Source of the DNA: Bacteroidia bacterium
Lineage (GTDB): Bacteria > Bacteroidota > Bacteroidia > Flavobacteriales > Schleiferiaceae
Length of the DNA stretch: 64,000 nucleotides
Assembly (NCBI GenBank): GCA_030424545.1
Contig: JAUHWL010000002.1
Location: 124,001-188,000, forward strand
Reading direction: 5' to 3'
Notes under the pieces: generated by a model
Seen by the model: the letters and a program-made list of their open reading frames with translations, nothing else
Told to the model about the DNA's origin: nothing
Database searches by the model: none
Shown here: in pieces, positions 1 to 64,000 of the stretch
Numbering within the stretch: the first letter of the stretch is position 1
How the letters are laid out: every line of letters begins with the position of its first letter
Made by a program: the position numbers and the translations under genes

Positions 1-1031
1 TCTCTTCCGCCAGAAAAGAAAAATGTTACGTGCGGATATTTTTCAGTTTCTGCAATTCTCACTTGGGTTTTGCCATTTTTTTCAAGCACTTCGCCAAGAG
101 TGTTTTTTACATTATCTTTTTCAAAAGCAACGTGCACGTTTTTAAACGTCTCGTCATAATTGGTCATGGTTACATAATGTAGTTTTAGCGGATGCATGTT
201 TTGCTCACTAAAGCTTTTTTGTGTGAGAGCTGTGGTAATTTCACGTCCGCGATCTGTTCTAAAATTAAAGCTAATTACAGCATCGCCATCTTTTATTGTT
301 GCTACAGGTGTTTCATTTTCTGTAATTAAAATGGGCTCAATAAATTCGTCTGTAATATTGCTTTTATACGAATTTAAAATACCTTTAGATGCAGACTCGA
401 AGTGAACACCTCGCCCGTTGACCATTAAATCATAGGCTTTTTTAATGCGTTCCCAACGGTTATCTCTATCCATTGCAAAATAGCGACCAACCACGCTGGC
501 TATTTTCCCAGTGGTTTTTGCCATGTGCTGCTCTAGCTCATTAATAAAAATAATACCGCTTTTTGGGTCGCAATCTCTACCATCTGTAAATACATGCACA
601 AAAATGTTTGAGAAATTTCTTTGCTTGGCCATGTTTAGTAGGCCTTTTACATGGTCTATATGTGCATGAACGCCACCGTTGCTAACAAGCCCAATAAGAT
701 GTATGGGTTTGTTGTTTTTCTCAGCATATACAAATGTTTTCTCTAAGGCTTTATTGGCAAATAAACTATTGTTTTCTACCGCAATATTGAGTTTTACCAA
801 ATCTTGATAAACAACTCTACCTGCACCTAAGTTGGTATGGCCAACTTCGCTATTGCCCATTTGGCCGCTAGGTAGCCCAACATCTCTGCCCGAAGTGCGT
901 AACGTATTGTTAGGGTAAGTTGCCAAGAGATAATCCATAAAAGGCGTGTTGGCTTGGGAAATTGCGCTTGCGTTTAAGTTTTCGCCAATACCATACCCGT
1001 CTAAAATAATAAGTGCTGCTTTATTGCTCAA
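1..1031 (-). CDS. gpmI: 2,3-bisphosphoglycerate-independent phosphoglycerate mutase (3' end outside window)
   Basis: Interconverts 3- and 2-phosphoglycerate in glycolysis, in the cytoplasm, with two Mn ions. The minus-strand translation opens SNKAALIILDGYGIGEN, with the metal-binding Asp of the LDGYG motif, then GQMGNSEVGH, which carries the phospho-accepting Ser, and VFTDGRD further on. About 343 residues are visible of a protein normally near 510; the C-terminal part lies left of the window. No ATG fits. The start is taken as TTG at 1031, because an in-frame stop lies a few codons upstream and a TACATTTG promoter box sits at 1051-1058, giving a short leader. Identification is secure; the start is inferred. 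Confidence 0.95.
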   Translation of the reverse strand, partial: MSNKAALIILDGYGIGENLNASAISQANTPFMDYLLATYPNNTLRTSGRDVGLPSGQMGNSEVGHTNLGAGRVVYQDLVKLNIAVENNSLFANKALEKTFVYAEKNNKPIHLIGLVSNGGVHAHIDHVKGLLNMAKQRNFSNIFVHVFTDGRDCDPKSGIIFINELEQHMAKTTGKIASVVGRYFAMDRDNRWERIKKAYDLMVNGRGVHFESASKGILNSYKSNITDEFIEPILITENETPVATIKDGDAVISFNFRTDRGREITTALTQKSFSEQNMHPLKLHYVTMTNYDETFKNVHVAFEKDNVKNTLGEVLEKNGKTQVRIAETEKYPHVTFFFSGGR

Positions 1032-1050
1032 GAGAAAAAATTTTGGTGGA

Positions 1051-1058
1051 CAAATGTA
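1051..1058 (-). promoter_or_regulatory. Predicted -7 box of gpmI (TACATTTG)
   Basis: Exact match to the Bacteroidota sigma-A consensus TAnnTTTG on the minus strand, about 20 bases before the TTG start of gpmI. No convincing -33 TTG was found. This is a motif match, not a measured start site. Confidence 0.55.
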
Positions 1059-1101
1059 GGGTTAAGCAGATGTTTTTTAAAATGTAACTGCTTAAAAATG
1101 A

Positions 1102-1743
1102 TTATCTAGAAGCTTGAATAATATCCACTAAAATGGGTTTTAATCCAGAGAAGAAAAACTCTACGGCAATAACCATTACAATTAGCCCCATTAGCCTAAG
1201 CAATACATTGTTTCCCGTTTCCCCTAAAATATTCATAATCTTAGTTGAGCTAAAAAGTATAAGGTATGTGGCCAGCATAACAAGAACCATGGTAGAAATT
1301 AATACCACCTTTAATTGCCATGTTGTTGAATCTTCCATAAGCACAATAGAGTTGGTAATTGCGCCTGGGCCGCAAATCATGGGTATGGCAAGCGGTGTTA
1401 TAGAAATATCATTTATATAACTATTCTCTTCTCCTTTTGCATGTTTGGTTTTAGACAGTCTTGCTTGTAGCATATCCATGCCCATTAAGAAGAAGATAAC
1501 CCCACCAACCACACGAAAACTATTGACAGAGATACCAAAAAACTTAAATAAGATTTGGCCAGAAAAAGCGAAAATAATCATGGTGATTAAAGCCGCTATG
1601 GTTGCTTTTTTTGCCGTGTAATTTCGTTGCGCGGTAGACAAATCTTTGGTCATTGTCATAAAAATAGGCATGGTGCCAATAGGGTTTATGAGCGAGAAAA
1701 AAGACGCAAACGTGAGCACGAAAAATGAAAAATATTCAGCCAT
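1102..1743 (-). CDS. MarC family (UPF0056) inner-membrane protein
   Basis: 213 residues, the normal length for the family. Six hydrophobic segments are visible, and the opening SLINPIGTMPIFMTMT is the family signature (NPIG.P.F). ITPLAIPMICGPGAI in the middle is the second conserved motif. MarC-family proteins sit in the inner membrane; their substrate is not settled, and the early link to multiple antibiotic resistance was not upheld. It stands alone between gpmI and an outer-membrane gene, with its own TATCTTTG box upstream, so it is probably monocistronic. Family assignment is firm, function unknown. Confidence 0.9.
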   Translation of the reverse strand: MAEYFSFFVLTFASFFSLINPIGTMPIFMTMTKDLSTAQRNYTAKKATIAALITMIIFAFSGQILFKFFGISVNSFRVVGGVIFFLMGMDMLQARLSKTKHAKGEENSYINDISITPLAIPMICGPGAITNSIVLMEDSTTWQLKVVLISTMVLVMLATYLILFSSTKIMNILGETGNNVLLRLMGLIVMVIAVEFFFSGLKPILVDIIQASR

Positions 1744-1765
1744 AAATCTTGTTGTAAAAAGGGCG

Positions 1766-1773
1766 CAAAGATA
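1766..1773 (-). promoter_or_regulatory. Predicted -7 box of marC-family gene (TATCTTTG)
   Basis: Minus-strand TATCTTTG followed by GCGCCC, 22 bases upstream of the ATG at 1743. The same TTTGCGCCC context occurs before nqrA (44309-44321), which supports its being a real promoter. Confidence 0.6.
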
Positions 1774-1819
1774 AAGTCTTGTTTTCTTACTTGTTGGTTA
1801 ATTATTGCTTTCGGAGGCG

Positions 1820-3262
1820 TTAAAAATCGACCATGACAAAACCGGCAAAACCAAAATAAAACTGGGTATTGGTTTCTTCTCCAAAGGCATTAGCCATGGT
1901 GTAGCTGGGTGTAAAACCATAGTAGCAATTTTTCTTGGCAATGTTGGTTGGCATTTTAAGACGTAAACCGGCTTCTGAGATTAACATAAAACTGTAGCTT
2001 TTATTTATAGCATCTTCTTTATTGCTACCAAAAGTTTTATCTTGATTTATCCCTGCGCGTGCGCTTAGATATGGCAAAATTTGCCATGTGTTTTTCGGTT
2101 TTATAAAATGATAATTTACCCCTAAGCTAAATTGCTGGTAATTGCCCAAAGTGTTGGGGTAGTTTTCTATTTGCTTTTTGCCCAAGGTCCAGAATTGGTA
2201 ATGAAAATCAATCAACCAATTGTTTTTATCGGCTCCGGCCTTATTCCATAAATAGCGTACGTAAAGCCCGTTATCGGCACTTAATGCGCCAATTTCTGTG
2301 GTAACATCAATTTTATTTAAAGGCTTTTCTAACCCACCAGATAATAACGTAAGGCCGAGGTAGCCGCTTGTAAATTGTGTTTCTGGATAAATGGTGAACC
2401 CAAAATTGGCTATTCCAAGGCGCATGCCGTAGTTAATAAAAAAGCCTGTTTCTGTATTGGCCACGCTTTTTAATGCTGTATTAGTATAAATTGTTTTGTT
2501 ATTAGCGTACCCGAAGTGGAGAGCGATTTTATTGTTAGCCGTGTTGCCTATTGAAGGCCCAATTTTAATTTGAAACACTTGATTGTAGTTTGGTGCATAA
2601 TGATAATCGAGTATAGATTCAATATCAAAATAACTGTTGTATTCTGATATGAAAAACATTTTATGGAGTAAAAGTTGTCCTCCAAAAAAGCCAAAAGCTT
2701 TTGTATTTGCTGGATAAGACAGATCTAAATTGCCAACGCCAACATCTTGGTGAATGCGATTTTGTATGGATTGCCCGCCAAGATTGCCCGTAATAATTGC
2801 TCCGCCTGTTGCGCTTAATTCTATTTTGTCTTGAAATATCCAAACAGGAAATCGCAAGTAAATATCTAGTTCATCAATGCGGCCGCTGTCCGGATTTGCA
2901 TACCGGTTTGTTAATGCCGAATAGGTGATTTTAGCTTGGGCTACTTTTTTAAAAGCCACAAATTGATAATCTATAATTGCTCCAAAACTGCGCTGGTCAT
3001 CTCGTGAGGGAGTAAATGCCCCGCCCCAAGAATCGTTAAAAGAAGAAACGGTGAGATGTGTGTAATATGAAGAAAGTTGGGCTGATAAGTTGAATGATAA
3101 TAAAAGCAAAAAAACAAAAAGTCCCCTACGGCTCCCCCAAAAGGGGAGAGAACTCAATTTGCGTACTCTTTTAGCGTAGACCTCAGCCTTGTTACCACCC
3201 CTATATGGAGTAGGGAGCGGTTGGTTAGCATTTTGTGAAACTCTGTGTTTTTCTGTGCGCAC
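1820..3262 (-). CDS. Outer-membrane beta-barrel-like protein with repeat-derived N-terminus
   Basis: Not recognised as a named family. After about residue 62 the sequence has the alternating pattern, aromatic residues and terminal Phe (GFVMVDF) of an outer-membrane beta-barrel. A signal-peptide core (FVFLLLLSFNLSAQ) lies at residues 49-62. The first 47 codons are low-complexity and coincide with a repeat element (3116-3303), so the ATG at 3262 may be fortuitous. The native start may instead be a non-ATG codon near 3109 (TTG), or the original start may have been displaced by the repeat. A long hydrophilic N-region before a signal peptide is odd for an exported protein. Function unknown. Confidence 0.6.
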   Translation of the reverse strand: MRTEKHRVSQNANQPLPTPYRGGNKAEVYAKRVRKLSSLPFWGSRRGLFVFLLLLSFNLSAQLSSYYTHLTVSSFNDSWGGAFTPSRDDQRSFGAIIDYQFVAFKKVAQAKITYSALTNRYANPDSGRIDELDIYLRFPVWIFQDKIELSATGGAIITGNLGGQSIQNRIHQDVGVGNLDLSYPANTKAFGFFGGQLLLHKMFFISEYNSYFDIESILDYHYAPNYNQVFQIKIGPSIGNTANNKIALHFGYANNKTIYTNTALKSVANTETGFFINYGMRLGIANFGFTIYPETQFTSGYLGLTLLSGGLEKPLNKIDVTTEIGALSADNGLYVRYLWNKAGADKNNWLIDFHYQFWTLGKKQIENYPNTLGNYQQFSLGVNYHFIKPKNTWQILPYLSARAGINQDKTFGSNKEDAINKSYSFMLISEAGLRLKMPTNIAKKNCYYGFTPSYTMANAFGEETNTQFYFGFAGFVMVDF

Positions 3263-3303
3263 TCTGTGAAATAATCAAAATTTTGAAATTGAAAAAGTCC
3301 CCT
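3116..3303. repeat. Repeat element with 12-bp direct repeats
   Basis: AAAAAGTCCCCT occurs exactly at 3116-3127 and 3292-3303 and brackets a 164-bp segment. Inside are two hairpins: CTCCCC with GGGGAG around AAAA near 3135-3151, and CCCTA with TAGGG near 3208-3224. The structure resembles the short G/C-rich intergenic repeats common in Bacteroidota genomes. It covers the predicted first codons and the upstream region of the gene at 1820-3262. Confidence 0.55.
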
Positions 3304-3338
3304 TTGATGGACTTAGGGAAAAGTTAAAGAAACCAATT

Positions 3339-4019
3339 TCAACTTATTTTTATCATCTCAGAAACAGCTTGTTTTGTGTTTTCATAAACGTCTAAAATAG
3401 TTGCTTCCATCATGTAGCAGGGTGCGCAAACAATTTTTAGGTTTAAATCCACACTTATTTCTTTTTTGGTTTTCATTTCTGGCAATGCGCCAACTTTGCT
3501 TATGCCTTGACTGATAGCTTCAATCTCGTAAGGAGATGGCGCAGCAGTAGAACCTACCGTAAGTTTAGCATGATATTCAGATCCTTCTAGTGCTTTAGCT
3601 AAGGTGGTTGGGCTCATACATAAAGCTGCAATCGGCTTTTTTAAAGCGATAAACGTGAGGATTAATTCTTTTATTTCGGGAATTATTGGGCCTTCGGGGC
3701 CTTGAAATGCCCATTTGGTAAAATTCTTAGCCGTGCCAAATCCACCAGGCATTACCAGTCCGTCAAATTCTTTTACAGAGATTTCGCTTACTTTTTTAAT
3801 ATCGCCTCGCGCTATGCGCGCACTTTCTGTAAACACATTTCTAGATTCATTCATTTCTGAACCCGTTGTGTGGTCTATAACGTGATGCTGTAGAACATCA
3901 GGAGCGATGCATTGGTATGAGTGGCCTAACTGCGAAATGGCCAATAAACAACAAACGGCTTCGTGAATTTCTGTTCCATCATAAACCCCAGATCCGTGTA
4001 ATAAAACTGCATATTTCAT
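3339..4019 (-). CDS. elbB: ElbB/ES1-type DJ-1/PfpI-superfamily protein (glyoxalase III-like)
   Basis: 226 residues, the usual length. MKYAVLLHGSGVYDGTEIHE at the N-terminus and GLVMPGGFGTAKN mid-protein are characteristic of ElbB/ES1. The nucleophile-elbow Cys is in AALCMSP, as in other type-1 glutamine-amidotransferase-like folds. The E. coli protein has weak glyoxalase III activity and its physiological role is unclear. The ATG at 4019 is preferred to the upstream ATG at 4076 because the extension falls outside the conserved family start. It probably forms its own transcript; the hairpin at 4092-4113 isolates it from the peptide gene upstream. Confidence 0.9.
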   Translation of the reverse strand: MKYAVLLHGSGVYDGTEIHEAVCCLLAISQLGHSYQCIAPDVLQHHVIDHTTGSEMNESRNVFTESARIARGDIKKVSEISVKEFDGLVMPGGFGTAKNFTKWAFQGPEGPIIPEIKELILTFIALKKPIAALCMSPTTLAKALEGSEYHAKLTVGSTAAPSPYEIEAISQGISKVGALPEMKTKKEISVDLNLKIVCAPCYMMEATILDVYENTKQAVSEMIKIS

Positions 4020-4091
4020 GTATTGTGTTTTTAAAAATGCACATGCAAGGTAAAAAACAAGATCAGCTATGCACAAAATATATACACAAAA

Positions 4092-4113
4092 AAAAAGGCC
4101 ATCAGGCCTTTTT
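4092..4113 (-). terminator. Rho-independent terminator of the 68-aa peptide gene
   Basis: Perfect stem AAAAAGGCC / GGCCTTTTT with loop ATCA. On the minus strand it is followed by about ten T residues and lies 20 bases past the stop at 4133. Confidence 0.85.
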
Positions 4114-4132
4114 GCAATAGAAAAGTTTTTGT

Positions 4133-4339
4133 CTAACTTTTATTTCCGTATTTCTCTAACAACCAATTAAACCCTCCGGATGATTGGTCTTCATTAGATG
4201 TATTAACAGCAGATGTACTAGACCCGTGTGTTCTCCGTCTTTGATTTGAAGTAGTTGGAGGAACAATGCCGCCTTTAATTTTATCTGTATTTAAGGCTTC
4301 ATTTTTAAGGTTTTCTGATGATTTTTTTGCTTTGCTCAT
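4133..4339 (-). CDS. Small double-glycine-leader peptide, copy 1
   Basis: 68 residues. The first 23 are a charged leader ending NTDKIKGG, followed by a Ser/Thr/Asn-rich segment with an RRR run and the end NWLLEKYGNKS. The leader aligns with that of the peptide at 4628-4852: shared Lys cluster, LKN/FKN, N/D-T-x-x-IKGG. A conserved leader ending in GG with a divergent downstream part is the pattern of precursors cut and exported by C39-peptidase ABC transporters, including the GG natural-product precursors known from Bacteroidales. No transporter or modifying enzyme is adjacent. It has its own terminator. The precursor role is inference. Confidence 0.6.
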   Translation of the reverse strand: MSKAKKSSENLKNEALNTDKIKGGIVPPTTSNQRRRTHGSSTSAVNTSNEDQSSGGFNWLLEKYGNKS

Positions 4340-4422
4340 AATGTTGATTGTTTAAATTTTGATTAAAAGTAATTATTGTATTAAGGTATTGTGTTTCAGT
4401 TGATAACATTATTGTTGCATCG

Positions 4423-4446
4423 ACATAAAAATTGAGATTTTTATGT
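4423..4446. other. Perfect 10-bp inverted repeat upstream of peptide gene
   Basis: ACATAAAAAT and ATTTTTATGT flank TGAG. The repeat lies 84 bases upstream of the 68-aa peptide start, in a gap without a gene. It lacks the GC-rich stem of a terminator and could be an operator or 5'-UTR hairpin. Confidence 0.4.
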
Positions 4447-4507
4447 TAGTTTTTAGCAGATTAAAACCATTTCTTTTTAAAAGCACAACGGTAAAGCATT
4501 AAAACAA

Positions 4508-4541
4508 AAAAGTCGTCTAAATTCATGTTTAGACGACTTTT
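4508..4541 (-). terminator. Rho-independent terminator of the 74-aa peptide gene
   Basis: Stem AAAAGTCGTCTAAA / TTTAGACGACTTTT around a 6-base loop, followed by a T-run on the minus strand. It lies about 90 bases past the stop at 4628. Confidence 0.8.
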
Positions 4542-4627
4542 ATATAACATCAGCTTTTGGTGTAAACTTAAACTCTATTGCTTAAGGCTATTGTTATAAG
4601 ATAGGTAAATTGGTTAGGTTGGCTTGA

Positions 4628-4852
4628 TTATTTTCTGGTTCTATGAATTCCAATGGGCTTATCAGATTCAACTGCTTTTACAGAATCTGGGCTAATTTTC
4701 GCAGTTTCTGAAAACGTCTCCTCACCAATAAATTGTGGTTTTCTTTTTTGCTCTGTGTCTTCATTAGAGACATACGTTTTTCCACCTTTTATTTGATTGG
4801 TATCAACTCTATCATTTTTAAAATCGGCTGCATTTTTTTTTGAAGTTGTCAT
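4628..4852 (-). CDS. Small double-glycine-leader peptide, copy 2
   Basis: 74 residues from the ATG at 4852 (MTTSKKNAAD). An upstream ATG at 4891 would add 13 residues but spoils the alignment with its paralog. The leader ends DTNQIKGG at residues 15-22, closely like the NTDKIKGG of the 68-aa neighbour. The downstream part is hydrophilic and Glu/Lys/Ser-rich (SNEDTEQKRKPQ), with no Cys, and ends HRTRK. The two genes are tandem, same strand, about 290 bases apart, each with a terminator. They look like a duplicated pair of exported or processed peptides. Function unknown. Confidence 0.6.
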   Translation of the reverse strand: MTTSKKNAADFKNDRVDTNQIKGGKTYVSNEDTEQKRKPQFIGEETFSETAKISPDSVKAVESDKPIGIHRTRK

Positions 4853-4938
4853 AACATGTTGTTTTTTAATTACATGATAAAGGTAAATCATGGCGAATTA
4901 CAGTTTGTTTCATGTACTAGCACAAATGTTTACGTGTA

Positions 4939-6669
4939 TTATTTTTTCTTCATTCCGGCAAAAGAATAGACATAACTTAATTGACCTCTAAATTCAAAAT
5001 AAGAATTACCTGCACTGTATCCATTGTTTAAGAATGATACGTTGCATGATATTGAGTGTGCTTTTGCTAATGAATAATTTAATTGTGCAGTTATGGCTTC
5101 TGTATGGCCTGCATATCCATTTTTATTTTGGTTAATGCTAATATTGGCATTTGCACGCACATCTAATTTGTCCTTCAATAATTTAAAATTATAACCACCA
5201 TTAAACCCAATGCGCGTATTTGTGGTATATGCTGTCTTTAAAGAAAGAAAATTAATGCCTGTTACAAAAGACTTTTTTTTCTTGATTAAATTAAAAATAC
5301 CATTTACCATTAAATTTAAAGTTTGCGATTTTGTATAAGGGTTAGTGGCTATATTTTGATCTTGTAATGTTTGAAAATTAGCGGTAAAAACATAATTCTG
5401 GATGAGTTCTGATGAGGTAAACGTAAGGCGGGGAGCAGCAGTTACCACATGTGTCATCATATTAATGGCCACAGAATCATTTAGCGGAAGGGTGCCACTT
5501 TTTTGAAATATGTAAAAGTTTGTATACCCCAAATTCAACCCCATATTGTTGTTTGGATTTAAAGCTAGGTTTATTGTGCCGTTACTCCTATACGTGGTTT
5601 GCAATCGGGTGTCTTCTAAGTTATTCCATTGCAGGTTGTATGTGGCCGATATATTTGCCTTGCGTTTCGCAAAAGATAAAGAAGGGGTAACCAGGATTTT
5701 CTGAAAATCATTCGCGAAAAAATAGGAGCCTAATGTGAGGTATTCAGGTGCTACTCGCTCGTATTCGGCACCCATCCTAAAATTCTTCAACGTGTAGCTT
5801 ACACCTGTTTTAAAGGCCATATTAGCATGTGTACTCATGTTAACTTGCAATAAAGAGTTCGCAGCATTTAAGGCTGGCTCATCATCGTAAAAAGCACCTG
5901 GAGCGGTTAAATCTCGTGTGTAAAGACTATAACCAATATCTGCATACCATTCTAATAATTCGTTTATTTTTTGTTTGGTAGTTGCACCAATCACTACATT
6001 TTCTGCAGGTGTAATGCCATATTCGCTGGGTGGTTTTTGTATTGAGTTAAGTTCGTCTTTTGCTTTAAAAAAGGTTAAATCAAAAAAGTTGCTCTCTTTT
6101 CCGTAACCCACTTTTACCCCAAACCCCATGCGTTTGTATTTTGCTTCTTGGTAAATTCGGGCCGTGGTGTCTAAGGAAGCAGCTTGTTGTAGCCGGCCGT
6201 ACATAGCTGCAAAGCGAAATTTTTTCGGGTTGAGTTCTACACCCGCGCCCAAAAAAGTATGATTACTCAATGTATAAGGGCTAAAAGTCATGTTGCTGTA
6301 ACCGAGGTGTAGCGTAATCCATTTGTACGTTGGGCTCATGCCAAATTGATAGAATGGATGTTCTAAACTCTGGTTTTGTTTTCCGATTGTAAAAGAAAAC
6401 GGAATCATAAAATCATAAAGACTAATCCAAGGGGTACCAACAATGTTCCACTGAAAAGGATCTGTTACGCCAAACGGAAAATTGTTGCCGTTGGTTGCAA
6501 AATATGATGTATTTAACGCGATGCTGCCTCCAGCATTAAAGGGCTTTTTGTCTTTTAAGTTGTCTAGATTTTGTGCGCTTAAGACAGTTGTGCTAAGCAT
6601 AAAAAGTGTGCAAAGTCCAAGCTTTTTAAACCGATTTAAAAAAATAGTATGTTGCAGTTGGAAGCGCAT
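4939..6669 (-). CDS. Outer-membrane beta-barrel protein of surface operon
   Basis: 576 residues from the ATG at 6669, which follows the TAA of the upstream gene by one base. The signal peptide ends TVLSAQ. The mature part is almost entirely amphipathic beta-strands with many aromatic residues, and the first strands (SIALNTSYFATNG) follow a short plug-like N-terminus. It is the last gene of an operon with the fibronectin-III protein and the 2119-aa protein. It may anchor or export them at the outer membrane, which is inference from context. No named family recognised. Confidence 0.7.
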   Translation of the reverse strand: MRFQLQHTIFLNRFKKLGLCTLFMLSTTVLSAQNLDNLKDKKPFNAGGSIALNTSYFATNGNNFPFGVTDPFQWNIVGTPWISLYDFMIPFSFTIGKQNQSLEHPFYQFGMSPTYKWITLHLGYSNMTFSPYTLSNHTFLGAGVELNPKKFRFAAMYGRLQQAASLDTTARIYQEAKYKRMGFGVKVGYGKESNFFDLTFFKAKDELNSIQKPPSEYGITPAENVVIGATTKQKINELLEWYADIGYSLYTRDLTAPGAFYDDEPALNAANSLLQVNMSTHANMAFKTGVSYTLKNFRMGAEYERVAPEYLTLGSYFFANDFQKILVTPSLSFAKRKANISATYNLQWNNLEDTRLQTTYRSNGTINLALNPNNNMGLNLGYTNFYIFQKSGTLPLNDSVAINMMTHVVTAAPRLTFTSSELIQNYVFTANFQTLQDQNIATNPYTKSQTLNLMVNGIFNLIKKKKSFVTGINFLSLKTAYTTNTRIGFNGGYNFKLLKDKLDVRANANISINQNKNGYAGHTEAITAQLNYSLAKAHSISCNVSFLNNGYSAGNSYFEFRGQLSYVYSFAGMKKK

Positions 6670-6670
6670 T

Positions 6671-8752
6671 TTATTTGCCTTTTCCAAAAGTTACTATTGG
6701 GCTTATAGCGCCCTCGCCACCATCTGCATATTTTACTTTAATGGCATATTCATAACCATTCTCATATCCGAAAATATTGCTGTCAACATATTCTTTTGTG
6801 CCTGATTTTAAGGTAGCAATTGCTTGTAAACCTGTGTTGTTTTCATTTCTATACACCACGAAATGATGTACTTGATCGGATGTAAAATCCCAAGAAAAAA
6901 CAAAGCACTTACATTTATCATCAAATGCACCTCCTACATTTGTAACACCCGGCCTGCGGCCGCTATCGGCTATTTTTAAGCGCAGCGGGTTGGCACGCTC
7001 AGAATACAATCCTGCATCATCTACAGCTACAAGCGTGTAAGTGTAAAAGTGTCCTGCCGCGGCAGTTCGATCTACATAAAACGTATCTGTATTGTTTTCA
7101 AACTGCTGAACAATTTGCCAGTTTTCATCTTCTTTTTGGCGATATAAAACCTGAAAAACGGCATCGCTACTGGGGCTGGTTTTCCAGTGCAAGCGTACTG
7201 CTGTATCTGTTACAGAATAATTGATGAAAGTTGGGCTTGCCGGGGCTATGTAATCTGGTTTTTGAATATTTATGGGTGCGCTATAATCGCTTGGGTTGTA
7301 GTGCATATCTACGGCAACAACTTGGTAATAAATGTTTTTTGTTAGTGTGGATAATGGAATGGTATCAAAAAACAAGTTGAGGGGGATGGGCTCTGATGTT
7401 AACTGAATGTATTCATGTTGGGTGTTGTTTCCACGATAAATGCGGTAGCCTTGTAAATCATCTTCTGTATTGGCTTGCCAGGTTAACATCACCACACCAA
7501 GAGAATCTACACTGCCCGCACAGCCAATAGGAGTGGCAGGAGGGATAGAATCTGTTTTTATTCCCACGGCAATGTCGCTGAGGTTTTCGTTGCCTTTATC
7601 ATCTACCGCAAAAACGGCATAGTAAACACAAGAATATGGCGTAGGGTTGGGGTCTTTGAATGTACGCTCGTTTTTTCCCAAAGGTTTTTTGGTGAGTTTT
7701 TCAAACGGTCCCGTAACGGTTGGGCTTTTCCCTACATAAAAACCGGCATGGTCTGGCGCATTGGTTGAGGCTTCCCAACTTATGCTAAACTTACCCGCTT
7801 CGTCTAGTTCTGTAACAGTAACATTTGTTGGCGGAATGGGGCCTGTAAGGTCAATTCCTTCAGTTTTTATGATCTCACTTGGTACACTTTCATCTGCAAA
7901 GGGAGTAATCCCAATAATGCGGTATTGGTATGGTTTGTAATTGATGACGTTGGTGTCTTTAAACGAGTACAAGTTAATATCGTCCACTTCATCGTTAAAG
8001 GTTTTTACATAGGGCGTACGGTTTAGGCGAAGAAATGTTTTTCCGCCATCAACACTTTTTTCAATAAAATATCCGGAAAAGTTTACGTTGTTCAAGGCAC
8101 GATTCCAGAACAAAACAATTTCACCATCACCTGGCTGTACAGTAGTTTGCACGACTTGTTTGGCTGCTGAAATTTCGTTTGTATAAACGCGGATGTATGC
8201 TGTGTCTCCCGAAAACGGCTCTTTTCTGTATTTCACATAAACGCGATACTGTACTATATCACCAGATTTAATATCTTCATCTTGGTAAGCTAGTGCTAAA
8301 CCTTGCGCGGCTTGTTTGTTGTATTCTGCCGCCATCATCGCATAAGCATATTTATTGTCGCCTTCTTGAGATGCCTGCAAGTACGCCTGAAAAGGTGCTT
8401 TTCCACTGGTTTTTATGAGTGGTTTGCTCAGCAAGGCTTGGGCTGCCACAGATACAAAAGCGTTTGTTGTATCTGTTTTTGCTTTCCATTCTTCTAACGA
8501 ATAAGGCACAACATTGGCCAGTTGTTTCCAACCTTGGCCGTCTAGCTTTCTTCGCTCAATGATGTATCCTTCTTGGTTTCCCGTAAGCCAGGTTTCTTTG
8601 GTTGTTGGTGCCCATCTAAGTTCTACACTCGTTGCGTTTACTTTGGTTAAGATTTCTACGCCATAATTTGTTGTATCGTTTTCTTGCCCTTTTGATTGCA
8701 ATACAAAAAGCAAAGAAAAAATGATGCAGATGAAGTTGTTTCGATTTTTCAT
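6671..8752 (-). CDS. Secreted protein with about five fibronectin type III domains
   Basis: 693 residues. A signal peptide ends near LQSKGQ. From about residue 30 the protein is a chain of roughly 90-100-residue beta-sandwich repeats with the FnIII pattern (Trp in the first strand, Tyr-x-Ile/Val near the middle, e.g. HAGFYVGKS, LQGYRIYRG, VHHFVVYRN). The last repeats contain the pairs YYQVVAVD and YTYTLVAVDDAG. No T9SS sorting domain is seen at the C-terminus. It lies 6 bases after the 2119-aa gene and is nearly fused to the beta-barrel gene, so the three are cotranscribed. A cell-surface binding or scaffold role is inferred. Confidence 0.8.
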   Translation of the reverse strand: MKNRNNFICIIFSLLFVLQSKGQENDTTNYGVEILTKVNATSVELRWAPTTKETWLTGNQEGYIIERRKLDGQGWKQLANVVPYSLEEWKAKTDTTNAFVSVAAQALLSKPLIKTSGKAPFQAYLQASQEGDNKYAYAMMAAEYNKQAAQGLALAYQDEDIKSGDIVQYRVYVKYRKEPFSGDTAYIRVYTNEISAAKQVVQTTVQPGDGEIVLFWNRALNNVNFSGYFIEKSVDGGKTFLRLNRTPYVKTFNDEVDDINLYSFKDTNVINYKPYQYRIIGITPFADESVPSEIIKTEGIDLTGPIPPTNVTVTELDEAGKFSISWEASTNAPDHAGFYVGKSPTVTGPFEKLTKKPLGKNERTFKDPNPTPYSCVYYAVFAVDDKGNENLSDIAVGIKTDSIPPATPIGCAGSVDSLGVVMLTWQANTEDDLQGYRIYRGNNTQHEYIQLTSEPIPLNLFFDTIPLSTLTKNIYYQVVAVDMHYNPSDYSAPINIQKPDYIAPASPTFINYSVTDTAVRLHWKTSPSSDAVFQVLYRQKEDENWQIVQQFENNTDTFYVDRTAAAGHFYTYTLVAVDDAGLYSERANPLRLKIADSGRRPGVTNVGGAFDDKCKCFVFSWDFTSDQVHHFVVYRNENNTGLQAIATLKSGTKEYVDSNIFGYENGYEYAIKVKYADGGEGAISPIVTFGKGK

Positions 8753-8758
8753 GATGCT

Positions 8759-11700
8759 TTAGTTAAGTGGTTTGGTTTCATATTCCAATTCAATTCCGTT
8801 TAGTTTTAGCCAGCTGTATTCATGCTCTCTGTGAGGTGGCCAAATGTTGTCGCTTTGCAACCAGAAGTAAATGGGCTGCCAGGTTTTGTGCAAAAACGGG
8901 TAGTACTGGCCGCTGTTTTGAGGGTAGCTTTCTAGCTTATCGGTAATGCCAGAAATAATGAATTCGCGCATCCAGGTATAATCATGAGCAACCACCCAAT
9001 CTTGCAATTCGAGTATAGCAATGCGTGCATCGCCCATGTTGTTTTGTAGGTTTAAGTTCAAATTAAAGCCACCACCGTTGCCACCATTGTTTAAGGCCAA
9101 TTTGTTTAAATTGGGTGGAGGGTTGTCTTGCGGCTTTGGCGCCTTGTTTTTAGCTGCCTGTACTTCATTGGTTGTCAGGTTACCAGCCGGTAGTGTGATA
9201 GGACTATCTAGATTGATGATGCCATGACGCAACGGATTGTAAATTTCAACTGGTGCGTTTTCTTGCCACGCATTGTAACCTTGTGGTATGGGATAGTCAC
9301 GTTTATTAAACATGGCATTTCCTTTTAACTTGTCATCAAAGCGGTCTGGCGTCCAATCGTTAAATGGGTCTGGCCAATACGCGTCAAAATCTGGGAACTG
9401 ATCTAAATTGTACGCAATGGGTTCGTTGTATTCATCTTGTAGATAAATGGGATTTCCCCAATCTTCTGGGTCGGGTGCATCCCATGGATCGCCATGGCCA
9501 TTGTTCCATTGGTTTGGCATCCAATTGTTGTTACTCATGTTGGGGCCAAAAGTTAAGCCTGGTGGCAGTTTTGTTTTTTGGTTGCCAATCCAATAGGTAA
9601 ACCCATAGGCATCATACCGATCTATATTTTCTGGAATTTTTAGGTATAGCACATTTACTTGTGTATGGGTTTCCACATTTGTGTTTTTCCATTCTGTAGT
9701 TACGCTATGCGCTTCGGTACCTTTTACAAAATTGGCTGCGTTAATTTTATCAGTCCAATTGTTGTATTTGCTGGTTTTCCAATAATAGGTATAGAGGATT
9801 TTCTCAACCTTTTCAGAGTTGGATTTTTCTAGCAATTCACGATCTAGCAATTCTATAGTTATAGCATCCTTTTTATTACCTGGAATTGCTAATCCACCTT
9901 TTACTTGCCAAGGTTTTGCAGGAGGTTTAGGTGGCGCTTTTTCTGCCAGCGGCAAATTCAAGTTAAACTTATTGTTTGCCTTATTTATGGCGTTTAAATT
10001 AAGCTGTATTTGTTGCAAGCCCTTGTTTTTATTAGGCTGATTTTGGGGAGGCATTGCAAGTTTATTTATATCTCCACCCTGGTAGCCTTTTCCACCCGGA
10101 CCTCCGGTTAGGTAGTGTTTGTAATACGTGTCTTTTGTGTTTGTGTTGCTTGTTATTTGATTGATTGGTTTGGTGTGGATACGTGTAATTTCAACGGCAT
10201 AAATTTTCTCGTTTGCCAAATTGTGCGGCATGGTAAATTCAACTTTGTTCTGGTCGTCATTCCAATTCATAGGTGTTTCTGCGCTAACTTGATTGGTTGA
10301 GAGCACTCTAAATTTGGCCACATAGCTGTTGTGCCCAGTGGCTAGTGATCCGGGAGAGAATAGCTTGCTTCCAGGTGCCGGACCTTTTTTTAATTTAATG
10401 TATCCGCTGTTGTATTCTTCTTGCAGTACAAAACGTTTGCCTCCTAGCGGGCGCATGGCTTTTACATTGCTTGGCTCTATATAATCAGGATTAGGACCGG
10501 TTTTAAATGTGCCTTCATAAGTTTGTGTAGTTAGCACTTTGTTCATGCCATCTGTGTACTCTTTGCCCTGCACTTCCATAAAATATTTTATGTTGGCATT
10601 GCCCGGCATGTAATCTTTTTGAATACTCTTCATAGAATATCCATCTGCTTTGTAAGCTGTGTTTTGCCAAGCCAAAACGTTGTTACTGTGGCGTAATTCC
10701 CATCGTTTTATCTTGTAGCCAAGCGAGCGGATTTTTAAATTTCCGTCACTATCATACTCATCAATGGTAAAAGTGCCATTCGGGAAGTTATAAGCCACGT
10801 TGATGTCGCTGCTTGTTTTTACGTTTTTGTCGCCATCTCCGGGTAATATTTCACTCACAATGGGGATGTCTTCAAAAGGATTGTACTCTGGCAAATCACA
10901 TTTGGTACCCACCTCTGCTTGGAAACTTGTTTGCACTTTGATTAAGCCATTGAAAAGCGAACCTTCTATGGCCAGTTTGCCTTTTGCGTACATGGGGTTT
11001 GGACCTTGGGCAAAAAGGCCAGCTGTTAATTCCAGCGTCATTAATTCGGCACGCCCTTCAAAAAACCAGAGATCTACCTCCATACCGCAAGAGCCATAGA
11101 AATAGCCGTAACCTTGACCTTTGGCATACCAACCGTTTATACCAATAGGGTCAATGTCGCCACAACTTACGCCTTGATAGTTTTTAATCACTACATCGGC
11201 ACCAAAGGTGAATTTTATATCCGCATAGAAAACCAAAAACGTAAGGTCTAATTCAGCATAAAGACCTGCGCCCATGGCAATACCCATGGCCGGTGTGTTT
11301 CCATCAATAGGGTCGCGGTCGTCTTGTAAATCGCCTAGATTATCTCGAATAACTTTTGGCAAAGGAGGCAATTCTGGTATGGCATTTCCGGTCATGAAAT
11401 AACCATGAAAAACAGCTTTTACTATTTCTAAATCTACCGAAACGTGAAAGCGTTTTTCATCTTCCCATGGAAAATCTTGGGCAAAGGTGCTTTGCTCGTC
11501 CCACTCGCCAATTTTAAAATACCAAAGTTTATTGTCGTTGGGCAATGCTTCGTAGTGCATGGCCATGGTAGCTCCACCCTTTACGATGCCCCCAAGCCCC
11601 ACTTGGATGCCCACGTTGCAATGAAACATTGGTTTTGTGGCATCAATTAATATGTTTACTGTACCGGCTATTACAGCGCTTTCTTTGGTACGGTCTCCCG

Positions 11701-14700
11701 TTGGCGATTGCATGGCATAACCGCTTCCGTTCATGTACACTTGTTCTAGCGAGAGGTCTGCGTAATCGAGCTGCATTCCAAATTCAAGGTCTCCATTAAA
11801 TACATCCCGAGCTTGATAGATGCCAAATAGTACAGAAGCCGAAAATCCAAGTTTGTTTTTGGCGGGTGTAAATGTTATGCCAGATTCTGTGGCGCCAATT
11901 TCATTCGCATAGCCTTCGCCATTAAACCCATCAATCATTATCGGATTGTTTTCATCAAAGGGGCTGTTTCTGTTCATGTTGTACCACATGCCACCGCCAA
12001 AACCATAAAGGGCAACACCTGTAGCCCCAAGTGGAATTCCTAGATTATCTCCTAAATCAACAAGGGCATCAAAATAGAAGTAGCGAAAGCTGTTTTGCCC
12101 AAGCGTTTTGCCGACTTGTAGCGTAACGGCAATGGAGGTGTTGGTCATTTTAACCGTGGCATCTAATGAGCCTCTAAATCCGTTGCCATACGTTTGGTCT
12201 TCTGAATAAATGTCAAGTGTGCCCTCTATTTTGGCGGCCACTAAATCGGCATTTACATAAATAGATTGAAGCTGAGTTTTCTTGTATTTATAAACTCCTG
12301 CTTGTGGGTTCCACTCGCCATAAATGGTAAAACCAGTATTGCCAGTTAAACCATTTTGTTGATTGGTAAGGGTAAAACCAAGATCGACAAACTGGATGCC
12401 AACTTCTGGGCCATTGAATTGAAAGTTGATATCTGATAACGTAACAGGGAAGGTGGCGCATTGTGCTTGAATATTGTTTACAATGCCAAAAGCACCGTTG
12501 GTAATACTGGGCACTTGTCCACCGCCAATTTCTAAACCTTGAAACTCCAAAGAGGGCAAGCCGAAAGAAGAAACGGCATTGTTTTCTGCGTTTTCTCCGC
12601 TGCCCCATGCAATGGCAATTCCCCCGTTTAAAATGGCGCCAACCTTGTATTTGTTATTCTGTTTTGTAAGTGTTACGGTTGAGTTTTCCAAACTCATGTT
12701 CGCCATCCACATATCAACTTCTAAGTCTGGTAGGTCGCCAATGGCAAATTCAAAATCTACCGATTGGTTGTTTTGTTGCGGGGCAGAAATGGCTACCGAA
12801 TAGGAGAGTGCAGTTTCTGAAATTGGAAGGCGCACATCTCCCGCAAAAGAGCCACTTTCTAAGGCGCTTTGCATAATGTGTAAACCAAACTCATCCATAG
12901 AAAACTTCCAACCATCTAGCTTTCCGGTGTTGAAATCAATAAGATTTTGGCCATTTATTTCTGCGGTAAAGCCATATTTATCGATGAAGAAATTAAGACC
13001 TTCAACACTTAAAGGGTCATTGCCTTGCTGAAAGCCATCTGGCAATTGGCAACCTATGGTTTGGATGTAAAGCCCTTGCCAGGTGTTGTTTTTATTCGGG
13101 TAGTTTTCTGGAAAATCTATATTCTGCGGATTCGCTACATCGCTGTGGTCATATTTTAAGTTGGCAGCTGTAAACACAAATCCGCGCGTAGCCGCAGTAG
13201 TAAATTTTGTTGGCGATAGCGTTACGTTCTCGGCCATCCAGTTGTGTTTATCTAGAATGTCTACCGCAAAACTTGCCATTACTTCGCCATTGGTTACTTC
13301 GTTGGCGTTGCTTACGGGTAGCAGCAATTCTCTATCAAATGTTAGTTGGCCCTCTATGTGAGCTGCTGTAACTCCTGTACAGTCAAAATCTACAACCGTT
13401 TGTGTTTTCTTAAAGGTAAGGGTGGTTAGATTCGTAAGTGGAATGTTTACATCTTTTGCCAATGAAATTTTACCCGCTGCACCCATGCCATTTGGGCGAA
13501 TGCAAATGCCGCTGGTGGCAATGTTTAAATATTCACCATTAAGCGCATCGGGAATTTGAACAGGAAGCGCAACATTCATAAATGCGGTATTCGGTTTAAA
13601 AATGATGCCCACTATGGCCAAGTCAAAATCTTGGTTGTTTAGCGCCAAAGGCAAACCGATGGGTAAATCGTTATTGGGTAAAAAGTTGCTAATGCGCCTG
13701 CTGGCTTGGTTAATTGCAGTAGCGATGTCGCCCATGTGTTGGTTAAGCTGGCTTAAATCTGCATTTTCGTTTTTAGCAATGCTTTCGGCAATTCCGCCCT
13801 CATCAATAACCGCGTAAACTTCACCGGCATAAAGCTGCATGTTGTTGTTAACGCTTATGCCATTAAACTTTACTTTAATGGGTGCTTTTAGCCAATTCAC
13901 AAAAATGGTTCCTGTGCCCGTGTTGTTAGCCACAGTAACAACGCGCATTTTAAACTTACCAATTGTTACATCATCGCCAACTTTTACTTGCACATTTCCA
14001 ATTTGCGGCACGGCTGGCGTAGCGCAATCACCAAGGCAACCGGGCGTGTCTTGCGGATCTAATGCCGGAGGGTTGTCGTCATCGTTTGGAGGGGGTGCTA
14101 ACTTGAGCCATTTATCCGGATCAAGCATAACGTTTACTTGTTTTGCTTGATTGTTGTTAGAGATTTCATTGTTTGGGTTGGGTTCCAAACCCCCAGATTT
14201 TTGTTTGTAGTAAAACGTGCTAATAGGACTTCGCCCTTCATTTTTAAAGGATTGAATGCCATCTGGATCATAGGCGGTTACTTGAATTGCGTATTTGTGA
14301 TTTTCTTGCAGAGGCGGAAAAGAAACATTATAGTTTAACTGCGAGGTAATGATATCCTGCATCACATAAGGTTGAATGGCTGGCGTATTAAATGCATCAT
14401 TGGGGTTAAAAAGCCCATTTTTGGTCATGTCTACAAGTGAGAATTTATAGCGCGTAAGACCCGGTTGGCCCGTGGGCGACCAAGTAAAATTGATGTTTTG
14501 TGGATTTAATGGCGTTACTTTTTCATCGTAAGTGGGTAAGAGAACAACGGGAGGATCGAAGTATGTAATCGGGATTACGGTACAACCAAAATCATTGGAA
14601 AGTAAATTGCCATTATTATAGTTGTATGCTTTTACGCAGAGCGTATAATTCCCTTCGGGTAATGTTTCTGTTTTAAGTAGTTTTTGTTTTGGGTAGCCGG

Positions 14701-15118
14701 TAACATCTAAGTTAGATGAGGAAATATTGTTGTTGTAAACTTGGAGTTGCGATAATGAAAAGGTAAGTGACTGAAAATTCTGAACCACGATAGGACTTTG
14801 CGGTTGAAATTGCTCATTCATGGCAATGGTTACGCCATTATCGCCCGTCATGCTTGATATAAGCTTTACGTTATATGAGTTGTTGGTGGTGTTTGTAAGG
14901 GTTACAAAAATGTTGTCTGAATTGTTGATGTAGTCTGCCACATGCACAGAATAGGGTGGCGATGCCGAAACGGTAATCTGGATAGGTTGTGCCTGTAAAG
15001 CGCTAAACGTAACAAGAAATAAAATTGCTAAACCCCATTTAAAAGGTTGTGCAAACTCACTTATTTTTTTTGTTAAAATGGAGGGTAAAGCTTGGGTATT
15101 GCCTATAAAAACGGTCAT
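8759..15118 (-). CDS. Giant exported surface protein (2119 aa)
   Basis: N-terminal signal peptide with a long n-region, hydrophobic core AILFLVTFSALQAQ near residues 31-44. The following segment (ITVSASPPYSVHVADYIN, then VTLTNTTNNSYNV) resembles the N-terminal domain called TANFOR in some Bacteroidota surface proteins; this is from memory and not certain. A second Ig-like domain around residue 190 (YDEKVTPLNPQNINFTW) follows. The middle 1000 residues are beta-rich, with Gly-rich strands (GATGVALYGFGGGMWYN). A Pro/Asn/Lys-rich linker lies near 1690-1740. It leads the operon, with a TAACTTTG box upstream. Probably exported with the FnIII and beta-barrel proteins; function unknown. Confidence 0.75.
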   Translation of the reverse strand: MTVFIGNTQALPSILTKKISEFAQPFKWGLAILFLVTFSALQAQPIQITVSASPPYSVHVADYINNSDNIFVTLTNTTNNSYNVKLISSMTGDNGVTIAMNEQFQPQSPIVVQNFQSLTFSLSQLQVYNNNISSSNLDVTGYPKQKLLKTETLPEGNYTLCVKAYNYNNGNLLSNDFGCTVIPITYFDPPVVLLPTYDEKVTPLNPQNINFTWSPTGQPGLTRYKFSLVDMTKNGLFNPNDAFNTPAIQPYVMQDIITSQLNYNVSFPPLQENHKYAIQVTAYDPDGIQSFKNEGRSPISTFYYKQKSGGLEPNPNNEISNNNQAKQVNVMLDPDKWLKLAPPPNDDDNPPALDPQDTPGCLGDCATPAVPQIGNVQVKVGDDVTIGKFKMRVVTVANNTGTGTIFVNWLKAPIKVKFNGISVNNNMQLYAGEVYAVIDEGGIAESIAKNENADLSQLNQHMGDIATAINQASRRISNFLPNNDLPIGLPLALNNQDFDLAIVGIIFKPNTAFMNVALPVQIPDALNGEYLNIATSGICIRPNGMGAAGKISLAKDVNIPLTNLTTLTFKKTQTVVDFDCTGVTAAHIEGQLTFDRELLLPVSNANEVTNGEVMASFAVDILDKHNWMAENVTLSPTKFTTAATRGFVFTAANLKYDHSDVANPQNIDFPENYPNKNNTWQGLYIQTIGCQLPDGFQQGNDPLSVEGLNFFIDKYGFTAEINGQNLIDFNTGKLDGWKFSMDEFGLHIMQSALESGSFAGDVRLPISETALSYSVAISAPQQNNQSVDFEFAIGDLPDLEVDMWMANMSLENSTVTLTKQNNKYKVGAILNGGIAIAWGSGENAENNAVSSFGLPSLEFQGLEIGGGQVPSITNGAFGIVNNIQAQCATFPVTLSDINFQFNGPEVGIQFVDLGFTLTNQQNGLTGNTGFTIYGEWNPQAGVYKYKKTQLQSIYVNADLVAAKIEGTLDIYSEDQTYGNGFRGSLDATVKMTNTSIAVTLQVGKTLGQNSFRYFYFDALVDLGDNLGIPLGATGVALYGFGGGMWYNMNRNSPFDENNPIMIDGFNGEGYANEIGATESGITFTPAKNKLGFSASVLFGIYQARDVFNGDLEFGMQLDYADLSLEQVYMNGSGYAMQSPTGDRTKESAVIAGTVNILIDATKPMFHCNVGIQVGLGGIVKGGATMAMHYEALPNDNKLWYFKIGEWDEQSTFAQDFPWEDEKRFHVSVDLEIVKAVFHGYFMTGNAIPELPPLPKVIRDNLGDLQDDRDPIDGNTPAMGIAMGAGLYAELDLTFLVFYADIKFTFGADVVIKNYQGVSCGDIDPIGINGWYAKGQGYGYFYGSCGMEVDLWFFEGRAELMTLELTAGLFAQGPNPMYAKGKLAIEGSLFNGLIKVQTSFQAEVGTKCDLPEYNPFEDIPIVSEILPGDGDKNVKTSSDINVAYNFPNGTFTIDEYDSDGNLKIRSLGYKIKRWELRHSNNVLAWQNTAYKADGYSMKSIQKDYMPGNANIKYFMEVQGKEYTDGMNKVLTTQTYEGTFKTGPNPDYIEPSNVKAMRPLGGKRFVLQEEYNSGYIKLKKGPAPGSKLFSPGSLATGHNSYVAKFRVLSTNQVSAETPMNWNDDQNKVEFTMPHNLANEKIYAVEITRIHTKPINQITSNTNTKDTYYKHYLTGGPGGKGYQGGDINKLAMPPQNQPNKNKGLQQIQLNLNAINKANNKFNLNLPLAEKAPPKPPAKPWQVKGGLAIPGNKKDAITIELLDRELLEKSNSEKVEKILYTYYWKTSKYNNWTDKINAANFVKGTEAHSVTTEWKNTNVETHTQVNVLYLKIPENIDRYDAYGFTYWIGNQKTKLPPGLTFGPNMSNNNWMPNQWNNGHGDPWDAPDPEDWGNPIYLQDEYNEPIAYNLDQFPDFDAYWPDPFNDWTPDRFDDKLKGNAMFNKRDYPIPQGYNAWQENAPVEIYNPLRHGIINLDSPITLPAGNLTTNEVQAAKNKAPKPQDNPPPNLNKLALNNGGNGGGFNLNLNLQNNMGDARIAILELQDWVVAHDYTWMREFIISGITDKLESYPQNSGQYYPFLHKTWQPIYFWLQSDNIWPPHREHEYSWLKLNGIELEYETKPLN

Positions 15119-15144
15119 GGCTCTGCACTTTTTTGGTTTCCCAA

Positions 15145-15152
15145 CAAAGTTA
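15145..15152 (-). promoter_or_regulatory. Predicted -7 box of the surface operon (TAACTTTG)
   Basis: Exact TAnnTTTG match on the minus strand, 26 bases before the ATG at 15118, in the 100-base gap after the histidine kinase gene. Confidence 0.5.
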
Positions 15153-15218
15153 TTTGGTGCCTTGTGGCCGTTTAGCTTAAAGCATTTAAAAAGTATTAAA
15201 AAGTATTAATGCAAGTTT

Positions 15219-17117
15219 TTATAGTTGCGGCAAAGAGATTATAAACGTAGTACCATGGCCATGAGAACTTACAAGGTTTATGGTTCCTTTTAATTCGTTA
15301 ACCATTCTTTTTACAATACTTAAACCTAAGCCAACAGAGCTTTCGTTACCCGTTGGTTGGGCGCTTAGTGGTTGAAATTTTTTAAAGAGCAGAGATTTGT
15401 CTTGTTCATTAAATCCGGGTCCTTGGTCTGCAATGGTTATTTTGAGTGCATCTTCGGTGCTTTCTGTAGCAATAGAAACAATGGTTTTTGGTGGAGAAAA
15501 TTTAATGGCATTCGAAACAAGATTTTCTATAATCCTGGTGAGCCGATATGCATCTGTAATAAATGGTGCTTTAGAACTTTCTACGTAGAGAGAAATCTCT
15601 TTTTCTTTTGCCGCAACTTCATGCTCAGCTATAATTTTACTAAGCAATTCGTTGGGCAAGATAGACTCATGCAAAAGGTTTTTATGGCTTTCTTCTTCGC
15701 GTTGCGCTTCAATTAAATCTTGAATAAGTCGGTTGCTTGACAGTACATGTCCTTCAATTCTATTCAGTTTGGTTTGCGTTTCTGTGCTTAAATTTTTATC
15801 CAACGAAACCAGATCGGCAATGGCTCTGATTTTTGCCAAAGGTGCACGCAAGTCATGCGCTACAATATTTAAAATGCTGTTTTTCTCATTTACAGATTCA
15901 CTTAACTGTTCGTTTACTTTGGCCAATTCATCGTTTTTATCGGCAATAATTTGTAAGTGTTTTCGATTTTGCGCCCAGCCAAAAATTACAAGAAACGCAA
16001 GTATTGCAGCACCTATGCTTACGCCAACCCAACGTTGCTTTAGTAGCGATTCTCGCTCCAAATTTTGTTCTGCAATTATTTTATCTCTATTGGCAATTTC
16101 CAGCTCCTTATTTTTTGTAATCATCAAATAGTTGGCTTCTAAATTGGCAATTTTAGTTTTGCTGCTTTCAGAAAATATACTGTCTTTTAACCTTCTGCTT
16201 AACATTAAATAATGGTAGGCGTCTTTAAATTCTTTTTGATTAAAATAGGTTACGGCCACGTTTTGGTAAGCCCCAGATAGTTCTTGTAATTTTTGTTTAG
16301 ATTGGAAGTAATCTATGGCAACCAGCAGATGCTTTTCGGCTGTTTTCCATTGGCTAAACTCCATGGCAATCACACCAAGTTTTTCTTGTATTATACCCTG
16401 ATACGTTTTGTTATTTGTGCTATCGTCTAAGCGCAATGCTTTATTGTAATACTTTTTTGCATTTTCAAAATCTAGCTTTTGAAAATAGGCAGAGCCAATA
16501 TTTAAATAAGATCCTATTTGACCTTGTGTATAACCAAGTTCTTGGCTTCTTTCCATCGACTTGGTATGATAAAAAATAGCGCTATCAGGTTGGTGCAATA
16601 AATCGGCATGAACTACCCCAATGGCCTGGTAGTTATTCATTAACCACACTTGTTTGTTCGAAGCCAAATTAATCTCCAGAGCACGTTTTAGATAAGCTAA
16701 GGCTTCATCTGCATTTTCCCATTTAATGTAGATCATCCCGATGTTATGAAGCAATCCGGCTGTTTCATTTTTTTCACCGTTTTCTTCCATAATACGCAAT
16801 GCAACAAGATATTTATCCATTGCATCGGCATAATCGCCTTGTAAAAAGTATTGATTTCCTCTAGATTTCTGAGCTATAGCAATGTATGTTTTGTTGTTTA
16901 AGCTATCTGCAAGCGCCAACATTTGGTTACACAATTCTACGGCCCTTGTAGGATTGGTATAGGTGTAGCTGTTAATGAGTTCTGAGTAAGTCTTAAGCTT
17001 TGTGGTATCTGGGGGGCATTGCACCAAAAATTGCTCTAGCTTTTCTAACTTTTCGTTTTGCTGAGCATGCGCCAATAAAAACGTACAGAAAAAAGCAAGT
17101 AGGGTAGCAATACGCAT
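15219..17117 (-). CDS. TPR-containing sensor histidine kinase
   Basis: 632 residues from the ATG at 17117 (MRIATLLAFFCTFLLAHAQ, a good signal peptide); an upstream ATG at 17192 would overlap the divergent regulator. Periplasmic part: tetratricopeptide repeats from about residue 35 to 340 (e.g. AGLLHNIGMIYIKWENADEA). A coiled coil, one membrane helix (VGVSIGAAILAFLVIFGWA) and a HisKA domain follow, with the phospho-acceptor His421 in VAHDLRAP. The HATPase domain has N-box NLVSNAIKF, G1 DQGPGF and G2 GLGLSIVKRM. Its partner is the divergent response regulator 62 bases away. It may control the adjacent surface operon, which is inference. Confidence 0.93.
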   Translation of the reverse strand: MRIATLLAFFCTFLLAHAQQNEKLEKLEQFLVQCPPDTTKLKTYSELINSYTYTNPTRAVELCNQMLALADSLNNKTYIAIAQKSRGNQYFLQGDYADAMDKYLVALRIMEENGEKNETAGLLHNIGMIYIKWENADEALAYLKRALEINLASNKQVWLMNNYQAIGVVHADLLHQPDSAIFYHTKSMERSQELGYTQGQIGSYLNIGSAYFQKLDFENAKKYYNKALRLDDSTNNKTYQGIIQEKLGVIAMEFSQWKTAEKHLLVAIDYFQSKQKLQELSGAYQNVAVTYFNQKEFKDAYHYLMLSRRLKDSIFSESSKTKIANLEANYLMITKNKELEIANRDKIIAEQNLERESLLKQRWVGVSIGAAILAFLVIFGWAQNRKHLQIIADKNDELAKVNEQLSESVNEKNSILNIVAHDLRAPLAKIRAIADLVSLDKNLSTETQTKLNRIEGHVLSSNRLIQDLIEAQREEESHKNLLHESILPNELLSKIIAEHEVAAKEKEISLYVESSKAPFITDAYRLTRIIENLVSNAIKFSPPKTIVSIATESTEDALKITIADQGPGFNEQDKSLLFKKFQPLSAQPTGNESSVGLGLSIVKRMVNELKGTINLVSSHGHGTTFIISLPQL

Positions 17118-17179
17118 GTTTAGGTTTTTGTAGATTGGCCATAAATTTAAACAATAGCAGTTAAGGCAAAATAGATAAA

Positions 17180-17881
17180 ATGCAAAAACCACACATTTTA
17201 ATTGTTGATGATGATGCAGAATTGTGTGCGTACATCAAAGAATATTTGCTTGCAAAAGACATAGAAACACACGTGTGCGGAAATGCTCAGCTAGGGTTGG
17301 GCTACTTAGAATCTCACTCACCTGATTTGTGCGTTTTAGATATAGAAATGCCGGTGACCAATGGATTTGAACTGGCAAAAAGTATTGCAGAAAAATACCC
17401 TTACATGCCCTTTTTGTTTTTAACAGGGCAAAGCGATAGAAACGAACGTATAAAAGGACTGCAATTGGGTGCCGATGATTACATAACAAAGCCATTTAGT
17501 TTAGAAGAGCTTTTTTTACGCATTAAAGTGGTTTTAAAACGAACTCAAGATACCGTGATTAGGAGAGAAGAATCTCATCGGTTTTCTTTGGGAAAATTGC
17601 TTTTTGACTCTGACTATCAACGTGTAGAAGTGCTTACAGAAACGTTTAACCTAAGTGATATTGAAAACAAACTGCTTTCTATATTATGTCAAAATTTAAA
17701 CGAAGAAGTACAGCGAGATTTTATTTTAAAAGCTATTTGGGGCGAAAATGATTATTACAAAAACCGCAGTTTAAATGTATATGTAACAAGGCTGCGCAAG
17801 CTGTTGGCCCTTGAACCTAATGTGCAATTATTAAACCTGCATGGAAAAGGATATAAATTGGTTTTTCAAACAGAAACTTAA
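17180..17881 (+). CDS. OmpR/PhoB-family response regulator
   Basis: 233 residues. The receiver domain (1-120) has the acidic cluster D10-D12, phospho-acceptor D54 in CVLDIEMP, the conserved Thr in FLTGQ and the Lys in ITKPF. A C-terminal winged-helix DNA-binding domain follows, with the recognition-helix region RSLNVYVTRLRKLL. It is transcribed away from the TPR histidine kinase with a short shared promoter region (17118-17179), and the two form a two-component pair. Its 3' end meets the peptidase E gene tail to tail, 2 bases apart. The target genes are not visible from sequence. Confidence 0.95.
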   Translation: MQKPHILIVDDDAELCAYIKEYLLAKDIETHVCGNAQLGLGYLESHSPDLCVLDIEMPVTNGFELAKSIAEKYPYMPFLFLTGQSDRNERIKGLQLGADDYITKPFSLEELFLRIKVVLKRTQDTVIRREESHRFSLGKLLFDSDYQRVEVLTETFNLSDIENKLLSILCQNLNEEVQRDFILKAIWGENDYYKNRSLNVYVTRLRKLLALEPNVQLLNLHGKGYKLVFQTET

Positions 17882-17883
17882 AA

Positions 17884-18591
17884 TCAACCTTTTAGTAGGG
17901 GAGTTAAGTCTCCGCTTTGTATTTCGAAAGGTTCTTTACTTGCATTAAAAATACGTGCGCTTAATTCGCCCTTTAATTCAATCTTTTCTCCATCCACATA
18001 TATCCAACTTCCCTCGCGTAAGCCAATAACCATTTGCTTATTAAACTTATGAAATTCTTTTATGCGGGTTTCTCTAGTTTCGCCCATGTGCTTGCTGCTT
18101 GGGTCTGGGTCTAAATAATGAGGATTTATATTAAAGGGTACCCAGCCAAAACTTTTAAAACTTGGCGGATACACAATGGGCATATCGTTGGTAGTGCAAA
18201 CAGATATACCCGTAAGGTTACAGCCGGCACTTGTGCCCATGTATGGCAACCCGTTGCGTACAGCTTCATTTAGCAATTCAAAAAGTCCACTATCGTAGAT
18301 TGTTTTTAAAAGAACAAATGTGTTGCCACCACCTGTAAATACGCCATTGGCCCAATCAATAGCTTCTTTTTGTGAGGCAAAGGTGTGTATGCCGCGCATG
18401 GTGTAGCCAAGCGCTGAGAATTTTTTTGTGGCCACCTCTGTATATTCATCCCAAGTTATTCCTCCGGGTCTGGCAAACGGAATAAATAATATGTTTTTTC
18501 CTTCTGTAAAAAAACAAGGCAATTCTTTGTCTAGATAACTTAAATAGGGTTTGCCATGTACAGTAGAAGTAGATACAATTAGGAGTTTCAT
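17884..18591 (-). CDS. pepE: Peptidase E (alpha-aspartyl dipeptidase, family S51)
   Basis: 235 residues, normal length. Cleaves dipeptides with N-terminal Asp in the cytoplasm. The nucleophilic Ser is in the elbow MGTSAGCNL, and FTGGGNTFVLL upstream and FNINPHYLDPDP after it are family motifs. FIPFARPG near residue 40 is also typical. It appears monocistronic, convergent with the response regulator. Confidence 0.93.
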   Translation of the reverse strand: MKLLIVSTSTVHGKPYLSYLDKELPCFFTEGKNILFIPFARPGGITWDEYTEVATKKFSALGYTMRGIHTFASQKEAIDWANGVFTGGGNTFVLLKTIYDSGLFELLNEAVRNGLPYMGTSAGCNLTGISVCTTNDMPIVYPPSFKSFGWVPFNINPHYLDPDPSSKHMGETRETRIKEFHKFNKQMVIGLREGSWIYVDGEKIELKGELSARIFNASKEPFEIQSGDLTPLLKG

Positions 18592-18713
18592 AATAAGCTA
18601 ATTTTTACCTAAGCGGTTTTGTGTTTGCTGTTGCGATATTACATCATCTATTTTAAAAAGACCCAATTTCAAAATTTTTAGCCATTCATATTTTTTAACC
18701 ACATTCGCGAAAC

Positions 18714-18731
18714 ATTACATTTGAATGTAAT
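18714..18731. other. Perfect 8-bp inverted repeat upstream of the GT39-like gene
   Basis: ATTACATT and AATGTAAT are separated by TG, in the 226-base gap between pepE and the glycosyltransferase. The symmetry and AT content suit a dimeric regulator site, but no regulator is implied by the sequence itself. Confidence 0.35.
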
Positions 18732-18818
18732 AAGATGAGTATAAGTTGAAAAAAGAGGGCTCATTTTTTAAAATGAATTAACCGAAATTCGCGCCCTTAA
18801 ATTTTTTGAGCAAAACAG

Positions 18819-20420
18819 ATGGCAGGTACAGACCTACAAGGAACAGGAAGAAAGAAAATGCGTGGGCAAATTATGCTTATAATTTTAGCAATGAGCCTTC
18901 TTAAATTATTAATTCACTTGCTTGTTGTAGGAAATTATGAATTGTATAGAGACGCTTATTTATACATAAGTTATGCTGATAATCCGCAGTGGGGATATAT
19001 AAAAAACCCACCTTTTATGATGGTTATTAGTTGGTTTGCAACCAAAGTATTGGGTGGTTCTGTGTTTGCACTTCGTTTTTTTCCAGCGTTGGCTGGGGCC
19101 GTATCTATGTATTTAATTGGTAGTTTGGTAAAAGAGCTTGGCGGCAAAAAATGGGCCGTTATAATTGCCTGTGTATCATTTTTAGTTGCGCCAATTTTTT
19201 TACGCTCAAATAGCTTGTTCCAAGTTCTTGCATTCGACCAACTTTTTTGGTTTTTATATCTATTCTTTTTTGTGCGTTTACTACAGACCTACAACAAAAA
19301 TTATTGGTTTGTTTTGGGGTTGGTAGCTGGTGTGGGCTTTTTAACACAGTATACCATTGTGGTTCCTGTAGCTTTAACCACTTTGTTTTTAATAGCCACA
19401 AGACACAGAAAATTGCTTTGGGTGCCACAGTTTTGGGGCTTTTTAATTAATGTGGCAATTCTCATTATCCCCAATTTAATTTGGCAATACAACCACAATT
19501 GGCCAGAGTTAGAAAATCTTAAAGTTATAAGAGAAAACCAATTGCTAACTAGCGATAGAGGCTGGTTTTTGGGGATGCAATTTTTAATGCTAGCTCCAGC
19601 CGTTTTGGTATGGGTTGCGGGTATTTATAACCTATTCGTAAATAAGGCTTCAAGACCCTACATTGTATTGGGTTATAGTTTTGTAGGGGTTGTTTTGCTT
19701 ATGTTGCTACTGCAAGGCAAGGCATATTACACGGCACCATTTTATATGATATTGTTGGTATTTGGAGCAATACAATGGGAGTCCTGGTTAGAAGATAAGT
19801 ACAAATGGGCCCTAGGAGTTTTAACTGCGTTTTTAATTGCCGTTACCATACCCATGTTTCCATTGAGTTTGCCCTATTTAAATATGGATAGAATGATTTG
19901 GTATAAACAAGCTATGGTTGATGCTGGTTTTGAATCTCCATTTGTTTGGGACGATGGTCTTGTACATGATTTACCAGAAGATTATGCAAACATGACTGGA
20001 TGGAGAGAGCTTTCTACCCTAGTTAATAATACGTTCAGTAGCTTAACTACAGAAGAGCAAAAATCATGTGCTATTTATGCAGAAGATTATGCCTATGCTG
20101 GTGCCATTAATTACTACAACCGCAAGAATAAAAACTTTCCGAAAGCTTTTTGTTTTGATGGTAGCATTAAATTTTGGACTCCCAAATCGGCTGAGGGAAT
20201 ACACACCATAATTTATATTGGAAAACCAAACGCTTTGTTGCTTGATAATTTTGAAAATGCCGAAAATGCTGCCTTTGTAACCGATGAGCATTTTAAAGAA
20301 ACCGGATTACCTATTACTGTTTTTAAAAATGCCAAACCCTCATTTATAAGTGCATATTTAGAGTATAGGGAAGTTAGCATTAAGAAGAATCATAGAAAGC
20401 CTTTTGAACACAATAAATAG
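18819..20420 (+). CDS. GT39-like (ArnT/PMT-type) membrane glycosyltransferase
   Basis: 533 residues with about 11-12 membrane helices followed by a soluble C-terminal domain of about 180 residues. The first periplasmic loop has the acidic pair in YELYRDAYLYISY, where GT39/GT-C enzymes keep a catalytic Asp. FALRFFPALAGAVSMYLIG matches the family's R-x-x-x-x-x-x-G pattern, and the following helices contain LTQYT. Such enzymes transfer a sugar from a polyprenyl-phosphate donor to lipid or protein outside the inner membrane. The substrate is unknown here and no polysaccharide cluster surrounds it. The start could also be the ATG at 18858. Confidence 0.8.
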   Translation: MAGTDLQGTGRKKMRGQIMLIILAMSLLKLLIHLLVVGNYELYRDAYLYISYADNPQWGYIKNPPFMMVISWFATKVLGGSVFALRFFPALAGAVSMYLIGSLVKELGGKKWAVIIACVSFLVAPIFLRSNSLFQVLAFDQLFWFLYLFFFVRLLQTYNKNYWFVLGLVAGVGFLTQYTIVVPVALTTLFLIATRHRKLLWVPQFWGFLINVAILIIPNLIWQYNHNWPELENLKVIRENQLLTSDRGWFLGMQFLMLAPAVLVWVAGIYNLFVNKASRPYIVLGYSFVGVVLLMLLLQGKAYYTAPFYMILLVFGAIQWESWLEDKYKWALGVLTAFLIAVTIPMFPLSLPYLNMDRMIWYKQAMVDAGFESPFVWDDGLVHDLPEDYANMTGWRELSTLVNNTFSSLTTEEQKSCAIYAEDYAYAGAINYYNRKNKNFPKAFCFDGSIKFWTPKSAEGIHTIIYIGKPNALLLDNFENAENAAFVTDEHFKETGLPITVFKNAKPSFISAYLEYREVSIKKNHRKPFEHNK

Positions 20421-20470
20421 TGCAAACGCTTTTGTTGTAGTAAATTACCCGTTCAATTAAACAAGACTTA

Positions 20471-22915
20471 ATGAAGCGTTTTTACTTTTTTATTTACTTA
20501 GTTTTTGTTTTCTCATGCGGGCTTGTTGCCCAAAATCAACCGGATAACCCGCAAGTTGAAGAAACCATTACGCCTTATGAAATAACAAATATTTCGTCTG
20601 CCATACAATTAACAGATGATCAAGTAAGGGCGGCATTAGAAATTGGCAACGATTCAACCAGCATTACTAAAGCACAAGAAAGCTTAACGGCTTTAATTAG
20701 TGCGTATAGAGATTTGGAAGAGGATACTGTAATTCTAGACTTTACATCCTTAAGTCTTTGGGGTTTAAAAGATATAAATCAACAATGGTTAAATATTAAA
20801 GAAAGCCTATTAGAGTTTAACCTAAGTATAGATGAGCCGCTTAAAGAAATTGCAGGTCATAAAGAGATTCTCGAAGAATTTATTAAAAAATGGACTGCCA
20901 CAAAACAATTTGCAGATACAGCCGATGTTTCTTCAGAAATAAAGGAATCTATCGGACATGGATTAGAAGCTACAAAGAAGGCAAACCAAAAGTTGAAAGA
21001 AAAGCAAGAAGCGTATTTGCTTATAGAGAATAATGTATCTAAAGAATTGCTGCTTATAAATGGTATTCTAAATCAGATTTCTGATACGAGGATAGAAAGA
21101 AGTAAAGATGTTTTTATTCCCGATTCGCCACCATTATTTCAGGTAGTACGCCATAGTGAGAACATAGATTTTTTCAGCCTTCTTTTTCAATCTGTGAAAG
21201 AATCTGTGAAAGAAGTAAAAGATTTTTTGGCTAAAAAGCCAATAGATATAATTGCCCATATATTCTTTTTTCTACTGCTCTGGTTTATATTGTTTCTGGT
21301 AAAAAGAGATCTTTTTAAATCGGGTTTTGATAAAGATGAAGCGTATACCGTTACCGCAAGAATCTTAAGCGCACCATTTACCAATGCACTATTAATCAAT
21401 ATTGTTTTTAGTGGCTTGTTTTACGAAAACTTCCCACTTATACTGCGTGTTTTTTTAGTTCTTGTTGCTTTAGTTCCGGTTATTATTTTACTGCCTAGAG
21501 TAATAGATCAAAAAAATAAAGGGTTTATTTATTTCGTTGCTGCGTTGGTGGTTTTAGATAAGTTTCAGTCGCAATTAACCTTTGATGTGCTAAGCCAGCG
21601 TATAGCCGTACTTGCACTTTCTCTTTTCGGCATTATTGGGTTGATACTTTTCAGTTTACCAAAGTCTGAATTTTATAAAAATGTAGTAAGCCATAAAAGA
21701 AAATGGATATTACATTTTTTAAAGCTGTTCATTTTAGTGCTTGTCATTGCCACGTACGGAAACATAAATGGCAATTTTCAACTGTCTTTACTCTTAACGA
21801 GTGGTGTAGTGCATGCCTTTACCGTTGGTGTGGTGGTGTTTATAGCAATCAATATTATTAGAGCCATGCTGCTGTATGTAATTAGAAGCGGGCTCTCAGG
21901 TAAATTAAACCTCCTTATTAAATTCAACAAGCAGATAGAATATTGGTCGTTTCTATTGGTTTCTATGGTCGGATTTTTTTTCTGGTTTAAATCTTCGCTA
22001 AGAGGTTTTGCCTTGCTTTCTCCGGTTGTAAATATTTTAAACAACATCAATAATGCATCGTGGCAATTCGGAGAAATTGTACTATCTGTAAGTAATATTG
22101 TCGATTTTATTGTCATTTTATTTGTTTTTATTGTGATTGCCAATATTCTTCATGTTGTTTTACGCGAAGAGGTTTTAACACGATTTGATTTAAGGAAAGG
22201 AATCCCATTAGCACTGGCTATTTTATCTAGATACATTGTGCTTTTTATTGGGTTTGTTTTAGCCATGTCTGCCGCAGGTATTAGCCTAAGTAAGCTTAGT
22301 TTGCTAGTAGGTGCGCTTGGGGTAGGAATAGGATTCGGGTTACAAAGTATCGTGAGTAATTTTGTTTCTGGTCTGGTCATTATTTTTGAGCGACCTATTC
22401 ATATTGGCGATACAATTTCCGCAGGAAATTTAGAAGGTGAGGTAAAAGAAATTGGGTTGAGAAGTTCTATTGTACGAAGTTGGGAAGGTGCAGAAGTTAT
22501 TGTACCGAACAATGATTTAATATCTAAACAAGTAACAAACTGGACACTTTCTGATAAACGAAGGCGTGTAGAGCGCATTGTGTTGATTGAAAGCGGACCA
22601 AGTCCGAGAAAGGTAAAAACCGTAATAGATAATGTATTAAAAGACCATAAAGGATTGCTAAAAGAACCAGCGCCCATGTCTTATTTTTTAGGTTTTGAAA
22701 ACAATGCATTAAAATTTAGAGTACTTATTTGGATTTCTGAAGGCTTATTAAACACACCCAGCGAAGTATTGTTAAACCTGCATGATGCGCTTACGGTAAA
22801 TGGTTATAAGGCGTATATGCCTATACAAAAAGTGATTGTTGATAAGCAAGAAAACAATGAATCTGCGAATCATGTTATTGGACTAACGCAAGACAAAAAT
22901 CCAAATGACCAATAA
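20471..22915 (+). CDS. Large MscS-family mechanosensitive channel
   Basis: 814 residues. The signal peptide ends around GLVAQ. A periplasmic coiled-coil region extends to about residue 230. About eight membrane helices follow, and then the MscS core: the Gly/Ala-rich pore helix LLVGALGVGIGFGLQSIVSNF, the beta-domain motif ERPIHIGDTI and EVKEIGLRSSIVR..GAEVIVPNN. This is the layout of long MscK/YnaI-like channels that release solutes on hypo-osmotic shock. It overlaps the downstream pirin gene by 11 bases, so the two are cotranscribed. Confidence 0.92.
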   Translation: MKRFYFFIYLVFVFSCGLVAQNQPDNPQVEETITPYEITNISSAIQLTDDQVRAALEIGNDSTSITKAQESLTALISAYRDLEEDTVILDFTSLSLWGLKDINQQWLNIKESLLEFNLSIDEPLKEIAGHKEILEEFIKKWTATKQFADTADVSSEIKESIGHGLEATKKANQKLKEKQEAYLLIENNVSKELLLINGILNQISDTRIERSKDVFIPDSPPLFQVVRHSENIDFFSLLFQSVKESVKEVKDFLAKKPIDIIAHIFFFLLLWFILFLVKRDLFKSGFDKDEAYTVTARILSAPFTNALLINIVFSGLFYENFPLILRVFLVLVALVPVIILLPRVIDQKNKGFIYFVAALVVLDKFQSQLTFDVLSQRIAVLALSLFGIIGLILFSLPKSEFYKNVVSHKRKWILHFLKLFILVLVIATYGNINGNFQLSLLLTSGVVHAFTVGVVVFIAINIIRAMLLYVIRSGLSGKLNLLIKFNKQIEYWSFLLVSMVGFFFWFKSSLRGFALLSPVVNILNNINNASWQFGEIVLSVSNIVDFIVILFVFIVIANILHVVLREEVLTRFDLRKGIPLALAILSRYIVLFIGFVLAMSAAGISLSKLSLLVGALGVGIGFGLQSIVSNFVSGLVIIFERPIHIGDTISAGNLEGEVKEIGLRSSIVRSWEGAEVIVPNNDLISKQVTNWTLSDKRRRVERIVLIESGPSPRKVKTVIDNVLKDHKGLLKEPAPMSYFLGFENNALKFRVLIWISEGLLNTPSEVLLNLHDALTVNGYKAYMPIQKVIVDKQENNESANHVIGLTQDKNPNDQ

Positions 22916-23780
22916 GAATAAGCAAATTATAAAAAACGTGTTGCCTGCTTTAACCGTGAATATGGGCGGTATCTTATTGTTGCAACCATTTCCTACACAA
23001 AACGTAGAGCACATAGATCCATTTCTGTTGCTACACCATCATCATGGTGTTGTTGAAAAAGGTCGCAAACAAAGCGATGCTGGTATTGGTCCGCATCCAC
23101 ATAGGGGGTTTTCGCCAGTAACTTTTGTTTTTAAGGGTGATGTTCATCATCGCGATAGCCGCGGAAACAGCAGCGTAGTAAAAGCCGGTGGCGTACAATG
23201 GATGAATGCGGGCATGGGTATTATCCACAGCGAAAGACCATCAAAAGAATTGCTTGAAACGGGTGGCGAACAAGAAATTTTGCAATTGTGGATTAATACT
23301 CCAGCAGCAAATAAAATGAATGAACCACGCTACTTTGCTCTGCAAAGAGAAGAAATGCCGCAGGTAGATATTGTAGAAGGAGATGTACGCATAGTTGCTG
23401 GAACATTTGCTGGAAAAATGGGACAAGTAAAAACCTACTTTCCGTTAGTTTGTTTAATGGGCCATTTAAATCCTGATGATGAACTACCTCTGATAAAGCC
23501 CGAAGGAGAAAACGCTTTTTTATATGTATTAGATGGCGATGGATTTTTACATAGTTATGGTGTGTTAGAAGAAAAAACGTTGTACACTTTTCATCAACAA
23601 AAAGTAGAAACAGCTTTAAAAGCGAAGAGCAAACTGCGCTTTATTTATGTAAGCGCGCTGCCTATAAATGAAAAAGTACAACAATACGGCCCGTACGTAA
23701 TGAATAGTCAAACCGAAATTTTAGAAGCATTGCGCGACTATCAAATGGGTAAAATGGGTTTTTTGGTGGAGGAGTTTTAA
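22905..23780 (+). CDS. Pirin-family cupin protein
   Basis: 291 residues, normal length. Two cupin barrels; the N-terminal one carries the metal-site His residues in HPHRGF and the later MGIIHSE (His and Glu), with GGVQWMNAG between them. Bacterial pirins include quercetin dioxygenases and regulators of central metabolism, and sequence alone does not decide which. The start overlaps the end of the MscS gene, and the stop overlaps the stop of the convergent methyltransferase gene by 4 bases. Confidence 0.92.
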   Translation: MTNKNKQIIKNVLPALTVNMGGILLLQPFPTQNVEHIDPFLLLHHHHGVVEKGRKQSDAGIGPHPHRGFSPVTFVFKGDVHHRDSRGNSSVVKAGGVQWMNAGMGIIHSERPSKELLETGGEQEILQLWINTPAANKMNEPRYFALQREEMPQVDIVEGDVRIVAGTFAGKMGQVKTYFPLVCLMGHLNPDDELPLIKPEGENAFLYVLDGDGFLHSYGVLEEKTLYTFHQQKVETALKAKSKLRFIYVSALPINEKVQQYGPYVMNSQTEILEALRDYQMGKMGFLVEEF

Positions 23781-24571
23781 TCTTTTTTGGCTGAAAAAGC
23801 GTAAACCATAGGGAGCTTGCCTTCAAGGTTTTTAATTTGCCATTTTCCTTTTTCAACTTCTACCACTGGCTTAAAGCACGGGTAGGGCGAATAATCAAAT
23901 TCTTGAAATTTTTCTAACGTAAAGCCTGCTTTTAAAAAGGCTTGCATCACTTCTGCTAACCCATGATTCCACGTAATACATTGGTTTTTTATAGATGAAT
24001 TAAAGTTTGTATACGTGCCTTCTAAATCCTCAACAATGGGTTCGCCATTAAAGTAAGAGTAGGTTATTTTTTCAAAATCATCATCATACATCCAAACGGC
24101 AGGATGAAATTCTGCAAAAACTATTTTGCCACCTGGATGTAGGAGTTTTGCGGCTACATGTGCCCATGCTTGTGCGCTCGGATGCCAGCCTATCACGCCA
24201 TAACTAGCAAAAATAATATCAGCTTTTTCGGTAATTAGTTTTGGGGCATCAAGCACATTGCCTTGAACAAATGTGGCGGGTAGATTTGCTTTTTCGGCTA
24301 ATTTTTTTGCTTGTAAAATAGATTCAGAACTCAAATCGAGACCAATAACATTTGCCCCCATACGGGCAAGGCAAAGTGTGTCTACTCCAAAATGACATTG
24401 CAGGTGAATAATGGTTTTGCCTTTTACATCGCCCAGCAATTCTAGCTCTATACTGTTTAGCTTATTGTCGCCAGCCAGAAAGCCTTCAACATCATAAAAA
24501 TTACTGCTTATGTGCTCTTTGGTGCGGTTGTCCCACAGGTTTTTGTTTAAGTCTAAATAATCAGGATTCAC
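23777..24571 (-). CDS. Class I SAM-dependent methyltransferase
   Basis: 264 residues. Motif I is degenerate (IIHLQCHFGVDTLCLARMG) with the acidic motif II residue in VIGLDLSSESI. FVQGNVLDAP and ADIIFASYGVIGWHPS match motifs III/IV of this Bacteroidota-common group, and LLHPGGKIVFAEFH is the post-motif strand. The substrate is unknown. It starts 27 bases after the catalase-related gene on the same strand and may be the third gene of the lipoxygenase operon. It could also just be a neighbour read through from it. If linked, methylation of an oxylipin or another acid is possible, but this is speculation. Confidence 0.85.
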   Translation of the reverse strand: MNPDYLDLNKNLWDNRTKEHISSNFYDVEGFLAGDNKLNSIELELLGDVKGKTIIHLQCHFGVDTLCLARMGANVIGLDLSSESILQAKKLAEKANLPATFVQGNVLDAPKLITEKADIIFASYGVIGWHPSAQAWAHVAAKLLHPGGKIVFAEFHPAVWMYDDDFEKITYSYFNGEPIVEDLEGTYTNFNSSIKNQCITWNHGLAEVMQAFLKAGFTLEKFQEFDYSPYPCFKPVVEVEKGKWQIKNLEGKLPMVYAFSAKKD

Positions 24572-24598
24572 TTTAAAATGCTTTTATAGAAAGGCAGG

Positions 24599-25690
24599 TT
24601 ATTTCCCCCATTCCTCGTTATTTCTGTTGTCGTTATTAGGAATTGGCGGTACCATGCCAAATATTTTTAAGGACAGTAATCTTGCTTTTCGCGCAATTTC
24701 ACTGTGTGCCCGCATGTAGTTTAATGAGTTGTAATCGTAGATTGATTTAGCGGGAATAATGCCTAAACTTTCTGGCATATTGTTTACAGAAAATGTAGAA
24801 ATGGTACTTTCTTTCCAATCTAATGTTTCGGTAATTTCAAAATCGGCCACGTCCATCCATGGGTAAATGCGTTCGTCCCACGGAAACATATTGTTGAAAA
24901 TTTCAGGGTCTTCATCATGGCTTGCTGTAACAAGCTGTATTTGCAACTTGTACTTGGCATGGCCTTTTTTCACACGATCTTCCCATTCATATTTTAAATA
25001 ATTACGCCCATTTTTTTCATGTGGGGCAACACGTTGGTTAGGCAATTCATAATCGCATGGATTTAATTGTAAACCGGTTTCTAATTGCTCCTTCTCGGGC
25101 ACCACGCGGTATTTGGCATAGCGTTGTATGCCATCTGTACCTTTAAATAAAAAGGGCGTTTTGCCATAATATTTAAGGTTGGTAAAAGAACTAGGGTTTC
25201 TACGCATGGCACCTATAGCACCTGTAGCTCCTTGTGGATATTTTTTAATGTAATCTACGTAACAAACCGCGTATTTTTCTTTTCGGGTTTTAGCAAACAT
25301 CAAAAAGCTTTTGGCACTCCAAAACAGGGTAGTAGCTCCGGTATTCATTTCAATATCAAATGGACTTTTAAAATGGTGCTGCGAGAATTTTAAAGAAATA
25401 CTACGGATGCCGTTTACGGCATCATCTAAATAGGTTGCTGTAGCGTGCCTTACACGTATAGGAAAAGTGCGGCCGGCTTTAAAGAAATCGTGTTCTGGAA
25501 ACTCAGGGTTGTCTACTATTTTTAAGTTGCCAAGACCTGCTATGCCGTTGTCATGGCTCATTCTATTTCTTTTAGGAAAGCTTAAAAAGGCAGCGATTAA
25601 AAAGCCAAAGAATTTGGCCGTGTGCCAAAGAATGATTTTATCAAAAATGGCAACTAGCTTGTTTTTATGGGCGGGGTAAAACTCACTCAT
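24599..25690 (-). CDS. Catalase-related protein of the coral allene oxide synthase type
   Basis: 363 residues. It starts with a hydrophobic segment (FFGFLIAAFLSF). Compared from memory with the AOS domain of the Plexaura homomalla AOS-lipoxygenase: SHDNGIAGLG aligns with the distal-haem THTVGTGGIG (distal His = His46; Thr66 is Ser45), FPEHDFFKAGRTFP is nearly identical, and MNTG supplies the distal Asn (Asn116). At the C-terminus PAKSIYDYNSL aligns with the AKSPEDYNSI segment. However, the proximal R-x-x-x-Y motif reads RAHSE, with Glu331 where the haem-ligating Tyr belongs. The next gene upstream, 12 bases away, is a lipoxygenase. Expected substrates are fatty-acid hydroperoxides; actual activity is uncertain because of the missing Tyr. 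Confidence 0.8.
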   Translation of the reverse strand: MSEFYPAHKNKLVAIFDKIILWHTAKFFGFLIAAFLSFPKRNRMSHDNGIAGLGNLKIVDNPEFPEHDFFKAGRTFPIRVRHATATYLDDAVNGIRSISLKFSQHHFKSPFDIEMNTGATTLFWSAKSFLMFAKTRKEKYAVCYVDYIKKYPQGATGAIGAMRRNPSSFTNLKYYGKTPFLFKGTDGIQRYAKYRVVPEKEQLETGLQLNPCDYELPNQRVAPHEKNGRNYLKYEWEDRVKKGHAKYKLQIQLVTASHDEDPEIFNNMFPWDERIYPWMDVADFEITETLDWKESTISTFSVNNMPESLGIIPAKSIYDYNSLNYMRAHSEIARKARLLSLKIFGMVPPIPNNDNRNNEEWGK

Positions 25691-25702
25691 TGTATGGTTT
25701 TC

Positions 25703-27877
25703 TTAAATGTTGGTTCTAGATTCAATGTCATCAATGCTTACGCCTATTTTATCAAAATCGGCTCGTTTGCTTTCTAGCAACTCTGTAAAAATGGGGTTTA
25801 CATCCCCATCTTCGTTTTTGGTGATAAAACCATATTCGGTGCGCGACAAAAAGTTGGCAAACCACAACTGTTGCGTGGTTACGGTTAAATTGGGTGCTAT
25901 AGAAAGATCGCTTTCGGGAACTAAAACACCACTTTCTTTATCGCCAAATCGCAAGCCACCACAGCTGTATAACACTTCTCCTAAATCGTCATATTGATGT
26001 TCATTAATCCAGGTGTGCATAAACGTAGCTTGCATGATTGCGTATTTACAAGCCCTTTTTAAATTGTTGATGTCCTCAGTGTCTTCTGCCGAAATAGACG
26101 TTTTATGTGTAATGGGTGAAACGACTTTTAGTTGATTGTTTCTTTTTTCTCGTGTCACAGTTTCATCAAAGCCGTATTGAAATTTGTAATACGCTAATCT
26201 TTCTAGGGCTTGGTTTCTTTCATTTGTGGGCAGTGCATCAAGATCAACATCCGAGAGAAAAACAGGGACACTATGATTTACCAAATCTTGCGAAAAGCGA
26301 TATACTTCGTCCCAATGAGAAATAATGCCTTTTAAGTTCTGCTCAAAGAAAGTGTTTACATAATTTTCTACTACCTCAAAGAAAATGTTCTCAGCTTGGG
26401 CATATCTGTGATCTTCGCTAATGCTTTTCATAGGGCGCCAGCTTTTCCAATCAAACATTCCCAATAAATCTTTTGCTCTTTTTACCAATCCTTTTGCATT
26501 AAGGGCAGTACCTTCGGGTAAAAACCCTTTTATAATGAGTTTGTCAGCACCCTCGTTAATGAGAGAAACTTCGCGCATGTGCGGCATTAATAGTATGCTA
26601 AGCGGGCTATGTTTAAAATTGCGAAATGTGGCAATAGCATATTGTTCTACATTAAGGTGTGTGCCTACAAAATGTTCATCAACTTCGGTACACACGTTAC
26701 CTACGCTCCTGGCCAATCTTTTTACAGCAAGCCAAAGCATTTCGCCATCTGCAGGGGTAAACTCTCTTTGTTGCCATTGGTCTTTGTTTATAGCGTTTAA
26801 TGCGCCAACGGTTTTTATTTTAAAGGGGATAGGAATGCCTTTGTTGTTGAAGTTAAAATAAATGGTTACATCTGGTAGCGCAAATTCATGGTTATGATCA
26901 TAATTACAAAGGCCAAAATATTTTATCATGTAAACATCTGGGTTTTCGGGGTCTTGCATAAAGGCACCACAATTCATCCCATTCATCATTCTTTCTCCAA
27001 ACCATTCATCGCCACGTGTGTAGCCAGGTAATTCTTTTTCTATGCATTGCGTAAGGTTTATAGGATAATCTGCTTGAATACTAGCATGGCTAATTTTATC
27101 AGAGTCTTCTTTTATCAGGAGAAGGTGCTTCAATTTTGTTAATTCAATAGGGATAATCTGCTCAATTAAAGCATCTTTTCTTCCTTGTGTATAGCTTTGA
27201 ATGGTATCTCCATTATCAAATTTCAATAATGTTCTGGGGATGATGGTGTCGGTTCTGTAATTCCAGTAATCTAGTTGAATTTCCCTTAAATTGTATCCCA
27301 TGCCTATGAGATCGGATTTTGGAAAAGTTTGTTTATGAAAAACACTGTAGTTATGATGACCTACTTTGTTTTTATCAAAATAAATGCTGTCTATCTCTTC
27401 AACTTCAAAAATTAAGTTTTTTCTGTTGGCCCATTTTACGGCTGCTCTAAGGTCAAAAGGTAAGTTAAAAACACCTTCATGGTCTGTATAACCTTCGGCT
27501 AATTTTCTCCACTGAAACAATTTTGTTCTGGCCCAAAACACCACTTTCATATGCACAATTGGTGTGCGTACGTCTGATTTTTCTTTAAATGAGATTACCC
27601 CGGTTAAATAGGCATCTTTAACAGTTCCAACAATTTCAGGGTTTCTAGGAAACCACCTTTCTTTTACACTGTTAAACCAGTTTCTGAGGTTTTTGTATAC
27701 AACATAAAGCCGCTCTAAAAATATAGTTAGGGGGTTAGATATAATCTTGGAGTAGCCAACTTCTAAGTGATTTATGCTTTTTAATTTGGGAGAAAAAAAA
27801 CCTCCTTTATTTGTGTATTGAATTCGTGTTTTCTTTTTACACTCATCAATAATTTGTTTTACGGATGTGCTTTCCAT
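25703..27877 (-). CDS. Lipoxygenase with all five iron ligands
   Basis: 724 residues. It dioxygenates polyunsaturated fatty acids to hydroperoxides using non-haem iron. Ligands visible: His402 and His407 in HFVGTHLNVE, His621 and Asn625 in MHTWIN, and the C-terminal Ile724 (SRTNI). The family motifs DEWFGERMMNG (near 285) and LLMPHMREVSLIN (near 430-440) are present. The Coffa position aligns with Ala444, which predicts an S-specific enzyme. The first 230 residues do not look like a PLAT/C2 domain; the stretch EGYTDHEGVFNLPFD suggests another beta-sandwich. It is the first gene of the operon, divergent from the kinase-cyclase gene. Confidence 0.88.
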   Translation of the reverse strand: MESTSVKQIIDECKKKTRIQYTNKGGFFSPKLKSINHLEVGYSKIISNPLTIFLERLYVVYKNLRNWFNSVKERWFPRNPEIVGTVKDAYLTGVISFKEKSDVRTPIVHMKVVFWARTKLFQWRKLAEGYTDHEGVFNLPFDLRAAVKWANRKNLIFEVEEIDSIYFDKNKVGHHNYSVFHKQTFPKSDLIGMGYNLREIQLDYWNYRTDTIIPRTLLKFDNGDTIQSYTQGRKDALIEQIIPIELTKLKHLLLIKEDSDKISHASIQADYPINLTQCIEKELPGYTRGDEWFGERMMNGMNCGAFMQDPENPDVYMIKYFGLCNYDHNHEFALPDVTIYFNFNNKGIPIPFKIKTVGALNAINKDQWQQREFTPADGEMLWLAVKRLARSVGNVCTEVDEHFVGTHLNVEQYAIATFRNFKHSPLSILLMPHMREVSLINEGADKLIIKGFLPEGTALNAKGLVKRAKDLLGMFDWKSWRPMKSISEDHRYAQAENIFFEVVENYVNTFFEQNLKGIISHWDEVYRFSQDLVNHSVPVFLSDVDLDALPTNERNQALERLAYYKFQYGFDETVTREKRNNQLKVVSPITHKTSISAEDTEDINNLKRACKYAIMQATFMHTWINEHQYDDLGEVLYSCGGLRFGDKESGVLVPESDLSIAPNLTVTTQQLWFANFLSRTEYGFITKNEDGDVNPIFTELLESKRADFDKIGVSIDDIESRTNI

Positions 27878-28048
27878 AGGTTAGGGCGAATATGGTTTTT
27901 TATTTTGCTATCAAACTTAATTAAAATTGAGAAGTATAATTGAGGGTATTATTTTTTAATATGATGTGCATCAACTTTTAATTTATAATCTTAACAACTT
28001 GTTTATTTTAGTGCCATATAGATTGCTAGAAAAATTGCCCAACAAAAA

Positions 28049-31000
28049 ATGATAGCTATTAAAGGATTTAAAATAAAAGAAAAGATTCTTGCCAAAAGAA
28101 ATCAATCTTTTTATTTAGCAAACCGCGATAGCGACAATAAAAATGTGTTTTTAAAGGTTGTAGAAAGTCAGGATTTTGATTCTACAGATATTATTGGGCT
28201 AAGACGCGAGTACAACATTTCTAAAAACTTAGTTCACCCAGGCATAGTAAATGGCTTGGGATTGATTGAATTTCATGGTGGTTCTGCCTTGGTGATGGAT
28301 GAATTTGAAGGTATGTCGCTTCAAAAAATGTTGGTAAACCAAAAAATTCCGTTCAGAGATTTTTTAATTATTGGCATACAACTTTGTGAAGCCTTAGGGT
28401 ATTTACACAGCCAAGGTATTATTCATAAAGACATAAAACCGTCTAACATTTTAATAAATCCTAAAGATTTATCAATAAAAATTATAGATTTTGGTATCGC
28501 CTCATTGATTCCGCAAGAGAATATTACCAATAACAATGCAACAGTTTTAGAAGGTACACTAACCTATATATCTCCAGAACAAACTGGGCGCATGAATCGG
28601 TCTTTAGATTATAGATCAGATTTGTATTCTTTAGGCATTACTTTTTATGAAATATTAACGGGTGTGCCACCATTTATTAGCGATGATCCGATGGAGCTCA
28701 TACACGCTCATTTAGCGGTTTTAGCCAAAACTCCAGAATCTTATAATCTAGAATTGCCAAAGGTTATTTCGCCAATTATTTTAAAACTACTAGAAAAATC
28801 TCCAGAAAACAGGTATAAAAGTATTACGGGTTTAAAGGCAGATTTAGAACGGTGTTTAACCGAGTTAGATAATAAAGGTGTAATTCCAAATTTTGAAATT
28901 GCTCAAAACGACATTTCGGATAAATTAAGTATTCCGCAAAAACTCTATGGAAGAGAAAAAGAGCTGGGTTCGCTATTAAACTCATTTACTAAAGCTAGTC
29001 AAGGCAATTCGCAAGTTGTGTTGGTTTCTGGTAGTCCTGGTATTGGTAAATCTGTACTTATAAAAGAAATGAGCAAACCTATTGTAGAAAACAAAGGGTT
29101 TTTTATTAGAGGCAAGTTTGATCAATTTAACAAAAATATACCGTATAGCGCCATTATTGAAGCTTTTAGAGAATTAATAAAAGTAATATTAGCCAACGAC
29201 CAACATGTTGTAAACGAGTGGAAACGCAGGATATTAAATCAGTTGGGCGATAATGGAAAACTAATAACAGATGTTTTACCAAGCCTAGAGTTACTAATTG
29301 GAGAGCAAAAAAGCGTAGCTGCATTGCCCGCGTCTGAGGCGTTAAACAGGTTTAATCTTGTTTTTCAAAATTTTGTTAAGTCTTTTTCTGGCGGGCCAAG
29401 TGCCTTGGTTTTGTTTTTAGATGATTTGCAATGGGCCGATGTGGCATCAATCCAATTGCTAAACTTTTTATTATCAGACAAAGAGAAAAAATATTTGATG
29501 GTTGTAGGTTCTTACCGAGATAATGAGGTACAATCCGGGCATCCCCTTTATCAAGCAATAGAGAATGCACAACATCAAGAAAATGTAAACCACATACACC
29601 TAAACCCGCTAAAAAACCAAGATTTAAAACAGTTATTGGCAGACACGTTTAGTTGTGCAATAGAAAATACCACAGAATTATGTGATTTAATTGACTCTAA
29701 AACAAAGCGGAATCCGTTTTTTATCTATGAATTTATTAAAACCTTGTACAAAAAAGAGCTCGTTTATTTTGATTACAACAAACGAAATTGGCAATGGAGC
29801 ATTGGTAAAATAGAGGAAAGCAATATTTCTGATAACGTAATCCAATTGGTTACAGAATTGCTTTTTGGGCTAGAAGAAAAAACGCACAAACTTTGTGCTT
29901 TGGCCTCTTGTATTGGTGGTACATTTGATTTGAAAACACTAGCGCTGGTTAACGAAAAATCGATTAAAGAAACAGCTGAAGACCTTTGGCAAGCCGTAAA
30001 AGAAGGGGTAATTATACCCATAACAGAAAATTACAGGTCTATAAGTAACAGTAGTTTAATAGCAGAAAAAACGACTTATAAATTTTTGCATGATCGTGTG
30101 CAACAAGCGGCATACGCTACTATCATAGATGAAAGAAAAAAGGAAATTCATTTAAAAATTGGTAGAATATTTTTGGCCAATAGAGCCGATAACGAGCACA
30201 TTAGAATCTTTGATATAGTTGGTCATTTTAATAATGGGATTAATTTAATTTCAGATCAAAAAGAAAAAGAGCAACTCATACATTTAAATATAGAAGCAGG
30301 GTTAAAAGCTAAAAAATCATCGGCCTTTGAGCCCGCTTTTAAATATTTTAATGTGGCTATGCAGCTTTTGCCTAAAACCCCTTGGCAAGCGTCTTACAAA
30401 CTCACACTTAGTATTTATAATGAAGCAGCAGAATTGGCTTACCTATCTGTAAAAACAAAAGAGTTTGAAGATTATACCGCTGAAATCTTGGCCCATTCCA
30501 AAACAGATTTAGATGCCTTAAATGCTTATTTGGTGCGTATTGCATACTATGGCTCGCAAGGAGATCATAAAAAATCGATAGAAAACGGATTTGAAATATT
30601 AGAAAAACTAGGTGTAAAAATCCCTAGAAATCCTAATAAGCTGAACATAGTTGTAGAACTAATAAAAACCAAAATTAGGCTACGAGGCAAAACAGCCGAA
30701 GATTTGTTTGCGTTGCCAAAAATGGAATCAGAGCAATACAAAGCCGCCATGTCTGTGCTTTCTATTGTAACGGGCCCGTCTTACATCGCCAACTCAAACC
30801 TATTTGTTTTAATCGTTTTTAAAATGATAGAGTTGAGTTATAAATATGGCAATAATCGGTATTCTAGCTTTGGATATGCAGTTTATGGAATTGTACTGGC
30901 CGGATTGATGGATTTGGCTGGAGTAAAAATGTTTGTAGAACTCTCGAAAAAACTGTTGCACAGTTATCCTAAAGATGAGCAGTTTAGTAAAGTTAATTAT

Positions 31001-33196
31001 TGCCTTTTATCGTTAGATTTTCTTTTTAGCCCAATGAAGAATTCGCAAAAACTAATGTTTAGCAATATTCAAAAAGGGTTTGATAGTGGCGATTTTCTTT
31101 ACGCCTCTTACTCGGTGGCTTACCACATGTTTTTAAAGGTGTATAGTAATTACCCATTGGTAAGACTAAATGCAGAATTAGAACCTCTATGCGAAAAACT
31201 TGATAGTTTAAACCAAACCGTTGGACTAGGGTGGACAAAATCGATGATGCAATTTGTAGATAACCTTACTAATAAACATGAAGTAAACACCACTTTAAAC
31301 GGTACTCATTTTGACGAAGAAGTCATGATGAAATTCATGGTAGAAAGCAAAAATGTATCTGGCATTACCTTGATGTATGTAGTAAATGGTATGAATAGTT
31401 TTGTTTTTGATAACTATAAAGAGGCGATAAAATTCTTTAATAAAGCAACACCTACAATAGATTCTTTGGTAGGAACACCAATGGTAAATGCTCATGCCTT
31501 CTATTTGGCAATGGCACATGTTGCAGTCTATAGAAAAGCTTCGTTTTTAGAAAAGCAGAAAACAAAATCCATCGTTAATAAAGGTATAAAGTCTTATAAA
31601 GTTTGGGCCAAATACTGTGCCGACAATAGCCATTCGCGATTGCACATACTTATAGCCGCAAAAGCCTATTTAAATCAAGAATATAAAAAGGCCAAAAAAC
31701 ATCTTAAAAAAGCGAGTGTTTATGCAGAAGAAAACAATTTAATTCAAGAAAATGCTATGGCCAAAGAGCTTTTGGCCAAACTAGCGCATGAATTAAATGA
31801 ACAAATTGCTTTTACAGAGTACATTGCAGAATCGCGCTTTTTGTATTTTAAATGGGGAGCTATTGCAAAAGTGAGGCAATTAGAAGAGAAATATAAACTG
31901 CAGAGAATAGTAGATAAAGAAACCGTAAAAGATAAGTTTGATAGAAATTTAAGCACCACATATTCTGCTGATTCATTAGACTTACAAACCATTATCAAAG
32001 CATCACAAGCGTTATCGTCAGAGGTTCAATTAGAAGAGCTTTTTAAGAAGATGATTAACATTGTGATGGAAAATGCGGGTGCCACAAAGTGCACGGTTCT
32101 ATTAAAACGAGATGGTACTTGGTATCAAGAGATATCAAAAGAAATATCTGGAGACGAAAACAATCTGAAAATTGATGTAATCTCCTTTGCAGAATCAAAT
32201 AGAAACAAGCTTGATTTACCGATAAGTGTAGCGAATTTTGTGATGCGCACAAAACAAAGCGTGGTTATAAAAAATGATGAAGACGCGAGCACTTATGCAA
32301 ATGACACTTACATCATTAATCATAAACCAAATTCTATTTTGTGTTTTCCTTTTAGCAGTAAGGGTGATGATTTTGGAATCATCTATTTAGAGAACAATCT
32401 TGCAAACGATGCTTTTTCTGAAGATAGAATTAGGCTGCTTTCTATTATTTCTGCACAAATGGCAATTTCTATTGAGAATGCTTTCCTGTATAAAAACTTG
32501 GAGCAAAAAGTAAAAGAAAGAACGACAGATTTGGTAGAAAAAAATAATGAGTTGGCCGTAGAAAAGAAAAAATCTGATACTCTTCTCTTAAATATTTTAC
32601 CTGTTGAAATAGCCAACGAATTAAAAGAAAAAGGAATAGCGAGTGCAAAAAAACATGCCAACGCAACGGTCTTGTTTGCTGATGTTAAAGGGTTTACAAC
32701 CATTGCAGAATCTTTAGAGCCTGAAGATTTAGTAGAATTGCTAGACCGCTATTTCAGTAGGTTTGATGAAATAATTGTTGCAAACAATTTGGAAAAAATA
32801 AAAACCATTGGAGATGCTTATATGGCTGTTGGAGGAGTTCCGGGAAACAATAAAGCAACGCCAAAAGATGTGGTAAGAGCAGGTAAGCAAATTTTAAGTG
32901 TAGCCAAAGAACTAGAAAATGAACTTTGCAAAGAAGGATTGCCTTATTTTCAAATAAGGATTGGTGTTCACACGGGGCCTGTTGTTTCTGGTATTGTAGG
33001 AAAGTCTAAGTTCCAGTTTGATATTTGGGGCGATTCTGTAAATGTTGCCGCAAGACTGGAACAAACTTCTGAGCCTGGAAAAATCAATATATCTAGGGCA
33101 ACCTTTAATGAAGTTAATGATGAGTTTGCATGTACACCTAGAGGAATGCTTCCTATTAGAAATAGAGGAGAAGTAGAAATGTACTTTGTTGAATAG
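28049..33196 (+). CDS. Ser/Thr kinase - ATPase - TPR-like - GAF - adenylate cyclase fusion
   Basis: 1715 residues. Kinase domain at 1-270: Lys36, catalytic HKDIKPSN with Asp128, DFG Asp147. AAA/STAND-type ATPase at about 295-700: P-loop GSPGIGKS at 328-335, Walker B LFLDDLQWAD. Helical repeat region at about 720-1290. GAF domain at about 1310-1475. A short coiled coil (KVKERTTDLVEKNNELAVEK) follows, then a class III cyclase at 1535-1715. Metal Asp residues are 1545 (FADVKGFT) and 1589 (TIGDAY). Lys1585 and Asp1658 (FDIWG) are adenine-selecting residues, so cAMP is predicted. Proteins with the same N-terminal half usually end in a histidine kinase. It lies divergent from the lipoxygenase operon. 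Confidence 0.92.
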   Translation: MIAIKGFKIKEKILAKRNQSFYLANRDSDNKNVFLKVVESQDFDSTDIIGLRREYNISKNLVHPGIVNGLGLIEFHGGSALVMDEFEGMSLQKMLVNQKIPFRDFLIIGIQLCEALGYLHSQGIIHKDIKPSNILINPKDLSIKIIDFGIASLIPQENITNNNATVLEGTLTYISPEQTGRMNRSLDYRSDLYSLGITFYEILTGVPPFISDDPMELIHAHLAVLAKTPESYNLELPKVISPIILKLLEKSPENRYKSITGLKADLERCLTELDNKGVIPNFEIAQNDISDKLSIPQKLYGREKELGSLLNSFTKASQGNSQVVLVSGSPGIGKSVLIKEMSKPIVENKGFFIRGKFDQFNKNIPYSAIIEAFRELIKVILANDQHVVNEWKRRILNQLGDNGKLITDVLPSLELLIGEQKSVAALPASEALNRFNLVFQNFVKSFSGGPSALVLFLDDLQWADVASIQLLNFLLSDKEKKYLMVVGSYRDNEVQSGHPLYQAIENAQHQENVNHIHLNPLKNQDLKQLLADTFSCAIENTTELCDLIDSKTKRNPFFIYEFIKTLYKKELVYFDYNKRNWQWSIGKIEESNISDNVIQLVTELLFGLEEKTHKLCALASCIGGTFDLKTLALVNEKSIKETAEDLWQAVKEGVIIPITENYRSISNSSLIAEKTTYKFLHDRVQQAAYATIIDERKKEIHLKIGRIFLANRADNEHIRIFDIVGHFNNGINLISDQKEKEQLIHLNIEAGLKAKKSSAFEPAFKYFNVAMQLLPKTPWQASYKLTLSIYNEAAELAYLSVKTKEFEDYTAEILAHSKTDLDALNAYLVRIAYYGSQGDHKKSIENGFEILEKLGVKIPRNPNKLNIVVELIKTKIRLRGKTAEDLFALPKMESEQYKAAMSVLSIVTGPSYIANSNLFVLIVFKMIELSYKYGNNRYSSFGYAVYGIVLAGLMDLAGVKMFVELSKKLLHSYPKDEQFSKVNYCLLSLDFLFSPMKNSQKLMFSNIQKGFDSGDFLYASYSVAYHMFLKVYSNYPLVRLNAELEPLCEKLDSLNQTVGLGWTKSMMQFVDNLTNKHEVNTTLNGTHFDEEVMMKFMVESKNVSGITLMYVVNGMNSFVFDNYKEAIKFFNKATPTIDSLVGTPMVNAHAFYLAMAHVAVYRKASFLEKQKTKSIVNKGIKSYKVWAKYCADNSHSRLHILIAAKAYLNQEYKKAKKHLKKASVYAEENNLIQENAMAKELLAKLAHELNEQIAFTEYIAESRFLYFKWGAIAKVRQLEEKYKLQRIVDKETVKDKFDRNLSTTYSADSLDLQTIIKASQALSSEVQLEELFKKMINIVMENAGATKCTVLLKRDGTWYQEISKEISGDENNLKIDVISFAESNRNKLDLPISVANFVMRTKQSVVIKNDEDASTYANDTYIINHKPNSILCFPFSSKGDDFGIIYLENNLANDAFSEDRIRLLSIISAQMAISIENAFLYKNLEQKVKERTTDLVEKNNELAVEKKKSDTLLLNILPVEIANELKEKGIASAKKHANATVLFADVKGFTTIAESLEPEDLVELLDRYFSRFDEIIVANNLEKIKTIGDAYMAVGGVPGNNKATPKDVVRAGKQILSVAKELENELCKEGLPYFQIRIGVHTGPVVSGIVGKSKFQFDIWGDSVNVAARLEQTSEPGKINISRATFNEVNDEFACTPRGMLPIRNRGEVEMYFVE

Positions 33197-33237
33197 CTTT
33201 TATAATATTTTCTTTTAAATGATTATACAGTTAATAA

Positions 33238-33743
33238 TTTCATCGCACAGCCAATGCTTTTTCATTTTCTATAAATCCAAAAATTCGTTTAAATAAGCTG
33301 GACTCAAAAGGTGCTTTATGAGCAAAGTTTATGTTGGGTTCTACATGTTTTAATACGCAAAATGGTTATTATTTTAAATCTGATATGACGGTAAACGGCT
33401 ATTTTAAGGGTACAGCAGAAGAATATTTTGAGCGGAATGATTAGGCCTTTACTTGGGGTAATGGGTTAGAGTATAGATATAACTTTAATACCCGTTGGGC
33501 TGTTTTTGCCTGTGGCCAACTGGCCACTTTTAATTGGAAACCCAAAACGGTAGAACGCTATTCATATATATAGTTAATGGTGTAGAATTGGTGCAAATAT
33601 TGACGAATAGAGAACAACAAATTCTTTTCTTAGATTCGTTTCAAGATAATCCTGACGATCCATATTCGGCTCAACTACTGGCGGCTGAGAATTACAGGAA
33701 TTTTGTCCCGCAATTTTCGCTAGGCGTAATATATAGCCTGTAG
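33238..33743 (+). pseudogene. Decayed outer-membrane protein remnant
   Basis: One frame reads through a beta-barrel-like sequence (SINPKIRLNKLDSKGAL, MLGSTCFNTQNGYYFKS, NGLEYRYNFNTRWAVF) but is broken by TGA at 33319-33321 and TAG at 33442-33444. A frameshift follows in the ATATATA run at about 33563-33572. After the shift it continues as YIVNGVELVQIL to a barrel-like C-terminus, PQFSLGVIYSL. No intact N-terminus or signal peptide is present upstream, only stops. The open frame starting at 33534 is therefore the tail of this pseudogene and not a gene. The family is not recognised. Confidence 0.75.
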
Positions 33744-33754
33744 ATTATTAAAAT

Positions 33755-33790
33755 AAAACGGTCTTCCATATATTTAGGAGACCGTTTTTT
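33755..33790. terminator. Bidirectional terminator between pseudogene and EF-G paralog
   Basis: Stem AAAACGGTCT / AGACCGTTTT, extended by CC/GG, followed by TTTTTT on the plus strand. It lies between the converging pseudogene and the EF-G-like gene. Confidence 0.75.
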
Positions 33791-33791
33791 G

Positions 33792-35918
33792 TTAAGCTTC
33801 AACAGCTCTTGTTGCGTCACTTTTTATCAATTCGGCTTGCACGTTGGCCGGCACTGGGGCATACTCAACAAGTTTAGAGGTAAAATTAGCTCTACTTTGG
33901 GTTAAACTTCTTAGGGTTGTGGAGTAACCATAAAGCTCGGCTAGTGGTGTTTTTGCTTTAATCTTGGTGTACTTTCCTGCAGTTTCCAATCCCATAATCA
34001 AAGATCTACGGCTTTGTAAATCGGTCATCACATCACCCAATAAATCTTCAGGAACTTTTATTTCTAATTCATGTATAGGCTCCATTAATTTGGGGCTGGC
34101 ATTTAAAAATGCAGCTTTAAATGCATGAGCTCCTGCAATTTTAAAGCTAATATCATTGCTGTCTACCGAGTGCATTTTTCCATCATAAACCATGACACGA
34201 ATGTCTCTCACGTAGCTGCCTGTTATAGGTCCATTTTCCATCACTTCCATAATACCTTTGCTTATACTAGGCAAATAGCGCTGGTCTATTACTCCACCAA
34301 CAATGCAATTGTAAAAAACAAGTTTTCCGCCCCAGGGTAGGTTTATTTCTTCTTTTCCTCTTAAATTAAAACCTACAGGTTCATCCATGCCTTCAATCCA
34401 AGGTTCTATTTTTAAGTGCACTTCTCCATATTGCCCAGATCCACCACTTTGTTTTTTATGTCTATAGCTACTTGTGGCTGATCTTTGAATGGTTTCTCTA
34501 TATGTAATTTTTGGTTTTTCAAAGGTTACGTCTAAACCATATATTTTGTGTATTGCAAATTCAATGGTGGCAAGATGTAATTCTCCTTGGCAACTTAATA
34601 TCTGTTGGCTAAGTTCTCTATTAAATTCAATTTTAATAGTTGGATCTTGGCTCTGTAGTTTTCGCAACACATCAATTATTTTTTCTTCGTCTCTTTTGTT
34701 GTGCGTTACTACACTCTTGCTTATCCTAGGTTTGGGAAATTGTATTGGGTTTATGGTGATTTTTTTACCGATTTTATGCAGAGTATCATTGGTTTCGGTA
34801 TGTTTTAATTTTAAGGTGGCACCAATATCTCCACTGGTTAATTTGGCAACTGGGTGGCGTGTAGAGCCATCCATAATAAACAATTGATTGAGTGTTTCTT
34901 CTTCGCCATTTCTGCTATTGGCAAGTTTATCACCTTGTTTTACTTCGCCACTTTTTACTTTAAAAAAAGATACTTGGCCAATATTTGCCTCATGTAATGT
35001 TTTAAAAATAAACAATGAAGTAGGCTCATTGGGTTTGCAATGCAGCGTTTCGCCTTCTTTGGTTTGTTCGGGTTCTAACTCAGAAGCTGCTGGTGCAACA
35101 TTATCTATAAAACCCATTAATCTGCCGCTGCCCATATCTTTAAGTGCCGAAGTGCAAAAAACAGGAAAGAGTTCATGATGCAACATTCCTTTCTTAATAC
35201 CTAACCGCATTTCATCTTCGTTTAATGTTCCTTTATCAAAGAAAAGTTCCATCAATGCTTCGTCATTTTCGGCCGCTTTTTCTATTAGTTCATTGTGTAA
35301 ACTTTGTGCATATTCTTTTTGGTCTTCCGGAATAGGAAATTTTTCTGGTTTTCCGCCTTCTGCTCCAAATTTGTACAGCTTCATTTTTAAAATATCGATG
35401 ATGCATTGGGCTCCATCAATCATTATTGGGTATTGCATAAGCACAACGTTGTTCCCAAAATGTTCTGTTAATGAATTTATACTTTCATCAAAATGAGCGT
35501 TAGAATGGTCTATTTGGTTTAAAACAAATAAGGTGGGTTTTCTAAATTTATCTATGTATTCCCAAAGAATTTCCGTTCCAACTTCCACGCCATGTTGCAC
35601 GTTAACCACCATGGCTATGGTATCGGCTACGCGCATGGTACTGGCAATTTCTCCAATAAAATCGTCTAACCCAGGGGTATCAATAATATTGATTTTATAG
35701 TTTCGCCATTCTGTGTGCAGCGGAGTTGCAAACACGCTCATTTCTCTTTCATGTTCTATTTCATGAAAGTCTGAAACCGTGTTTTTATTTTCTACGGTGC
35801 CACGCCTATTAATTAAACCAGCTTCAAAAAGCATGGTTTCTGCAAGTGTTGTTTTTCCGCTTTTGTGAGCGCCAACTAGGGCTACATTTTTAATGTGCTT
35901 ATCATCATATATATCCAT
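33792..35918 (-). CDS. EF-G paralog (EF-G2-like) without the catalytic switch II His
   Basis: 708 residues from the ATG at 35918; the ATG at 35954 adds an unlikely 12 residues. EF-G architecture: G domain with P-loop GAHKSGKT (16-23), switch II DTPGLDDF (80-87), LNQID in place of NKxD, and CTSALKDMG. Domains II to V follow, with TYRETIQRSA, HKKQSGGSGQYG and the C-terminal VPEDLLGDVMTDLQSRRS typical of EF-G. Canonical EF-G has DTPGH; here Leu84 replaces the GTP-hydrolysing His. Switch I is EREMSV, where EF-G has RGITI. A Bacteroides EF-G2 that translocates without GTP hydrolysis has been described, and this could be a relative. The role is inferred. Confidence 0.9.
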   Translation of the reverse strand: MDIYDDKHIKNVALVGAHKSGKTTLAETMLFEAGLINRRGTVENKNTVSDFHEIEHEREMSVFATPLHTEWRNYKINIIDTPGLDDFIGEIASTMRVADTIAMVVNVQHGVEVGTEILWEYIDKFRKPTLFVLNQIDHSNAHFDESINSLTEHFGNNVVLMQYPIMIDGAQCIIDILKMKLYKFGAEGGKPEKFPIPEDQKEYAQSLHNELIEKAAENDEALMELFFDKGTLNEDEMRLGIKKGMLHHELFPVFCTSALKDMGSGRLMGFIDNVAPAASELEPEQTKEGETLHCKPNEPTSLFIFKTLHEANIGQVSFFKVKSGEVKQGDKLANSRNGEEETLNQLFIMDGSTRHPVAKLTSGDIGATLKLKHTETNDTLHKIGKKITINPIQFPKPRISKSVVTHNKRDEEKIIDVLRKLQSQDPTIKIEFNRELSQQILSCQGELHLATIEFAIHKIYGLDVTFEKPKITYRETIQRSATSSYRHKKQSGGSGQYGEVHLKIEPWIEGMDEPVGFNLRGKEEINLPWGGKLVFYNCIVGGVIDQRYLPSISKGIMEVMENGPITGSYVRDIRVMVYDGKMHSVDSNDISFKIAGAHAFKAAFLNASPKLMEPIHELEIKVPEDLLGDVMTDLQSRRSLIMGLETAGKYTKIKAKTPLAELYGYSTTLRSLTQSRANFTSKLVEYAPVPANVQAELIKSDATRAVEA

Positions 35919-36117
35919 AGTAATAGATTTTAAAAAAGGAAACAAAAGATACAATTAATATCATTGAATTTTCCTCTAAGTTAAAACCTGTTTATCCTTA
36001 TTGGTATGATGATTGTCAGGGCTCTAGAAGTTTGCGTTTAGCTAATGACAAACGGCATAAAAGCAGTTAACAACTTACACTTAGCGCAATTGGCAGTCTG
36101 TAATAAAGAGCGGAGCT

Positions 36118-37926
36118 TTACGCCAAAACCTGAATAGAATCAATCTTGGCACGTTGCACATTCAACCTAAACTCACATTTTTCTAGATCAAATAGTATCT
36201 TCTCTTTTTGGTGGATGATGGAGCTTTTTACCTCGCTAAAAAGAGTTTTGTAATAAAGAATTCCTTCGTTGAGATTATGTGCAAAACTGGCAAAGTATTT
36301 TTCTTGTTTGGCATTCATTTCGTCTTTGGCTTCATCAAATTTATCAGCCAAATAATCTAAATACACTTGAATTTCTTTCACAAACATATTTGGGCGGTCT
36401 GTGCGTGATACCACATTTGCACGCCCATAAATATGGTCAATCATCTCGCGAAGTTTTAACACTTTATCAAAATACGCCATGTTTGGGCCGGGGCAAACAG
36501 AAACGCCAGTACCTTCAACTTTGGTGTCTAAATTATTTACCAATAGTGCTGATGTGCCCAGCCCTACACAAGTGCAAGATTTAACTACAATTTTGTTGTA
36601 CCGCTTTTTATAGGCCTCTGCGCTAAGTTCTTCGCTGGCCAATTCTTTAATTTTTAAATGCTGGTACTCACGACTGGCCGTGCAAACGCCAGTTTCTTTG
36701 TACTCTTTGTTTAGTGCTACAAAACGTTTTGGGCATGCACTACCTGGTCGTCCTTTTTCAATATTTTTTTGCTTTTCTTCTTCTTTGGTATTGCCGCGTA
36801 AACTATTAAATGGTACACCAAGTGGAGAAATATCGCTCAAATACAAATCTTTTTCTTTTGCAATCTCTAAAAGTTCAAGTGTTTTTTTGTCAACACTTGT
36901 TGCTTCTGGAACCAATAAAAAAGGTGTTCCCCAACCTACAGAATCAACTTGGTAATGGTCTAGCAAAAACTCATGTTCTAAGGCTGTACCAACACCGCCT
37001 TGCGCAGAAATTTTTAAAGCTAGTTTTTCTGCAGGAATTGCTTTTCCTTTTTGTTCTAAAATGGGAAGTAAAATGTTGTGCAATTCGTCAATTAATTCTT
37101 GGCGTTTGTCTCTAAACTCAGCCAAGATTGGCCCCATTAAAAAACCTTCTGTGGCAAAGGCATGTCCGCCACAATTTAAACCAGATTCTATGCGGTATTC
37201 AGAAATCCAGATGCCTTTTTTGGCCAAGAATTTTCCTTGAATTAATGCCGAGCGATAATCGCTTACTTTTAAAATAATTTTCTTTTTTATTTCTCCGTTT
37301 TCGTTCGGAAAGAAATCTTCAAACTTCTCAATATAGCTGTATAGTCGAGGGTTCATTCCTGCAGAAAGTACCAAGCTAGAGCTTAAATTGCTGTTTGCAT
37401 ATCCGCGCAACGCGGCATGCGCATCGTTGTATTCGGTTGGTAATTTTTCTTTTTTGCGGTAATTGTCCTTGTCAACTTTGGTCATGATGTTTACATCAAT
37501 ACTGCCCATCGTCAACTTATCTTTTAGCCACACGCGCACTTCATCAGCGTTAAAATGTTTGGCGGTTAGTGCGTAAAATTCTTTTTTAAGGCTGAGGTTG
37601 TCAGGAAGAAAATGAAAGAAATCTTTCACCTCACCGATTTTTTCGTTGGTGGCCGATTTTAATTCTTCAAACTTTTTCTCGGCCAAAGACTGAATCATAT
37701 TAAGGTATTTCGTAATCCGTTCGGCCCTAAAATCTTCGTTTTTCTCGGTAATCTCTGTGTACGGCATGTTGAATTTTGCACAATACATTTTACGCATTTT
37801 CTCTACTAGGATGTCATCAACTAAAGAAATAACCGAGTCTATGCCAAAAGGAGCCACTTTTAGTGGTGTGTCTATGGTGAATCCGATGCCCATTACAGGG
37901 ATATGAAAACTATGTGCTGATGCCAT
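36118..37926 (-). CDS. Conserved Cys-rich protein, possible TIM-barrel oxidoreductase
   Basis: 602 residues, no signal peptide. Not recognised as a named family. The segment ISAQGGVGTALEHEFLLDHY followed by VDSVGWGTPFLLVPEAT looks like the phosphate-binding end of a TIM barrel (GGVGT) as in FMN enzymes such as nitronate monooxygenase-like proteins. Several Cys motifs follow: SACPKRF, GVCTAS, SCTCVGLG and SVCPGPN, plus GLNCGGHAF earlier. The number and grouping suggest a metal or Fe-S site. The first 160 residues are charged and helical, and the last 80 are coiled-coil-like. It lies upstream of the EF-G paralog with a 199-base gap. Function unknown. Confidence 0.6.
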   Translation of the reverse strand: MASAHSFHIPVMGIGFTIDTPLKVAPFGIDSVISLVDDILVEKMRKMYCAKFNMPYTEITEKNEDFRAERITKYLNMIQSLAEKKFEELKSATNEKIGEVKDFFHFLPDNLSLKKEFYALTAKHFNADEVRVWLKDKLTMGSIDVNIMTKVDKDNYRKKEKLPTEYNDAHAALRGYANSNLSSSLVLSAGMNPRLYSYIEKFEDFFPNENGEIKKKIILKVSDYRSALIQGKFLAKKGIWISEYRIESGLNCGGHAFATEGFLMGPILAEFRDKRQELIDELHNILLPILEQKGKAIPAEKLALKISAQGGVGTALEHEFLLDHYQVDSVGWGTPFLLVPEATSVDKKTLELLEIAKEKDLYLSDISPLGVPFNSLRGNTKEEEKQKNIEKGRPGSACPKRFVALNKEYKETGVCTASREYQHLKIKELASEELSAEAYKKRYNKIVVKSCTCVGLGTSALLVNNLDTKVEGTGVSVCPGPNMAYFDKVLKLREMIDHIYGRANVVSRTDRPNMFVKEIQVYLDYLADKFDEAKDEMNAKQEKYFASFAHNLNEGILYYKTLFSEVKSSIIHQKEKILFDLEKCEFRLNVQRAKIDSIQVLA

Positions 37927-38052
37927 GTGTGCGTACTTTTGTTTGTAATTAATACAGTTCTAACGCAGATGTCTGCGCAGAGCAATGCGCAAAGAAGAGG
38001 TGTTTATTTTACCCAAAACATGACGGAACGCATACCAAAAGCTGATGTTGGT

Positions 38053-38499
38053 TTAAGAAATAATGAGGGCCAAGAGTTGAAAAACAAAACCCAGAGTAAA
38101 CAATACCGCCCCAAAAACAAGTGCCATTTTACGGCTTTGGTTGTTATTGATGAGCTTTTCGATGAGAGGCTCGGCCACATTTGTTTGTAGGTAAATTTGT
38201 AGCTTTTTGTAGAAAAACACCATAAAAACTACGTAAACAACCATGATGGTGCCCATGATGTACATCGATTTGTACACGAGTTCTTTGTCGCCTTGCATGC
38301 CGGTGTAAAAACCGTAAACGCCCATGCCCATGCCTAAGCCGAACCCCAAAAAACCAAAGAGCATTCCTGGCAGTTTAGAAATAATACTTACCAGTCCTTT
38401 CTCAAATCGTTTCATGGTTTCTGCGCCCAAAAGTTCTGGTGCGGCCAGCCAAAACGCTAAAAACTGCAAGCACAAGCCAATGATGTTGATCCACTTCAT
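38053..38499 (-). CDS. Small four-helix membrane protein
   Basis: 148 residues from the ATG at 38499 (MKWINIIGLCLQF). The longer open frame from 38691 only translates the heptamer repeat and is rejected. Four membrane segments are visible, near 4-24, 47-70 (Gly/Met-rich, FGFLGFGLGMGMGVYGF), 84-105 and 128-146. Between the third and fourth lies a hydrophilic stretch, NVAEPLIEKLINNNQSRK. I do not recognise the family. A TATATTTG box ends 5 bases before the ATG, so the transcript may be almost leaderless. Confidence 0.65.
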   Translation of the reverse strand: MKWINIIGLCLQFLAFWLAAPELLGAETMKRFEKGLVSIISKLPGMLFGFLGFGLGMGMGVYGFYTGMQGDKELVYKSMYIMGTIMVVYVVFMVFFYKKLQIYLQTNVAEPLIEKLINNNQSRKMALVFGAVLFTLGFVFQLLALIIS

Positions 38500-38504
38500 G
38501 CTTT

Positions 38505-38512
38505 CAAATATA
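38505..38512 (-). promoter_or_regulatory. Predicted -7 box (TATATTTG) of the membrane-protein gene
   Basis: Exact TAnnTTTG on the minus strand, 5 bases before the ATG at 38499. It confirms the shorter start and implies a leader of only a few bases. Confidence 0.5.
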
Positions 38513-38551
38513 GTGTCTATAGTCGATGGCTGAGAATTGATAGTCCACGGT

Positions 38552-38662
38552 TTCCCATCTCCCGTCTCCCATCTCCTGTCTCCCGTCTCCCGTCTCCCGT
38601 CTTCCATCTTCCAACTCCCATCTCCCGTCTCCCGTCTTCCAACTCCCATCTCCCTTCTTCCC
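38552..38662. repeat. Heptamer tandem repeat, about 16 copies
   Basis: 15 full and one partial copies of a 7-base unit, consensus CTCCCGT (variants CTCCCAT, CTTCCAA, CTTCCAT, CTCCTGT). It fills the gap between the divergent membrane-protein gene and pepT. A 7-base unit is not a multiple of 3, so it is not expected to be coding, though it opens false reading frames on both strands. Confidence 0.9.
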
Positions 38663-38701
38663 TCAATCAAAAAAATTATCTTGCTGGCCAAAATTCATAA
38701 T

Positions 38702-39940
38702 ATGCCAATACATTATACGGTGGTGGAAAGGTTTATTCGCTACGCAAAAATCGACACACAAAGCGACCCACATAGTTCTACAATTCCTAGTACTGAGAAG
38801 CAAAAAGATCTTGCCCGTGTGCTAGTGCAAGAGTTAAAAGAGATAGGTATTGAAGAAGTTGAACTGGACGAATGGGGTTATGTTTACGCCACGATTCCTG
38901 CAAATACGGATAAAAAAGTACCGGTTATTTGCTGGTGCTCTCATATGGATACTTCACCCGAAAGTTCTGGGAAAGATGTAAAACCCATCATTCATAAAAA
39001 TTATGATGGCGGCTTAATAAAGTTACCAAATAATGGAATTGTTTTAGATCCAGAGGCACATCCAGACCTGAAAGCACAAATTGGCAACGATATTATTACA
39101 GCAGATGGTACTACGCTTTTGGGGGCCGATAACAAAGCGGGCGTTGCCGAAATTATGGATGCCGCTCATTATTTAATGACGCACCCCGAAGTAAAGCATG
39201 GGAAGATTCGCATTCTTTTTACACCAGACGAAGAAATTGGTCGTGGTGCAGATAAAGTGGACATTAAAAAATTAGGAGCGGATTTTGGCTACACGGTTGA
39301 TGGGGAAACTTTGGGCAGCATTGAAGACGAAACCTTTAGTGCCGATGCCGCCATTGTTACCATTGAAGGCGTAAATACGCATCCAGGATTTGCAAAAGAT
39401 AAAATGGAAAATGCAGTTAAAATAGCCTCGGACTTTATTGCGGCACTGCCAAAGAATACTTGGAGTCCTGAAACTACGGAAGGAAGAGAAGGATTTGTGC
39501 ATCCTTACGAAATGAAAGCCGGAGCAGAAAAAGCAGAGATTACGTTTATACTAAGGAGTTTTGTTGATGCTGATTTGAAAAGATATGCGCAACAGCTAGA
39601 AGATGTGTTAGCAAATGTGCTTTTAAAATACCCATATTCTACGGGAGGTATAGCGGTAACGGAGCAATACCGAAACATGAAAAACGTACTTGACAAATAC
39701 CCTCAAGTAGCAGAGAATGCAATGGAAGCCATAGCACGTGCCGGTGTTGAGGTTAAACGAGGTAGCATAAGAGGTGGAACAGACGGAAGTAAATTAAGTT
39801 TTATGGGCTTGCCTTGCCCTAATATTTTTGCTGGAGAACATGCGTTTCATAGCAAGTACGAATGGGCTAGTGTTAGCGATATGCATCGTGCGGTTGATAC
39901 ACTTATTAACCTTGCACAAATCTGGGAAGAAAAAGCTTAA
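38702..39940 (+). CDS. pepT: Peptidase T (tripeptide aminopeptidase, M20B)
   Basis: 412 residues, normal length, from the ATG at 38702; the frame open from 38537 only adds translated repeat. It removes N-terminal residues from tripeptides with two zinc ions in the cytoplasm. Metal and catalytic motifs: CSHMDTSPE (His, Asp), LGADNKAGVAE (bridging Asp), TPDEEIGRG (Glu-Glu) and, at the C-terminus, AGEHAFHSKYEW (His). RGGTDGSKLSFMG is also a PepT signature. A perfect palindromic terminator follows at 39962. Confidence 0.96.
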   Translation: MPIHYTVVERFIRYAKIDTQSDPHSSTIPSTEKQKDLARVLVQELKEIGIEEVELDEWGYVYATIPANTDKKVPVICWCSHMDTSPESSGKDVKPIIHKNYDGGLIKLPNNGIVLDPEAHPDLKAQIGNDIITADGTTLLGADNKAGVAEIMDAAHYLMTHPEVKHGKIRILFTPDEEIGRGADKVDIKKLGADFGYTVDGETLGSIEDETFSADAAIVTIEGVNTHPGFAKDKMENAVKIASDFIAALPKNTWSPETTEGREGFVHPYEMKAGAEKAEITFILRSFVDADLKRYAQQLEDVLANVLLKYPYSTGGIAVTEQYRNMKNVLDKYPQVAENAMEAIARAGVEVKRGSIRGGTDGSKLSFMGLPCPNIFAGEHAFHSKYEWASVSDMHRAVDTLINLAQIWEEKA

Positions 39941-39961
39941 TGCTTTATGGCGAACAATAAA

Positions 39962-39995
39962 AAAAGCCGTTTCTAATTAATTAGAAACGGCTTTT
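39962..39995. terminator. Bidirectional terminator after pepT
   Basis: A 34-base perfect palindrome: AAAAGCCGTTTCTAA, TTAA, then its complement. It lies between the convergent ends of pepT and the VOC gene and has A and T runs on both sides. Confidence 0.85.
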
Positions 39996-40014
39996 AGCTT
40001 TTATGCTTTTTTAT

Positions 40015-40680
40015 TTAATTACTGGCAGTAGGATAGATTTCGCCATCTACATAACGAAACGAAATGTTTTTGCCATTTAATATAAAATCACTGGTAACAG
40101 CTTTGTCTTCAGTAGGGAACCAAGATCGCTTATTTTTATCAATAATAATAAAAAGCCCCTTTTCATTTCCAGCGGCCACAAAATCACCATCTACATCTCC
40201 ATCAAAAATGGGTAAAGGATGAATTTTATTTAGCTGTTCATACGTGCCTTTTACATCATCTACGGCCATGCCAATTTCACTTATCCCCATAGATTGGCTG
40301 CTATGGAACGGCATTGATTCTGTGTAATACAAATTTTTTCTTGCAATAAATTCAATAACATTTCCGTCCATATCATAAAAAAACATGGCTTTAGAGTCCC
40401 AATTCGGAAAGTCAATCATTTCTTTTTCTTCGTGTGTAAGAAGTTTTACTTTGTCTTGTAACCAAGCCAAAGCTTCAGATTCTTTATTAGAAGGAATGTT
40501 AATAGCCATGTGATAGGTTGTGGCGGTATCTCTTCTAATAAACGTCAATCGTGTTTTACCAATTCTAAAAGTTGCGCTCTGTAAACTTTTAATGAGCAAC
40601 GGAAACTTTAAAGTATGACTGTAAAATGCAATAGCCCGCTGTAAATCGGGGGTGTAGAGAGTAAGTTTCTTAAGCTGCAT
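40015..40680 (-). CDS. VOC-superfamily (glyoxalase/dioxygenase-like) protein
   Basis: 221 residues in two VOC modules. The first shows KLTLYTPDLQRAIAFYSHTL and later FFYDMDGNVIEFIAR, with the metal-ligand-type Glu. The second starts GISEIGMAVDDVKGTYEQL and ends in a degenerate DGDFVAAGNEKGLFIII. Members bind divalent metal and act on various small molecules, so the substrate cannot be told. It has its own TACCTTTG box at 40742 and shares a bidirectional terminator with pepT. Confidence 0.85.
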   Translation of the reverse strand: MQLKKLTLYTPDLQRAIAFYSHTLKFPLLIKSLQSATFRIGKTRLTFIRRDTATTYHMAINIPSNKESEALAWLQDKVKLLTHEEKEMIDFPNWDSKAMFFYDMDGNVIEFIARKNLYYTESMPFHSSQSMGISEIGMAVDDVKGTYEQLNKIHPLPIFDGDVDGDFVAAGNEKGLFIIIDKNKRSWFPTEDKAVTSDFILNGKNISFRYVDGEIYPTASN

Positions 40681-40741
40681 AAATTTGAGTTTTCTAGTTG
40701 CTTATTTTAGACTGTAATAAATAACCATTTTAAAAGGGTTG

Positions 40742-40749
40742 CAAAGGTA
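40742..40749 (-). promoter_or_regulatory. Predicted -7 box of the VOC gene (TACCTTTG)
   Basis: Exact TAnnTTTG on the minus strand, 61 bases before the ATG at 40680 and just past the stop of the S1/P1 nuclease gene. Confidence 0.5.
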
Positions 40750-40762
40750 ACAAGTAATGTTG

Positions 40763-41530
40763 TTATCCGTAAATCTGATTTAAAACTCCGGCCAACCTAA
40801 TTCCGGCCATTAATAATCGCTTGTTTAGTAATTCAATATTGTCATAAACATAGCGATAACTTAATTTCTTGTTTTCTGGGAAATTGTAAATCTGTTTGTG
40901 TTCTGCTTTTGATTCGTTTGCCCAGATGTTGACACTGCTACTTTGCCATTTAGCAATTTGATCTTTTGTAGCATGATTAATCCATTGGGAATATTCCGTA
41001 AAGCTTAATTGTTGATTATCTATTATGCCGCTATCCCATACACGATGTAAGTTGCTGTTCTCGTAGAAAAATTCAACTTTCACATCATTTCCTCCACGGT
41101 CGTTACCGTTTCCGCAATGTAAAGGTTGATGTATGTCTCCTATTAGGTGCACCAAGCATTTTAATGCAAAAGCCTCATCAACACTATATTCTTTTGTTTT
41201 TAATTCTTGAGTGAATTTATTTATCCCATAAACAACATCACCTTCTTCTGGTGTCATTGTAGAGTCATAATGATCTGTATTTTTTAGCGTACAATAGTGC
41301 CACGGATTATATGAATTGTATTTTTTATCACTTTTAATAAAATCCATGTAATTGCCTGACATGGCTAAACTTTCTGTGCCAAGTACTTTAATAATGTTTT
41401 TCTGTGCCTTTTTATTGAGGTGACTCCAAGCTATTTCGCCTACTACACGATGACCTGTTTGCCCCCATGCAAAGCAAAAATTAATACTGATAAATAAAAT
41501 AAGGCAGGAGAATGATGCGCGTTTAATCAT
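40763..41530 (-). CDS. Secreted S1/P1-family nuclease
   Basis: 255 residues. The signal peptide ends FCFA, so mature Trp22 becomes the N-terminal zinc ligand, as in P1 nuclease (WGQTGHRVVGEIAW). Other zinc-site motifs: NYNSYNPWHYC, VHLIGDIHQPLHCGN and GGNDVKV with HRVWDSGII. The enzyme cleaves single-stranded nucleic acid and 3'-phosphates outside the inner membrane, probably for phosphate or nucleoside scavenging. It is the last gene of the operon with the T9SS plug, DUF3667 and apaG genes, 14 bases after apaG. Confidence 0.93.
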   Translation of the reverse strand: MIKRASFSCLILFISINFCFAWGQTGHRVVGEIAWSHLNKKAQKNIIKVLGTESLAMSGNYMDFIKSDKKYNSYNPWHYCTLKNTDHYDSTMTPEEGDVVYGINKFTQELKTKEYSVDEAFALKCLVHLIGDIHQPLHCGNGNDRGGNDVKVEFFYENSNLHRVWDSGIIDNQQLSFTEYSQWINHATKDQIAKWQSSSVNIWANESKAEHKQIYNFPENKKLSYRYVYDNIELLNKRLLMAGIRLAGVLNQIYG

Positions 41531-41544
41531 GAAATAATAAAAAT

Positions 41545-41931
41545 TTAGTTTAATCTAGGAGTTGCAAAAAATTGCAGTGAGGGTATGTTTACTTTAAAAT
41601 TTTGACCCGTGCTTAGGTGCAGCATATTGTAATGGCCTTTCATAGAACCAATGCTTGCTCTTAAGTGGCAACCTGATTTATACGTATGAAATTCGCCCGA
41701 TGCCAAAATGGGCTGTTTACCAATTACACCAGTGCCTTCTACTTCGCTTGGGCCATCTCCTGTATCGTAAATAAACCAATGGCGGCCAATAAGCTGTACG
41801 GTATCTGGACTGAAGTTAGAAATTGTAACATTATAATTAAAAACATAAAGGGGGCCTTGCTTGCTAAAGAAACGCCCTTCGTAACTTGTTTCTACAGAAA
41901 CTTTTATGCCGTTTGTAATTGCTGAAACCAT
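41545..41931 (-). CDS. apaG: ApaG domain protein
   Basis: 128 residues, usual length. The FnIII-like ApaG fold shows in VSAITNGIKVSVETSYE, NYNVTISNFSPDTVQLIGRHW and the conserved GTGVIGKQPILASGEFHTYKSG. ApaG is linked to Co/Mg efflux in Salmonella, and its biochemical function remains poorly defined. The start codon overlaps the last base of the DUF3667 gene, so the genes are translationally close. Confidence 0.95.
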   Translation of the reverse strand: MVSAITNGIKVSVETSYEGRFFSKQGPLYVFNYNVTISNFSPDTVQLIGRHWFIYDTGDGPSEVEGTGVIGKQPILASGEFHTYKSGCHLRASIGSMKGHYNMLHLSTGQNFKVNIPSLQFFATPRLN

Positions 41932-42911
41932 TAGATTAAAATAAAGGATAAGATACCCACTAAAAGTATAAAAATTACTAGTGCAACAAAAAAAGCAATG
42001 TTTATGACTATAAAATTTAAAGTGGTAGCCAAATAGCCTTGTTTGTAAAATGTTTTTTGTGCTATAAATTGATAAACAGGAAATAATAAAAACAAGAGCT
42101 CTGAAGGAAATCCATTAAAATTTTCTAGTAAACTTTGGATAATAATAAAAATAAAAAATGCGGTTTCTACATGTATGGCAAACACAAAATGGTCTATATA
42201 GAGTATTTGTTTTTTGTAAAAATAAAGTGCTTTTAGTAGGAAAGCCACAATGGGTACAAAGGCCAGTAAAATTAAGAGTAAGTTAGATTTTACATAATTC
42301 AGAAATTCATCTTCGGTCATTAGGGCTACTTTTCTAAAGGTTGAATAATAGAATTCATTTAAAAAAGTTTTCTCCAATTGGAGTTCGTTTAACCCTGTAT
42401 CAACTGTAGTTGTTGGATTTATCTTTACAAACAAAAAGATCCGTTCAAATTTGTCGCCTGTTTCGCTGTCATCAAAGGTTAATTTGTTTGCGCCTTCTGT
42501 CTTGTTCGTTTCATTTGCTGTATCCCCATCAGAAGTGTCAAAAAGGAGTTGTTCTTCTTTGTTAAGATGATCAATATCACTCCAAGATCGGCCCAGTCTG
42601 TCTGAAATAGAATAAACAGCCATAGTGATAAAGACGACCAATAAGAATAATCGAATTGGTGGCAAATAGGTTGATCTTTTGCCGTTAACAACTTCTAAGC
42701 TCAGCCGCCCAGGATACCGTATTAATGGCCAAAGAGAAAGGTAAAATTTAGTGTCAAAAGCAAATAAGTTGGCGAGCGCATCAGAAATAAGTTGAAAAAA
42801 AGTTGGCTTAAGCGTGTTGTTTAGTTGCCCACAATTCGGGCAGTAATTTTCACTGCTTAATTCATGTTCGCAATTCAAACACTTGTCGCCTTTTTCAATT
42901 CGTTTCTTCAT
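41931..42911 (-). CDS. DUF3667 membrane protein with zinc-ribbon N-terminus
   Basis: 326 residues. An N-terminal zinc ribbon has paired Cys (CLNCEHEL, then YCPNCGQLN). The DUF3667 hallmark follows: FAFDTKFYLSLWPLIRYPGRL and GKRSTYLPPIRLFLLV. The rest has about five membrane helices separated by an acidic soluble loop. The family is widespread in Bacteroidota with unknown function. It overlaps the plug gene by 4 bases (ATGA-type junction). Confidence 0.9.
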   Translation of the reverse strand: MKKRIEKGDKCLNCEHELSSENYCPNCGQLNNTLKPTFFQLISDALANLFAFDTKFYLSLWPLIRYPGRLSLEVVNGKRSTYLPPIRLFLLVVFITMAVYSISDRLGRSWSDIDHLNKEEQLLFDTSDGDTANETNKTEGANKLTFDDSETGDKFERIFLFVKINPTTTVDTGLNELQLEKTFLNEFYYSTFRKVALMTEDEFLNYVKSNLLLILLAFVPIVAFLLKALYFYKKQILYIDHFVFAIHVETAFFIFIIIQSLLENFNGFPSELLFLLFPVYQFIAQKTFYKQGYLATTLNFIVINIAFFVALVIFILLVGILSFILI

Positions 42912-44191
42912 CTATACGGACGTTCAAAAATTTGTTTGATGGCGATAAGTTTATCGTATCTAATTCCGATTTCCCTATGATAAACAAGTATTGAGTATTC
43001 ATTTCTGGTTTCCCAATGTGAGCCTTCAAGTTCAGTTTCATCTGCTACGGTGGCATTGTTTGGCAAAACAACATATTGGTAGTTATAGTAACCTTGTTTA
43101 AGAAGTACTTGACCGCGGTAGGCCCTTGTCTGTTCGTCATAGTGCAGCTCAAACCTGGGTTTTACACGCCAATCGCTTAATTCACCAAACACGTATACTT
43201 TTCCCGAATTCACTTTTTCTGTTTGCAAGAAAAAATTCACCCAAGCATAATCACCTTCACTCTCCGGATTGTCTGAGTTTAGTCTTCGCACAACAAACCT
43301 TCCGTCAATATCTTCTAAAAAAGAGTAGTTGCTAGAATTACGCGGAGATTCTGGAACCAAATAAGCAGTATAACACGTGTCTAAAACGGTTTTTCTAATA
43401 TTTAATGTAAGCTCAGTTAACTGTTTTGTGTCAAAATTTCTAAACTCATTACCCCCGTTAAAAGTGTTTTCTCCATCAAAGTTATAATCTAGTTGATTGT
43501 TTCGTAAAAATTTTGGTTTTAAGCCAATTAGGGCGTTGTCCCACCTTCCGTTTTGTAATACGGTTACGTTTAAATCTAAAAAAGGATTCGGAATGTCGTA
43601 CCCAGAATGATTAATCATAAAGTTTAGTTGCTGCTTTGTGTCGCGTTCATCAATTCTAGTAGCTCTAACAACATCACCGGCAACAATTACTTCTTCTTCA
43701 TAAACCATAAACCTTCTTGTTATTATAGGGTCAGAACGATCATCGTTTTGATAAACAATTAAAATATAATTGCCGCTTTTGGTAAGGTTTAAGTTTTCGT
43801 TTGGAATGGTTAAAGAATAATGAGTGTATGGAATGTAGGTGTTGATAGAAAACTCATAATTCTGGATGTAATAATCTTGAAGCCCGTTAATATATTCGGC
43901 CTTTAATAAATTGCTTGTAGACCAATCATGATTGCAGTGCAGCACGGTATAAGAATAGTTAGAATATTCCATTCCAATCTCATCAAAATCTAACCTTAAC
44001 TTATCTATTCCGCCAAGTTTAATAATAGGTAAACCATAAGGGTCTAAATATGGTTTTAAACTAACTGTTCTTATGTTTTCCTCATAAACTTGATCTGCAT
44101 TTTGCAATAATTTTGGCTGAACATAATCTTGAGCAAAAACATAAATAGGCAGTAAGCAAAGAAAAACTTGAGGTACAAAGCGCATTGGCAT
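42908..44191 (-). CDS. Type IX secretion system plug protein (DUF5103)
   Basis: 427 residues. The signal peptide ends PIYVFAQ. The N-terminal domain has the family motif DPYGLPIIKLGGIDKLRLDFD, then YSYTVLHCNHDWSTSNL, NYEFSINTYIPYTHYSL and SGNYILIVYQND. This family includes the plug that closes the giant SprA translocon of the T9SS on its periplasmic side. The window also holds a T9SS substrate (61147-63699), which agrees. It leads a four-gene operon. The start may also be the internal ATG at 44185. Confidence 0.9.
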   Translation of the reverse strand: MPMRFVPQVFLCLLPIYVFAQDYVQPKLLQNADQVYEENIRTVSLKPYLDPYGLPIIKLGGIDKLRLDFDEIGMEYSNYSYTVLHCNHDWSTSNLLKAEYINGLQDYYIQNYEFSINTYIPYTHYSLTIPNENLNLTKSGNYILIVYQNDDRSDPIITRRFMVYEEEVIVAGDVVRATRIDERDTKQQLNFMINHSGYDIPNPFLDLNVTVLQNGRWDNALIGLKPKFLRNNQLDYNFDGENTFNGGNEFRNFDTKQLTELTLNIRKTVLDTCYTAYLVPESPRNSSNYSFLEDIDGRFVVRRLNSDNPESEGDYAWVNFFLQTEKVNSGKVYVFGELSDWRVKPRFELHYDEQTRAYRGQVLLKQGYYNYQYVVLPNNATVADETELEGSHWETRNEYSILVYHREIGIRYDKLIAIKQIFERPYR

Positions 44192-44308
44192 TCAATTATT
44201 GAGGATTTGAAAAGGGTTGTGCAAAGTAGAAAAAATAGGCATCTGGTAGATATTAGAGTTAAGATTCAAAAAAGAATAAGAATAAAGTTTTTGCTTAACA
44301 CAAATAAT

Positions 44309-44316
44309 TATTTTTG
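44309..44316 (+). promoter_or_regulatory. Predicted -7 box of the nqr operon (TATTTTTG)
   Basis: Exact TAnnTTTG followed by CGCCC, 33 bases before the nqrA ATG at 44350. A TTTG at 44290-44293 could be the -33 element, but the spacing of 15 bases is shorter than usual. Confidence 0.6.
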
Positions 44317-44349
44317 CGCCCAAATTTTAACGGCAATTTATTCTTTGAA

Positions 44350-45702
44350 ATGTCCATGACTATAAAGATTAAAAAAGGGTTTGATATTAAATTGGTTGGT
44401 AGCGCGCTACCTGAAGTTGGTAACACAATTCATGCCAAGTCATATGCCCTAAAACCTGGTGATTTCGTAGATGTTACACCAAAGTTGCTTCTCAGAGAAG
44501 GGGCAAAAGTAAAAGCTGGCGAGGCTGTTTTTTGCGACAAAGACAATCCGGAAATTAAGTTCTGTTCTCCTGTAAGTGGCGAGATTGCTGCTGTAGTAAG
44601 AGGCGAGAAGCGTAGAATACTAGAAATAGTAATTCTTGCAGATGCAGAAGTTAACTACCTAGATTTTGGGAAATTAGATCCCAAATCTTTGTCTAAAGAA
44701 GACATTAAAAGTAAACTGTTAGAAAGCGGTGCTTGGCCATTGTTAGTAGAACGCCCTTTTGGTGTTGTTGCCAACCCTAATAAAAATCCAAAAAACATTT
44801 TTATTACCGGTATTTCTTCTGCGCCTTTGGCAGCTAATGTTGCAACACAGGTAAAAGGAGAATCTAGTAATTTACAGGCAGGAGTAGATGCGCTTAGTAA
44901 ATTAACCGAAGGTAAAGTGTTTTTAAGCTTAGATGCTGATAACGCGGCACCAGAAGAGCTTAAAAACCTAAAAGGTGTTGAGATAAATTATTTTTCTGGC
45001 CCACACCCAAAAGGCAACATAGGTGTACAAATGCACAATTTGGCTGCTTTAAACAAAGGTGAAACCGCCATTGGTTTAACGGCAGAAGATCTTGCCATTA
45101 TTGGCCGCGTATTTACCGAAGGTAAATTAGATATGCATCGTACAATAGCATTGTCTGGCGCACAAGTTTCTGAACCCAAACACTACAAAGTAATTTCTGG
45201 AGCTGCAATAGCATCGATAATTGATGAAAGAGTAAAAGAAGGAAATAACCGCTATATAAGTGGAAACGTGCTTACTGGCACACAGGTGAAAAAAGAAGGC
45301 TTTTTAGGATTTTACAGTAATACAGTTACCGTAATTTTAGAAGGCGATGAAGAAGAGTTTTTAGGCTGGGTACTGCCTGGATTTGGAAAATTCTCTTTGA
45401 GCAGAACATTCTTTTCTTGGTTAAATCCCAACAAAAAATACAACCTTGATACAAATATGCATGGAGAAGAACGCGCATACGTAGTTACAGGTCAATACGA
45501 AACAGTATTTCCATTTGATATTTTCCCCGTTCAATTAATCAAATCGATTATGATGAGAGACATTGAAAAGATGGAGCAGCTAGGTATTTATGAAGTTACG
45601 GAAGAAGATTTTGCCTTGTGTGAAGTAATTTGTTCGTCTAAAATACCTGTACAAAAAGTAGTGCGAGAAGGTTTAAACTTTTTACGTGCAGAAGTAGGAT
45701 AA
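44350..45702 (+). CDS. nqrA: Na+-translocating NADH:quinone reductase subunit A
   Basis: 450 residues from the ATG at 44350 (MSMTIKIKKGFDIKLVG), where NqrA proteins begin; the frame opens further upstream without support. It is a peripheral subunit that carries no cofactor and takes part in quinone binding. Motifs: RPFGVVANPNKNPKNIFI, GPHPKGNIGVQMHNL and LNPNKKYNLDTNMHGEERAYV. First gene of the six-gene nqr operon, driven from the box at 44309. Confidence 0.97.
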   Translation: MSMTIKIKKGFDIKLVGSALPEVGNTIHAKSYALKPGDFVDVTPKLLLREGAKVKAGEAVFCDKDNPEIKFCSPVSGEIAAVVRGEKRRILEIVILADAEVNYLDFGKLDPKSLSKEDIKSKLLESGAWPLLVERPFGVVANPNKNPKNIFITGISSAPLAANVATQVKGESSNLQAGVDALSKLTEGKVFLSLDADNAAPEELKNLKGVEINYFSGPHPKGNIGVQMHNLAALNKGETAIGLTAEDLAIIGRVFTEGKLDMHRTIALSGAQVSEPKHYKVISGAAIASIIDERVKEGNNRYISGNVLTGTQVKKEGFLGFYSNTVTVILEGDEEEFLGWVLPGFGKFSLSRTFFSWLNPNKKYNLDTNMHGEERAYVVTGQYETVFPFDIFPVQLIKSIMMRDIEKMEQLGIYEVTEEDFALCEVICSSKIPVQKVVREGLNFLRAEVG

Positions 45703-45731
45703 TTTAAGTTAGAATAACGGTCTATAACAAT

Positions 45732-46943
45732 ATGAAGTTAGTTCGAAATTTATTAGATAGCACCAAAGGCTTGGTAGAAAAAGATGGCAAACGCAATATC
45801 TTTTTTCCACTTTGGGACGCCCTCAATACAATGGCATTTGTACCTGGGCACACCACACATGGTGGTGCACACGTGCGCGATGCCATAGATATGAAACGCA
45901 CCATGGTGATGGTGATTTTTGCATTGATTCCAGCACTGTTGTTTGGAGCTTGGAATGCAGGATATCAGCATTATGAAGTGGCTTTAGGCATGGAAAGTAC
46001 CTTAATGGATAATTTCCTATACGGTATGGGCAAATTGCTTCCGTTAATCATTGTAACCTATGCGGCTGGTTTGGCTGTAGAAATTTTGTTTTCATGGTTG
46101 AGAAATCACCCTGTAAACGAAGGTTTCTTGGTTTCTGGGATTCTTATCCCTTTAATCATGCCTATGGACATCCCATTATGGATGGTAGCTGTATCTACAA
46201 TTTTTGCCGTATTAATTGGTAAAGAAGTTTTTGGTGGTACAGGTATGAATTTGCTTAACCCAGCATTAACAGCTCGTGCCTTTGCGTTTTTTGCTTATCC
46301 GCAATGGATTAGTGGAGACAAAGTTTGGGTAAACACAATTGCAGAAAACGGACAAGGTGTTGTTGATGGATATTCTGGCGCAACAGCTTTAGGTCAGTTA
46401 GCTACAACTGTTGGAAAAGGCATGAATAACCCAGAAACGCAAAGTGTGGTAAACATGTTTGCGGCAGATGGGCAGTATAGCATAGCAAACTCTTTCTTCG
46501 GATTTATTCCTGGTTCAATTGGCGAAACTTCTGCTTTAGCCATCTTGCTTGGTGCGGCATTTTTAATCTATACCGGAATTGGTAGCTGGAGAATTATGGT
46601 TTCTATGTTTTTAGGAGGCTTATCTATGGGATACATATTTAATTTGTTTGCCGTAAATGAGTTTATGAATGTAGATCCGCTACATCAATTACTCATTGGT
46701 GGTTTTATGTTTGGGATGGTGTTTATGGCTACAGACCCCGTAAGTGCAGCTCAAACCAATAAAGGAAAATGGATTTATGGATTCTTATGCGGTTTCTTAG
46801 GAATTATGATTCGCGTATTTAACCCAGCATATCCAGAAGGAATTATGTTAGCCATTTTGTTTATGAACGTGATGGCACCATTAATAGACCATTATGTGGT
46901 TGAAGGAAATATTAAGAAAAGACTTAAACGCGCAAACGCTTAA
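45732..46943 (+). CDS. nqrB: Na+-translocating NADH:quinone reductase subunit B
   Basis: 403 residues and about ten membrane helices. It is the Na+-channel subunit, with covalently bound FMN and riboflavin. The FMN-accepting Thr218 is in YSGATALG, as in the S-G-A-T motif modified by ApbE. Other signatures: FVPGHTTHGGAHVRD, NHPVNEGFLVSGILIPL and GGFMFGMVFMATDPVSAA. It follows nqrA after 29 bases. Confidence 0.98.
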   Translation: MKLVRNLLDSTKGLVEKDGKRNIFFPLWDALNTMAFVPGHTTHGGAHVRDAIDMKRTMVMVIFALIPALLFGAWNAGYQHYEVALGMESTLMDNFLYGMGKLLPLIIVTYAAGLAVEILFSWLRNHPVNEGFLVSGILIPLIMPMDIPLWMVAVSTIFAVLIGKEVFGGTGMNLLNPALTARAFAFFAYPQWISGDKVWVNTIAENGQGVVDGYSGATALGQLATTVGKGMNNPETQSVVNMFAADGQYSIANSFFGFIPGSIGETSALAILLGAAFLIYTGIGSWRIMVSMFLGGLSMGYIFNLFAVNEFMNVDPLHQLLIGGFMFGMVFMATDPVSAAQTNKGKWIYGFLCGFLGIMIRVFNPAYPEGIMLAILFMNVMAPLIDHYVVEGNIKKRLKRANA

Positions 46944-46948
46944 TTATT

Positions 46949-47644
46949 ATGAACGTAAATAGTAACAAATACACGTATTTATTTGCTACCGTTTTGGTAG
47001 TAGTTGTGGCTGTTTTATTGTCGAGCTTATTTATTGCTTTAAAACCCATACAAGATAAAAACGTAGTACAGGAAAAACGCCAAGATATTTTAAAATCTGT
47101 GGGCGTATTGGTAGACCGTAGCGAATCTGAGGAAGCTTTCGCTAAATACGTGAGTAAATCAGTTGTTGTGAAAAATGGCGTAGTAGTTTCAGAAGACCCT
47201 ACCATAGCATTTGAAATTGATATGGCAAAAGCAGTAAAAGTAGATGTTGCTGATCGTGAAGTGCCTTTATACATTGCAGAAAAAGATGGCGAAACATTCT
47301 ACATTTTACCGATGCGCGGTGCAGGTCTATGGGGGCCTATATGGGGGTATTTAGCACTTAAAAGTGATGGAAATACCGTTGCGGGTGCAACTTTCGGTCA
47401 CAAAGGTGAAACACCAGGTTTGGGTGCAGAGATTGCACTTGATGGTTTTCAAGGTCAATTTCCCGGTAAAAAAATTATGGATGGGTCAACATTTATGTCT
47501 ATTAGTGTAATTAAGCCAGGCAAAAATGTAAACCCAGTATACGAGGTTGATGGTGTATCAGGTGGTACCATCACATCTGTAGGAGTAGATAATATGATTA
47601 GAAACTGTTTGCAACCTTACGTGGGTTACTTTGAAAAACTATAA
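46949..47644 (+). CDS. nqrC: Na+-translocating NADH:quinone reductase subunit C
   Basis: 231 residues. One N-terminal membrane helix anchors a periplasmic FMN-binding domain. Covalent FMN is expected on Thr207 in VSGGTITS. MRGAGLWGPIWGYLAL and GHKGETPGLGAEI are family motifs. Starts 5 bases after nqrB. Confidence 0.97.
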   Translation: MNVNSNKYTYLFATVLVVVVAVLLSSLFIALKPIQDKNVVQEKRQDILKSVGVLVDRSESEEAFAKYVSKSVVVKNGVVVSEDPTIAFEIDMAKAVKVDVADREVPLYIAEKDGETFYILPMRGAGLWGPIWGYLALKSDGNTVAGATFGHKGETPGLGAEIALDGFQGQFPGKKIMDGSTFMSISVIKPGKNVNPVYEVDGVSGGTITSVGVDNMIRNCLQPYVGYFEKL

Positions 47645-47646
47645 GT

Positions 47647-48321
47647 ATGAGCACAGAAACTAAAAAAGTAGCAAAGGTGTCAGAACCATTGTTTAGCAAG
47701 AAAAACAGACGGTTGCTGTCTGATCCTTTTAATGACAATAACCCTATTACGGTGCAAGTACTTGGTATTTGTTCTGCTTTGGCAATTACTGTAAAAGTAG
47801 AACCAGCCATTGTAATGTCTCTTTCTGTATTGTTCGTTTTGGCCATGGGTAATGTGGTAATCTCTTTAATGAGAAATATCATCCCTAACAGAATTAGAAT
47901 TATTGTACAACTTGTTGTAGTAGCAACATTGGTAATTGTAGTAGATCAAGTATTACGTGCATTTGCTTATGACGTAAGCAAGCAACTATCCGTGTTTGTT
48001 GGTTTGATTATTACCAACTGTATCATTATGGGTCGTTTTGAGGCATTTGCCATGGCGAATAAACCTTGGAAAGCTTTCTTAGATGGAATTGGAAACGCGT
48101 GGGGATATGCCGTAATCTTAATCCTTGTTGCCGTAGTTCGTGAATTTTTGGGCACAGGTGGGTTGATGGGAATTCCAATCATACCAGAAAGCTGGTACAT
48201 TGTGAATGGTGGAGTTTATGCCAACAACGGTTTCTTCCTTTTCCCTCCAATGGCACTTATTGTTGTAGGTGTAATCATATGGATACAGCGTTCTAAAAAC
48301 AGAAAATTAATCGAAGATTAA
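47647..48321 (+). CDS. nqrD: Na+-translocating NADH:quinone reductase subunit D
   Basis: 224 residues and six membrane helices. NqrD pairs with NqrE and they share an iron centre held by Cys in the membrane; the conserved Cys is in LGICSALAIT, and a second in LIITNCIIMGR. NPITVQVLGICS and NCIIMGRFEAFA are diagnostic. It starts 2 bases after nqrC. Confidence 0.97.
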   Translation: MSTETKKVAKVSEPLFSKKNRRLLSDPFNDNNPITVQVLGICSALAITVKVEPAIVMSLSVLFVLAMGNVVISLMRNIIPNRIRIIVQLVVVATLVIVVDQVLRAFAYDVSKQLSVFVGLIITNCIIMGRFEAFAMANKPWKAFLDGIGNAWGYAVILILVAVVREFLGTGGLMGIPIIPESWYIVNGGVYANNGFFLFPPMALIVVGVIIWIQRSKNRKLIED

Positions 48322-48333
48322 ATACAAAGCAAA

Positions 48334-48957
48334 ATGCAAGAATTAGTAAATCTTTTTGTAAAATCGATTTTTATAGAGAACATGATTTTTGCCTACTTCT
48401 TAGGCATGTGTTCTTATTTAGCGGTATCTAAAACAGTAAAAACTGCGGTAGGCCTTGGTTTTGCCGTAATCTTTGTTTTAGCAATTACACTACCTGTAAA
48501 CTGGCTTTTAGAAAACTTTATTTTAAAGGCAGGAGCGTTAGATTGGTTACTTGGTGCAGAAGCTGCAGAAGGTGTTGATTTGAGTTTCTTAAGCTTTATC
48601 ATGTTTATTGCGGTAATTGCCAGTATGGTGCAATTGGTAGAAATGATTGTTGAGCGTTTTGCGCCAGCATTGTATAACGCCTTAGGAATTTTCCTCCCGT
48701 TAATAGCAGTAAACTGCGCCATCTTGGGTGGGTCACTTTTTATGCAAGAAAGAAACTTTGGCAATATTGGTGAAGCCACCGTTTACGGTGTTGGTTCTGG
48801 TGTGGGATGGTTTTTAGCCATCGTTGCCATTGCAGCAATTCGTGAAAAAATTCGCTATTCAAATGTTCCGGCACCTTTGCGTGGACTAGGAATTACGTTT
48901 ATCATTACCGGACTTATGGGCATTGCGTTTATGAGTTTTATGGGAATTACTTTATAA
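48334..48957 (+). CDS. nqrE: Na+-translocating NADH:quinone reductase subunit E
   Basis: 207 residues and six membrane helices. [20 protein letters not shown]-type N-terminus (here [16 protein letters not shown]) and [18 protein letters not shown] carry the two Cys that complete the membrane iron site with NqrD. It lies 12 bases after nqrD. Confidence 0.97.
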
Positions 48958-48975
48958 ATTATAATAAGCTGAGAT

Positions 48976-50277
48976 ATGTTTTTAGCCATTGAAATTGTCC
49001 TTTATAGCGTAGTATTTTTTGCGTTAATTATCATCCTCCTTGTAACAATCTTGCTACAAGCAAAAGCCAAACTATCGCCTAGCGGTCCTGTAAAGCTGAA
49101 TATAAACGGAGATGATGTTGAAGTGAGCTCTGGAGGAACCTTACTTTCTACCTTGGGAGATAATAAAATATTCTTACCATCTGCATGTGGTGGTGGTGGT
49201 ACTTGTGCCCAATGTCGTTGTCAGGTAGTAGAAGGAGGAGGAGAAATTCTTCCAACAGAAACAGGTTACTTTAGCCGTAAAGAAATTGCCGATAACTGGC
49301 GATTGGGTTGTCAAGTAAAAGTAAAAAATGACATGACCATTAAAGTTCCTGAAGAAATTTTTGGAATTAAAAAATGGCAAGCCAAAGTTGTATCTAACTA
49401 CAACGTAGCCTCATTTATTAAAGAATTTGTGGTAGAGCTACCAGAAGATATGGACTACAAAGCAGGAGGGTATATTCAAATTGAAATTCCTGATTGTGAA
49501 ATAAAATACGCAGATTTTGATATTACGGCTCACCCTGTAGAACACCCTGACGAGCCTGATAAATTCAAAAAAGAATGGGATGGCTTTAATCTTTGGCCGC
49601 TAGTGATGAAGAATGATGAGGAAGTAGTTCGTGCTTATTCTATGGCGAGTTACCCCGCAGAAGGACGTAGAATTATGCTCAACGTACGTATTGCTACACC
49701 TCCTTGGGATAGAGCTAAAAATGGATGGATGGATGTAAATCCAGGCGTAGCCTCTTCTTACATCTTCAATCAAAAAATTGGAGATATGGTTACCGTTTCT
49801 GGTCCTTACGGAGAATTCTTTATTAAAGAAACGGATGCCGAAATGTTGTATATAGGTGGTGGTGCTGGTATGGCGCCAATGCGTTCTCACTTGTATGAGC
49901 TATTTAGAACCATTAAAACGGGTCGTAAAGTGTCTTATTGGTACGGTGGTAGAAGCAAACGCGAGTTGTTCTACATCGATCATTTTAAAGCATTAGAGAA
50001 AGATTTTCCAAACTTTAAATTCTACATGGTTTTATCAGAGCCTGTGCCAGAAGATAATTGGAAAGTGAAAAAGGATATGGCAGATGAAGAAGGTGATGGC
50101 TTTGTAGGGTTTGTTCACCAATCTGTTATAGATAACTATTTAAGCAAACACGAAACTCCAGAAGATATAGAGTTTTATTTCTGTGGTCCGCCTATGATGA
50201 ATGCTGCCGTATTAAAAATGGTTGATGATTTTGGGGTTCCAGAAGAGAATGTATCTTTTGATGATTTTGGAGGATAA
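48976..50277 (+). CDS. nqrF: Na+-translocating NADH:quinone reductase subunit F
   Basis: 433 residues. An N-terminal membrane helix is followed by a ferredoxin domain with [2Fe-2S] Cys in [14 protein letters not shown] and LGCQVKV. FAD-binding [11 protein letters not shown] and an NADH-binding domain with [13 protein letters not shown] and [13 protein letters not shown] follow. It is the electron-input subunit, oxidising NADH on the cytoplasmic side. Last gene of the nqr operon, followed by a clear terminator. Confidence 0.98.
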
Positions 50278-50295
50278 GATTTTAGTATTCAAATT

Positions 50296-50328
50296 AAAAG
50301 GTCGTTCATTTCGTGAGCGACCTTTTTT
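50296..50328 (+). terminator. Terminator after nqrF
   Basis: Stem AAAAGGTCGTTCA / TGAGCGACCTTTT (one G-T pair) followed by a T-run, 19 bases past the nqrF stop. It separates nqr from apbE. Confidence 0.85.
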
Positions 50329-50352
50329 GTTTAATTCAACTACTTTTAGATC

Positions 50353-51354
50353 ATGAAGAAGTATCTCTCAATTGTTTTTTTAACTCTAGTTATAGCCGCA
50401 TGTAATTCAGCCCCAGAAACTTTCTTGGTACGCAATCATGGCCCCGCACAAGGCACTACTTATAACATTAGTTATGTTGTAGATAGTCAAGTTGATTATA
50501 GAAGCCAAATAGATTCTATACTGTTTGTTATAGATAATAGCATGTCATTATGGGACAAGCAAAGCACAATATCTAAGCTAAATAATGGAGACACTGTTTT
50601 GCTAGATAAGCATTTTATTAAGGTGTTGAAAAAGGCCATTGATATTAGCAAAAAAACAAATGGAGATTTTGATATCACAGTTGCACAACTTGCAAACTAC
50701 TGGGGATTTGGTCCTGACGAAAAAGGCAAAATAGACTCGTTAGAAATAGATTCATTACTGCAACTAACAGGCTATAAAAAGTTAGGTAATGTTATCGGCA
50801 ACGGCTACTTGCCAAAAGGAATGAAGATTGATCTCAATGCAATTGCGCAAGGTTATTCGGTTGATGTTATTTCAGAATTTTTAACATCAAAAGGCATTTC
50901 TAATTTCTTGGTAGAAGTAGGAGGGGAGTTGCGTACTTCCGGTAAGACCATAGACGGAAGAATATGGCAAATAGGTATAGATAAACCATCATTAACATTA
51001 GAAGAATCAGAAAAAAGATATCAAGTTATTGTAGCTTTAGATAGTATGTCTTTGGCGACTTCAGGTAATTATAGAAAGTTTTGGGTAGATGAAGAAACCG
51101 GAGAAAAGTTTGTTCATACCATTAACCCCAAAACGGGCTATCCTGTGAAGTCTAATTTAATTAGTGCCACCATTATTGCAAGAACGGCTATAGAGGCAGA
51201 TGCCTTTGCAACCGCATGTATGGTTGTTGGTATAGACAAAGCCAAAGAGTTAATAGCTGTAAACAAAACATTACAGGCCTATTTTATATTTATTGATAAA
51301 AATGGTAAGTGGGAATTTTGGCAAACGCCAGGGTTCGAAAAAATGGTAAAGTAA
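50353..51354 (+). CDS. apbE: FAD:protein FMN transferase (lipoprotein)
   Basis: 333 residues. Lipobox VIAACNS gives a lipid-anchored periplasmic enzyme. It moves FMN from FAD onto Thr of NqrB and NqrC. Motifs: GTTYNISY at the start, MSLWDKQSTISKLN, WGFGPDEKG, GMKIDLNAIAQGYSVD, VEVGGELRTSG and HTINPKTGYPV. The Mg-binding Asp/Thr are in IEADAFATACMV. It lies directly after the nqr operon, behind a terminator, and fits as its maturation enzyme. The stop abuts the stop of the convergent gene. Confidence 0.97.
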   Translation: MKKYLSIVFLTLVIAACNSAPETFLVRNHGPAQGTTYNISYVVDSQVDYRSQIDSILFVIDNSMSLWDKQSTISKLNNGDTVLLDKHFIKVLKKAIDISKKTNGDFDITVAQLANYWGFGPDEKGKIDSLEIDSLLQLTGYKKLGNVIGNGYLPKGMKIDLNAIAQGYSVDVISEFLTSKGISNFLVEVGGELRTSGKTIDGRIWQIGIDKPSLTLEESEKRYQVIVALDSMSLATSGNYRKFWVDEETGEKFVHTINPKTGYPVKSNLISATIIARTAIEADAFATACMVVGIDKAKELIAVNKTLQAYFIFIDKNGKWEFWQTPGFEKMVK

Positions 51355-51699
51355 TTACGCTTTTTTACAGTTTTCTATTTTCTTATCAGCATCGGTGCAA
51401 GCGCTAGGAGAAAGCATCCTGTAAAGAATGTATTTAGGGAAAGACATTAGGTTTATGCTTTTTACTCGGAATAAAACACTGTTTTCATCATCGTCTTTGT
51501 TTGCTTCTTGATGATTTTTTTTCTCAACTGATTTTACCGTTTCAACATTTGTTGCGGTATTTGTTTTAGAAAAGTAATACCCATATTCAATGTTTTCAGT
51601 TGGTACGGCAGATGATTTTAAGCCAATGTAATAACCTCCAACAATTCCAATAATCCAGAATACACAGAAAACAAATAGAGATTTTTTAAAATTCTTCAT
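51355..51699 (-). CDS. Small single-helix membrane protein
   Basis: 114 residues from the ATG at 51699 (MKNFKKSLFVFCVFWIIGIVGGYYIG). The TTG at 51723 is part of a promoter box and is rejected as start. One N-terminal membrane helix with a GxxxG-like GIVGGYYIG, then a polar, Lys/Glu/Asp-rich tail with CTDADKKIENC at the end. Not recognised. Its position between apbE and the NqrM-like gene suggests a possible but unproven link with Na+-NQR. Confidence 0.6.
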   Translation of the reverse strand: MKNFKKSLFVFCVFWIIGIVGGYYIGLKSSAVPTENIEYGYYFSKTNTATNVETVKSVEKKNHQEANKDDDENSVLFRVKSINLMSFPKYILYRMLSPSACTDADKKIENCKKA

Positions 51700-51720
51700 G
51701 GCGGTTTTTACAGTATGTCC

Positions 51721-51728
51721 CAAATGTA
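51721..51728 (-). promoter_or_regulatory. Predicted -7 box (TACATTTG)
   Basis: Exact TAnnTTTG on the minus strand, 21 bases before the ATG at 51699. Its last three bases form the TTG that would otherwise open the frame. Confidence 0.55.
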
Positions 51729-51794
51729 GTAATTATCTGTAAATTTCAGAGGAAGAACGAGTAACCGTTTCAACACATATAATGTTGAAAAGAT

Positions 51795-52007
51795 TTAGGT
51801 GTTTTTTACAGAGTCAGATTTACACTTTTCTTCCGGGCTAGCTCCGCAATAGCTGCAAGATTCTCCTTCTTGATTTAAAAACGGGCTATTGCTTGCACAA
51901 GTACCTGCAAATTCGCCATCTTTTTTGGCCCAAATTTTAATGGCAATACCAGCAAAACCTAAGGCTAAAAGACCAATAGCCAACAATGTAACTTTTAAAA
52001 CTACCAT
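51795..52007 (-). CDS. NqrM-like small membrane protein (candidate Na+-NQR maturation factor)
   Basis: 70 residues from the ATG at 52007 (MVVLKVTLLAIGLLALGFAGIA). One N-terminal membrane helix, then a short tail with four Cys: GTCASN, SCSYCG and EKC. NqrM of Vibrio is a small protein with one helix and four conserved Cys needed to assemble the metal centre of Na+-NQR. The layout here matches (K-x-G-T/S-C after the helix, then a Cys cluster), and the gene lies 1.5 kb from nqrF and next to apbE. The match is by pattern only, so the assignment is a hypothesis. Confidence 0.6.
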   Translation of the reverse strand: MVVLKVTLLAIGLLALGFAGIAIKIWAKKDGEFAGTCASNSPFLNQEGESCSYCGASPEEKCKSDSVKNT

Positions 52008-52025
52008 AATATTTTTGTTTCGTGG

Positions 52026-52033
52026 CAAAGATA
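52026..52033 (-). promoter_or_regulatory. Predicted -7 box (TATCTTTG) of the NqrM-like gene
   Basis: Exact TAnnTTTG on the minus strand, 18 bases before the ATG at 52007. The TTG within it explains the apparent longer frame starting at 52028, which should not be used. Confidence 0.6.
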
Positions 52034-52086
52034 CATCAGTCAGAATCTTTGACCTTAACTTTTAACTATAAATTAAACAGCTAAGA

Positions 52087-53106
52087 TTAAATCAAGTTTA
52101 CTTCTGCTATTAATTTTATGCCGAATTTTTTATCAACGCTATCAATAATGGTATTGGCTAAGAGGAGGATTTCTTCACCTGTAGCCTCTCCGTAATTTAC
52201 CAATACAAGCGCTTGGTTTTTGTGTACGCCAGCATCGCCCTTCCGGTAACCTTTCCAGCCCGTTTGTTCTATCAGCCAACCGGCTGCAATTTTTTTATGC
52301 CCTTTTGTGGCTGGATAAACAGGCATGTCCGGAAATTGCTCCGAAAGCTTATTTGCTAATTCTTCGGCAACAATTGGGTTTTTAAAAAAAGAACCTGAAT
52401 TTCCTATTTCGGCAGGGTCGGGTAATTTGCTTTTACGTATGTCAATTACGGCTTCGCTAACATCTTTTATAGTAGGGTTTTTTACGCTCTTATTCGCAAG
52501 TTCTTGCGCAATGGCACCATAGTTTATTTGGGTTTGGTGCGGAGGTTTTGATAGTTTTAATCTAACCGCGGTAATGATGAACTTGCCTTTTGCCTCATTT
52601 TTAAAAACACTTTCGCGGTACCCAAAATTGCACTCATTATTGGTAAACGACACAATTTTACCAGTATCTATTTCTACGGCATCTAAGCTGTAAAAAACAT
52701 CTTTTAGCTCTACGCCATAGGCCCCAATGTTTTGTATTGGGGCCGTGCCTACATTACCGGGTATCAATGAAAGATTTTCAATGCCACCAAAATTATTTGC
52801 TATGGCCCACAAAACAAGTTTATGCCAGTTTTCACCAGCATTTGCCTCTACAATTACGTAGTTTTTTGCATCTTCTTTAATGCAAACACCTTGTAGATTT
52901 ACATGCAGTACTGTACCATCAATATTTTTTGTGAGAAGCATATTGCTCCCCCCGCCTAAAACAAGTTTTAAGTCTTTTTTTAAAGGAGAGTTTTTTAAAA
53001 ACTCAATAAGTTCATTTTGTGTTTCTACCTCTACAAAATGATTTGCAACGGCAGCCAACCCAAATGTGTTGTGCTTTTTTAAAGAAAAATTAGTGCTTAA
53101 TTTCAC
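52087..53106 (-). CDS. murB: UDP-N-acetylenolpyruvoylglucosamine reductase
   Basis: 339 residues, the type I length with the extra loop. It reduces UDP-GlcNAc-enolpyruvate to UDP-MurNAc with FAD and NADPH in peptidoglycan synthesis. Motifs: LGGGSNMLLTK (FAD), SLIPGNVGTAPIQNIGAYG, NFGYRESVFKN and GNSGSFFKNP, whose second Ser is the proton donor. It overlaps the upstream aminotransferase gene by 4 bases, so the two are coupled. Confidence 0.97.
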   Translation of the reverse strand: MKLSTNFSLKKHNTFGLAAVANHFVEVETQNELIEFLKNSPLKKDLKLVLGGGSNMLLTKNIDGTVLHVNLQGVCIKEDAKNYVIVEANAGENWHKLVLWAIANNFGGIENLSLIPGNVGTAPIQNIGAYGVELKDVFYSLDAVEIDTGKIVSFTNNECNFGYRESVFKNEAKGKFIITAVRLKLSKPPHQTQINYGAIAQELANKSVKNPTIKDVSEAVIDIRKSKLPDPAEIGNSGSFFKNPIVAEELANKLSEQFPDMPVYPATKGHKKIAAGWLIEQTGWKGYRKGDAGVHKNQALVLVNYGEATGEEILLLANTIIDSVDKKFGIKLIAEVNLI

Positions 53107-54299
53107 TCTGCGCCTGGGTAAGCCAGTAAAGCATTTCTAAGTACTTCTATGGCAATTTTTAATGAGTCTTGATTTAGAACATAGGCCAAACGCGCTTGTT
53201 TTTTTCCTAAAATAGAGTTGCTATAAAATCCTGCAGCTGGTGCAATCATTAAGGTAACGCCATTGTATTCAAAAGACTCTAGCATCCATTTTGCAAATTC
53301 TTCGGTATCATCTACCGGAAATTCTGCCACGCAATAAAACGCTCCTTTAGGTTCTGGACAAAATACTCCGGGTATGCTATTAAGACCCGCAACCAAGATG
53401 TTTCTGCGTTGTAAATATTCTTCGTTTACTTCTTTAAAATAACTGTCTGGTGTTTTTAAGGCGGCTTCGCTAGCAATTTGTGCGTAGGTAGGAGGGCTTA
53501 ATCTGGCTTGTGCAAACTTTAGTGCACTCATCATAACCTCTTTGTTTTTACTAACTAACATGCCAATTCTTGCCCCACACATGCTGTAGCGTTTAGAGAC
53601 GCTATCAACCATAATGGCATTTTGTTCAAGCCCCTTCATTCTTAATACAGAATGATGCTTTCTACCATCGTATGTAAACTCTCTATATACTTCATCGGCA
53701 ATTAAAAACAAATCGTGTTTTAACACAATATGTTTTAATTTTTCCAATTCTTCTTCGCTATACAGGTAGCCCGTTGGGTTACCTGGGTTGCAAATCATAA
53801 TGGCTTTAGTTTTTGGGGTGATGAGTTTCTCAAAATCCTCTATGGGAGGAAGTGCGAAACCAGTTTTTATATCAGACACCACGGGTACAACTTTAACTCC
53901 GCTGCTTACCGCAAAGCTGTTGTAATTGGCGTAAAATGGTTCAGGTATAATTACTTCATCGCCTTGATCCATAATGCTACTAAAAGCAAAAAATAAAGCT
54001 TCAGAACCACCAGTAGAAACAACAATGTCGGCTAGGTCTAGATCTATTCCGTTCTTACGGTAATAATCTATAAATCCTCTACGCAAAGATTCCGTTCCGG
54101 CAGAGTGGCTATACGCTAAAACCTCTACGTTACTTACAGCTATGGCTTCTCGTGCAGAAATTGGTGTTTCTATATCGGGTTGGCCTATGTTTAAGTGATA
54201 AACTTTTTTGCCGCTTGCTTGAGCTTTTTCAGCATAGGGCACCAATTTTCTAATGGGTGATTCAGGCATCAATTTGCCCTTTAATGAGATTTTAGGCAT
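53103..54299 (-). CDS. Class I/II PLP-dependent aminotransferase
   Basis: 398 residues. The fold-type I aminotransferase pattern is clear: HLNIGQPDIETP, VSTGGSEALFFAF, ICNPGNPTG, LIADEVYREFTYDG, and the PLP Lys in VSKRYSMCGARIG. The Arg that binds the substrate carboxylate is in ARLAYV near the C-terminus. An aspartate- or broad-specificity aminotransferase is likely. It is coupled to murB by a 4-base overlap. Substrate unknown. Confidence 0.93.
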   Translation of the reverse strand: MPKISLKGKLMPESPIRKLVPYAEKAQASGKKVYHLNIGQPDIETPISAREAIAVSNVEVLAYSHSAGTESLRRGFIDYYRKNGIDLDLADIVVSTGGSEALFFAFSSIMDQGDEVIIPEPFYANYNSFAVSSGVKVVPVVSDIKTGFALPPIEDFEKLITPKTKAIMICNPGNPTGYLYSEEELEKLKHIVLKHDLFLIADEVYREFTYDGRKHHSVLRMKGLEQNAIMVDSVSKRYSMCGARIGMLVSKNKEVMMSALKFAQARLSPPTYAQIASEAALKTPDSYFKEVNEEYLQRRNILVAGLNSIPGVFCPEPKGAFYCVAEFPVDDTEEFAKWMLESFEYNGVTLMIAPAAGFYSNSILGKKQARLAYVLNQDSLKIAIEVLRNALLAYPGAE

Positions 54300-54322
54300 G
54301 AATTATAGTTTTGTATATATAA

Positions 54323-54352
54323 AAAAAGCCCCGCTAAAATACGGGGCTTTTT
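54323..54352 (-). terminator. Terminator of the DUF1573 gene
   Basis: Stem AAAAAGCCCCG / CGGGGCTTTTT with an 8-base loop and T-run on the minus strand. It lies between the DUF1573 stop and the aminotransferase start. Confidence 0.85.
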
Positions 54353-54369
54353 CAATAAAATAGTACTAT

Positions 54370-54831
54370 TTATTTCTTAGATACTTTAGAGCTAGTTTCT
54401 TTCTTAACAGGTGTTGTGGGTGCGGTTTCTTTAGGCATTATTTTACCTTTGATTGTGAGCACTTTATTGCTTGTTTTCGCATTACTTGTTACCGTAATAT
54501 TTTTTTGAAATTGCCCCATTCTTTTGGTATCATAATGTACTTGAATCTCGCCTTTTTCACCTGGAGCAACAGGATTGCGCGTCCATTTTGGTGTAGTACA
54601 TCCGCAACTTGCTTTTACATTTGTAAGTATTAAAGGCTCTTTTCCAGTATTGGTAAAAACAAAGGTGCGATTTCCGTTTGCGCCTTGTTCTTGTTGGCCG
54701 TAATCAATTACATCCATATCAAATACAATTTCTGGTGCATTCGGATTTACTTCTTTCTGTACTTCGCTTTGTGCCTGAGCTGCGTTAAATCCTAAAAACG
54801 CTAAACCTACAATTAACAATGCTTTTTTCAT
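54370..54831 (-). CDS. DUF1573 secreted Ig-like protein
   Basis: 153 residues. The signal peptide ends GFNAAQA. The DUF1573 core shows PEIVFDMDVIDYGQQEQGANGNRTFVF, split by FTNTGKEPLILTNVKASCGCTTPKW with the conserved CGCT, then VAPGEKGEIQVHYDT. The C-terminal tail is Lys/Thr-rich. Common in Bacteroidota, of ASPM/hydin-like Ig fold, function unknown. Promoter box at 54891. Confidence 0.92.
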   Translation of the reverse strand: MKKALLIVGLAFLGFNAAQAQSEVQKEVNPNAPEIVFDMDVIDYGQQEQGANGNRTFVFTNTGKEPLILTNVKASCGCTTPKWTRNPVAPGEKGEIQVHYDTKRMGQFQKNITVTSNAKTSNKVLTIKGKIMPKETAPTTPVKKETSSKVSKK

Positions 54832-55181
54832 GATGCGATATTTATTTTTTTATTAAACAATTAGACTTTTTTTATTCGCAATAATCAAACCAAAGGTACA
54901 ATTAAAAGTTTTTTTTGGTTAAAAAATACGTTTTCACTTCGGTTGGCTTAAAAAGCGCAAACAATCTCTTAGCCAACGCAAAAAGTGCCATGCAAAAGAA
55001 ACAAATTATTTTATTACTTATTGGCAGATTTGTGAAGAGTGTGTTAAATAGAAATATCATAAAAGCAGTTGGTTTTGTAGGGTGAGTAAAACATTACTAA
55101 TTGAAATTACTTTCTTTTTAAAACGCCTGTTTTTTATATACATAATGTAAATTAGCCGGCTAATTTTATAAGAATTCTGCT
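54832..55181. other. 350-base intergenic region between divergent DUF1573 and valS genes
   Basis: Holds the leftward TACCTTTG promoter box at 54891-54898 and presumably the valS promoter, which I could not identify. There is a 31-codon frame at 54990-55085, not credible as a gene. No RNA gene or strong hairpin was seen. A T-box for valS is not expected in this phylum, and none of its elements were found. Confidence 0.6.
54891..54898 (-). promoter_or_regulatory. Predicted -7 box of the DUF1573 gene (TACCTTTG)
   Basis: Exact TAnnTTTG on the minus strand, about 60 bases before the ATG at 54831. Confidence 0.5.
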
Positions 55182-57821
55182 ATGGCCGAAGCTCCCGGAA
55201 AGTACACTCCTACAACAATAGAAGAAAAATGGTATGCCCATTGGATGGAGAACAAATACTTCCGTTCTGTACCCGATGATAGAGAAAGTTACACCATTGT
55301 AATTCCTCCGCCAAACGTTACCGGAGTGTTGCACATGGGGCACATGCTTAACAATACCATACAAGATGTGCTTATTAGAAGAGCGCGCCTTCAAGGTAAA
55401 AACGCGTGCTGGGTGGCAGGTACAGACCATGCAAGTATTGCCACAGAAGCAAAAGTTGTGGCCAAACTAAAGTCAGAAGGTATAGATAAAAACGACCTTA
55501 CACGCGATGAATTTTTAGCCCATGCCTGGGAATGGACACACAAACACGGAGGTATCATCTTAGAACAACTAAAAAAACTTGGTGCTAGCTGCGATTGGGA
55601 CAGAACGGCATTTACAATGGATGAAATTCGGTATGAAAGTGTGATTAAGGTGTTTGTTGATTTGTACAACAAAGGAAAAATTTATCGTGGCAACCGCATG
55701 GTAAATTGGGATCCAGAAGCACGTACCACTGTTAGCGATGAAGAGGTAATTCACATAGATATAAACGCAAAACTGTACTACGTAAAATATCAAGTTGAAG
55801 ATAGCGAAGAGTTTATAACCATTGCCACCACACGGCCAGAAACTATTTTAGGCGATGTGGCTATTTGTGTTAACCCAGATGATGAGCGATTTGCCCATCT
55901 AAAAGGTAAAAACGCCGTAGTACCGATTTGCAACAGATGCATACCCATAATAGAAGATGGCTATGTAGATAAAGAATTTGGTACGGGTGCTCTAAAAATA
56001 ACACCAGCGCATGATGTAAATGACAAAGAAATTGGTGAAAGGCACGATTTAAAAATCATAGATATTTTAAATGAAGATGGTACGCTAAACAGCCAAGGTT
56101 TACATTATCAAGGCGAAGATAGATTTGAGGTACGCAAGAAAATAGTTGTTGAACTAGAAGAAAAAGGACATTTAGTTAAGGTTGAAGATTATCAAACCTC
56201 GGTAGGGACAAGCGAAAGAACAGGAGCAGTAATTGAACCCAGATTAAGCCTACAATGGTTTATGAGCATGAAAGAAATTTCGGCTCCTGCCTTAGAAAAT
56301 GTACTAAATGAAAATATCAAATTTTTCCCTAAAAAGTTTGTAAACACGTACAAATATTGGATGGAAAATGTGCGCGATTGGAATATATCTCGCCAATTGC
56401 ATTGGGGGCATCAAATACCCGTTTGGTATTATGGCGATGGTGCATCTGATTTTGTAGTTGCCCACAATGCCGAAGAAGCATTAGAGAAAGCAAAAATAGA
56501 ATCGAACGACCATGCATTAACCGCAGCCAATTTAAAACAAGACCCTGATGTGTTAGACACATGGTTTAGTAGCTGGTTGTGGCCATTGGCTGTTTTTGAT
56601 GGAATTAGAAACCCAGAAAACAACCCAGAACTTGATTATTATTATCCTACCAAAGTTTTGGTTACAGCTCCAGAAATACTGTTTTTCTGGGTAGCTAGAA
56701 TGATTATTGCGGGTTACGAATACAAAGATGAAAAGCCATTTGATGCCGTTTATTTAACCGGAATTGTGCGCGATAAACAAGGCCGAAAAATGAGCAAAAG
56801 TTTGGGCAATAGTCCAGACCCAATAAAGCTTATTAACCAATATGGTGCCGATGGTGTACGTGTGGGTATGTTGCTGAGCTCGCCTGCTGGAAACGACCTT
56901 TTGTTTGACGAAGATTTATGCAAACAAGGAAGCTTTTTTGCCAATAAAATTTGGAACGCCATGCGCCTAGTAAAAGGGTGGGAAGTAGACCAAAAAGCAT
57001 CGCAACCCGATTATGCCAAACAAGCCGTATTATGGTTCGAAAATAAATTAAACGTGGCCGTTGCAGAGCTTGATGATAGCTTTGAAAAATACAGAATGAG
57101 CGAGGCATTAATGACGGTTTACAGATTGATTTGGGATGATTTCTGTAGCTGGTACTTAGAAATGGTAAAACCTGCATTTGGCCAGAAAATAGACCCCAAA
57201 ACGCAAGAACAAACCATTGCCATTTTTGAGGAATTATTAAAACTTGTTCATCCGTTTATGCCGTTTATTTCGGAAGAAATTTGGCATTTAATCCGCGAAC
57301 GCGATGTTAAAGAAACCATCATGTTTGAAACGTGGCCCAAAGCCGGAGATGTTGATGAAGACGTACTAGAATCTTTTAAATATTTAGAAACGGCCGTTAC
57401 CGGAATTAGAACAATTCGGAAAGAAAAAAACATTTCGTTTAAAGACCAAGTAGAATTGTTTATTAACCCCGGTCCAAATCACCGTACGGATGTAGACTCG
57501 TTAATAATTAAGCTTGGAAACATTAGTAAATTAACCGTTGTAGATGCAGAGGTTGCCGATGCATTTTCGTTTGCCATTGGCTCAACAGTTGGGTTTATTC
57601 CTTCGGCTGGTTTAATAAATGTAGAAGAAGAAATTGCAAAACTGACCAAAGATTTAGATTACCAAAAAGGGTTTTTAAGTAGCGTAATGAAAAAGCTAGG
57701 TAACGAGCGTTTTGTGAGCAGTGCACCTCCAGCTGTGGTTGAGGCCGAAAACAAAAAACGCACAGATGCCGAAGCAAAAATTGCAAGCATAACCGAGCAA
57801 CTTTCAGCTTTAAAGAAATAA
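55182..57821 (+). CDS. valS: Valyl-tRNA synthetase
   Basis: 879 residues, normal length. It charges tRNA-Val in the cytoplasm. The class I signatures are HMGHM in [14 protein letters not shown] and KMSKS in [14 protein letters not shown]. The editing domain lies between them ([13 protein letters not shown] and THD-like [11 protein letters not shown]). WDFCSWYLE-type anticodon domain ([13 protein letters not shown]) and a C-terminal coiled-coil arm ([12 protein letters not shown]) complete it. Single gene, with a strong terminator after it. Confidence 0.98.
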
Positions 57822-57835
57822 GTTTTACAGCGCAT

Positions 57836-57876
57836 AAAAAAAGCGGCTTTGGGTTTAATCCTGAAGCCGCTTTTTT
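57836..57876. terminator. Bidirectional terminator after valS
   Basis: Stem AAAAAAAGCGGCTT / AAGCCGCTTTTTT, longer with an interrupted inner stem. It lies between convergent valS and the hotdog-like gene. Confidence 0.85.
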
Positions 57877-57917
57877 GTTGTGAAGTTTTGTTAACTGTGT
57901 TCGTATAGAATCTTGCT

Positions 57918-58307
57918 TTACGCGGCTTCAGAATCATAAATGGCCTGAAAAGTGTATTTGGCTTTGCAAATACGGTTGGTAGTTTTGTTCTTTTTTATTT
58001 TCCGAACAAATACTTTTAGCTCAACTTTTCTTTTATCAACCTCGTAAAATTTTGCTTCAAGCTCTATGGTATCTCCACAGTGCGCATCGGCAAACATTTT
58101 TAAATCTACTTGTGTAAGGTCTTTTTTATACTGCGGTGCAATTTTCTCTAAGCAACTTGCAGGACCTTTCTGAAATTCTTCTATGTATTGTAAAATAACA
58201 AACAACTTTAATTTTCCGGTTTCATCACAATCTTGCTCTTCAATTTTGTGACTTTCGGTGTATTTGTTTTTGATGCAAGTTTTTAACTCTGTCAATAAGT
58301 TTTTCAT
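57918..58307 (-). CDS. Possible hotdog-fold (thioesterase-like) protein
   Basis: 129 residues, no signal peptide. The C-terminal half (CGDTIELEAKFYEVDKRKVELKVFVRK followed by ICKAKYTFQAIY) has the strand pattern of hotdog-fold acyl-CoA thioesterases: GD-hydrophobic strand, then a long strand ending in A-x-Y-x-F. The N-terminal helix KMFADAHCGD segment fits the central helix-to-strand turn. The match is by pattern only, and the catalytic residue is not evident. It is a lone gene between two terminators. Confidence 0.55.
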   Translation of the reverse strand: MKNLLTELKTCIKNKYTESHKIEEQDCDETGKLKLFVILQYIEEFQKGPASCLEKIAPQYKKDLTQVDLKMFADAHCGDTIELEAKFYEVDKRKVELKVFVRKIKKNKTTNRICKAKYTFQAIYDSEAA

Positions 58308-58323
58308 GTTTTTAGGGTATAAA

Positions 58324-58355
58324 AAAAGGTGCCAATTTGTTAAAAGGCACCTTTT
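58324..58355 (-). terminator. Terminator downstream of the O-antigen-ligase family gene
   Basis: Stem AAAAGGTGCC / GGCACCTTTT with a 12-base loop and T-run on the minus strand, about 180 bases past the stop at 58534. It isolates that transcript from the hotdog-like gene. Confidence 0.75.
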
Positions 58356-58533
58356 ACGTTTTTTATATTTTTTATGTTCAGTAAAAAATGTGCTCCTTTT
58401 TTATCGCAATATGATTGGTATTCATCCACATAAAAGAGAATGAATTATTATAACGTATATTAATTACAAGATTGTTCATCATACTCCAAATTTAACAATA
58501 CATTTAGAATAAAGAAGACTATTAAGTTTGGTT

Positions 58534-60480
58534 TTATTTAACGGCTCTAGCATTGGTTTTCCATGCAATGTAATTGATCCATATTTGTTCATTATTTCCA
58601 GTATGCTGGCGTGCCATTGCTTGTAGTTTTTTAAACCTAGTTTGGTCAGGCATTTTTGCCAAGCGGTTTAATACTTCAATGGCAATTTGTTTATGCTTTG
58701 GATAGGTGATATCATACGAAACCGCATTCACACTTTTAATTGCTTCGATTGTATTTTTTTGATAGAGATAGATTTCAGCTTTGTTTAAGTTGGCTCTGTA
58801 AAACCTAGGCGAAATGGCCAATGATTTGTTGTAAACCTCAATCGCCTCATCAAATCTTTTTTGATATTTTAAAACATCGCCCAAGGCTAAAAGCGTATTG
58901 ATGCTGTATGGTGTAATGAGAAGCCCATCTCTATATTCTTGTTCAGACTTTTTTAAATTTTGTTGTGCTGCATAACCCATCCCTGTAAAATATTGCATGG
59001 GCGAATTGTAAATGTCAATTTCAAAAAATGTGTTCTTCGCAGCTTCACCGTATTTTAACATGCCTGGAGGGTTTTTAGTGGCATATGCATTCACCGCAAG
59101 TTTTGCGTTTTTTTCGCCTTTCATACGGCCATTGCCTATAATGAGTACAATAACAGAAAGAGCTAAAACAGAACCAGCTACCGCCTTGCCTGACATTGTA
59201 AATAAGGGGCGTTTTAAAATGTTTTCTTCTTCGCCCAAGCGAAGGGCCTCCGCAGCAAATAGCACCAAAAGCCCAACAGCAATTGGCCTTTCTAGCGGAA
59301 ATTCTCCTAATCCATAACCAGCAAAAGCCACCAAAGCAAAAATGGCCGCCATGGCGTAATTTCTTTTTTCGCCATCTACATGGTTTAACAGTTTTACGCA
59401 GATAAATAATAAAAACAACTGAAAGGCAGCAATGGCAATCCACGCTGGAACGCCCATTTCGGCCAAAATCCAAAGCATATCATTGTGCGGTCGAGAGATG
59501 TTTGTTTCGCCTTCCATTACACTTTTGTTGGTTCCAGCAAGACCGTACTTAGGAAAGTTGGTTTTCCAATTACCGGCACCTACGCCCAAAACAGGATTTT
59601 CTTTCGCCATTTCTATGCTAGAATTCCAGTATTTAATACGCAAATCGATGTTTGCTTTGTTTAATATTTTTTCTTGGTTGTTGCCAACAAGAAAGACCAA
59701 CGAAAGAATGGCAATAAAAATTCCTGTGCCAATGCCAACCCATTTTAATTGGCCAGCGGCTTTTTGTTTGCTTAATAATTGTAGCAATACGGTGGCCGAA
59801 ATACCCGCAAAAAAACCTACCCAAACACCGCGAGTTCTTAGTAGGGCAATTTCGATAAGCACTAAACAAAGTGTGGCAATAGCAATGTTTCTCCAGGGTT
59901 TATTTAGCCTTGTGCCCAAATACAAAAAAGGTATGCACAACAGCAGCGCAGACGCGGCAAAGTTTTTATGAACAAACATTCCTGTAACCTTATAGATATT
60001 AGTAACATATTCGCCATCTGCCAACGTGCTAAGTAAATCGCCAAGTACAGATATAGCCGCAATTGCACTAAAAATAACAACGGCTTTAATAATAGACTCA
60101 AACTTTAAAAGATTATTGCGAAGTAGCTGAAAAGTAAACAACAGATAACCGAGCATTAATGTGTTTCGGGCAAAAGTTATCCAAAATTCTGATTTTGAGT
60201 ATGCATTGCTGTAGCCGGCAAAATGCCAGAGAACAAAAAATGAAATGGCCGCTAGAGTAATTCTAAACGGCAAGGGCTTTGTTTTTTTAGTGAATAAAAA
60301 AGCGCCACCAATACCTAAGGAAATGGCAAGGAGCATTACACGTGGGAATAACCCAGCATCTTGAACCTTATCTTGATAAAGTAAAAAAACAATGGGCATA
60401 AGTGCCCAAGTTATAATGTATAGATAATTAAAAAATGGTGTTTCTATTTTGGTTTGCGTTGCCTTTGCCATTTTATGCAT
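58534..60480 (-). CDS. O-antigen ligase (Wzy_C) family protein with C-terminal TPR
   Basis: 648 residues. About twelve membrane helices; the large periplasmic loop contains NPVLGVGAGNWKTNFPKYG and ISRPHNDMLWILAEMGVPA, the H-N-x-x-L motif and preceding Arg of the WaaL/Wzy family. After residue 470 a soluble domain with TPR units (YRDGLLITPYSINTLLALGDVL, FDEAIEVYNKSLAI) follows. It would join polysaccharide or oligosaccharide to a lipid or other acceptor in the periplasm. No glycan cluster is nearby, so the acceptor is unknown. A CGAATGTA near 60499 is a one-mismatch -7 box. Confidence 0.85.
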   Translation of the reverse strand: MHKMAKATQTKIETPFFNYLYIITWALMPIVFLLYQDKVQDAGLFPRVMLLAISLGIGGAFLFTKKTKPLPFRITLAAISFFVLWHFAGYSNAYSKSEFWITFARNTLMLGYLLFTFQLLRNNLLKFESIIKAVVIFSAIAAISVLGDLLSTLADGEYVTNIYKVTGMFVHKNFAASALLLCIPFLYLGTRLNKPWRNIAIATLCLVLIEIALLRTRGVWVGFFAGISATVLLQLLSKQKAAGQLKWVGIGTGIFIAILSLVFLVGNNQEKILNKANIDLRIKYWNSSIEMAKENPVLGVGAGNWKTNFPKYGLAGTNKSVMEGETNISRPHNDMLWILAEMGVPAWIAIAAFQLFLLFICVKLLNHVDGEKRNYAMAAIFALVAFAGYGLGEFPLERPIAVGLLVLFAAEALRLGEEENILKRPLFTMSGKAVAGSVLALSVIVLIIGNGRMKGEKNAKLAVNAYATKNPPGMLKYGEAAKNTFFEIDIYNSPMQYFTGMGYAAQQNLKKSEQEYRDGLLITPYSINTLLALGDVLKYQKRFDEAIEVYNKSLAISPRFYRANLNKAEIYLYQKNTIEAIKSVNAVSYDITYPKHKQIAIEVLNRLAKMPDQTRFKKLQAMARQHTGNNEQIWINYIAWKTNARAVK

Positions 60481-60536
60481 TCATTTTCATGATTTGTGCG
60501 AATGTAGGAAATAGGATTGCTATGCAAATACAAGTT

Positions 60537-60760
60537 TTTTAATAGGAAATCACATAAAATAGAATTTGTATAAACTGGAATTTTTTACGTAGGAATAATC
60601 TTGCGTAAAGTATAAATTATGTATTATTGAATTCCTTAAAATGGATTACGCACTTTACTCAAAATTGACTTATTCAATTTTGTTGAAAGAGTAGAAACTA
60701 GTAAAACTATTTAATCAAAAAAAAACGCATTATCATGAAATCAAAACAAATGATTCCCAA
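60537..60760 (+). repeat. Leader/promoter duplication, copy 1
   Basis: About 225 bases, closely similar to 63766-64000. Shared blocks include TTTTAATAGGAAATC, TGTATAAACT, AGGAATAATCTTGCGTA, ACTCAAAATTGA and the first codons of the following gene. A conserved hairpin, CAAAATTGA / TCAATTTTG, lies at 60660-60682 about 50 bases before the start codon. TAATCTTG is a one-mismatch -7 box. Confidence 0.85.
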
Positions 60761-61133
60761 ACTTTTAGTGGGACTCTTTTTAACAACTATTTTGTTTAGC
60801 TCCTTTACTTGGGGTTTAGAAAACAAGGAAGAATGGACCTTTCTTAAAGAAGAAGCAAATGTAAAAGCATTTGTTAAAACGGACGATTGTAATGGAAGTT
60901 CTGTTTTTATTTTCAAATTTGAGAATGTATCAAAAGAAAATTTAGACGTAGAAGTTTCTATGGAGTTAACTGATGACCCATCAATAATCCCAATTAAAAA
61001 CTCAATTTCTATAAAGTCAAAAGAAACGGTTAAAGGAAATTGTGAGTTGCTTTGGAAGCTAGCCCTACCAAATGAAATGGAATCTAGTAAAGATTTAAAA
61101 GAAAGAATACGAATTCAAATTAATCAAAAATAA
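60735..61133 (+). CDS. Small secreted protein, first gene of duplicated locus
   Basis: 132 residues. N-terminal signal sequence MKSKQMIPKLLVGLFLTTIL, ending around FSSFTWG. The mature part looks like one beta-sandwich (SSVFIFKFENVSKENLDVEVSME, IPIKNSISIKSKETVKGN), possibly a bacterial Ig-like domain, with two Cys. Not recognised. It is followed after 13 bases by the T9SS-exported protein and probably cotranscribed with it. The start of a paralog occurs at 63967. Confidence 0.7.
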   Translation: MKSKQMIPKLLVGLFLTTILFSSFTWGLENKEEWTFLKEEANVKAFVKTDDCNGSSVFIFKFENVSKENLDVEVSMELTDDPSIIPIKNSISIKSKETVKGNCELLWKLALPNEMESSKDLKERIRIQINQK

Positions 61134-61146
61134 AAATCAAAAAAAA

Positions 61147-63699
61147 ATGAAAAAGCTATTATTATTACTCACAGTATGTATATTCAGTTTTGGGTTGGTT
61201 GCTCAGGACAGTAAAGGAAATGATTTCTGGCTTAGTTTTCAGCAAAACCTTGGTACAACCGTTCAGTCGCTAATGTTAACCAGCGATGTGAACACTTCTG
61301 GAACAATAGATATTCCAGGCCTTTCTTGGTCTCAAAATTTTACGATTACGGCAGGAACAATTACAACAGTCGTAGTACCGGCAACAGTGCAAATGTCATC
61401 AAGTGATGTGGTTACCTCGCAAGGAATACATGTTACATCATTAGATGAAATTACGGTGTACGGGTTAAATACGCGTGCTACAACAACGGATGCATTTTTA
61501 GGTTTTCCGGTTGATGCTCTTGGCTCCGAGTATATTGTACTAGCATACAAAAATGTAAATATTGTAAATGCCGTACAATTCGGAATTGTTGCAGCAGAAT
61601 CTGGAACTACAACGGTAACAATCACACCATCAGTAAACACAGGTGCAAGACCTGCTGGTGTTCCTTATAATATTGTTTTGACTCAAGGTCAAACATATTT
61701 ATTAAGAAACACAGTTAATGGAGGCGATTTAACAGGAACGACAATTTCATCAACTAAAAATATTGCGGTATTTGGTGGGCATCAATGTGCTAATATTCCT
61801 AATGGTGCTACTTATGCTTGTGACCATCTTGTTGAGCAATTGCCACCTAATTCAACTTGGGGAACAGAATTTGTAACGGTACCTTTAAAAGGAAGAATTG
61901 GCGGAGATACATACAGAGTTTTGGCTCAGTCTCCTAGTACCGTTGTAAAAGTTGATGGAATTACTGTTGCTACTTTAAACACAGGTGAGCATTATGAAGC
62001 GCTTTTGTCTGGTTATAATAAAATTACCGGAAGCAAACCTATTTTAGTGGGACAATTTTCAAACGGAACTACATTTGATAACGTAACTTCTGATCCATTC
62101 TTTTTATTAGTACCGCCAACAGATCAGTTTTTGGCCAGTTACGTTGTGAATACAGGTACTCCAAATATTCCTATTAATTATATCAATATAGTTTCTCCAA
62201 ACGCGGGAACAGGATCTGTGCTAGTTGACGGACTTCCTGTTGCGCCAGGTTTGTGGACTCCAATTCCTGGAACAACTTTTTCTGGAGCTCAGGTTACAGT
62301 ATCTGCTGGTCAGCATAGCGTTGCCAGTTCATTGCCTTTAGGCGTTTTTGTTTATGGATTTGGTAATGCAGATTCCTACGGCTATTTAGGCGGCCAGTCA
62401 TTCTCGCCAGTAGCAACGGTAGATTCATTAAAATTAGATTTGGTACAAGTAGCCACTTACCAAGCACAAGAAAAATGCTTGCAAGCAAAAGTGTTAGATC
62501 AGAATAATGATCCAGTAGTGGGAGTAAAAGTAGATTTCGACATATTTGGAGGAAACACAACAAATGGATTTGGATTTACAGACGCAAGTGGTGTAATTGT
62601 ATTTTGCTACAATGTATGCGAAGCAGGAACAGACACGATAGTTGCCTCCATAGCGGCCCTTACAGATACCGCTACTGTAGTAGTGTTGCCAACAACGCTA
62701 TCAACAATACCCACTAACGCAAATGTAAACCAAGGAGCACAACACTGTGTAACAGCAACAGTAAAAGACGGTTCTAATATAGCCGTACCAGCCGCTGTTG
62801 TTAGCTTTACAGTAATTGGGGCAAACAGTGCTAACGGTACAGTAAATACAGATGCAGCAGGTAATTCTATATTCTGCTACACAGCAACCAATGCCGGAAA
62901 AGATACCATTATTGTGTCTGCAGGTTGTTTAGATGGTAACGTAGATACAGTTTATGCAATGGTATCAGCCGGAGGCAATCAGTGTAATTTTAGCACAACC
63001 ATTACGCCTTACGGAGTAGCTGCAGCTTACGCCAATGCGGGAGCCAACGATGCAAGCGCATACTATTGGGGCTTATCATTCTTTAAATCATTCCACGTAG
63101 CAGTATCAGGTGGAGTTGCACCCTACTCATACTTGTGGAGTTCAACAGACGGAACAGTGAAATCAAAAACCAAATCAAAAGGACGTTTAGGTTACCCAAC
63201 CCAAAGCTGCTGGATGATTGTAGAAATAACGGATGCCAATGGAGATGTGTGTAAAGATTCAGTATGGGTTCCATTTATAGACATTACATGTAACCAGCCA
63301 TTTTTATGGTACTATGAGTTGTGTAACAATGTAACCAACACAACGGTATGTGTAGCCGGAACACGCAACATGAGAGATTCTATAAACACAGGGAATTACA
63401 CATTTGGTCCATGCGCTGTGCCAAAAGCCGGTGAAAACTTTAATGCCGCGAGTTTCCAAGTATATCCAAATCCTACAGATAAATATGTAACACTTTCTTA
63501 TGCAAACACCCAAGCCCAAGAATCTACCTTACAAATAGTAGATGTAAACGGAAGAGTTGTCTTGCAGAAAAAAGTACAAATGGGAGAGGGCCAATTCAAT
63601 CAAAAAATTGATGTGAGTGGATTGATCTCAGGAATATACTACATACAACTACAGACAAACAGCGAGATAAAAGTTGAGAAAATTCAGATTATGCATTAA
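61147..63699 (+). CDS. T9SS-exported protein: IgGFc-binding-like N-domain, Ig repeats, type A sorting domain
   Basis: 850 residues. The signal peptide ends GLVAQ. The first ~410 residues begin DSKGNDFWLSFQQN and have features of the IgGFc-binding N-terminal family (GNDFW; SEYIVLAYKN; NIAVFGGHQCANIP; DHLVEQLPPNSTWGTEFV). Two bacterial Ig-like (Big) repeats follow at about 430-620. A Cys-rich segment precedes the type A C-terminal sorting domain (FQVYPNPTDKYVTLSY; GIYYIQLQT; KIQIMH). It is carried by the type IX system and anchored at the cell surface. Probably an adhesin-like protein. Confidence 0.88.
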   Translation: MKKLLLLLTVCIFSFGLVAQDSKGNDFWLSFQQNLGTTVQSLMLTSDVNTSGTIDIPGLSWSQNFTITAGTITTVVVPATVQMSSSDVVTSQGIHVTSLDEITVYGLNTRATTTDAFLGFPVDALGSEYIVLAYKNVNIVNAVQFGIVAAESGTTTVTITPSVNTGARPAGVPYNIVLTQGQTYLLRNTVNGGDLTGTTISSTKNIAVFGGHQCANIPNGATYACDHLVEQLPPNSTWGTEFVTVPLKGRIGGDTYRVLAQSPSTVVKVDGITVATLNTGEHYEALLSGYNKITGSKPILVGQFSNGTTFDNVTSDPFFLLVPPTDQFLASYVVNTGTPNIPINYINIVSPNAGTGSVLVDGLPVAPGLWTPIPGTTFSGAQVTVSAGQHSVASSLPLGVFVYGFGNADSYGYLGGQSFSPVATVDSLKLDLVQVATYQAQEKCLQAKVLDQNNDPVVGVKVDFDIFGGNTTNGFGFTDASGVIVFCYNVCEAGTDTIVASIAALTDTATVVVLPTTLSTIPTNANVNQGAQHCVTATVKDGSNIAVPAAVVSFTVIGANSANGTVNTDAAGNSIFCYTATNAGKDTIIVSAGCLDGNVDTVYAMVSAGGNQCNFSTTITPYGVAAAYANAGANDASAYYWGLSFFKSFHVAVSGGVAPYSYLWSSTDGTVKSKTKSKGRLGYPTQSCWMIVEITDANGDVCKDSVWVPFIDITCNQPFLWYYELCNNVTNTTVCVAGTRNMRDSINTGNYTFGPCAVPKAGENFNAASFQVYPNPTDKYVTLSYANTQAQESTLQIVDVNGRVVLQKKVQMGEGQFNQKIDVSGLISGIYYIQLQTNSEIKVEKIQIMH

Positions 63700-63721
63700 T
63701 CAGAATAAATAAACAAACGTG

Positions 63722-63752
63722 AAAGCCGCCCCAATTTTGGGCGGCTTTTTTT
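63722..63752 (+). terminator. Terminator after the T9SS-exported protein
   Basis: Stem AAAGCCGCCC / GGGCGGCTTT with a 7-base loop and T-run, 23 bases past the stop. Confidence 0.9.
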
Positions 63753-63765
63753 GTGAACGTTTACA

Positions 63766-64000
63766 TTTTAATAGGAAATCTCATTAAATAGATTTTGTAT
63801 AAACTACAATATTTAATTGTAGGAATAATCTTGCGTATAAAAAAAATGTGTAATATTGGATTCCTTTAAAAAGGACTACGCACATTACTCAAAATTGATT
63901 AATTCAGTTTTGTTGAAGGAATAAAAGTTCGTGAAAATTTAATCAAACAAAAAAAAATGTATTACCATGAAACTAAACAGGTGGGTTCCGAAGCTATTCT
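63766..64000 (+). repeat. Leader/promoter duplication, copy 2 (reaches window edge)
   Basis: Second copy of the 60537-60760 sequence. The hairpin appears again at 63890-63912 as CAAAATTGA / TCAGTTTTG, with a G-U wobble in place of one A-U pair. Its local palindrome CTACAAT / ATTGTAG is not present in copy 1. Confidence 0.85.
63967..64000 (+). CDS. Start of paralog of the small secreted protein (truncated by window)
   Basis: Eleven complete codons, MKLNRWVPKLF, match the start of the protein at 60735 (MKSKQMIPKLL). The upstream 200 bases are also duplicated. Whether the whole locus, with a second T9SS protein, is repeated to the right cannot be seen here. Confidence 0.7.
   Translation, partial: MKLNRWVPKLF

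Follow-up and report, generated by a model that had tools for sequence, protein, structure and literature searches.

The window analyzed here, a stretch of 64,000 nucleotides from a Bacteroidia genome, carries the genes for a lipoxygenase (LOX), a catalase-fold protein related to the allene oxide synthase (AOS) of corals, and a giant kinase-cyclase protein (KIN). The LOX/AOS-like pair and KIN are linked across distant bacteria, which suggests a bacterial lipid-signal or lipid-stress system that has so far gone unreported. We favor, with a probability of about 0.5, a signaling-coupled oxylipin module in which LOX would produce a hydroperoxide, the AOS-like protein would process or bind it, and KIN would act as its sensor or controller. 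Few bacteria possess lipoxygenases, and what these enzymes do for them is largely unclear (PMC6612559); a conserved three-gene neighborhood that includes a signaling receptor offers a concrete hypothesis on this point, and one that is testable in cultured strains such as those of Algoriphagus, Indibacter, and Limnovirga. The literature searched contained no relevant paper on the pair in Bacteroidota or on the KIN-linked module, and such a pair, of which an earlier sequence-only reading knew no Bacteroidota case, is apparently undescribed there.

The layout of the locus is given in Table 1. The LOX and AOS-like genes are separated by 12 bases, and the AOS-like and methyltransferase genes by 27 bases. 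The sequence-only reading had placed these three genes exactly as to coordinates, strands, and gaps, and the motifs that it cited (FPEHDFFKAGRTFP, MNTG, and DYNSL) are all present in the AOS-like protein; its span was correct for the three but left out the conserved partner KIN, the most telling of the neighbors. The divergent intergenic region presumably holds the promoters of both LOX and KIN, and G060, the nearest relative, has these genes in the same divergent arrangement across a gap of 674 bp. No RNA element was detected between positions 22000 and 34000 using Rfam at gathering scores.

Table 1. Features of the LOX/AOS-like/KIN locus (positions in the window) and domains of KIN (residues)
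Feature	Position	Strand	Evidence
LOX, lipoxygenase, 724 aa	25703-27877	-	PF00305 match, 5ek8 homology
AOS-like catalase-fold protein, 363 aa	24599-25690	-	coral AOS match, fold comparison
Methyltransferase, 264 aa, GTG start	23777-24571	-	Methyltransf_25/11
Divergent intergenic region LOX(-)/KIN(+), 171 bp	27878-28048	no strand	sequence
KIN, Ser/Thr kinase-AAA-GAF-cyclase protein, 1715 aa	28049-33196	+	Pfam, adjacency in related genomes
KIN Ser/Thr kinase domain	residues 22-256		Pfam
KIN AAA_16 STAND-type ATPase	residues 298-486		Pfam
KIN long TPR-like region	between AAA_16 and GAF		
KIN GAF domain	residues 1328-1475		Pfam
KIN class III nucleotide cyclase	residues 1533-1715		Pfam

LOX scores 25.6 bits against PF00305, above the curated cut-off of 23.6, and is closest to CspLOX2 of Cyanothece (PDB 5ek8; E 1.7e-82), a full-length homolog which aligns nearly end to end, over residues 101-724; the N-terminal domain of LOX is β-rich. 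The earlier description of a five-ligand lipoxygenase is borne out, with the three His (H402, H407, and H621), N625, and the C-terminal I724 all retained and identical in 18 of 18 Bacteroidota LOX sequences compared as well as in 5ek8. Although the protein is of the CspLOX2 type, its "Coffa" residue is Ala (A444; the same in 18/18 Bacteroidota sequences), whereas CspLOX2 possesses Gly, the residue expected of an R-lipoxygenase. From this Ala we surmise that the hydroperoxide is probably of S configuration. By comparison, the catalase-LOX of Acaryochloris marina is a fusion giving a 9R product (PMC11719350), as against the S product predicted here; in concept the two systems agree, each linking a catalase relative with a lipoxygenase. 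LOX would be expected to dioxygenate a polyunsaturated fatty acid (PUFA). FA_desaturase proteins are encoded in 18/18 module genomes; a PUFA synthase was rejected as the substrate source since none scored above cut-off in these 18 genomes, and the substrate may thus be exogenous.

The best match of the AOS-like protein, in both sequence and fold, is coral AOS (1u5u; E 2.5e-57), far ahead of the catalases. Its AlphaFold model aligns with 1u5u at a Z score of 38.5 (rmsd 2.3 Å, 335 residues), versus about 24 for true catalases, and no Pfam family, including Catalase (PF00199), was matched up to E 1. The absent Pfam match and the fold ranking rule out a catalase proper, and the second gene does encode the coral-AOS-like catalase relative that had been proposed; this identification and that of LOX are above chance level. 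The AOS- and HPL-lipoxygenase fusions of the corals Plexaura homomalla (1u5u/3dy5) and Capnella imbricata likewise combine a catalase-fold partner with a lipoxygenase, and have the overall fold and the distal His and Asn in common with the AOS-like protein, at 37-38% identity in the aligned region. The coral proteins are single fused polypeptides, whereas here the genes are separate and adjacent and, unlike the coral fusions, have a giant kinase/cyclase gene attached. The LOX of the window also differs from the coral systems in being of the CspLOX2 type, with Ala at the Coffa position. A phage origin was rejected, neither LOX nor the AOS-like protein having a PHROG match, and a tblastn search of plasmids for cyanobacterial comparators gave Sinorhizobium relatives only.

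The separate LOX and AOS-like genes, first noted in this single Bacteroidota genome, prove to be co-conserved, being adjacent in 16 of the 17 Bacteroidota genomes found with an AOS-like gene (in reversed order in G430). KIN adjoins the pair, or in G063 the AOS-like gene alone, in 17/17, usually upstream and in the same orientation, and it does so in one gammaproteobacterium as well. Within an even class sample of 395 genomes, from which the genome of the window was excluded, the AOS-like genomes (3/3) fall within the four that possess LOX (p 4e-7), and the LOX genomes (4/4) within the 23 that possess KIN (p 9e-6). Only G073 itself has an AOS-like gene in the 229-genome class sample surrounding it. 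The arrangement varies. A Competibacteraceae locus (from contigs which overlap by 306 bp at 98%) possesses a lipoxygenase of a different subfamily, 7 bases, KIN, and then a convergent AOS-like gene, while a Xanthomonadales MAG has LOX between the AOS-like gene and that for a SAM-cyclase-AAA_16 protein. LOX has moved away in G063, where its gene overlaps that of a cyclic-nucleotide-binding protein, and G166 retains LOX and KIN with the AOS-like gene absent. The pirin neighbor was rejected as a module member, having no relative at the loci scanned.

Phylogenetic trees group the LOX and AOS-like proteins of the window among the other Bacteroidota members, with moderate support, and for the 16 Bacteroidota KINs tested that are linked to LOX/AOS, the AU test rejected one common origin (p-AU 2e-5). 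The pair is linked to KINs of two different lineages. Together these results suggest that the KIN partner was replaced in the lineage of the window while the linkage was kept.

KIN of the window retains intact motifs for the kinase, Walker A, and the cyclase. Its N-terminal Ser/Thr kinase and GAF domain followed by a cyclase resemble the cyanobacterial cbSTKIII "dual" kinases (HstK, Pkn40/41) and the fungal Mak2/Mak3/Chk1, which continue from kinase and GAF to a histidine kinase or cyclase; cyanobacterial Tery_2857 shares GAF plus cyclase. Mak2/Mak3 join Ser/Thr kinase, GAF, and histidine kinase domains (PMC5383687). With the order kinase, AAA_16, GAF, and cyclase, the window's KIN lacks the C-terminal histidine kinase that marks cbSTKIII; two Saprospiraceae KINs have HATPase_c at the C-terminus. 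No lipoxygenase partner is described for cbSTKIII or Mak2/Mak3/Chk1 (PMC2176072, PMC5383687), nor is a linked kinase reported for cyanobacterial lipoxygenase systems in the literature examined, unlike the situation here. PADLOC models such as PD-T4-6 match KIN through its kinase domain and match neither LOX nor the AOS-like protein, and a role in anti-phage defence was set aside.

In the signaling-coupled module, LOX would oxygenate an unsaturated fatty-acyl chain with O2, and the AOS-like protein, with the scaffold and distal pocket of coral AOS but an altered proximal side, would take the resulting hydroperoxide as substrate or ligand. KIN may then sense the lipid so formed, or the same state of lipid peroxidation, and its output would be protein phosphorylation and a cyclic nucleotide or, in the Saprospiraceae, a phosphorelay. 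Both the product of the module and the direction of the signal are what we infer; gene adjacency shows linkage rather than the direction of signaling. In favor of this reading are the co-conservation of the genes, the linkage to KINs of two lineages, the gene for a cyclic-nucleotide-binding protein that overlaps LOX in G063, the RPE65-type oxygenases near two KINs that lack LOX, and the intact KIN motifs and iron ligands; the missing proximal Tyr, the occurrence of KIN without LOX, and the absence of the AOS-like gene from G166 weigh against it. The pair and KIN could instead constitute a lipid-peroxidation stress or membrane-repair operon with no oxylipin messenger, KIN being a sensor of oxidative stress that switches on LOX and its AOS-like neighbor. 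The involvement of fungal Mak2/Mak3 in oxidative stress (PMC5383687), a weak match of KIN to TPR_CHK1, and, in G049, a gene convergent with the pair whose translation reads as glutathione-peroxidase-like are congruent with such an operon, which we consider possible though somewhat improbable, as LOX produces peroxides rather than removing them and the glutathione peroxidase is one case only.

The heme pocket bears on what the AOS-like protein does. The roles of the distal residues Thr66, His67, and Asn137 in coral AOS have been described (PMC5617202). In the alignment, H46 and N116 correspond to His67 and Asn137 and are invariant across the subfamily, Thr66 is replaced by Ser45 with retention of the hydroxyl, and R43 and R81 match the coral heme arginines R64 and R102; for R360 no counterpart could be assigned with certainty, although a conserved R337 lies nearby. 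The proximal heme ligand of coral AOS, Tyr353, is replaced, the window's protein reading R327-A-H-S-E331 in this region, and the profile alignment of the two ends just short of it. No Tyr was found at or next to this position in any of the 18 homologs possessing that region, and the R-x-x-x-Y proximal motif is absent from 18/18 members. Since this Tyr is missing throughout, AOS chemistry is doubtful, as is the predicted conversion of hydroperoxide to allene oxide, and heme chemistry may be absent altogether. The earlier label of AOS is sound as a statement of homology and weakened as one of activity. The Tyr-less partner would provide a test of how far catalase/AOS chemistry depends upon the proximal ligand.

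A plain coral-like pathway, in which this protein acts as a genuine AOS, or a hydroperoxide lyase, with heme and KIN merely regulates expression, would call for another axial ligand. Residue 325, a Tyr in Bacteroidota and a His in the two members from gammaproteobacteria, is a candidate, and coral AOS as the nearest solved homolog, together with the retained distal and arginine residues, speaks for such a pathway; however, residue 325 lies two residues ahead of the Arg (R327), not one helix turn past it, and a rhizobial catalase relative does retain the R-x-x-x-Y motif. On balance we think this pathway unlikely. We are just as doubtful of a pseudo-enzyme that, without catalysis, binds the LOX product (lipid hydroperoxide or heme) or passes it on to KIN or the membrane. 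That the whole subfamily has lost the proximal ligand while the remaining pocket is kept would fit, as would the hydrophobic N-terminal helix (residues 11-37, DSSP of the model), the G063 fusion with an N-terminal domain of the LOX type, and a second LOX-like protein before KIN in G166 that seems to lack some ligands, but invariance of the catalytically important distal His and Asn would be unusual for a mere binder.

The operon first envisaged, in which LOX, AOS, and the methyltransferase form one route to a methylated oxylipin, is very improbable: the methyltransferase, a generic protein, follows the AOS-like gene closely on the same strand, but none of the other loci scanned, that of the nearest relative (L005) among them, has a relative of it, so that a methylation step is not supported and the gene probably lies outside the conserved module.

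A bolder reading, which we think unlikely, is a lipid-mediator system, with LOX and the Tyr-less catalase-fold protein making an oxygenated lipid and a kinase-STAND-GAF-cyclase receptor responding to it; if true, bacteria would have their own equivalent of eicosanoid-to-cAMP signaling. Oxygenated fatty acids also serve as bacterial signals in the oxylipin quorum sensing of Pseudomonas aeruginosa, where heme diol synthases make them and a transcription regulator senses them; we know of no LOX, catalase relative, or kinase-cyclase in that system. KIN is not specific to oxylipins, since it occurs without LOX in 19 of the 24 KIN genomes of the class sample. Two such KINs have genes for RPE65-type oxygenases beside or near them, which, were the lipid-mediator system real, would point to a broader family of systems, some of them pairing this type of receptor with such oxygenases.

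The lipoxygenase (LOX), the neighbouring catalase-fold protein (here termed AOS-like, after allene oxide synthase, AOS) and a Ser/Thr kinase-AAA_16-GAF-cyclase protein (KIN) are probably functionally coupled, a reading to which we assign a probability of roughly 0.85. The three genes named in the sequence-only reading, LOX, the catalase relative and a methyltransferase, lie exactly where it placed them; its observation is confirmed and its interpretation is right in part.

Coordinates of the genes and loci discussed
Feature	Source	Positions	Strand	Length (aa)
Histidine kinase with TPR-like repeats	window	15219-17881		
Methyltransferase	window	23777-24571	-	
AOS-like protein	window	24599-25690	-	363
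LOX	window	25703-27877	-	724
KIN	window	28049-33196	+	1715
AOS-like protein fused to LOX-type N-terminal domain	G063, L008	5530-7044		504
Cyclic-nucleotide-binding + HisKA protein	G063, L049	6280-7647		455
LOX-like protein	G166, L037	11215-12633		472
Locus of LOX-less KIN and RPE65-family oxygenase	L040	5535-7733		
Locus of LOX-less KIN and RPE65-family oxygenase	L038	13393-14928		
Locus of rhizobial catalase-related protein	L046; Sinorhizobium NGR234, pNGR234a	410107-414000		

LOX passes the Pfam model PF00305 narrowly (25.6 bits, cut-off 23.6), reflecting its membership of the divergent group that includes the Cyanothece lipoxygenase CspLOX2 (PDB 5ek8); LOX residues 101-724 align with 5ek8 at E 1.7e-82. 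The five iron ligands are identical in all 18 compared Bacteroidota sequences which, with the Pfam result, bears out the earlier identification of a five-ligand lipoxygenase. Its product is very likely a hydroperoxide. The Coffa position is occupied by Ala444 in LOX versus Gly in CspLOX2; alanine at this site predicts S stereochemistry for the LOX product. In this it would be unlike the coral enzyme, which forms an 8R product (PMC5617202), and that of A. marina, which forms a 9R product (PMC11719350). As to possible sources of the LOX substrate, each of 18 genomes encodes FA_desaturase-family proteins, and none of the 18 a PUFA synthase above cut-off. Lipoxygenases are rare in bacteria and their roles poorly understood (PMC6612559).

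With each species represented by a single genome, a scan revealed 15 loci (13 Bacteroidota, two Gammaproteobacteria), with extra loci taken from relatives and class samples. The proposed gene pair is conserved: in 16 of 17 Bacteroidota genomes the LOX and AOS-like genes are neighbours, with G430 having them in reversed order. The exception is G063, where LOX sits on a different contig and the AOS-like protein, encoded directly after KIN, is fused to a LOX-type N-terminal domain. The G063 LOX gene overlaps by 4 bp that for a cyclic-nucleotide-binding and HisKA protein. In a class sample of 395 genomes, the same set for all three genes, AOS-like genes occur in 4, LOX in 5 and KIN in 24; with the window's genome left out, AOS-like genes are associated with LOX genomes (hypergeometric p 4e-7) and LOX with KIN genomes (p 9e-6). 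A search of open-licence papers yielded none connecting a lipoxygenase to a catalase relative within Bacteroidota, in agreement with the initial claim of no described case, and none tying a lipoxygenase to a KIN-like kinase.

KINs (~1700 aa; kinase, AAA_16, GAF and class III cyclase) are encoded upstream of LOX at nearly all loci, typically on the same strand and at intergenic distances of -11 to 226 bp. The window is an exception, its KIN being divergent from LOX with 171 bp between; the two genes are also divergent, 674 bp apart, in its nearest relative, G060, whose two contigs share 125 identical overlapping bases. The window's KIN carries active-type motifs in its kinase (HKD and DFG), ATPase (Walker A) and cyclase, the KTIGDAY and FDIWG motifs of the last being closer to those of adenylate than of guanylate cyclases. 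Both linked Saprospiraceae KINs tested (L055, L056) end in a histidine-kinase ATPase and have no cyclase, which indicates that the output domain has been swapped within one clade. In one Competibacteraceae genome the lipoxygenase belongs to another subfamily; KIN comes 7 bases after it, and the AOS-like gene lies past KIN in convergent orientation. A Xanthomonadales MAG has the order AOS-like, LOX, SAM-cyclase-AAA_16 protein. G166 has, 6 bases before KIN, a LOX-like protein that matches rabbit 15-LOX at E 1e-7; by eye some iron ligands are apparently missing, and it is possibly a pseudo-lipoxygenase. The KIN architecture is shared with cyanobacterial cbSTKIII, among them Tery_2857 with GAF and cyclase (PMC2176072), and with fungal Mak2/Mak3, implicated in oxidative stress (PMC5383687).

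Fourteen LOX/AOS-like-linked KINs form a single, fully supported clade, and those of the window and G060 a separate lineage; one clade for all 16 was rejected (AU test on a quick tree, p-AU 2e-5). The KINs of G166 and the gammaproteobacterium are additional, poorly placed lineages. The window's LOX and AOS-like proteins fall, with moderate support, among those partnered by the 14-member clade. Judged from these trees, an exchange of the KIN partner in the window's lineage, with linkage retained, is the simplest explanation, and it points to function and not mere inherited gene order.

Within such a coupled module, the LOX hydroperoxide would be converted or bound by the AOS-like protein, and the role of KIN may be either to sense the product or to control the LOX and AOS-like genes. 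That KIN reads the product we propose tentatively, at somewhat under even odds. KIN appears to be a general receptor type, not oxylipin-specific, since 19 of the 24 KIN genomes in the class sample have no LOX. Cyclase-type KINs lacking a LOX occur near RPE65-family oxygenase genes: directly after one in G197, and within two genes of one, with a patatin gene between, in G337.

The AOS-like protein has no Pfam match. Coral AOS (1u5u) is its top solved match (E 2.5e-57), and its predicted structure (pLDDT 78, pTM 0.83) superimposes on 1u5u with Z 38.5 and rmsd 2.3 A over 335 residues, catalases being second (Z ~24); the second gene is thus catalase-related, as first read. In coral AOS the heme is bounded by distal T66, H67 and N137, coordinating R64, R102 and R360, and proximal Y353 (PMC5617202). 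R43, S45, H46, R81 and N116 correspond to coral R64, T66, H67, R102 and N137. Where the proximal helix should read R-x-x-x-Y, the window's protein has R-A-H-S-E, and none of 18 members with this region has Tyr, the others having Glu, Gly or Ile. The profile search alignment ends at coral residue 352, a gap stands opposite Tyr353 in the profile-profile alignment, and the predicted helix is broken at residue 330. R-A-I-V-Y is kept in a rhizobial catalase-related protein, so the loss marks the AOS-like subfamily. Neighbours of the rhizobial gene include an annotated catalase, a di-heme peroxidase and a patatin. The fold and distal His/Asn favour the original AOS assignment; the missing Tyr weakens it as regards activity, whence the name AOS-like, and classical coral-type chemistry is unlikely. 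Residue 325, Tyr in Bacteroidota members and His in both gammaproteobacterial ones, is a possible substitute heme ligand.

Elsewhere in the window, the gene for a histidine kinase with TPR-like repeats is divergent from a response regulator gene; identified from ORF translations only, the two read as an ordinary two-component pair.
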